Virus record (IMG/VR): IMGVR_UViG_3300046002_004470
Location: 1-25,830 of that record
Reading direction: 5' to 3' (one strand)
Length of the DNA: 25,830 nucleotides
DNA from: a virus
Shown: positions 1-25,830 of the stretch, one piece after another
How the letters are laid out: every line of letters starts with the position of its first letter
Numbering within the stretch: position 1 is the first letter of the stretch
Notes under the pieces: generated by a model
Told to the model about the DNA's origin: nothing
Seen by the model: the letters and a program-made list of their open reading frames with translations, nothing else
Database searches by the model: none
Position numbers and translations under genes: made by a program

Positions 1-400
1 AAGCTGCGATTGGCCGGCAATAAGTCGAGATCGTGTTGCGCCATTGCTGTTTGTGCTTGGGGTTGCGGAAGCCGGTGACCCACTCGTCGATGCACTCGTC
101 GGCATAGACGCCGAAGGTCTTGGGGGCCTCGACGGCGGCCGTGAGGCTGTCATCCAGTGCCTCGCCCCGCCGGACGCGCTCTCGGGCGCTGGCGGCCTTC
201 TCGCGCGCCTCGGAGAGGCTGACGTCCGGCGGCGAGCCGAAGCCCTTCTCCGCGCGCTTGCCGCCGCGCTGGTAGATGAAGACCCATGAACGACGATTGG
301 CCCCTATCCGAAGATAGAGGCCATTGCCGTCGCTGTGCCAGCCCGGCTCCTTGGTTGTCTGAACGAAGCGGGCTGAGAGCTTGTTGGTGGCTCGGGTCAT
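1..400 (-). CDS. P4-type tyrosine recombinase (integrase), N-terminal part, cut by window edge
   Basis: An open frame starts with ATG at 400 and runs off the left edge without a stop (133 codons visible). The start overlaps the preceding stop as ATGA. Residues 7-13 (KLSARFV), 24-32 (DGNGLYLRI), 38-49 (SWVFIYQRGGKR) and a later LSEAREKA segment are typical of the DUF4102 arm-DNA-binding domain of P4-family integrases. The segment beginning TFGVYADECIDEW looks like the start of the core-binding domain. The catalytic domain lies outside, so activity cannot be judged. P4-type integrases usually insert into tRNA genes. This fits the tRNA-Ser-like attP core at 1618-1638, about 1.2 kb upstream. It is the last visible gene of a small-gene operon and the second integrase in the window. 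Confidence 0.88.
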   Translation of the reverse strand, partial: MTRATNKLSARFVQTTKEPGWHSDGNGLYLRIGANRRSWVFIYQRGGKRAEKGFGSPPDVSLSEAREKAASARERVRRGEALDDSLTAAVEAPKTFGVYADECIDEWVTGFRNPKHKQQWRNTISTYCRPIAA

Positions 401-564
401 GGGGTCCTTTTTGTGGCGACCGGAGCGCCCCAAAGGCACTCGTGTGGACCATGGACCTTGAAGTGGTAGCGCCAATAGAGCGCTAGGATCGACGTCGCGC
501 CGGGGTGTCGGCGCTTGCGTCTCGCGTACTTACGGAGGCGGTGGAAGTCGGACCAAGGCTTCAT
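397..564 (-). CDS. Small basic hypothetical protein (55 aa)
   Basis: The frame starts at ATG 564, overlapping the stop of the gene before it (ATGA), and its own stop overlaps the integrase start in the same way. The product is short and strongly basic near the N terminus (KYARRKRRHPG), followed by an aromatic stretch (ALYWRYHF). No domain is recognised. A small basic protein directly upstream of an integrase could be a recombination directionality factor or DNA-binding protein, but no helix-turn-helix is evident and this is only positional inference. The tight coupling on both sides is the main support for it being a real gene. Confidence 0.6.
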   Translation of the reverse strand: MKPWSDFHRLRKYARRKRRHPGATSILALYWRYHFKVHGPHECLWGAPVATKRTP

Positions 565-764
565 GGATTCTCCGCCATGTACGAGCCAAGGTTGTCCTCC
601 ACACATTGTGCGTAGCCCTCGATCCGCCCCTCTTCGCGCGCGGCGTTGAGGAGGCGGTTGAGGTCGGCGTCGGTCCAATACGGGTTGTCGACCATCTGCC
701 TCACGGGGTGAACGACAGGACCCTGGCGCTCGATCAGCGCCTTGTTCTCGGCGGATAGGGTCAA
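561..764 (-). CDS. Hypothetical protein (67 aa, TTG start)
   Basis: The longest form begins at TTG 764, immediately after the preceding stop at 766-768; an internal GTG or ATG could also serve. The segment DADLNRLLNAAREEGRIEGY resembles the segment QIEALMNAARAEGMASV of the next gene upstream in the operon, sharing the pattern L(L/M)NAAR-EG. The two may be distant paralogues or may share a short helical motif. No function is recognised. The gene is acidic, soluble and embedded in an operon with overlaps on its downstream side. Confidence 0.5.
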   Translation of the reverse strand: MTLSAENKALIERQGPVVHPVRQMVDNPYWTDADLNRLLNAAREEGRIEGYAQCVEDNLGSYMAENP

Positions 765-765
765 G

Positions 766-1002
766 TCAGCCGCCCATGTCGATGTTGCTGTTCAGGCGCG
801 ACAGTCGCTCCATGGCTGCCTCGCTGTCGGCGTGAGCCTGGCGCGAGTAGCCGCCGCCGACAGACGCCATACCCTCGGCCCGCGCAGCGTTCATGAGCGC
901 CTCGATCTGATTTGCACCCGTGTCGCGCGCGTCGAAGTCGGGGAAGGGGCGCTTGGCGATCGCGGCGTTGGCCGCGTTGAGGCCCATGAACGAGAGGTTC
1001 AC
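766..1002 (-). CDS. Hypothetical protein (78 aa, GTG start)
   Basis: The start chosen is GTG 1002, which overlaps the stop of the previous gene as GTGA, the same junction seen at two other places in this genome (24394 and 25436). A longer frame reaches back to 1068 but would overlap the upstream gene extensively. The product carries a LMNAARAEG segment similar to one in the next gene and a Met/Ser-rich C terminus. No domain is recognised. It is likely an accessory protein of the left operon. Confidence 0.5.
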   Translation of the reverse strand: MNLSFMGLNAANAAIAKRPFPDFDARDTGANQIEALMNAARAEGMASVGGGYSRQAHADSEAAMERLSRLNSNIDMGG

Positions 1003-1231
1003 GACACTCGCTCCTGAAGTTCCTCGAAGACATCCCAGGCGACCCGAGCCTCGGGGCTCACCTCGCACAGGCGCTCGCTGAAGCGGCAGATGGTGGCGGT
1101 GTGCGCCTCTTGCTCACTCCGAAGCGAGTTCAGGAGCATGGCGGCGTGGGCCGCCATCGCCGCGAGGCGCTTCTCGCCCTCGGGATAGCTATCGAACTGG
1201 CGCAGGAAATGGTCGGGCGGGACGGGCGTCA
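999..1231 (-). CDS. Hypothetical protein (77 aa)
   Basis: The start is the ATG whose A is at 1232 (one base beyond the listed end), overlapping the stop of the upstream gene as ATGA; the product is 77 residues. It is mostly helical in appearance, with acidic and Ala-rich stretches (RLAAMAAHAAMLLNSL) and ends VFEELQERVS. No domain or catalytic motif is recognised. Its coupling to both neighbours suggests it is translated as part of the 1435-to-left-edge operon that ends in an integrase. Confidence 0.5.
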
Positions 1232-1435
1232 TGCAAAAATCTCCTCGACCGTCACGGCACCCAAGAAATCCTCGGCCGCAGCCACGGCAGCGATGCACGC
1301 ATCGCTTCGCTCGCGGTCCGCGACCGCTTCGGCCAGAAGGGCGCGCACAACGCGCATGCCTTGCCTGGCGACAGACTCCCATAGTGCGGACTCGGTGACG
1401 GCATTCGGGGTGTGGTCGTAGTCACAATCGGTCAT
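1229..1435 (-). CDS. Hypothetical protein (68 aa), first gene of left operon
   Basis: ATG 1435 is preceded six bases away by a strong Shine-Dalgarno run (GAGGAGAG). The product starts MTDCDYDHTPNAV and continues as an Ala-rich helical protein ending TVEEIFA. No family is recognised. It is the promoter-proximal gene of the small operon and shares its 19-nt leader exactly with the unrelated gene at 11804-12055. A promoter-like pair TTGACG-17-AATAAG lies just upstream. The leader and promoter make this the best supported of the small left genes. Confidence 0.6.
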   Translation of the reverse strand: MTDCDYDHTPNAVTESALWESVARQGMRVVRALLAEAVADRERSDACIAAVAAAEDFLGAVTVEEIFA

Positions 1436-1436
1436 C

Positions 1437-1455
1437 GCAATCTCTCCTCTGCAAT
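1437..1455 (-). repeat. 19-nt leader element shared with 12059-12077
   Basis: On the minus strand this reads ATTGCAGAGGAGAGATTGC and contains the ribosome binding site of the 68-aa gene. An exact copy sits before the 83-aa gene of the 12-kb cassette. Both copies are preceded at 30-31 nt by a TTGAC box. Confidence 0.85.
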
Positions 1456-1462
1456 ACCCGTT

Positions 1463-1491
1463 CTTATTCCAGAGATGGCAGATCGCGTCAA
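1463..1491 (-). promoter_or_regulatory. Putative sigma70-type promoter of the left operon
   Basis: On the minus strand TTGACG (1486-1491) and AATAAG (1463-1468) are separated by 17 nt. The -35 box matches consensus at 5 of 6 positions; the -10 box is weaker. It lies within 10 bp of the first TCCTAAA arm-type site, so an integrase bound there could influence it. Confidence 0.5.
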
Positions 1492-1540
1492 CCCACCGTC
1501 CTAAAATTCGTCCTAAATTGCGCACGGATTGGCGCGTGCA

Positions 1541-1560
1541 GTGACGGACGGTGACGGACG
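1541..1560. repeat. Tandem 10-bp repeat in the attP arm
   Basis: Two exact copies of GTGACGGACG lie end to end between the left arm sites and the core. They could be accessory-protein (Xis or IHF-like) sites; nothing else supports a specific role. Confidence 0.7.
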
Positions 1561-1580
1561 TTTTCGCGTGGATTATCTAT

Positions 1581-1646
1581 GGGGGTGGCGGAAATATCCA
1601 ATGAAATCAGTGCGGGACGAATCCCTCCGTCTCCGCCAGCACCCCC
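1581..1646. repeat. Inverted repeat bracketing the attP core
   Basis: GGGGGTGGCGGA (1581-1592) is the inverse of TCCGCCAGCACCCCC (1632-1646), apart from three extra bases in the right arm. The right arm includes the CCA end of the core. Confidence 0.55.
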
Positions 1647-1745
1647 TTGATTTACCTACGTAATTTAGGATTTTCGGGTTTCGGTCCTAAATCGGTTCCT
1701 AAATTGCGCGCGGACATTGGCGGCCCATTTAGGACGAATGTGGAC

Positions 1746-1819
1746 TGGCACGCGTGGGCGGTGTCGAACCGCCGTCCCTGGTTTTGGAGACCAGTGCTCT
1801 ACCGTTGAGCTACACGCGC
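1746..1819 (-). tRNA. tRNA-Trp (anticodon CCA)
   Basis: A 74-nt cloverleaf folds cleanly on the minus strand. It has a 7-bp acceptor stem with one G-U end pair and a D-arm GCTC/GAGC with loop AACGGTA. The anticodon stem CTGGT/ACCAG carries loop CTCCAAA, giving anticodon CCA. The variable loop is 4 nt, the T-arm is GGCGG/CCGCC with loop TTCGACA, the discriminator is G and CCA is encoded. The D-arm resembles alphaproteobacterial tRNA-Trp, but the acceptor stem is unusual. It lies about 110 bp beyond the attP core and is probably expressed from the promoter at 2258-2285. It is likely a phage-carried tRNA. Confidence 0.9.
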
Positions 1820-1831
1820 ACGATCAAGACT

Positions 1832-1874
1832 GCCGGTCGGGTATGGCAGGGGACGTCGTGCAAATCCGACCGGC
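1832..1874 (-). repeat. Perfect 9-bp inverted repeat upstream of tRNA-Trp
   Basis: GCCGGTCGG (1832-1840) and CCGACCGGC (1866-1874) can form a stem with a 25-nt loop in the transcript leading into tRNA-Trp. It may be a processing signal or part of a structured RNA. Confidence 0.6.
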
Positions 1875-1978
1875 CAGGGGTTGGTGCGCCCACCTAGCCC
1901 GAATGCGCCGACCAACGCCGGATCGCCACTTCCACCATTACGTCGGCTGGTGGTAGCCGTCTTGCGGGGTGTGCCTGA

Positions 1979-2029
1979 CCACTCAGCCACCGGCTACGCC
2001 GAAGCGCTCCGAGCCAGGATTGAACTGGC
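1979..2029 (-). other. tRNA-like fragments (T-arm and class II D-arm)
   Basis: On the minus strand a perfect T-arm, GCCAG-TTCAATC-CTGGC (2013-2029), matches the TTCRANY loop rule and is followed by a 7-nt acceptor-like strand. No matching anticodon arm or clean 5' acceptor strand was found upstream; the best partner near 2084 leaves mismatches. Just downstream, TGGCTGAGTGG (1979-1989) resembles the D-arm of class II tRNAs (Ser/Leu), yet the following 30 nt give no anticodon loop with a T at position 33. These look like decayed or highly divergent tRNAs between the promoter and tRNA-Trp. Confidence 0.4.
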
Positions 2030-2106
2030 CTCCGCCCCTTCTCGATCAGTGGCGGTCGCGGACTGCTGACACCGTTGCCCCGCCCCTAAGCGGACCACTT
2101 GAAATT

Positions 2107-2233
2107 GGCGGAGGCCGCGCGGCATGGCTCGCCGCCTCCAACTGCATCCACGATGAGGGGTGCAGCACCGTCTCTCCGGCTGTCGACCCATTGAGCGGGG
2201 TCTGCGCTTGCCGGCTCCCATGCGGTGAGCCGG
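2107..2233 (-). ncRNA. Candidate structured leader RNA, no ORF
   Basis: The predicted transcript from the promoter at 2258-2285 would begin near 2250. Its first 150 nt contain a 7-bp hairpin (CCGGCTC 2211-2217 with GAGCCGG 2227-2233). They also contain a nested hairpin near 2107-2139, with outer arms GGAGGC/GCCTCC and an inner GGC/GCC. No start codon with a ribosome binding site is convincing. It may be the 5' part of a tRNA precursor or a separate small RNA. No known RNA family was recognised. Confidence 0.35.
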
Positions 2234-2257
2234 ACTTCCAGGCATTGCCTAGAGACA

Positions 2258-2285
2258 AAAATACAGGAACTAAATCCTATGTCAA
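2258..2285 (-). promoter_or_regulatory. Strong sigma70-like promoter toward the tRNA region
   Basis: On the minus strand TTGACA (2280-2285, perfect -35) and TATTTT (2258-2263, -10) are separated by 16 nt in a locally AT-rich patch. The spacer holds AGGA-N6-TCCT, an operator-like dyad. It points left toward the tRNA-like sequences and tRNA-Trp. Confidence 0.7.
2264..2283. repeat. 20-nt repeat, copy 1 (promoter spacer)
   Basis: The plus strand reads CAGGAACTAAATCCTATGTC. It matches the copy at 2528-2547 at 18 of 20 positions and contains the AGGA-N6-TCCT dyad. Confidence 0.8.
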
Positions 2286-2287
2286 GG

Positions 2288-2376
2288 GGTGCCCCACGGC
2301 TGATCGGCGATCATCTGGCTCTAAGCGGAGAGGACTTTGTGGCCGAGTCGCGTCGCCGTGGGGCACCGCCAGATGA
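2288..2376. other. Interlocked inverted repeats (pseudoknot topology)
   Basis: Arm A, GGTGCCCCACGGC (2288-2300), pairs perfectly over 13 bp with A' (2355-2367). Arm B, TCATCTGGC (2311-2319), pairs over 9 bp with B', GCCAGATGA (2368-2376), which abuts A'. The order A-B-A'-B' means both stems together form a pseudoknot in RNA of either strand. An 81-codon plus-strand frame (2279-2524) crosses it but looks non-coding. Confidence 0.65.
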
Positions 2377-2421
2377 CCACGGCTTGCACTGGCGCACAGG
2401 GGCGGTTGAATGGCGCGCACG

Positions 2422-2456
2422 AAAAAGGCCCCCGCCTCGTGACGACGGGGGCCTTT
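2422..2456 (-). terminator. Rho-independent terminator of the leftward late operon
   Basis: An 11-bp stem, AAAGGCCCCCG (2424-2434) with CGGGGGCCTTT (2446-2456), has an 11-nt loop and on the minus strand ends in a run of five T. It is the first strong terminator after the metallophosphoesterase gene and could also act weakly on the plus strand. Confidence 0.85.
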
Positions 2457-2527
2457 GCCTGGCCACGGTTCGCCAGCCCAAGGTGGTCTACATGGCTATC
2501 TCCTGCGGGGTCTTGCACTTCTGATCG

Positions 2528-2547
2528 CAGGAAGGAAATCCTATGTC
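2528..2547. repeat. 20-nt repeat, copy 2
   Basis: The sequence CAGGAAGGAAATCCTATGTC is a near copy of 2264-2283. Here the boxes flanking the dyad are not promoter-like, so it may be a decayed duplicate or a second repressor site. On the plus strand it would place a ribosome binding site before a nine-codon frame (ATG to TAG). Confidence 0.7.
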
Positions 2548-2631
2548 GGCGCGGCTGTCAAGCGCCTAGACGGCGAAGGCGCGCTTCTCGGTTGGCCGGT
2601 AGATTGAAGCCGCCATGCCGGCATCTGCCGA

Positions 2632-3342
2632 ATGGTGGATATGCCTTATATGGCAAAGTCTGGCGTCTACCTCATTCGCAACAAGAACAATAATAAGGTC
2701 TACGTTGGCTCATCGGCCACAATTGTCACTCGATGGAACATGCACAGAAGTCAGTTGCGCCGTGGGGTTCACCATACCCCGTACCTTCAAAGGTCATGGG
2801 AACTTCACGGGGAAGGAGCTTTTGAGTTCGTAATATTTATGGATAGGGTGCCGCCGGAAAAACTCATAGCCGCCGAGAACTCTGCCATGGCTCTTTTTGC
2901 TGGCGCGACCTACAACTTTGCGCCCGCAGCCGGCAGCAAGCTCGGAATGAAGACAGGCCCATTCTCCGAGGAGCACAGACGGAAAATTGGCGACGCGCAG
3001 CGAGGCAAGGAGGTGTCGCAAGAGACGCGCGCAAAAATTTCCGTTGCCCACAAGGGAAAGACGCTATCGCCGGAACACAAAGCGGCATTTGTGGGTGCCC
3101 GCCTCATTCATCCGATCAAAGATGAGACGCGCAAGAAGCTATCAGATTCGGCGCGAAACATTTCGCAAGAGACCCGCGACAAGCGATCGGTCTCCATGCT
3201 GGCTACCATCACACCCGAGCGTCGGGCCGCAATGTCGGAAAGCGCCAGCAACATCTCAGAGGAGACGCGGGCCAAGAGGTCTGAATCAGTCAGACTGTCC
3301 TGGGTCAAGCGAAAGACTAAGGCCGCAGCATCTCTGGCGTGA
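2632..3342 (+). CDS. GIY-YIG homing endonuclease with NUMOD-type repeats
   Basis: The 236-aa product has the GIY-YIG nuclease signature: GVYLIRN at 11-17, KVYVGSS at 22-28, Arg34 and His38 in TRWNMHRS, and Glu82 in AENSAMALF. After about residue 104 come several NUMOD3-like DNA-binding repeats (SEEHRRKIG, SQETRAKIS, SPEHKAAF, ISQETRDKRS, ISEETRAKRS). ATG 2650 (MAKSGVYL) is an alternative start. It is more AT-rich than its neighbours and lies antisense between the metallophosphoesterase and its terminator, overlapping the former by 26 bp at the 3' ends. This fits a free-standing selfish endonuclease that inserted there. No intron is seen around it. Confidence 0.9.
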   Translation: MVDMPYMAKSGVYLIRNKNNNKVYVGSSATIVTRWNMHRSQLRRGVHHTPYLQRSWELHGEGAFEFVIFMDRVPPEKLIAAENSAMALFAGATYNFAPAAGSKLGMKTGPFSEEHRRKIGDAQRGKEVSQETRAKISVAHKGKTLSPEHKAAFVGARLIHPIKDETRKKLSDSARNISQETRDKRSVSMLATITPERRAAMSESASNISEETRAKRSESVRLSWVKRKTKAAASLA

Positions 3343-4480
3343 CGATCGTGCGGGCCACCTGGCCGAACTCTGAGTGGTAGGTGATGCACTGCGCTGCCCG
3401 CTCGGAAATCCAACCGCCGCGCGCGGCGTAGGCGTCTCGGGCGGCTAGGGTCGGGTGCTGCACGACGGTCATGCCGCCGTATTCCTTTTCCTCGGCGTGA
3501 TGTCGGTGTCCGCAGTGGGCGTATCGTTTAGTGGTCTGGCCCCAGGCCTCGTAGAACTGCGCGGCAAAGATGCCCGGCAGTTGCTCGTTCTTGACCTTGT
3601 GGCCGTGGTGGATGCCAAGCATCACCTTGCCGAATTTGATCACGTAGAAGGGAAGTTCGGAATTGTTCACGGCCAGTCGCGGCTCGCGCTCGTAGAGGGC
3701 GGCGAACATCTTGCGGAGCCACATGCTCCCGCGAGGGTCGTGGTTGCCTTCAGCGAAGACCACTTCGACCTCGTCGTGTTCCATGAGCGCCACGTCGACC
3801 ACACGGCGCAGGACGCGGATCGCGGCGTCGACCATCTCTGCATACCGGCCGGAGGCATCGAGCACATGGCCGTGGCCCGGCGTGACAGGCTCGGGACCAT
3901 CGGTGTGCAAGAAGTCGCCTTGGATGTTGATGATGGCGCGACCGGCGCGCGGCGACGAGGTGATCATGTGCTCGAAAGCGGCGATCATGGTCCGCTCGGC
4001 GATGGCCAGGTCCCAATCGGCACCACCCTCGCGCGCCCAGGCCGACATGCCTAAGTGGAAGTCGGTGATCGTGTAGAGGTTCGCCAGGGACGTCAGGCCG
4101 GTGGCAAAACGCTCGACCGGGGCTAGGCGGGGGAGTTCTTTGGCGGCGGCGTCGAAAGCCGCCTCGATCGCTGCGAAGCGATCGGCATCCCCAGGTGCGA
4201 GACGCTCCCAGGTCTGAAGGATTGCGCCTGCCGCGTCGCGGTGGACCGTGACCTTGCCCATGGCATAGCCTGTCGCAACGCCGGACGAGAAGTGACCAGG
4301 CGCATAACCGTTGCTGGCAGCCCTCTCTCGGATAATTCGGATGGCGTCGGCCACGTTGGCCTGACTCTTGATGCCGAGTGCAGCCGCTCCCTTAGCGCAA
4401 CTGCCGTGCAGGCATGCGGCCTCGTAGAGTTCCCACTGCCGAGGCGTGGCGAACTCGCGTAGCTTCTCATCGATTTCCAT
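3317..4480 (-). CDS. Calcineurin-like metallophosphoesterase with N-terminal HTH-like region
   Basis: The 387-aa protein has all the hallmarks of the metallophosphoesterase fold: D140-x-H142 (ITDFHLG), GDF at 188-190, GNHD at 245-248, HHGH at 291-294 and GHRHH at 324-328. The first 60 residues look like a small helix-turn-helix or winged-helix domain (GAAALGIKSQANVADAI). Metallophosphoesterases with such an N-terminal domain are found in phages, where the substrate is usually unknown; a nucleic acid substrate is plausible given the HTH. It follows the lysis genes by 3 bp and is the last gene before the terminator at 2422. The gene end overlaps the plus-strand GIY-YIG gene. Confidence 0.9.
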   Translation of the reverse strand: MEIDEKLREFATPRQWELYEAACLHGSCAKGAAALGIKSQANVADAIRIIRERAASNGYAPGHFSSGVATGYAMGKVTVHRDAAGAILQTWERLAPGDADRFAAIEAAFDAAAKELPRLAPVERFATGLTSLANLYTITDFHLGMSAWAREGGADWDLAIAERTMIAAFEHMITSSPRAGRAIINIQGDFLHTDGPEPVTPGHGHVLDASGRYAEMVDAAIRVLRRVVDVALMEHDEVEVVFAEGNHDPRGSMWLRKMFAALYEREPRLAVNNSELPFYVIKFGKVMLGIHHGHKVKNEQLPGIFAAQFYEAWGQTTKRYAHCGHRHHAEEKEYGGMTVVQHPTLAARDAYAARGGWISERAAQCITYHSEFGQVARTIVTPEMLRP

Positions 4481-4483
4481 GGT

Positions 4484-4810
4484 TCAGCTTTTGACGGCGC
4501 GCGAGCGAGGCGCGGGGCGCTGCGAGTCTCGAATTTCAAGTACGCGGTCCAGCCTATCGGCTAGCCGATTGATGGCGTCGGCGACGCGGTTCTCGGATTT
4601 CTCCAACATCTCGATCGTGGCGAACCGGCCGGCGGCCTCGGCCTTGAAGGCCGCCAGGTCAGCGCGGGCCATAGAGGCTTCAGACTTGGCCTCCTTGGCT
4701 GTGTCGGAGGCGCTCTCGCCCTTGAGGATGCGCGCGACCCACCCGAAGGCAAACGTCGCAACTGCGATCAGGAACATCCCAAGCGCGATGAGCCAAGTCC
4801 ACTCGCCCAT
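4484..4810 (-). CDS. Small membrane protein with coiled coil (108 aa)
   Basis: Residues 5-24 form one membrane-spanning segment (WLIALGMFLIAVATFAFGW). The rest is a charged helical region with heptad character (MARADLAAFKAEAAGRF, MLEKSENRVADAINRLADRLDRVLEI) and a basic tail. ATG 4810 shares a base with the stop of the outer spanin gene (TAATG), so it is co-translated with the lysis cassette. It may act in lysis or anchor to the membrane, but it does not replace a spanin because a spanin pair is already present. No specific family is recognised. Confidence 0.75.
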   Translation of the reverse strand: MGEWTWLIALGMFLIAVATFAFGWVARILKGESASDTAKEAKSEASMARADLAAFKAEAAGRFATIEMLEKSENRVADAINRLADRLDRVLEIRDSQRPAPRSRAVKS

Positions 4811-5082
4811 TATTTCACCAGTCCATATCGGCCGGCGTCAGCGCCTCGGGCCTTGAGGGTTGTCTTGCAGCCGCGCAACGCAGCCAGGGTGTCAGCTTGG
4901 TAGCCCTCGACGCGGGCCTTGGTGGTCGATTGCGGAGGGGACTCAGGCTCGTCGCCGCATTCGAAGTCAGCGGCCGTCCACACCGGGAGCGGCTTGGGCG
5001 GCGGGCTTGTCGCCCCGTCCGTCGCGCATGAAGCCATAAACAGCGTCGGAATAACGGAAAGCGTCAGAAGCGCCCGGCGCAT
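4810..5082 (-). CDS. Rz1: Outer-membrane spanin lipoprotein (Rz1-like)
   Basis: The start MRRALLTLSVIPTLF at ATG 5082 gives a lipoprotein signal with lipobox ending MASC, so Cys19 would be lipidated. Then comes a Pro-rich segment (SPPPKPLPVW), as in many Rz1 proteins. A longer frame to 5151 exists but lacks a sensible signal peptide. The gene overlaps the end of the inner-spanin gene by 116 bp in another frame, the classic nested Rz/Rz1 arrangement. It would link to the inner spanin across the periplasm and fuse the membranes at lysis. At 90 aa it is somewhat long for Rz1. Confidence 0.85.
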   Translation of the reverse strand: MRRALLTLSVIPTLFMASCATDGATSPPPKPLPVWTAADFECGDEPESPPQSTTKARVEGYQADTLAALRGCKTTLKARGADAGRYGLVK

Positions 5083-5398
5083 TGGCGATACCCTCTTTGG
5101 TCGAGCCGAGGGCTCGTGCAATTGACAATAGATCGGCGCGCTCTGCGGCACGGGCTGTTGCAGTAGCCTCGGCCAAGCGCAAACTGTCAGCCGCGTGCTT
5201 TTCCCAAGCCTTGGCCGTGGCCACAGCGGTGTCGCGCTCGTTGACGGCGATGCGCAGGGCTTCGGCCCGCTCGGCCGACTGAACGCCCATGTGTCTGGCC
5301 ACGAGGAGCGCTGCGGCCAGCGCGAACCAGACCCAATGCTTCAGGCAGAACTTGAGAGCGTTCTTGCCGGCGATGAGGAAGTAGGCGGCGATGGTCAT
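4967..5398 (-). CDS. Rz: Inner-membrane spanin (Rz-like)
   Basis: ATG 5398 overlaps the holin stop as ATGA and gives a 143-aa protein. A single N-terminal membrane anchor (about residues 15-36, NALKFCLKHWVWFALAAALLVA) precedes an Ala-rich periplasmic helix with coiled-coil character (AERAEALRIAVNERDTAVATAKAWEKHA). This is the layout of i-spanins. The C-terminal part shares DNA with the outer spanin in another frame. Function follows from topology and position; sequence similarity was not tested. Confidence 0.82.
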   Translation of the reverse strand: MTIAAYFLIAGKNALKFCLKHWVWFALAAALLVARHMGVQSAERAEALRIAVNERDTAVATAKAWEKHAADSLRLAEATATARAAERADLLSIARALGSTKEGIANAPGASDAFRYSDAVYGFMRDGRGDKPAAQAAPGVDGR

Positions 5399-5637
5399 TG
5401 GTCTCGACCCTTCCACGAAGCCGCCAGCCTGGCCCAGTCCACAAGACTGGCTCCGCCGAGGTAGAAGCCCGCCACGATGACGCGATCGGCCAGCAAGCCG
5501 ATGGCCACCCACTTCAGGGCGTCAGGATCGACGAGCTTTGCGATGATCATGCCGACGAGGATGGTCGTCAGGATGAGCGTCAAGAAGGCGTAGATGCGCC
5601 GCCAGGTGAACTTGATCTCGGCCGGGGTGTCATCCAT
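5395..5637 (-). CDS. Putative holin
   Basis: The 80-aa product has two membrane segments, at about residues 16-34 (YAFLTLILTTILVGMIIA) and 41-60 (KWVAIGLLADRVIVAGFYLG), and a charged C-terminal tail (ASWKGRDQ). Start ATG 5637 overlaps the endolysin stop (TGATG); GTG 5640 is an alternative. A two-span protein placed between endolysin and spanins is expected to be the holin that permeabilises the inner membrane. No family name can be assigned with certainty. Confidence 0.75.
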   Translation of the reverse strand: MDDTPAEIKFTWRRIYAFLTLILTTILVGMIIAKLVDPDALKWVAIGLLADRVIVAGFYLGGASLVDWARLAASWKGRDQ

Positions 5638-6137
5638 CACGCTTCGCTCGCGGAGTTCGCGGCGGCGTTGGCAGCGCGGAACACGGGCTTGCCCGGATTG
5701 CCGCCATCAACGCCCGGCCAGCGGATTGCGACGCAGCGCGCCTTTTCGATGCGGGCGACATTGACAGCGTCGGACTGGTTGCCGCCGAGGACATGGTAGT
5801 GCGTGTGATCCTCGCCGACGTAGAAGCCGACATGGCCGCCGCCGGGGCGCTTGAACACGAGGACCGCGCCGACAGCGCCCTCCTTCATGGGTAGCCCCCA
5901 GGCGGCCCAGGACGACGCACGGACAGCGATCGAGATGGGGCGGAGGCCAACGGCCGCGATGCACTCGGCCACGAAGAGACCGCACCAGGGCGTGGCGTCA
6001 TCGGTGTATGCGATGCCGAGGAAGGCCTTCGCCTTGCCGGCGGCCCACGACAGGATGGTGGAGTTGCTCTTGGGGCCAGCGGTCTCGCGCGTGCCGACCA
6101 GCGTCTTGGCGTAGGTGATCCAGCGGGGGTCCGACAT
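5637..6137 (-). CDS. Endolysin, NlpC/P60-like (TIGR02594-type)
   Basis: The 166-aa protein matches the compact cysteine-peptidase endolysins of GC-rich proteobacterial phages. Cys52 sits in ATPWCGLFVAECI, His102 in RPGGGHVGFYVGE, and a third polar residue probably lies in LGGNQS (Asn120). It would cleave peptidoglycan peptide bonds. No signal peptide is seen, so it depends on the holin for release. A good ribosome binding site (GGAGAGA) lies upstream. It directly follows the integrase with a gap of 76 bp. Confidence 0.88.
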   Translation of the reverse strand: MSDPRWITYAKTLVGTRETAGPKSNSTILSWAAGKAKAFLGIAYTDDATPWCGLFVAECIAAVGLRPISIAVRASSWAAWGLPMKEGAVGAVLVFKRPGGGHVGFYVGEDHTHYHVLGGNQSDAVNVARIEKARCVAIRWPGVDGGNPGKPVFRAANAAANSASEA

Positions 6138-6213
6138 CGCGTAGCTCTCTCCTGTGTCTGGGGAAGGCTACGCGGCCGGGAGTGGTCAGCCGTGGTGGGT
6201 TAGGTGGTCGAAG

Positions 6214-7029
6214 CTAAAACTGATCGGAGTGATGGATGGCATTGAACCTATCCATGACCGTGCGCCCAGCGTCTATCGTGTGAGCGTAGGTTTCGAGAAA
6301 TATCGTTGAAGACTTCCAGCCGCCGGCATCCATGGCGACACGGACACCGACGCCAGCATTGAGGGCGTTGGTCGCAAATGCGTGACGACCAATAGTGTGC
6401 GACGATTTGTATGGCAGTCCACATCGATCGCAGACCGCGCGAACTCGTTCATTAACGGAATACCGTGACGTGTATCGGAACACGCGATGGCCAGGTGAGG
6501 TATTCAGTTCGCGCATCCGGTCGACCAGGTGGTCTGGAAGATAGCGCACGCTGTTGACGTCTGTTTTTGTCTTGACCAGAAGCGCAGTGCGACGCCGCAG
6601 ATCGACGCAGTCTCCCATAAGGTTGACGGCCTCGGAAACTCTCGCGCCGGTCAGATTCATAAAGAGCGCGCAGGCTGCCAAATGTGGCAGGTTGTCGGAG
6701 TCGCAGCGGTCGACAAACGCCTCCATCCACCTTCTGCTTGCGGGGGTCGTCTTGCGCGTTTTCGGTGCTGGGAATGGCCTCACCCGCGCAGGCATCCTCC
6801 ACCCCATCTCGTGGGCGTGGTAGAGAACTGCGCGTGCCGGGGTTATTGCCTGTCGGTTTCGAGTTGCCGGTGAGGCCGATGGATACAATTCCACTGCGGC
6901 AGCCCTCACGGACATCGGCGTTATCACCGCGACGTCCGTGAGGCCAAAGCGTTCGATCAGCGGCGCTAGATACCTGGCCTCACCGCCGTGCTCAACGTAG
7001 CTCAAGGCTGCATCTGAAAAAGTGTGCAT
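6214..7029 (-). CDS. Compact tyrosine recombinase (phage integrase)
   Basis: Starting at ATG 7029 the product is 271 aa. The catalytic set is complete: Arg130 in LTGARVSEAVNL, Lys155 in VKTKTDVNS, His211-x-x-x-Arg215 in HTIGRHAFAT, Trp238 in AGGWKSSTIF and nucleophile Tyr248 in LETYAH. The N-terminal 90 residues resemble a SAM-like core-binding domain; no arm-binding domain is evident. A longer frame to TTG 7068 would run through the inverted repeat and is less likely. The start abuts a 12-bp inverted repeat built on ATTTAGGAC, the motif of the attP arms. Lying directly before the lysis cassette is unusual. Confidence 0.92.
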   Translation of the reverse strand: MHTFSDAALSYVEHGGEARYLAPLIERFGLTDVAVITPMSVRAAAVELYPSASPATRNRQAITPARAVLYHAHEMGWRMPARVRPFPAPKTRKTTPASRRWMEAFVDRCDSDNLPHLAACALFMNLTGARVSEAVNLMGDCVDLRRRTALLVKTKTDVNSVRYLPDHLVDRMRELNTSPGHRVFRYTSRYSVNERVRAVCDRCGLPYKSSHTIGRHAFATNALNAGVGVRVAMDAGGWKSSTIFLETYAHTIDAGRTVMDRFNAIHHSDQF

Positions 7030-7064
7030 ATTTAGGACTCCATTCCTGAAACGGAGTCCTAAAT
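7030..7064. promoter_or_regulatory. 12-bp inverted repeat at the integrase start
   Basis: ATTTAGGACTCC (7030-7041) and GGAGTCCTAAAT (7053-7064) are perfect inverse copies with an 11-nt spacer. On the minus strand the GGAG of the downstream arm is the likely Shine-Dalgarno of the integrase, so the mRNA hairpin would hide it. As DNA, each arm carries the attP arm octamer and could bind integrase for autoregulation. Confidence 0.85.
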
Positions 7065-7114
7065 GCAAATTTCACACCCCCACGAACGACCCGTGGGAAG
7101 ATTGGGCCGTCTAT

Positions 7115-7786
7115 TCAGACCAAGTCTGATTGCGCGCCGCGCCGGGCCATATCGCGGGCGACCTCTTGATGATCGGAGTTGCCGCGCTCGACCCAAGGAA
7201 CCCAGCCGATCACATCGGACCAGGTGTTGTATATCCGCTTGGCCTCCGCATCGTGCGCGTACCGATCGAAGACAGGCGCGGCCAGCAGCTGGTCGATGTT
7301 GTCCGCCTCGGCCTGTGCGCTCTCGACGTCACCAGGATTGACGTAGCGCCAGTTGTTCGCCGCCGCGACGCGCATTTCCTCACGCAACGACGCAGCACGG
7401 TTACCTAAGTGCCCTCGGAGCTGAGGGGTAATCTGGATCATGGCGGATGCCGAGAGCGCGGCGATGATCCGCCGCCAGTCGTCGTCCTCAAGCGCCAGGT
7501 CTTGGTCGTCAGGAGCGACGCCCAGCAGGCGGGTTTCGATGAGCTTGGCCAGTTCGGCGTGCGGCGGCGTAGCGGCCGAAGGAAGGTCTTTCAGCATATG
7601 GCGCACCATGTCGGCGGCCTGCGTCGCATCGAGCAGGTTTGTGCCCTGCGGCTCGCGGCGGAAGGGGTGCGGCCCACCCTTCCCCGCAATCGGCTCGAAG
7701 CTGATCCCATCGTCGGGGTTGAAGTTCTCGGGCAGCTTCCACGACAGAAAGCGGTCCACCATGTGCTTGATCTGGGCTTCGGTCAT
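7115..7786 (-). CDS. Hypothetical phage protein (223 aa)
   Basis: ATG 7786 has a good ribosome binding site (GAGGAGATCAAG). The N terminus (QIKHMVDRFLSWKLPENFNPDDGISFEP, followed by GTNLLDATQAADMVRHML) resembles, from memory, a conserved segment often seen in small early proteins of alphaproteobacterial phages; no function is known for it. The rest (about residues 75-223) is helical, Ala-rich and contains several Trp residues (DDWRRII, NTWSDVIGWVPWVE). It is transcribed divergently from the ribbon-helix-helix gene and might be controlled by it. No catalytic motif is seen. Confidence 0.7.
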   Translation of the reverse strand: MTEAQIKHMVDRFLSWKLPENFNPDDGISFEPIAGKGGPHPFRREPQGTNLLDATQAADMVRHMLKDLPSAATPPHAELAKLIETRLLGVAPDDQDLALEDDDWRRIIAALSASAMIQITPQLRGHLGNRAASLREEMRVAAANNWRYVNPGDVESAQAEADNIDQLLAAPVFDRYAHDAEAKRIYNTWSDVIGWVPWVERGNSDHQEVARDMARRGAQSDLV

Positions 7787-7852
7787 CTTGATCTCCTCGG
7801 CCGCGATAACGGCCCAATGAATATGCCGTTTTCACAGCACCGTCTATTTACG

Positions 7853-7868
7853 GATCTTGGTTAAGATC
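7853..7868. promoter_or_regulatory. Palindromic operator candidate between divergent genes
   Basis: GATCTT-GGTT-AAGATC is a perfect 6-bp dyad with a 4-bp spacer. It lies 24 bp before the ribbon-helix-helix start, in the 105-bp divergent intergenic region. Proteins of that fold bind such short dyads, so autoregulation is likely. Confidence 0.55.
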
Positions 7869-7891
7869 GCTCGCCTGACCAGGGGAACGAC

Positions 7892-8080
7892 ATGGGCCGC
7901 GACCGCCTCGACCACATACGAACGCACATCGGCTTTGACGTGCAATCCCTAGCCCGGCTTGACGCGATAGTCGGACCTAAGGGCCGCGCCGCCTTCGTCC
8001 GCCAAGCCGTCGACCAGATGCTTGATCAAGTCGAAACGGCCCAGCGGATCGCGGGTCAGGCGGGACCGAAGCGGAAATAA
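7892..8080 (+). CDS. Ribbon-helix-helix (CopG/Arc-like) small regulator
   Basis: The 62-aa plus-strand frame has a ribosome binding site (AGGGGA, 5 nt before ATG). The pattern THIGFDVQSLARLDAIVGPKGRAAFVRQAVDQMLDQ fits a ribbon-helix-helix fold: a short beta strand (about residues 11-16), helix 1 (about 18-26), a GPKGR turn and helix 2 (about 32-44). The basic tail is flexible. Such proteins dimerise and repress nearby promoters or act as antitoxins. It is one of only two plus-strand genes in the window, and a dyad lies in its promoter region. No toxin partner is adjacent. Confidence 0.75.
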   Translation: MGRDRLDHIRTHIGFDVQSLARLDAIVGPKGRAAFVRQAVDQMLDQVETAQRIAGQAGPKRK

Positions 8081-8124
8081 ACGGCCCATTCCACCCGTTG
8101 CGTTTTTGAGTAGGGGTGTGGGGG

Positions 8125-9351
8125 TTAGAACATGAGGTCCGCAGACGGAAGGTAAGCCAGCCCGATCTGTTCTGGCGTGGCGATCCGCCCGTTATACCAG
8201 ACCGACCACTGCGAACCCTCGAAAAGCGCGGACGGACGATAGACGCTGTCGCGGTCCCAATCCGTGTTTGCTTGCCCCTTTCGGATGATCGGGTTGAGCG
8301 GATGCCGCTTCCAGGTAATCCCGTCCATTGAGCGGGCGACGTTGATCGAGCCCTCGTTCACGTCGCGATAGCCGATGTAGAACAGATAGAAATATCCGTT
8401 GGCCTGCACGACGCTACCCGCCGCCAGCCGCGCAGCCTCCCACAAGAGGTCCGCATCTGGAGACATGACGGGTGTGCTTTGCGGACGGGTCCAGGTGACG
8501 CCATCGGGCGACGTCGCATAACCAACGGCGTCGGGTTCATAGGTTTCCGCGCCCCCCGCATACCACATGCGCCAGAGGCTAGCCGTTGCATCCCAGATGA
8601 CGCCGCCGCTCCCGACTGCGACACTTTCCCAGGTAGCAGCGACCGGATCGAGGACGTGGTTCGCCACACGCGCCCAAGTGACGCCGTCAGGAGAGGTGGC
8701 GTAGTTCACCCAGGCAGCGGTCGTGCCGTCCTGCCCGGTAAAGAACATGTGGTAGGTAGTGCCCCGCTTGACGACGATAGGGCTCTTGATCAGGCTCTCG
8801 CCAGCTATCGGCACGAGCACATCCACCGGCGTCGACCACTTCACCCGGTCGGTCGATGTCGCATAGGAAATTCTGCCGTTATCGCGGCGCGACATCCACA
8901 TTTTGTAGACGCCGCCGTCCTGGATCACGTAGGCGTCGAAGTAGACCAGGCTACCGCCGATCAAGGGGTTTTGCGGCCATTTCCGCCAGTTGGCCGCAGT
9001 CTGCTCCGTCAGGCGGTCGGTGTTGAAGGAGCCCGTCTCAGTGTAACCGCTCACGCCCTCTAGGGCGAAGTCGGCGAAGCTGCGCTTGGTGGCGGCGTCT
9101 GTCAGGCGCGAAAGGCTGTGCGCTATGGGGTGCGTGATCAGCCAGCCAGAAGACGAGCGCTCAGTGGACCACTTGCTTAGCGCCGGGCCAGTGATCACCG
9201 GAAGGTGCGTCTCCGGATTCAAGCCGACAACGCCGCCTGCTCCGTTGGCCGCATAGCCATTGGCGGTCAAAAACGTATTCGTGCGGGAAAGGATCGTGGT
9301 CGCCGCAGCCTGCGCCGCCGCCTGGGTCGAGAAGTTGAGATAGCGTGGCAT
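8125..9351 (-). CDS. Tail protein with glycosidase-like five-bladed beta-propeller
   Basis: The 408-aa protein has an N-terminal region (1-120) rich in Ala and Thr, possibly for attachment to the tail, and then a repeated architecture. YATSTDRVKW (163-172), YATSPDGVTW (217-226), YATSPDGVTW (278-287) and VARSMDGITW (338-347) recur at blade spacing. Between them are YHMFFTG, WRMWYAGG, FYLFYIG and WSVWYNG strands. This is the repeat pattern of five-bladed propeller glycosidases (GH32/43/68/130 type). On a phage tail it would bind or cleave surface glycans. Catalytic acids cannot be fixed without alignment. It is the last gene of the tail operon and follows the LamG-like protein by 3 bp. Confidence 0.8.
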   Translation of the reverse strand: MPRYLNFSTQAAAQAAATTILSRTNTFLTANGYAANGAGGVVGLNPETHLPVITGPALSKWSTERSSSGWLITHPIAHSLSRLTDAATKRSFADFALEGVSGYTETGSFNTDRLTEQTAANWRKWPQNPLIGGSLVYFDAYVIQDGGVYKMWMSRRDNGRISYATSTDRVKWSTPVDVLVPIAGESLIKSPIVVKRGTTYHMFFTGQDGTTAAWVNYATSPDGVTWARVANHVLDPVAATWESVAVGSGGVIWDATASLWRMWYAGGAETYEPDAVGYATSPDGVTWTRPQSTPVMSPDADLLWEAARLAAGSVVQANGYFYLFYIGYRDVNEGSINVARSMDGITWKRHPLNPIIRKGQANTDWDRDSVYRPSALFEGSQWSVWYNGRIATPEQIGLAYLPSADLMF

Positions 9352-9354
9352 GGA

Positions 9355-10203
9355 TTAGGCTCCCGGCCGAATGGTTTTGTAGGGGTGATCGGCGGCCAGG
9401 CGGGACACGGTGCCGTGTTCCCACGCGAGGAAGCCTTCAATCTTCTGCCGGTTTGCAGTGGTCAGCGTCCCCGTCACGAGGATCAGTTCTGACAGTCCAG
9501 CATTGGCGTATCCCGTGATGCCGGTCGGTCGAGCGCCAACGTACAGGGGACCATCGGTAGTGTTCGCCGCATTGGCCTGGGTTGTGATAGTCGAGTTTCC
9601 GTCCTGCGCGCCGTAGAGCGTGGTTCCATCCGACCGCACGTAGAGCAGACACTTCGCTGTGGTTGCGGTGCCGAAGGACAGGTCAGTTCCGCCCCAGACA
9701 TATCCTTTCGCAGCGACACCCGAATCCAGCGTCAGGCCAAAAGCGTTACCGTTGCTTTGAGCACCCCAGTGAAAGATCGGTCCAACGCCAGAGATGCGGC
9801 GGCAGACAACGAAGGCGTGGCGCTCAGTTGTGCCGGTTATTCCGATGTTGGCCGTGGAGCCTGCCACCGCAACGGATGCCAGATAGTCATCGACGCCGTC
9901 GAAGATGATCTCGTTGCCATCAATCAGCGGCTGCATCCCAGCTTCAGTTTGCGCGAGATCGAGGAACACCGACTCCTGCTGTCCGACCCACATCGCGTTC
10001 TCACCGAGAAGCGCGAGCCGGGAGCGATTTTTCGGCCGAAGCCAGTAAGCCACGGCTCCGCCGAGCTGCGATGGCGTGAAATAGCTTGGGTTGGGATAAG
10101 GTTCGAATGCGCCCACCCGCCTCCGAACCGCATATCCAGACGCATCATTCCCGACGATATGCGTCGGCGTGCCGAGCGGCAGAAGATCAATTTCGCCGGT
10201 CAT
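9355..10203 (-). CDS. Tail protein with LamG-like (concanavalin A-like) domain
   Basis: The 282-aa protein has a tail-specific N terminus (to about residue 45). After it comes a jelly-roll lectin-like domain with the characteristic NEIIFDGVDDYL motif (about 97-108) and the common C-terminal signature KIEGFLAWEHGT...LAADHPYK. Such domains are widespread in phage receptor-binding and tail proteins and bind carbohydrates. The start overlaps the stop of the 66-aa gene (ATGA). With the propeller protein it forms a second candidate receptor-binding module, separate from the appendage block at 18-23 kb. Confidence 0.82.
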   Translation of the reverse strand: MTGEIDLLPLGTPTHIVGNDASGYAVRRRVGAFEPYPNPSYFTPSQLGGAVAYWLRPKNRSRLALLGENAMWVGQQESVFLDLAQTEAGMQPLIDGNEIIFDGVDDYLASVAVAGSTANIGITGTTERHAFVVCRRISGVGPIFHWGAQSNGNAFGLTLDSGVAAKGYVWGGTDLSFGTATTAKCLLYVRSDGTTLYGAQDGNSTITTQANAANTTDGPLYVGARPTGITGYANAGLSELILVTGTLTTANRQKIEGFLAWEHGTVSRLAADHPYKTIRPGA

Positions 10204-10400
10204 TGCGCGGCCCTTCCTGCGAGGTTGATGTAAGAGCCGCCCTCGGACATGCCGCGAAGGGTGACGAATGAGCCGCTTTCCGCGAGGCCTCGAAGGAAGA
10301 CGTAGCCAGCGGTCGGTCGCGCCCCCCCACCCGTGCTACGGGCGTGGGGGCGCAGCGAGGCTGGAGTGCCGACCAGAAGGGAGCGTGGGCCAAGATTCAT
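10200..10400 (-). CDS. Small repeat protein of the tail operon (66 aa)
   Basis: ATG 10400 has an AGGGTG ribosome binding site, and the stop overlaps the LamG gene start (ATGA). The C-terminal half is three copies of a 12-residue unit: YVFLRGLAESGS, FVTLRGMSEGGS and a shortened YINLAGRAAQ. Alternating hydrophobic residues suggest a small beta-strand stack. It is probably a structural linker or tail accessory, and its position between hub D and the receptor-binding proteins fits that. No family is recognised. Confidence 0.65.
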   Translation of the reverse strand: MNLGPRSLLVGTPASLRPHARSTGGGARPTAGYVFLRGLAESGSFVTLRGMSEGGSYINLAGRAAQ

Positions 10401-10440
10401 GGGGTCACCCTACGCGCGATCGACAAACGCACCGGCACGG

Positions 10441-11409
10441 TCAAGTGGCCTTGGCTTCCATGGAGATGTCCGTCGAGTAGCCGCCGCCCTCAAGAGTGTG
10501 GCGCACGGACTTCACAAGGAAGCCGCCATCGACATCTTGATCAAAGCCGCTCGCCTCAACGGTCGCCTCGGCGAACATGGTGGGGATGCCGGGGCCGCTC
10601 ACCTCGAAGGTGCCCTGGCCGCGTGTGTATGCGCCAAGCTCCGCCTTCGCTGCGGCCTCGGCCTCAGCCCGCGAGCCGTAGAGCGTGCGGATGCGGTGCT
10701 TCGGCTCGCCGCTGCCGGCCTTCACCGAGACGCGCTTGCCCTTGGCGTGATCCATGTAGGAGGCGCTGACGGTCTTGTACTCGCCGCGCTTTCCCTGCGT
10801 GAACGACCATGTGCCGACCATGTCGGGCGTCAGGGCGATGGCGGTCTTGGCCTTGCCGCTCGGTAGATTGGAGCCGCCCTTCTTGGCCATAAACACAGAA
10901 CCGTCCAGCAACTTGAAGGTGCCGCCGTTACGCTTGGCCAGCCGGGATAGGAATCCGAGATCACTCTCGTTGGACTGGTCGATGTGGGCGATCTGGATCG
11001 AGGCGAGTTCGCTGTCGACTTGTGCCGTCAGGCCGTGGTCGGCCGCGATCTGATTGACGATCGCGCCTAGCGTCTTTCCATCGAAGGCGCGCGTCTTGGC
11101 GGCGCGGATCGTCGAGGTGAGTTCGGCCGCCCTGGCGGAGATCGCGAGCGTGCGGAGCGGGCCAGACAGGGTCCACTCGTCGATCACGAATTGCCCGCGC
11201 AAAACGGGCGCGGGGGCATAACCCAGCCACACCTTGACCTTGGCCCCGACCCTTGGTGCCCTGATCTTATCTCGGCCATCAAACTCAACTTCGAGGGTGT
11301 CGGACTTGATGCCCGCCTCGTCTGTGATCGAGAGGCTGATGAGGCGATTTCCCCACTGTTCGGTGAAGTCTTTGCCGTCGATCTCGATGCGGTACGCCGG
11401 GGTGGTCAT
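10441..11409 (-). CDS. D: Baseplate hub / late control protein gpD
   Basis: The 322-aa protein matches P2 gpD in layout and motifs. It opens with a strand-rich N terminus (YRIEIDGKDFTEQWGNRLISLSITDEAG, SDTLEVEFDGRD), then VRLGYA-like KVWLGYAPAPVLRGQFVIDEW and a LysM-like DGKTLGAIVNQIAADHGL segment. Next is DQSNESDLGFLSRLAKRNGG, a strong signature of this family, and the C-terminal domain ends with SVRHTLEGGGYSTDISMEA. It forms the trimeric hub between tail tube and spike. Its ATG overlaps the stop of the inserted 133-aa gene rather than X, so the insertion has taken over its translational coupling. Confidence 0.95.
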   Translation of the reverse strand: MTTPAYRIEIDGKDFTEQWGNRLISLSITDEAGIKSDTLEVEFDGRDKIRAPRVGAKVKVWLGYAPAPVLRGQFVIDEWTLSGPLRTLAISARAAELTSTIRAAKTRAFDGKTLGAIVNQIAADHGLTAQVDSELASIQIAHIDQSNESDLGFLSRLAKRNGGTFKLLDGSVFMAKKGGSNLPSGKAKTAIALTPDMVGTWSFTQGKRGEYKTVSASYMDHAKGKRVSVKAGSGEPKHRIRTLYGSRAEAEAAAKAELGAYTRGQGTFEVSGPGIPTMFAEATVEASGFDQDVDGGFLVKSVRHTLEGGGYSTDISMEAKAT

Positions 11410-11807
11410 TTATTGACGCCCCTAACCCAAATATCCTTGCCTGCCGCTTCGTCGCGCCAGAGTTTGCCAGCACCCGCGCCAGATTCGACATCCACGATCG
11501 CGTCGATGAACGCTTGTTCGTCTTCGGGGAATGGGCCGGTGCGGAACATGGAGTCGTAGCGCGACCTAAAGTCAGACGGATGGGTCGGGTCGAACGGGCG
11601 TTCTAGGAAGTCCCCCATCGCGATTGAGGCATACTCCTCGGTCGGAAGGCCGCCGGTGATGCGAATGGCCATGTCGGCGCACTCACCGTCTATCGGAACT
11701 ACAAGGACCGAGAACGTGCAGACATGGTCATGGCAGAGGCCGACGCGAGCACGCGTGGCTAGGCCGGTGCGGGCGTCGCGATAGATGGTCATTGAGGACT
11801 CGGTCAT
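11406..11807 (-). CDS. Hypothetical protein of the X-D insertion (133 aa)
   Basis: The start overlaps the preceding gene (ATGA) and the stop overlaps D (ATGA). The product is acidic, with His/Cys in LCHDHVCTFSVLV near the N terminus, a possible GGLPTEEYASIAM turn and a Pro-rich middle (RPFDPTHPSDFRSRYDSMFRTGPFPEDE). No domain is recognised. P2-like phages normally have X directly followed by D, so this gene is an accessory insertion (moron), not a tail component by position alone. Confidence 0.7.
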   Translation of the reverse strand: MTESSMTIYRDARTGLATRARVGLCHDHVCTFSVLVVPIDGECADMAIRITGGLPTEEYASIAMGDFLERPFDPTHPSDFRSRYDSMFRTGPFPEDEQAFIDAIVDVESGAGAGKLWRDEAAGKDIWVRGVNK

Positions 11808-12055
11808 TTCTTCGCTACCTTCACGCCGTCGTTCACGAAGCGCTCAAGGCTCGCGAGTCTATTCTTCAGGAGATAAACCTCCCAGGTCAGGCGAGCGACG
11901 ATCGCGTCATTATCGTTGACGGGGTAAGCGATCAGCGCATTGGCTATGTCGGTGAGCGGCTCGTGGAGCACGCCGGCCACTTTGGTGTCGGCGGCTGCGG
12001 CTTCGAGATAGGTCTTCGCGCGTACTTCGTGATCGGTTCTCTTGAAGGGCCACAT
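11804..12055 (-). CDS. Hypothetical protein, first gene of the X-D insertion (83 aa)
   Basis: ATG 12055 (MWPFKRTDHEVRAK) has a strong ribosome binding site (GAGGAGAG) in a leader identical over 19 nt to that at 1437-1455. A longer frame to 12076 would start inside that leader and is rejected. The protein is helical, with a charged C terminus (LLKNRLASLERFVNDGVKVAKK). No family is recognised. Local DNA upstream is much more AT-rich than the tail genes, suggesting a separately acquired unit with its own promoter. Confidence 0.65.
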   Translation of the reverse strand: MWPFKRTDHEVRAKTYLEAAAADTKVAGVLHEPLTDIANALIAYPVNDNDAIVARLTWEVYLLKNRLASLERFVNDGVKVAKK

Positions 12056-12058
12056 AAT

Positions 12059-12077
12059 GCAATCTCTCCTCTGCAAT
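12059..12077 (-). repeat. 19-nt leader element shared with 1437-1455
   Basis: This is an exact copy of the leader of the left operon, holding the ribosome binding site of the 83-aa gene. On the minus strand TTGACA (12107-12112) lies 30 nt upstream, as a -35-like box; no good -10 box is seen (the best is TAGATC at a short spacing). Confidence 0.8.
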
Positions 12078-12121
12078 GCCCCGACGATCTATGATTTAAT
12101 TCCTACTGTCAAGCATGAAAT

Positions 12122-12343
12122 CTAACTCCAGAGATTGATCCCTTCAACCCGGTCAGCCTTCACCGGGATCGGGATGCGGAGCATCATGCCGAGCGGCAGG
12201 ATGGGGCCGATGGCGGACAGGCCTGGGTTGGCGTCGAGGATTGACTCCGTCGTGCCGCTGGACGAGCCGAAGCGCTGATAGGCGATCAGGTCGACGGTGT
12301 CGCCTGACTGGCAGCGATAGTCCTCGTAGACGACGTCAGCCAC
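12122..12343 (-). CDS. X: Tail protein X (LysM-like)
   Basis: The start chosen is GTG 12343, with GGGAG six bases upstream; it gives 73 aa, close to P2 gpX (67 aa). The TTG at 12361 would add six residues and a larger overlap with U. The body fits the family: CQSGDTVDLIAYQRFGSSSGTTESILDANPGLSAIGPILPLGMMLRIP, then the terminal INLW typical of gpX. The LysM-like fold is thought to act at the tail terminator or baseplate. It overlaps the end of U by 8 bp. Confidence 0.92.
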   Translation of the reverse strand: MADVVYEDYRCQSGDTVDLIAYQRFGSSSGTTESILDANPGLSAIGPILPLGMMLRIPIPVKADRVEGINLWS

Positions 12344-12737
12344 CGTAGGCTCCCAGCGCAATGTCGAAGGTGATCGAGCGCGGCGAGCCGTCGCTGAAGA
12401 AGGTGGACTGCCCCTCGCGGATCGAGAGGATCACAAAGTCACCCAGCACCCGGCCAGCGCCGCTGACCATTTGCAGGGGCTCGCCAAGCGACGCGGCGGC
12501 CCTCATGCGCGAGACTTGTTCAAGGCCAGCACGGCCAGCGATGAAGTGCGGGTAGATCACGCCGGACATCGTGATCGTGTCATCGCCAGGGCCGACATAC
12601 TGGCGCGCGGGCGCGACGCCGATGCGGTCCTGCGTCGGCCAGCGCCACTCGCTCGTGCGCTCAAGGCTCTGGTAGGCCGCCGTGGCGATCCCGAACCGGA
12701 ACGGGCCGAGCGCCATCATGGTCGTGCTGTCGGTCAT
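12336..12737 (-). CDS. U: Tail protein U
   Basis: The 133-aa protein matches the P2 gpU family: MMALGPFRFGIATAAYQSLERTSEWRWPTQDRIG at the N terminus, RQYVGPGDDTITMSGVIYP in the middle, and a strand-rich C terminus with VILSIREGQSTFFSDGSPRSITFDIAL. It is involved in tail completion. It starts 2 bp after the tape-measure stop and overlaps X by 8 bp, the same order as in P2. Confidence 0.93.
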   Translation of the reverse strand: MTDSTTMMALGPFRFGIATAAYQSLERTSEWRWPTQDRIGVAPARQYVGPGDDTITMSGVIYPHFIAGRAGLEQVSRMRAAASLGEPLQMVSGAGRVLGDFVILSIREGQSTFFSDGSPRSITFDIALGAYGG

Positions 12738-12739
12738 GG

Positions 12740-15064
12740 TCAGTCACTCAACAGCGCGGACTGGCCGCGCGCCAGCCGCTTCAACTCGTCCCGCAGGATT
12801 TGGCGGGTGCTCTGCGGATCGTTCGCGCCGTGGATGTGGATGTCGCCGATCGTCACGCCGCCGCCATTGTCGTTCGCGCCGCGCATGAGCGCTTCGGTCG
12901 TGCGGGCCGGGATGACGGTGCCGGTCTTGCCCGGCACGAAGATTTCACGGCCGCGCTCGCCCACGAGATGGGGTTCGTTGCTGCGCGCGGTGCCGCCGTA
13001 TGCGCGGGGAGTTGGCTGGCGGGCGGGCGCAGACATGGGGACGGTGCGCGGCGAGAACGTGCTCGGAGGTGCCGGGAGCGGCGCTCCGGCCGGCGCGGGG
13101 CGGCCGTATGCGGGAGGGGCGCGCTGCGCAGATTGCCCGATGATCGTACCCGCAGCGGCCCCAGCGGCGCTGGCCGCTGGCCTGCCTGAGAAGAGCCCCT
13201 GATAATTCGGCGCTGCCGGACCCTTGATGGCTCTGGCGGTCATGCCGGACCAGTCGAAGGTGAACGGGTTCTTCAGGGCATTGCGAAGTTCACCGATGAG
13301 GCGGATCGTAATCGCGATCCCCTCAATGATGTCGCCCGCGACCTTGCCCCACTCTTCGCCGAACGCGCGCCAGTTGTCGACCTTGGGCGGACTGAACATC
13401 GGCCCAAAGAACTTGCCGACCGCCTCGATTACGTCATTGAAGGCATTGCTGACTACGGAGCCGAAAATCACAAGCCCATCACCCATGGCCTGAATTGACG
13501 CCAGTGTCCCTGGCGACATGCCAGCGGCAACACCTTCTGCAAAGCCCTTGAAGAAGGCCTTGATGCCCTCCCACTTGGCGACAACCCAGGCGACGCCCAG
13601 CCCCAGCGCCACGAGCGCCAACGCGATGCCGCCGATGGCCGCAATAGCGGGAACGCCAGCCCATGCGAGGATTGCACCGAAGTCTGCAAAGAACGCAACG
13701 GCCGGGGCCATGGCACCAGCGGCAAATGGCGAAAGAACTTTCCACAGCCACTTGGTGGCGATCGCCATGCGGGCAAATCCGGTCCCGATCACCTCCACCG
13801 CCTTGCCTGCAACAAACAGGCCGCCAAGCGTTATCACAGTAGAGGTGATCGCGTTGACAAAGCCAGGGTTCTTGGCGGTGAAGTCGTCCATCTTATTCAT
13901 GAACGATGTGAAGCCATCAATGAACGTATTGAGGCGCGGAATAACCTCCGTACCCAACCGGACCTGAAAGTCAACGAGATTGGCGCGGGCCTTTTGCAGC
14001 TTCGCGAGGGCCGTGCCCTCGCGTTGTGCAAACTGCTCAGTAATGACGTTCTGCCCAGCAAGAGACTTTTTATAGATCGAGTTTACTTTTTCCCGCTCTT
14101 GAATCAGCTTTACGACTGCGGCGCGGGCTTGCACGTCTTCCCAGATTTCGCCGATCGCGAACTGATCCTTGCCGTTCTTTGATGTCTTGGCCATGGCATC
14201 AAGGATGCTGTTGACGAACTTCTCACCGTCACCAGCGGCCGTCTTCTCTAGCGCTCGCAGGTCAATCTTGAATAATGACTGGAACTTCTTGCGCGTAACC
14301 GGCGCGTAAATCTTGTCGTAGAAGTTCTGAAGGTTCGTGGCCGCCTGGTTCGCGTCTCCGGTGCCCTCCTCAACCACCTGAAGCTGCGATGCCAGCAGGG
14401 CCGCGCCCTTGGAACCCGTCAATCCAGCACGCGATGCGGACGATGCCACGCGCGAGAACTCAGCAGCCATGTCCTTAAGTTCGAAGCGGCCCTCTTGAGA
14501 GGCGACGCGGATCATGCCGAACGTCTTGACAATATCCCCAGCGGGGATTTTCAGGTTCCGCATCGAAGCCATAACGGCGTCATTGGTCTCGGCCAGGTCT
14601 GATCCGGTTGCGCGGGCGATCAGCATTGCCGACTTCGCAGCCATCATCGATTGGCCAACGTCCATGCCAACGGAGAGGTATGCGCCAACAGTATCGGCGA
14701 CCTGTCCGCCCGCAAAGCCGAATGCCTTGCCGAGGTTCATGACCTCAAAGCCAAAGGCTTTCGTGTCTTTAATTGCGCCGCCGGAAAGTTGCTTGAGGTC
14801 GAGCATCTTCGACTCAAACATGATGGCTGGCTCAAGGAACTTTGCAGCACCATAGCCGACAGCGGCCGAGTCGAAAATCGCGCCGCGAACGTCGCCGGAA
14901 GACATGAGCCCACGGCTCGCGGCCTTCGCCTCGGCATTGGCCAGCCGGATGCGCTTGCCCATCGCGGACAGCCGCTTCTCGACGGTGGATGCCGAAGCGC
15001 CAACCGAGGATGCGACTCGGGCACCGATATTGACGAAGACCTGGAGACCGCGTGGGGATGCCAT
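12740..15064 (-). CDS. T: Tail tape measure protein gpT
   Basis: At 774 aa the protein is near the size of P2 gpT (815 aa), implying a similar tail length. The N-terminal half holds a conserved tape-measure core (FESKMLDLKQLSGG, LGKAFGFAGGQVADTVGAYLSVGMD, EGRFELKDMAAEFSRVASSASRAG). There are hydrophobic stretches around residues 400-490 (VITLGGLFVAGKAVEVIG, AIAAIGGIALALVALGLGVAWVV) and a Pro/Ala-rich linker near 640-690. The C-terminal segment ends HLVGERGREIFVPGKTGTVIPA, common to many tape measures. It fixes tail length during assembly and is ejected on infection. Confidence 0.96.
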   Translation of the reverse strand: MASPRGLQVFVNIGARVASSVGASASTVEKRLSAMGKRIRLANAEAKAASRGLMSSGDVRGAIFDSAAVGYGAAKFLEPAIMFESKMLDLKQLSGGAIKDTKAFGFEVMNLGKAFGFAGGQVADTVGAYLSVGMDVGQSMMAAKSAMLIARATGSDLAETNDAVMASMRNLKIPAGDIVKTFGMIRVASQEGRFELKDMAAEFSRVASSASRAGLTGSKGAALLASQLQVVEEGTGDANQAATNLQNFYDKIYAPVTRKKFQSLFKIDLRALEKTAAGDGEKFVNSILDAMAKTSKNGKDQFAIGEIWEDVQARAAVVKLIQEREKVNSIYKKSLAGQNVITEQFAQREGTALAKLQKARANLVDFQVRLGTEVIPRLNTFIDGFTSFMNKMDDFTAKNPGFVNAITSTVITLGGLFVAGKAVEVIGTGFARMAIATKWLWKVLSPFAAGAMAPAVAFFADFGAILAWAGVPAIAAIGGIALALVALGLGVAWVVAKWEGIKAFFKGFAEGVAAGMSPGTLASIQAMGDGLVIFGSVVSNAFNDVIEAVGKFFGPMFSPPKVDNWRAFGEEWGKVAGDIIEGIAITIRLIGELRNALKNPFTFDWSGMTARAIKGPAAPNYQGLFSGRPAASAAGAAAGTIIGQSAQRAPPAYGRPAPAGAPLPAPPSTFSPRTVPMSAPARQPTPRAYGGTARSNEPHLVGERGREIFVPGKTGTVIPARTTEALMRGANDNGGGVTIGDIHIHGANDPQSTRQILRDELKRLARGQSALLSD

Positions 15065-15193
15065 CTACTTCCTTTTCGAGGCAGCTTCGATGCGGCGCTC
15101 CAACTCCTCGACCGACTCCATGAACTCGTCCACTTCGTCGAGGTCGAGGTCGATGAAGACTTCCCACCTCATTCCGCCCTCGCTGTATTTCAT
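15065..15193 (-). CDS. E': gpE' segment, out-of-frame extension of tail chaperone E
   Basis: An open frame, shifted +1 (equal to -2) relative to E, runs from 15268 to the stop at 15065-15067 and ends directly before the T start. Its first ATG is at 15193 (42 aa, MKYSEGGMRWEVF, then an acidic helix VDEFMESVEELERRIEAASKRK), but that ATG lacks a ribosome binding site. In P2 and relatives the region between E and T is expressed as an E-E' fusion by ribosomal frameshifting; in Mu the shift is -2. No clear slippery heptamer is seen in the 47-nt overlap, so the mechanism is uncertain. Confidence 0.6.
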   Translation of the reverse strand: MKYSEGGMRWEVFIDLDLDEVDEFMESVEELERRIEAASKRK

Positions 15194-15221
15194 GAGCGAG
15201 AGGCCGGCGATGCGGAGTTCG

Positions 15222-15503
15222 CTAGCCGACCACCGTTCCGCCGCGAAATCGCTCGTACTGCGCCTGGATCACCCCGGCGTCATACTCGTCGAGTTCGGCG
15301 ATGTGGTCCGGCGTCACGTCGCAGAGACGGGCCAGGATGAACATGCCGACCGCCGAGGCGTCGTTGGGGTGCTTCTTGTTGGCGTCCAAAGTGTCCTTCA
15401 CCTTGGGCCGGCGCATCGTCAGTTCAGTCTTGATGTCGCCGTCGATCTCGATCGGGAATTCGAGCTTGATCTTGACGGACGGCGACTTGTCGAAGGTGGT
15501 CAT
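15222..15503 (-). CDS. E: Tail assembly chaperone gpE
   Basis: The 93-aa protein fits the family of phage tail assembly chaperones E/41/14. It has a beta-rich N-terminal half (VKIKLEFPIEIDGDIKTELTMRRPKVKD) and a helical half ending in LCDVTPDHIAELDEYDAGVIQAQYERFRGG. It is expected to bind the tape measure during tail assembly, with a longer frameshifted form including the downstream segment. It follows the tube gene FII by 30 bp and has its own ribosome binding site (GGGAGAGA). Confidence 0.9.
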   Translation of the reverse strand: MTTFDKSPSVKIKLEFPIEIDGDIKTELTMRRPKVKDTLDANKKHPNDASAVGMFILARLCDVTPDHIAELDEYDAGVIQAQYERFRGGTVVG

Positions 15504-15533
15504 GGTGCGATCTCTCCCATCGCAGGTGAAAAA

Positions 15534-16028
15534 TTACAGAGCGAGCGCTTCGCGCAGGCCCGAAAGCTGATCGACGCCGCCGATCACGCGCTTCATGTTG
15601 ACGACATCGATCTCCATGAGATCGACACCAGCCTGGTTCCAGCGGAAGTAGTCGACGGCGATCTCGTGCTCGCTCTTGGCCATGTCGCCAGCCTTCCACG
15701 AGCCAGGGGTGAACGACTTCACCCGGCCGCCGATCTCGACGATGACGGGCACGATCGAGGCGTCGGTGTCACGACGCAGCGCGCCACGAAGCTGGATGCG
15801 CTGGTTGTTGCCCATGGCCCGCAGCACATTGGCCGGGTACTCGGCGAAGGTCAGCTTGGCGACCATCGCCTCTTGGCCCATGTCGATCTCGTAGGAGCCG
15901 TCCATGCCACCGGCACGGTACTCCTCCATCTTGATCTTCACTTCGGGAAGCTCGGCCTCGTCGACCAGGCCGTGGTAGCCCAGGCCGTCGATGAAGACCG
16001 AGAAGTTCTTGAGGACGCGAGGGATCAT
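15534..16028 (-). CDS. FII: Major tail tube protein FII
   Basis: The 164-aa protein matches P2 FII: MIPRVLKNFSVFIDGLGYHGLVDEAELPEVKIKMEEYRAGGMDGSYEIDMGQEAM at the N terminus, then FAEYPANVLRAMGNNQRIQLRGA and IVEIGGRVKSFTPGSWKAGDMAKSEHEIAVDYFRW. It polymerises into the inner tube of the contractile tail. It starts 15 bp after the sheath stop, as in P2. Confidence 0.96.
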   Translation of the reverse strand: MIPRVLKNFSVFIDGLGYHGLVDEAELPEVKIKMEEYRAGGMDGSYEIDMGQEAMVAKLTFAEYPANVLRAMGNNQRIQLRGALRRDTDASIVPVIVEIGGRVKSFTPGSWKAGDMAKSEHEIAVDYFRWNQAGVDLMEIDVVNMKRVIGGVDQLSGLREALAL

Positions 16029-16043
16029 GGTGTGGCTCTGTCC

Positions 16044-17477
16044 TTAAACGGCGAAGATCGAGGAGATGTATTCGATGGTCACGGCGGAGCGGAAGGTGAT
16101 GTGCTCGGCCGGGGTCGGCGGGGTGAAGTCGTAGGAGAACGTCACCTTGCCGGCGGCGATGTCGGCCGCCGTGTTGAAGTCGGGGTCGGCCCAGCAGCGG
16201 CCACCCAGGATCGCGCCGCGAGCCTGAAGCTGGCGCAGGAAGCCGTTCACCGAGGCGACGACGTCCTCGAAGTATTGCTTGTTCACGACCTTGTCGACGG
16301 CCCAGCGGTGACCTTGCTGGATCGAGATGTCGATCATGTCGGCGGTGCGGCTGACCGACAGGAACGCCCACACGGGATCGTCCGAGGCGGTGCGGTTGCC
16401 CCACAGACGCCAGCCGTCGTCTCGGATGACGGTCGCGACTTCGTTCTCGTTCAGGATGTTGGCGCGGCTGTTGGCGTCGCCCAGGCCGTAGTCGATCTGG
16501 CGCGTGATGCCGCCGATGCCGTTGATGGTCTCATTCGAAGGCGACTTCCAGAAGCCGATCTGCGAGTCGATGCGGGCGATCAGGCCAGCCACGCGGGGAC
16601 TGTTCGGCTTGGCGACGTAGGCGGGCGTTTCCAGATCGGTGTCGAACACCATGACGGCCGGGTCGACAATGTAGACGCGGCGCGAGCCCCAGTCACTGCG
16701 ATAGGCAATGGCGGCGCTGTCGGTCGTGTTCGGGCCTTCGGCGATGACGTGGGCGCGCAGCGAGTTGGCCATGGTCAGCAGGGCCGACACGACGGGGTTG
16801 CTGTACGCGCCGATGGTGGCCGTGGCCGCCGCCGAAGAGCCGCCGCCGCCCGTGAAGGCGATGGTCGGGGCTGCGGTGAGCTTGGCACCCTTGTTGGTCA
16901 GGGTGATGCCCACGACCTTTTGAGCATCCACGCCAGTGCCGAGCACGGCGATGCCGGTGGGCAGAACCTTGCCAACTTCCGTGCCGCCGCCCGTGAAGGC
17001 GATGGTCGGGGCTGCGGTGTAGCCCGAGCCGGGTGTGCCCACGGCGGTTGAAATGACGCCGGTCGGGCGCTCGCCGGTAAAGCCGGGGGCGATGAGGATC
17101 ATGGGCGAAACGCCCAGCAGGCTCTGCGCCTCGCGGAAGGCGTAGACGCCCGTCAGAGCGCCGGTCTGTGCGTTCGTTCCACCGATAATGTTGGCCATGG
17201 TGGCGCTGTCGTCAGCGCCTTCGGCGACACGAATCACAACCACGGCGGCGTTGCCCTGGTCGAAGATGCCGTTGAGGCTGTCCTTCAGGGTGCCGTCGAC
17301 GCCGATAGCCGAATAGCCGCCTCGGCTGTTGACCAGCACGGGGGTGTTGAGCGGGAACTTGGCGGCGTCGGCGTCGGGCGCGGTGCCGACCAGGCCGATT
17401 ACTGCCGAGCGGATGAGTTCGATCGAGCGGGGACCGCTGTCGACGGTGACACTCGTGATGCCATGCATAAAGGTCAT
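16044..17477 (-). CDS. FI: Tail sheath protein FI with repeat-containing insertion
   Basis: The protein (477 aa) is longer than P2 FI (396 aa). The N terminus (GITSVTVDSGPRSIELIRSAVIGLVGTAPDAD) and the C-terminal half (WGSRRVYIVDPAVMV, ANILNENEVATVIRDDGWRLWGNRT, WADPDFNTAADIAAGKVTFSYDFTPPTPAEHITFRS) are typical of sheath. Between about residues 139 and 224 there is an insertion containing TAAPTIAFTGGG twice (154-165 and 201-212), likely a small beta domain exposed on the sheath surface. This accounts for the extra length. ATG 17468 (MHGITS) is an alternative start. The GIY-YIG gene lies 43 bp upstream. Confidence 0.96.
   Translation of the reverse strand: MTFMHGITSVTVDSGPRSIELIRSAVIGLVGTAPDADAAKFPLNTPVLVNSRGGYSAIGVDGTLKDSLNGIFDQGNAAVVVIRVAEGADDSATMANIIGGTNAQTGALTGVYAFREAQSLLGVSPMILIAPGFTGERPTGVISTAVGTPGSGYTAAPTIAFTGGGTEVGKVLPTGIAVLGTGVDAQKVVGITLTNKGAKLTAAPTIAFTGGGGSSAAATATIGAYSNPVVSALLTMANSLRAHVIAEGPNTTDSAAIAYRSDWGSRRVYIVDPAVMVFDTDLETPAYVAKPNSPRVAGLIARIDSQIGFWKSPSNETINGIGGITRQIDYGLGDANSRANILNENEVATVIRDDGWRLWGNRTASDDPVWAFLSVSRTADMIDISIQQGHRWAVDKVVNKQYFEDVVASVNGFLRQLQARGAILGGRCWADPDFNTAADIAAGKVTFSYDFTPPTPAEHITFRSAVTIEYISSIFAV
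16842..16878. repeat. 37-bp direct repeat within the sheath gene, copy 1
   Basis: The copy is identical to 16983-17019, at an offset of 141 bp (47 codons). It encodes the second TAAPTIAFTGGG segment of the insertion. Identity at the DNA level points to recent duplication or gene conversion. Confidence 0.9.
16983..17019. repeat. 37-bp direct repeat within the sheath gene, copy 2
   Basis: This is the exact partner of 16842-16878 and encodes the first TAAPTIAFTGGG segment, preceded by GTPGSGY. Confidence 0.9.
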
Positions 17478-17520
17478 CGGGGGGGCGGTGCTCCAGAAAT
17501 CTTGGTGGAAGAATAGGATG

Positions 17521-18249
17521 TCAGGCCGCTATTGACGCGGTCGGTTCGGTAGCCACAGGATCAAGGTAGGAAAAGCGATCCAGATAGTAAAAATAGATGG
17601 ATGTCCCCTTGAGCCCCAGAATTCGCTTGGCGGCCGCCCCGGAAATACCTTGGGACTTGAGGACTCGGGCCTGTCGAATAAGTGGCTCCAGCGACGCGAT
17701 TTTCTCAGAGCCGACTCGGCGGTTCCTTTCGGCAACCCACCCAGGACCCAGCTTCTCGTGCATGACCCGACATCCGCGAGACCGCGAGGCCTTGGCCTCA
17801 GGCAGTTGGCAATGCCTCTTCAGCCCCGCCGACTTCTTAGCGCGTGCCTCTGGGGTCGCATTGGCAATTCGAAGAATGGCCACCAGCTTCTCGCGCGTCT
17901 CATCCGTCATGATGTAGCCGCTGCTACCCTCACCACCATCAGTGAGATTGGTGAGCGGTCCCCACTCTTTGCCGTTTCGTCCATACAAAAAGACGAACAA
18001 CCGCTCCCACTCGAAGGCCTCTTTCTCTACTAGCGCCGACCGGAGGATGACGTGCGGAACGTAGCCAAACTCAGCACGCAGCTTTCGGCATATGGCGGCT
18101 TTGTGTCCACGCTCGGTCTTGCTTAGGAATGCGTGCTGCCTGGCCCTGTCGCCACGCCCCTTACCAATATAGAACGGCGAATATGGACCCGGCCCACCAC
18201 ACCTCGGTGGCCGCAGAAGCGCGTAGACATAATAGTCGGATCGCTCCAT
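17521..18249 (-). CDS. GIY-YIG homing endonuclease in the tail operon
   Basis: The 242-aa protein opens with a GIY-YIG variant (YYVYALLRP at 6-14, PFYIGKGRGDRARQH at 25-39) with Arg37 and His39 in place. Glu80/Glu82 in KEAFEWERLFVFLYGR is the likely metal ligand. The region 108-200 has NUMOD-like DNA-binding features (MTDETREKLVAILRIANATPEARAKKSAG). A helix-turn-helix near the end (IRQARVLKSQGISGAAAKRILGLKGTSIYFYYLDRF) is typical of NUMOD1-like domains. It lies, in the same direction, between the collar gene (4 bp away) and FI. It is not closely similar to the plus-strand GIY-YIG protein. It is a selfish gene rather than a tail component. Confidence 0.9.
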   Translation of the reverse strand: MERSDYYVYALLRPPRCGGPGPYSPFYIGKGRGDRARQHAFLSKTERGHKAAICRKLRAEFGYVPHVILRSALVEKEAFEWERLFVFLYGRNGKEWGPLTNLTDGGEGSSGYIMTDETREKLVAILRIANATPEARAKKSAGLKRHCQLPEAKASRSRGCRVMHEKLGPGWVAERNRRVGSEKIASLEPLIRQARVLKSQGISGAAAKRILGLKGTSIYFYYLDRFSYLDPVATEPTASIAA

Positions 18250-18253
18250 AGCC

Positions 18254-18823
18254 CTAAAGTTTGATTGCGTAGAGGACGGCCACGTTGCGGGGGCGGTTCT
18301 CGGTGCCGGTGTTGTTGGAGGTATTCAATGTCGCCCCGCCGCCCATGGCGACATTGTCGGCCCCGCCGGAAGTTGTGTTTCGCGTGTTGTTGGACCCGAT
18401 CGGATGCGCGTGCGGGCCGATCATTTCGGTCTGCGCTGACGAGAGCGCCCGGCTGGCGTCTACGCCCCGAGAGTCACCCCAGCCGCGCAGGAACTCGCCG
18501 CGCAGATCGGGTAGGGTCAGGCGCTTGTTGGCCGCGAAGTCGGCGGCGGCGTTTGCGCCGCGCGTGGAGCCTGCGCCTGCCGAGGTGAGGATCGCCAGCG
18601 AGGCAACATCCCACAGGGCGGTGAACAGGGCGACGGTGTCGGCGTTGGCGCGCGTCGCGCCGGAGGCGGCGTTGCCGATTGTGCCGCCGTTGGCTTTCAG
18701 CCAGCCCGTAGGTGGTGCTGCCAGTGCGAAGGCGGCAATGGTGCCGGCGGCAACGGCCGTCACCAGATCAGCGGCAGCGGCGGGAGGGGTCGTGGCTCGG
18801 GTCCACGCTCGTGAAGTCGGCAT
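18254..18823 (-). CDS. Phage tail collar domain protein
   Basis: The 189-aa protein carries the tail collar fold: GTIAAFALAAPPTGWLKANGGTI (about 27-49), KRLTLPDLRGEFLRGWGDSRGVD (about 101-123) and a C-terminal His-containing GPHAHPIGSNNTRNTTSGG with ENRPRNVAVLYAIKL. This matches the short-fibre tip domain of many myophages and prophages. A GGAGG lies 16 bases before the ATG at 18823, longer than ideal, yet no better in-frame start is seen. It sits directly after the Gly-rich protein and is probably part of the same appendage. Confidence 0.9.
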   Translation of the reverse strand: MPTSRAWTRATTPPAAAADLVTAVAAGTIAAFALAAPPTGWLKANGGTIGNAASGATRANADTVALFTALWDVASLAILTSAGAGSTRGANAAADFAANKRLTLPDLRGEFLRGWGDSRGVDASRALSSAQTEMIGPHAHPIGSNNTRNTTSGGADNVAMGGGATLNTSNNTGTENRPRNVAVLYAIKL

Positions 18824-18847
18824 ACGGTGAGAGCGGTGACCTCCGTT

Positions 18848-19576
18848 CTAAAGGTTAGGGTTGGAAGTCCAGAACTCGATGACGCCCTCGCCGCGACCGC
18901 CATAGCTGCGAAAAAGGCTAACACTGTCGCCACTGCTGTACGTCGTTCCGCCAGCACCTGGCCCCGCCTCAAATAGTGAGCCAGGGGAGTCGGTGGATGG
19001 GCTGCCTCCGAGGGCGAAGCTCACCGCATCAGTCAGATCACTGGCCGGTGAGCCGCCGCTTGGGATGCTGGCGCTGTGCCCTGTGGCGGGAACCGGAGGC
19101 CCCGCAACGCCGACGCTGCCTTGAGCGATGGCGGTAGTGCTTCCCGACGTGCCGCCCGGCCCACCAGAACGCTTGACGTCGCCAACGCACTCCGATGCCT
19201 GTCCGCTAGCGCCGCCAGTCGAGCCGATAGCGGCCTTGCCGCCCTTGGCGCGGACCACGGTGGTGCTTGACCGCGTCGCAACAAAATCACCACCATCCGC
19301 AGCAAATCGCGCTGCGGGCCTCGCGGGCACGGTGAGCACAACGGACTGGCCGGCGAGGACCTCAAAGCCCGCGCTGGCGAAGGCCGCGCCGCCACCGGCC
19401 CCGCAATTTCCGCTTGAGCTTGCAGGCGTGCCGCCAGCGCCAATTCCCGCCACAACGCACCAGCCAGTTGCGTCCGGTGCCGTGCGGGTGAACTCGCCGG
19501 TGGCGCGCAGGAACTCGCGCTTCAGAAGGCGCGCGCCACCATTCCCTGACCCGACATATGGAATCGCGCGGACCAT
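18848..19576 (-). CDS. Glycine-rich tail tip or adhesin protein (242 aa)
   Basis: The protein is dominated by Gly/Ser/Ala-rich segments (GIGAGGTPASSSGNCGAGGGAAFASAGFEV, GKAAIGSTGGASGQASEC, KRSGGPGGTSGSTT, GPGAGGTTYSSGD), like the polyglycine-II tips of some phage adhesins and Gly-rich tail fibre domains. It ends YGGRGEGVIEFWTSNPNL. ATG 19576 shares a base with the preceding stop (TAATG). It is inferred to be a receptor-contacting component; no specific family is assigned. Confidence 0.75.
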   Translation of the reverse strand: MVRAIPYVGSGNGGARLLKREFLRATGEFTRTAPDATGWCVVAGIGAGGTPASSSGNCGAGGGAAFASAGFEVLAGQSVVLTVPARPAARFAADGGDFVATRSSTTVVRAKGGKAAIGSTGGASGQASECVGDVKRSGGPGGTSGSTTAIAQGSVGVAGPPVPATGHSASIPSGGSPASDLTDAVSFALGGSPSTDSPGSLFEAGPGAGGTTYSSGDSVSLFRSYGGRGEGVIEFWTSNPNL

Positions 19577-19905
19577 TAAGCGATGGCCCTCTTTGTGGCC
19601 GTATATGACAGCGAAACGTTACCGAGGGGAGCGCGGTCCCAGAGTTCGTATCCCGCAGGGATTATTAGGCTTTTTTCGACGTCCTGGGTGCCGGAGCCCT
19701 TGGCGATAGCATGATCCTTCATGCGCTCACCCACATTGGTGCCGCCCGTAGTCCGCAGGACGAGATCGAGCGTGTCGGACGCCGCGCCGTCAATGCAGGC
19801 CCGAACGTCGACGCTCCACTCCTCGCCGTCAGGCACGGGGCCGAAGCCTTTGGACAGGGTCGAGGTGGGATTGCGATTTACGGGCGTAACGACCGAGGCG
19901 GCCAT
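19576..19905 (-). CDS. Hypothetical tail appendage protein (109 aa)
   Basis: The protein has a beta-strand pattern (GEEWSVDVRACIDGAASDTLDLVLRTTGG, KSLIIPAGYELWDRAPLGNVSLSYTATKR). It has a good ribosome binding site (GAGGTAA) after the 247-aa gene and couples to the Gly-rich protein by TAATG. It looks like a small structural or binding module of the appendage. No family is recognised. Confidence 0.7.
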   Translation of the reverse strand: MAASVVTPVNRNPTSTLSKGFGPVPDGEEWSVDVRACIDGAASDTLDLVLRTTGGTNVGERMKDHAIAKGSGTQDVEKSLIIPAGYELWDRAPLGNVSLSYTATKRAIA

Positions 19906-19908
19906 GAG

Positions 19909-20652
19909 TTACCTCTTGCTCCAGAAGAAGCGCTCAGCATCTGCGGCGCGCTTGTCGTAGACATTGGACAGGGTGATTGCGCCGAACTTGAAGCCCGATA
20001 CGCTGTCCCCGACCGACAGGCCGGACGGGAACACAACGGTCGCGCCGTTGGTCGCTGTGTAGTCCTCGGGTGCCAGCAGCGTGCCGTTGAGGGCCACGAT
20101 GATCTGACCCTCTTCGTAGCCGCCTGGGATCGTGAAGGTGGTCTGGCTGGCCGTGGCCGTCAGGCTGTAGGCCTGCATGACGCCCTCGACAACCGAGCCA
20201 GCGTCCTTCCACCCAGCCGCGCCCAGCACTCGCATCCGCTGGCCAACGGTGTCGTAATAGAGCGCGCCTTGCTCAACAGCATTGCCCGCATCATCGACCG
20301 TAGGCTCCGTCGCCGAGGCCCCCAGGTAGCGGTGCCGATAATCTTCGAACTCTTCGATGACCGTGGCTGCGGCGGCCGACGAAAGCTGGCCAGGGAAGTC
20401 CTGGTCAACCCACTCGGCCTCAATGGCCTCAAGCGCCGCCTCGATCTCGTTGACGGCGTTGAACACCGGCAGCAAGACTTCGTTCAGCCTGGTCAGGCCA
20501 AGCGACTGGACGTCGTTGATAACCGAGTCCAGCAGAAGGGTGTTCGACTCCAGCGCCCGCAGCCGCGAGACAATGTACTCGAAGGCCTTGTCAAGGCGCT
20601 CCTTGGTAAGGTCTTCGCTCTCGGAGATGTCGAGTTCAGAAGGAAGAGCCAC
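19909..20652 (-). CDS. Tail fibre-like structural protein (247 aa)
   Basis: The start is GTG 20652 with an AAGG seven bases upstream. Residues 1-110 form a long helix with coiled-coil character (LDISESEDLTKERLDKAFEYIVSRLRALESN, NEVLLPVFNAVNEIEAALEAIEAEW). Next is a segment with the ALYYDTVGQRMRVLGAAGWKD pattern common in tail fibres. The C-terminal strand-rich domain has IPGGYEEGQIIVALNGTLLAPEDYTATNGATVVFPSGLSVGDSVSGFKFG. That domain resembles a receptor-binding or fibre-trimer module seen in many phages. It probably forms the shaft of the appendage. Confidence 0.8.
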   Translation of the reverse strand: MALPSELDISESEDLTKERLDKAFEYIVSRLRALESNTLLLDSVINDVQSLGLTRLNEVLLPVFNAVNEIEAALEAIEAEWVDQDFPGQLSSAAAATVIEEFEDYRHRYLGASATEPTVDDAGNAVEQGALYYDTVGQRMRVLGAAGWKDAGSVVEGVMQAYSLTATASQTTFTIPGGYEEGQIIVALNGTLLAPEDYTATNGATVVFPSGLSVGDSVSGFKFGAITLSNVYDKRAADAERFFWSKR

Positions 20653-20663
20653 GGGAGCGCCTT

Positions 20664-20837
20664 TTACTGCGCGGAGACAGTGTCAACCGCATCGCCCGCA
20701 ATCATAGCGTCGAGGATAACCTCGTTCACGATGATGTTGGACATACCCGGCTTGTAGAAAAAGCCAGCGTGCTCGAAGGTCTTCTTGAGCGTGACGACAT
20801 AGAAGCCGCTGCTCGAAGTGGGCTTGGTGGTGGCCAT
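20664..20837 (-). CDS. Small tail appendage protein (57 aa)
   Basis: ATG 20837 has a ribosome binding site (GGAGAGACC) and lies 9 bp after the stop of the 751-aa gene. The product begins MATTKPTSSSGFYVVTLKK and continues FEHAGFFYKPGMSNIIVNEVILDAM, ending in a short acidic tail. The spacing and the codon use of its neighbours support it as real. No family is recognised; in position it resembles small connector proteins of tail fibres. Confidence 0.7.
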   Translation of the reverse strand: MATTKPTSSSGFYVVTLKKTFEHAGFFYKPGMSNIIVNEVILDAMIAGDAVDTVSAQ

Positions 20838-20846
20838 GGTCTCTCC

Positions 20847-23102
20847 TTACAGGGCGTAGTCTTTGCGCCAGCCGAAGTGGAAGATGCGCTGCGCACTGTC
20901 CGTGGTGGCTTCGAACTGAATTTTGTAGGACGTGACGCCAGCGCCGAGGTTGAACAGCCAGGTCCGCTCGACCGTGCCATCGCCGTTGTCGATGTCTGAG
21001 GATGACGACGCCGCGACTACGGTCGTGTATCCAGCGCCCGTTCGGATTTTCGCGACGGCTGTGTGGTGGGCGGTCTCGAAATACTCCAGGCGCGCGATGA
21101 CGCGAATGGAGGTGGACGAGGACGGCAGCGTCCGAACGGTCGAGACGTGGGTCAGGGCCAGTCGGGGGCGGCTGAGTCGGACCCGCGAGTTGGTCAGGGT
21201 CACGGCAGGCATCACGTCCGGCGTGCCCGAGAACACGATACGGAACTGGATGAGCGCCGAGATGACACCGCCGGGCGCGAGGACCGATCCTGCATCGCTA
21301 GGCTCGATCGAACGCCAGCCGGTGCCGGTGTTGATCTCGTAGGTCAGCGACGTCGACTTCGGCACAACCGTGTCGGACAGGATGTCGATCGAGGTGATAC
21401 CGCCGGCCAGCGCGAGCGGCTGCATGTCGATCACGGCCCGCGCTGCGGCAAACTTGGCGGCATACAGCGTGAACATGATGTCGCGCGTGCCGTCGCCCTG
21501 CTGGAAGGCCCCGTCGAGCACGTAGAAGAGCGTGCCCTGCGTGAAGTTTGAGCCCGCCGTGGTTGCCAGCCAGTGGTCGGCGGCCGAGACGATGACGACG
21601 GCGTAGCGCTTGCCGCCGGTCAGGAAGGTCGGCGAAATCGGAATGACGGTCTCGACATTCAGCGACAGCGCCGCGCGATCGACGGTCGTGTGCGAGATCA
21701 CGGCCGAAAGGTCCGGCGTGCCGTTCTGGCCGAGTTCGCAGATCGACAGCGTGATTCCGCCGGTCGCCGCCAGTCGCGTGAAGGTCAGGCCGACCGCGTC
21801 GAGCCACATGTCATTGGCGTTCAGGAAGGTCTCGGAGACCTGGCAGCCAGGAACCGAGTGGTCGACAATCGCGGCCGACCAATAGGGGTCCTCATAGGTG
21901 TCGAGCCAGTATTGCTTGACGCGCACGATGTCGTGCTGGCCGACGCGCTGAGTGGCGTTCGCGACCTCGAAGGTCTCGCCGTTCCGCGTGAAGGTCATGG
22001 TCCTGTAGTCATAGGAGCCCGAGCGCCACCAGGCCGTATTGGAGCACACGCTCCATTCGTCGCCCCAGCGAATACGCTGACGCGACATGGTCTTCTGGAC
22101 CATCTCGTTGGTCTGGTAGGAGTAGGCGGTGACCTGAAGCTCGCCCGTGCGCGGGCCGACCGTGAGGCGGGCCTCGCGGGTGTAGGCGGGCAGCATGATG
22201 CCGTTGCTGATCTTGGCGCGCGGGTTGAGGGCGTCGAAGATCGTCAGGGTGGTGTCGACTGCCGCCTCGTTATCGAAGCGGATGCCCTCCTGCACCTTGG
22301 CCAGGTAGGAGGCGTGAGCGGTGTCGCAGCCGGACAGATCGAGGAAGAAGTCGGCCGAAGAGGCGACGGCGGCGACAGGGATGCCGTTCTTGGCTTCCAG
22401 CACAGCCAGTCGCGTCAGCGATCGGCCGTACTCTTCGAGGGTCAGCTTGCCGATGCCACCGCTGCGGAGCGCCGACAGATCGGACGACAGCGAGACGATC
22501 TGAGGCTCGGCGACGCTCTTGAAATTCTCAAGGGCAACAACACGGCCGGCGACGCTCGACACGCTGTCCAGCTTGTTGCCCGTGTAAATGGTGACCGACT
22601 CCACGCCGGTCGGCGTCAGCAGGACCGAGTAGACCGCCAGGACGCCCACGTCGAGAGTCGGGGCCACCGGATCAGGAGACTCGCTGCTCACGGAGATGCC
22701 GCGATTGCAGATGCGGGTGCGCTCCATCGAAACGGTGCGCGGCTCCGAAGCGCCGGTCTCCTCGTCGATCAGGAACTCGCGCGGGCGCTCATCGGTGTCA
22801 ACCTCCTGCCCCCAGACCACAAGCACGGCGATCTTCTTGGAGGAGATGGGAAGGCTGGTCGTGAAGTCTTTCACGTAAGGCGATGCGGCCTTGTAGACCT
22901 TGCCGCCTGACCACAGAAGGCCGGCAGCGAAGGTGACCTCGGCCACGCCCGTGATGTTGGCGTCGAAGCCCGAGAACTTTCGCTCACTGGTGCCCAGGTT
23001 CGCCACGAGATTGTCGAACGACGTCTGGGTAAAGTCCTGAAGCGAGTTGAAGTCCGCCGGGTCATTATCCTGGCCGTCTCGGAAGATGACGCGGCTTTCC
23101 AT
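20847..23102 (-). CDS. Large tail appendage protein (751 aa)
   Basis: ATG 23102 shares a base with the stop of gene I (TAATG). The N terminus (FRDGQDNDPADFNSLQDFTQTSFDNLVANLG, GLLWSGGKVYKA, SSKKIAVLVVWGQEVDTDERPREFLID) resembles the baseplate-proximal domain of large phage tail proteins of the DUF4815 type, though this is from memory. The C-terminal third is beta-rich with repeated sandwich-like strands (LTYEINTGTGWRSIEPS, RVIARLEYFETAHHTAVAKIRTGAGYTTV, YKIQFEATTDSAQRIFHFGW). It occupies the position of H (fibre) in P2 but is not similar to it. It is the likely attachment base of the appendage block. Confidence 0.75.
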   Translation of the reverse strand: MESRVIFRDGQDNDPADFNSLQDFTQTSFDNLVANLGTSERKFSGFDANITGVAEVTFAAGLLWSGGKVYKAASPYVKDFTTSLPISSKKIAVLVVWGQEVDTDERPREFLIDEETGASEPRTVSMERTRICNRGISVSSESPDPVAPTLDVGVLAVYSVLLTPTGVESVTIYTGNKLDSVSSVAGRVVALENFKSVAEPQIVSLSSDLSALRSGGIGKLTLEEYGRSLTRLAVLEAKNGIPVAAVASSADFFLDLSGCDTAHASYLAKVQEGIRFDNEAAVDTTLTIFDALNPRAKISNGIMLPAYTREARLTVGPRTGELQVTAYSYQTNEMVQKTMSRQRIRWGDEWSVCSNTAWWRSGSYDYRTMTFTRNGETFEVANATQRVGQHDIVRVKQYWLDTYEDPYWSAAIVDHSVPGCQVSETFLNANDMWLDAVGLTFTRLAATGGITLSICELGQNGTPDLSAVISHTTVDRAALSLNVETVIPISPTFLTGGKRYAVVIVSAADHWLATTAGSNFTQGTLFYVLDGAFQQGDGTRDIMFTLYAAKFAAARAVIDMQPLALAGGITSIDILSDTVVPKSTSLTYEINTGTGWRSIEPSDAGSVLAPGGVISALIQFRIVFSGTPDVMPAVTLTNSRVRLSRPRLALTHVSTVRTLPSSSTSIRVIARLEYFETAHHTAVAKIRTGAGYTTVVAASSSSDIDNGDGTVERTWLFNLGAGVTSYKIQFEATTDSAQRIFHFGWRKDYAL

Positions 23103-24394
23103 TAAACAACCTCTTTGAGTTCGCCGAGTCTGAAGCTACCGAGCTTCAGTCCCGCACCAAGCGTGACGGACCTATAGGTCGTCGTGTCTATCAATACGGT
23201 ATCGCGGAAGGCCTTAGACACGCGGACGGCTTCAATAGCCCTGTCCAGCGGGGTCATATTCGCCGACTTCAGGAACCCAACCTTGTGGAACCGCGCCCTG
23301 CGACTGCGAAGGCGCGTCATGGGAACGCGGATCAGGATTTCCGAGGTGTAGGGCGCAATGCCCAGCCTGCCGTGGCCGTGGTAGCTGCGCGTCTTGCGCC
23401 GCGCGCCCATGCGGGCCGGGTCGTGCAGGGATACCTTGTCGTAGATCATGAGCGGGCCGAAGCTCGTCTTCATGAAGGTGTTGTTGCGGAAGCGGCCCAT
23501 GAACGCGCGCGCCGTGGGGGCGGTGCGGGCCTGGTAGACGCGCTGGGGCCGGACATCGACGGGCCGGACAGATGGTGTGATCGCGAACTCGCCCGCCTCG
23601 TCGTTGAGCGCCAGCGTAATGACGCCGCTGGCTCCGCGCGACGCGGACATGAAGTGGCTGAATCCGCCAGCTTTCAGGAACGGGCGCTTCGTCGTGCGCG
23701 AGATGTAGGCGCGCTCGATCGTGCCGCCGAAGGAGTCTATGTCGTAATTGATGTCGCGCTCGACGCCGCGATCGTAGTAGGCGGCGCGGCGGCCGAAAAG
23801 GTTGAGCCCGCGCGAGGTGCGATGGAACCCGGTGATGCCGCGAGAAACAGTGACGATCTGCGGCTGCGGGAACCCGAGAGAGGTGTATGTCCAGTCCGCC
23901 GACAGGGCCACCTGCCGCGTTGAGTGAAAGGAGCGACCGCCCGGTCCACTGAAAAACATCCGGCTCTTGACGCCGATCTGCCGGCGATAGAATGGATAGA
24001 TGCGGATTTGCGGCAAGCCTTCCAGCCACGCCGCTTTTTGCTCCGGCGTCATGGCGGCATAGGAGTATCCGCGTGCCGGTGGTCGCACGACGCGCAGGAC
24101 TTTTGAGCCGGTTAGGGCCACATGCTCCTTGATGCCAGCGACGGTGGTCTTCAGGCGATGAAGCTCAAGTGCGCGGCGGCAGGCCTCCCGCTTCAGCGTC
24201 TCGGGCCAGGCGTCGTCCCACAGGTCGACGGAGAGAGCCCATGCCAGATAGGGCAGGATGTGAACGGGGCAGTCGGCCGGGCTCCACACCGAGGCCACGA
24301 GTTCAGCAGGCAGGGGATAGCGCGCCGCGCCCGTTTCGGACAGCGCCGTCGCCCACTCGCTGCGATTGCTCGGCAGGAGCGAGGGGTAGGTCAC
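23102..24394 (-). CDS. I: Tail protein gpI with extended C terminus
   Basis: GTG 24394 overlaps the J stop as GTGA and gives 430 aa; an ATG-like start further up would lie inside J. Residues 1-110 match the gpI family (YPSLLPSNRSEWATALSETGAARYPLPAELVASVWSPADCPVHILPYLAWALSVDLWDDAW, KREACRRALELHRLKTTVAGIKEHVALTG). P2 gpI is only about 176 aa; here a further 250 residues, rich in Arg and Tyr, follow (RRAAYYDRGVERDINYDIDSFGG, RRKTRSYHGHGRLGIAPYTSEILIRVPMTR). The extension is likely to attach the unusual appendage proteins encoded downstream. Confidence 0.88.
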   Translation of the reverse strand: MTYPSLLPSNRSEWATALSETGAARYPLPAELVASVWSPADCPVHILPYLAWALSVDLWDDAWPETLKREACRRALELHRLKTTVAGIKEHVALTGSKVLRVVRPPARGYSYAAMTPEQKAAWLEGLPQIRIYPFYRRQIGVKSRMFFSGPGGRSFHSTRQVALSADWTYTSLGFPQPQIVTVSRGITGFHRTSRGLNLFGRRAAYYDRGVERDINYDIDSFGGTIERAYISRTTKRPFLKAGGFSHFMSASRGASGVITLALNDEAGEFAITPSVRPVDVRPQRVYQARTAPTARAFMGRFRNNTFMKTSFGPLMIYDKVSLHDPARMGARRKTRSYHGHGRLGIAPYTSEILIRVPMTRLRSRRARFHKVGFLKSANMTPLDRAIEAVRVSKAFRDTVLIDTTTYRSVTLGAGLKLGSFRLGELKEVV

Positions 24395-25284
24395 TGAACG
24401 ATCTCCGTGGTGATCGTCACGCCCGTGCAATAGGCAGCGCCGTAGGAGCCTGGATTGATGTCGGTGAATGACTGCACGGCCGCCCGCTCGACGCCGCCGA
24501 CCGACGCCATGGCCTCGATCATCTGACCATAGACGGGCTGCGCGATCTTGTGGCGCGAGGTGACGTAGGCATTGATGGCCGCCAGCGCCGAGGCGCGCAC
24601 AGCGGCAGGGTCGGGACCGAGGCGCATGTAGAGCTTCACGTTCAGGGCATAGGACGTGATCGTTGCGGCCATGACGGAGATCACATCCGTCAGTTGGGTC
24701 GCGGCGTCATCCTGAAATGCGGTGTAGACATCCGACACGACGCCGGAGGCAACGGTGCCGCTGCCTGTCCGGCCCAGAAGGACCACGTCAACTCGGCCGC
24801 CGTCGCGCTTGACCGTGTAGACGTCCTTCACGCTCGGCGCGACACGCAGCGCCAGGCTGCGGTAGCCGCCGCCGGTCATGCCGGCGTATGGCAGCGCCTC
24901 GGGCGCAAGCTGCACGCGCACGCGAAGATCGTCGTCGCTCTCGTAGACCGCAGGGGCGCTGTCGGTCGCCGCTTGAAGGAGGAGGCGGCGGATGCCGTAG
25001 AAGACCGCCAGGTTGTCGAGATTGCCGCCCGTGGCGAATGGCAGCATGACGCTGCGCGCAGCGTCATTGATGGCGGCCCTGGTCAGCGTCTCGCGATAGG
25101 CGTCTTCCTGTTGCAGGATGACGGCCGGCTCGGTCTCAAGGCCGGTGGTGTCGAGGTCGGGCCAGCGCTCCTTGAGGTCGGCCAGGCGCTCGGCCAGGAT
25201 CGCCTCGTAGCTGACGGTCTGGATGACCTCGGGCGCGGCGAGGCGGGAGAGGTCGAGGTTTGCGGCTACGAAGCGGGTGGTCAT
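24391..25284 (-). CDS. J: Baseplate wedge protein gpJ
   Basis: The 297-aa protein matches P2 gpJ. The N terminus includes VSYEAILAERLADLKERWPDLDTTGLETEPAVILQQEDAYRETLTRAAINDAARSVMLPFATGGNLDNLAVFYGIRR. A middle domain follows with LAPEALPYAGMTGGGYRSLALRVAPSVKDVYTVKRDGGRVDVVLL, and then a C-terminal segment with TSRHKIAQPVYGQMIEAMASVGGVERAAVQS. It is a baseplate wedge component. Its start overlaps the stop of the 51-aa gene (ATGA). Confidence 0.95.
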   Translation of the reverse strand: MTTRFVAANLDLSRLAAPEVIQTVSYEAILAERLADLKERWPDLDTTGLETEPAVILQQEDAYRETLTRAAINDAARSVMLPFATGGNLDNLAVFYGIRRLLLQAATDSAPAVYESDDDLRVRVQLAPEALPYAGMTGGGYRSLALRVAPSVKDVYTVKRDGGRVDVVLLGRTGSGTVASGVVSDVYTAFQDDAATQLTDVISVMAATITSYALNVKLYMRLGPDPAAVRASALAAINAYVTSRHKIAQPVYGQMIEAMASVGGVERAAVQSFTDINPGSYGAAYCTGVTITTEIVQ

Positions 25285-25436
25285 GCGCCCTCACCCGCGA
25301 TGAGGCGAGCCGCCAGTCGGGGGCGCGCGTCGGCGGTGTTCGGCGCGTCGGCGATCAGCCGATTGAGCACGACCGGGTGCATGGCGCGAATGGCCTCGAC
25401 GGAGGCGGCGGCCATGCGGGGATCGGTATCGGTCAC
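25281..25436 (-). CDS. Small protein between W and J (51 aa, GTG start)
   Basis: GTG 25436 overlaps the W stop (GTGA) and the gene's stop overlaps the J start (ATGA), so the gap between W and J is fully used. The product is VTDTDPRMAAASVEAIRAM, then HPVVLNRLIADAPNTADARP and a short helical end. In P2, W is directly followed by J, so this is an added gene. No family is recognised; the position suggests a small baseplate accessory. Confidence 0.65.
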   Translation of the reverse strand: MTDTDPRMAAASVEAIRAMHPVVLNRLIADAPNTADARPRLAARLIAGEGA

Positions 25437-25801
25437 AGCGGCACACTCACAGTCTTCGGCTCGGAAACGCTATAGTCGCCCAGATGACCCCTCGGGAAAT
25501 AGACGCCTTCAATACCCACTGTCAGTTTGCCATCAGCCGATGCCTCAAGCACCTTCATCCGCGAAATCTTGAAGCGCGGCTCGTAGTTGCGCACCGACTC
25601 CGCGACGGCCGCGTAGATGTCGATGACCGTGACGGGGCTGATTGGGGCGTCGACCATCCGCACGAGATCGGCCCCGACAGCCCGTCGCATGACGCGAGAG
25701 ACTTTCGGGGTGGTGAAGAGAATGCGGAGGCTTTGGGCGACGTGAGACCAGCCAGAGATACTCCGGCCGGTCTCCCACTCTATGCCGGTGCTGGTGGCCA
25801 T
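25433..25801 (-). CDS. W: Baseplate wedge protein gpW (gp25-like)
   Basis: The 122-aa protein fits the GPW/gp25 family: GIEWETGRSISGWSHVAQSLRILFTTPKVSRVMRRAVGADLVRMVDAPISPVTVIDIYAAVAESVRNYEPRFKISRMKV, with the typical EPR motif near the end of the domain. T4 gp25 and P2 gpW form the core of the baseplate wedge. It is the rightmost complete gene; the bases 25802-25830 before it hold a ribosome binding site and perhaps the stop (TGA at 25826-25828) of gene V. Confidence 0.94.
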   Translation of the reverse strand: MATSTGIEWETGRSISGWSHVAQSLRILFTTPKVSRVMRRAVGADLVRMVDAPISPVTVIDIYAAVAESVRNYEPRFKISRMKVLEASADGKLTVGIEGVYFPRGHLGDYSVSEPKTVSVPL

Positions 25802-25830
25802 GGTGTCTCTGTGTTGGAGTGGGGTTCATC

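Follow-up and report, generated by a model that had tools for sequence, protein, structure and literature searches.

A putative phage attachment site whose tRNA-Ser(GCT) core runs opposite to the integrase gene and its arm-type repeats

INTRODUCTION

The window, by which we mean the whole stretch of viral DNA analysed here (25,830 bp, a virus record from IMG/VR that lacks repeats at its ends), carries the 3' end of a tRNA-Ser gene within a cluster of short repeats; the question that this locus raises is what so incomplete a tRNA does there, and which protein acts on it. A first-pass annotation had taken it for an intact attP with arm-type repeats. That reading is supported, as the kin of the tyrosine integrase int1 adjoin tRNA-Ser genes and the attP sites rebuilt from integrated relatives share the layout; the relatives support all three of its elements, the attP, the core and the arm repeats, although it overlooked the asymmetry of the repeats, the flipped core and the hairpin that precedes a second recombinase at 7030–7064. 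Judging from the sequence, we conclude that 1497–1735 is very probably the attP of int1 (the N-terminal third of which is encoded at 400..<2), and that it would recombine with the end of a host tRNA-Ser(GCT) gene. What is new here is that the core is flipped with respect to both the integrase gene and the arm pairs, the site being otherwise of a well-known kind.

RESULTS

A tRNA-Ser 3' end lies within a cluster of repeats

The heptamer TCCTAAA occurs eight times in the window when both strands are counted, where a first-order model expects 0.63; the copies start at 1499, 1511, 1685, 1697 and 7057 on the plus strand, and at 1664, 1728 and 7031 on the minus strand. Six of the eight fall within the 239 bp from 1497 to 1735, around the 21-nt tRNA-Ser 3' end, and for this interval the same model expects between 0.006 (window composition) and 0.024 (local composition). 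The six comprise two direct pairs, each with a 12-bp pitch, and two single inverted copies (Table 1). Arm-type repeats are thus present on both sides of the core, as in an attP used by a tRNA-targeting tyrosine integrase. The pairs start at −142 and +46 relative to the CCA end of the core, an asymmetry shared with the relatives described below. Additionally, the 31-nt block at 1498–1528 is repeated at 1684–1714 with 81% identity.

The core itself, CGAATCCCTCCGTCTCCGCCA (1618–1638), matches at 21 of 21 nt the tRNA-Ser(GCT) 3' end of several sphingomonads. Of six genomes that carry relatives of the integrase, five contain the same 21-mer, once each, and it is present in 15 of the 385 genomes of the class. 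To the left of the core, neither ARAGORN nor Rfam detects a tRNA-Ser body, and the DNA is of phage character on both sides, with the integrase to the left, and an exonuclease and tail genes to the right.

Most of what the first-pass annotation had claimed for this region was borne out. The search for a host gene returned identical sphingomonad tRNA-Ser(GCT) ends, in keeping with a core described as a tRNA-Ser 3' end without a tRNA body; the flanks are phage-like, as it had supposed; and the heptamer positions agree with its two octamers to the left of the core and four (two of them inverted) to the right, as well as with the confinement of such copies to 1497–1735 and 7030–7064. The shared block that it gave as 36 nt does exist as the 31-nt repeat, but, by our reading, reaches 36 nt only if a 2-nt gap is allowed, and its description of the arm repeats as symmetrically placed was wrong.

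Table 1. Coordinates of features in the window and of three integrated relatives
Feature	Position	Strand	Basis or remark
Tyrosine integrase int1, N-terminal 133 aa, cut off at left end of record	2..400 (400..<2)	−	PF13356, E=3e-17
Small ORFs between putative attP and int1	561..1435 (starts about 1435, 1232, 1068, 764)	−	ORF list; no confident family
Int-proximal arm-type pair	1498..1518	−	12-bp pitch; TTTAGGAC when read in the direction of int1; relatives agree in pitch and in direction with respect to int
Candidate attP core, tRNA-Ser(GCT) from T-loop to CCA	1618..1638	+	Identical to sphingomonad tRNA-Ser(GCT) 3' ends
Single inverted arm-type octamer ATTTAGGA	1663..1670	+	Heptamer scan; role putative
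Int-distal arm-type pair	1684..1704	−	12-bp pitch, direction as proximal pair; start +46 from CCA
Single inverted arm-type octamer ATTTAGGA	1727..1734	+	Heptamer scan; role putative
Complete tRNA-Trp(CCA) gene	1746..1819	−	ARAGORN; Rfam tRNA 67.1 bits; adjoins distal arm
Second tyrosine recombinase, 271 aa, without detected arm-binding domain	6214..7029	−	PF00589 match only
Hairpin before ATG of second recombinase, outer stem with ATTTAGGA/TCCTAAAT octamers	7030..7064	.	Heptamer scan, hairpin prediction
Sphingomonas formosensis element	281,948-374,697		92.7 kb; both ends located
Hankyongella element	290,953-368,038		About 77 kb; both ends located
Sphingomonas sp. 3P27F8 element	46,276-123,442		About 77 kb; both ends located

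The tRNA-Trp gene beside the distal arm is the sole tRNA called in the window by ARAGORN and Rfam; in five sphingomonad genomes, the sequences that match it best are just 74–81% identical over most of its length. Beyond it, tRNA-like T-arm pieces (e.g. GGCCAGTTCAATCCTGGC) are scattered over 1830–2600 on the minus strand, uncalled by default ARAGORN and by Rfam. We do not claim additional tRNAs there, because ARAGORN calls them at loosened settings only, on both strands and inconsistently. Further to the right lie a GIY-YIG homing endonuclease with NUMOD3 (2632–3342, plus strand) and a second GIY-YIG-like ORF (17521–18249, minus strand), the latter judged by eye.

The nearby integrase and its relatives

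The integrase encoded near the repeats, int1, has an arm-binding domain of the PF13356 (Arm-DNA-bind_3) family; its catalytic domain is unseen because the gene is cut off by the end of the record. An alignment of int1 with three relatives, used as a query, yielded 80 loci in genome contigs, 60 of which were scanned with ARAGORN. Among these 60, most of the closest relatives have a complete tRNA-Ser (GCT, GGA, CGA or TGA) ~190 bp before int and on the same strand, and exact repeat pairs with a 12-bp pitch, for example AACTATGGCT, precede int in many, though not all, of the relatives. The closest phage integrase that we found is that of Caulobacter phage DMCA (43.6% identity over the available part of int1), where pairs of CTTAGGAC and GACTTAGGA, again with a 12-bp pitch, lie ~190 bp apart on either side of a putative core, TGTCCGCCA. 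The letters of the arms thus change from one integrase to another but their pitch does not, which is the behaviour expected of arm-type sites.

The window differs from these relatives, in which int lies directly behind the arms, in having small ORFs between the site and int1, with which they probably form one operon. Counted from the ATG at 1435, the proximal pair occupies −64 to −83, followed by the core (−183 to −203) and the distal pair (−250 to −269); these distances to the first ORF of the operon match those to int itself in DMCA, where the putative core is near −190 and the pairs are near −270 and −84/−72. To judge from this spacing, a block of small genes has presumably been inserted between the attP and int1. 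A promoter-like match is present at 1600–1572 on the minus strand.

The core is flipped, as in a clade of sphingomonad integrases

The core reads on the plus strand, whereas int1 and both arm pairs are directed along the minus strand; the core is, therefore, flipped, a judgement made against int1 alone; were another integrase to serve this attP, the flip could have a different meaning. When a core was sought near int across the loci of the tree set, it was found in the direction of int at 38 and in the opposite direction at nine; opposite-core calls at L192 and L244 were dropped by eye as unlike tRNA-Ser. Eight of the nine opposite-core loci make up one clade of sphingomonad integrases (support 100/99), and the window has the arrangement that marks this clade, in that its core does not share the strand of int and the arm pairs. 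The position of int1 in the tree is not firm: neither its grouping with the flipped clade (AU p 0.255) nor that with a usual-direction clade (AU p 0.169) is rejected. A Parvularcula integrase outside the flipped clade also has a possible flipped core, which would mean a second origin.

Both ends could be located for three integrated members of the flipped-core clade (Table 1). One end of each element carries an intact tRNA-Ser and the other, tRNA-distal end a bare core together with int, the core again being opposite to int; in the S. formosensis element, both ends carry the exact 21-nt core of the window. In the attP sites rebuilt from these three elements, the proximal arm pair starts at −177 to −180, and the distal one at +41 to +43, relative to the CCA. 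The sequence itself shows that the layout is flipped and that integrated relatives share it, just as it shows the core match, the repeats and the arm domain.

No attL, attR or prophage of this phage itself was found in the searched collections, which hold one genome per species, although its relatives have them. A pattern scan for the core plus arms gave nine hits in viral contigs, all of them chance, and none in genome contigs or in 298 genomes of the order of Novosphingobium sp. MD-1. Among the matches listed for a scan of viral contigs with TCCTAAA pairs, there were simple repeats and scattered hits, and no attP-like cluster. For a prophage in genome G408, with a 61% tail sheath, an insertion at the tRNA-Ser of that genome gained no support, no second copy of the core being found.

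A second recombinase is preceded by the same octamers

The two TCCTAAA copies at 7030–7064 are the two arms of a single hairpin and, therefore, count as one coincidence; given the number expected by chance per window, one occurrence outside the attP is unremarkable, and any role for it there is speculative. The hairpin covers the ribosome-binding site of the second recombinase; relatives of this recombinase are likewise predicted to have one (L004 and L011 weakly so), with other letters and without TCCTAAA; near the close relatives of this protein in IMG/VR, a search for the heptamer found none. The recombinase is 67–81% identical in phages that otherwise share little with the window, including Caulobacter phage Cr30. 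It is conceivable that int1 also binds these octamers, so that one recombinase of the phage would control how the other is expressed, but we consider this unlikely.

DISCUSSION

The octamers directly before the ATG of the second recombinase raise the question of whether the attP belongs to that protein rather than to int1, and the presence of the Rhizobium phage phiU integrase among its relatives could be taken in the same sense. We regard this as very unlikely, as no arm-binding domain was found in the second recombinase, the attP is 4.6 kb distant, its close IMG/VR relatives have no such heptamer nearby, and the core of phiU, different in sequence, sits just past the int stop codon. Equally, the partial tRNA in the core, in a record that is a fragment, might suggest a junction (attR or attL), or an attachment site that has decayed within host DNA; with arm pairs to either side of the core, and phage genes both to the left (integrase) and to the right (exonuclease and tail genes), we judge this to be extremely improbable.

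Alternatively, the octamers could be operators for a phage repressor, the match to the core being accidental. The further copy in the leader of the second recombinase and the promoter-like match at 1600–1572 would suit such a role, but an exact 21-nt tRNA-Ser end lies within the repeat cluster and the integrated relatives share the layout, such that this explanation can hardly be credited. A tRNA gene adjoining the attP also calls to mind tRNA-dependent lysogeny, where integration breaks the host tRNA and that of the phage substitutes for it. The published type requires the same isotype and a core of ~10 bp (PMC10865867); here, the phage tRNA is Trp and not Ser, and a 21-nt core restores the end from T-loop to CCA, leaving a likelihood that is close to nil.

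We return, then, to the reading of 1497–1735 as the attP of int1. The arm-binding domain of int1 would hold the TTTAGGAC pairs on either side of the core, and its catalytic domain would recombine the core, at a presumed crossover point, with the identical 21 nt that end the tRNA-Ser(GCT) gene of the presumed host. After integration, the T-loop-to-CCA end of the tRNA would be supplied by the phage copy of the core, and the host tRNA would, therefore, stay whole. The flip of the core with respect to the arms and int1 would place int1 and the small ORFs at the tRNA-distal end of the prophage (attR), pointing inward, and the tRNA-Trp gene beside the restored tRNA-Ser. By analogy with IntS in KplE1, the proximal arms may still control the int1 operon.

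Present in a whole integrase clade and in this phage, the core flip offers a natural test of the extent to which core direction matters to the recombination complex. Moreover, elements with int at the tRNA-distal end would be missed by surveys that seek an integrase beside a tRNA gene; a survey of tRNA-integrase neighbours counted solely integrases adjacent to tRNA genes, and would presumably omit elements of this kind.

The nearest counterparts of the site are the sphingomonad flipped-core elements, which share with the window an integrase of the PF13356 type, a tRNA-Ser core that runs against int, and arm pairs of 12-bp pitch, the distal pair being placed +41 to +46 from the CCA. They differ in the letters of their arms (GTCCGGGT and GCAACACCA), in a proximal pair that is 35–38 bp farther from the CCA, in having int straight after the arms, and in element sizes of 77–93 kb. 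The arm motif of Caulobacter phage DMCA, ACTTAGGAC, is related to that of the window and has the same pitch and direction relative to int, but the putative core of this phage runs in the usual direction and its int lies directly behind the putative attP. In KplE1 of Escherichia coli, the intS promoter overlaps attL and its arm sites, and autoregulation by IntS has been shown (PMC2951348); like the window, the system combines a tRNA-targeting integrase with arm-type sites (at the argW attL), although there int lies beside the tRNA and its promoter within attL (PMC2951348). Finally, a reversed orientation of the target gene is also described in the title of Zhao and Williams (2002), a work to which another paper refers for tRNA genes that recombine at their 5' part, whereas here it is the 3' end that serves as the core.
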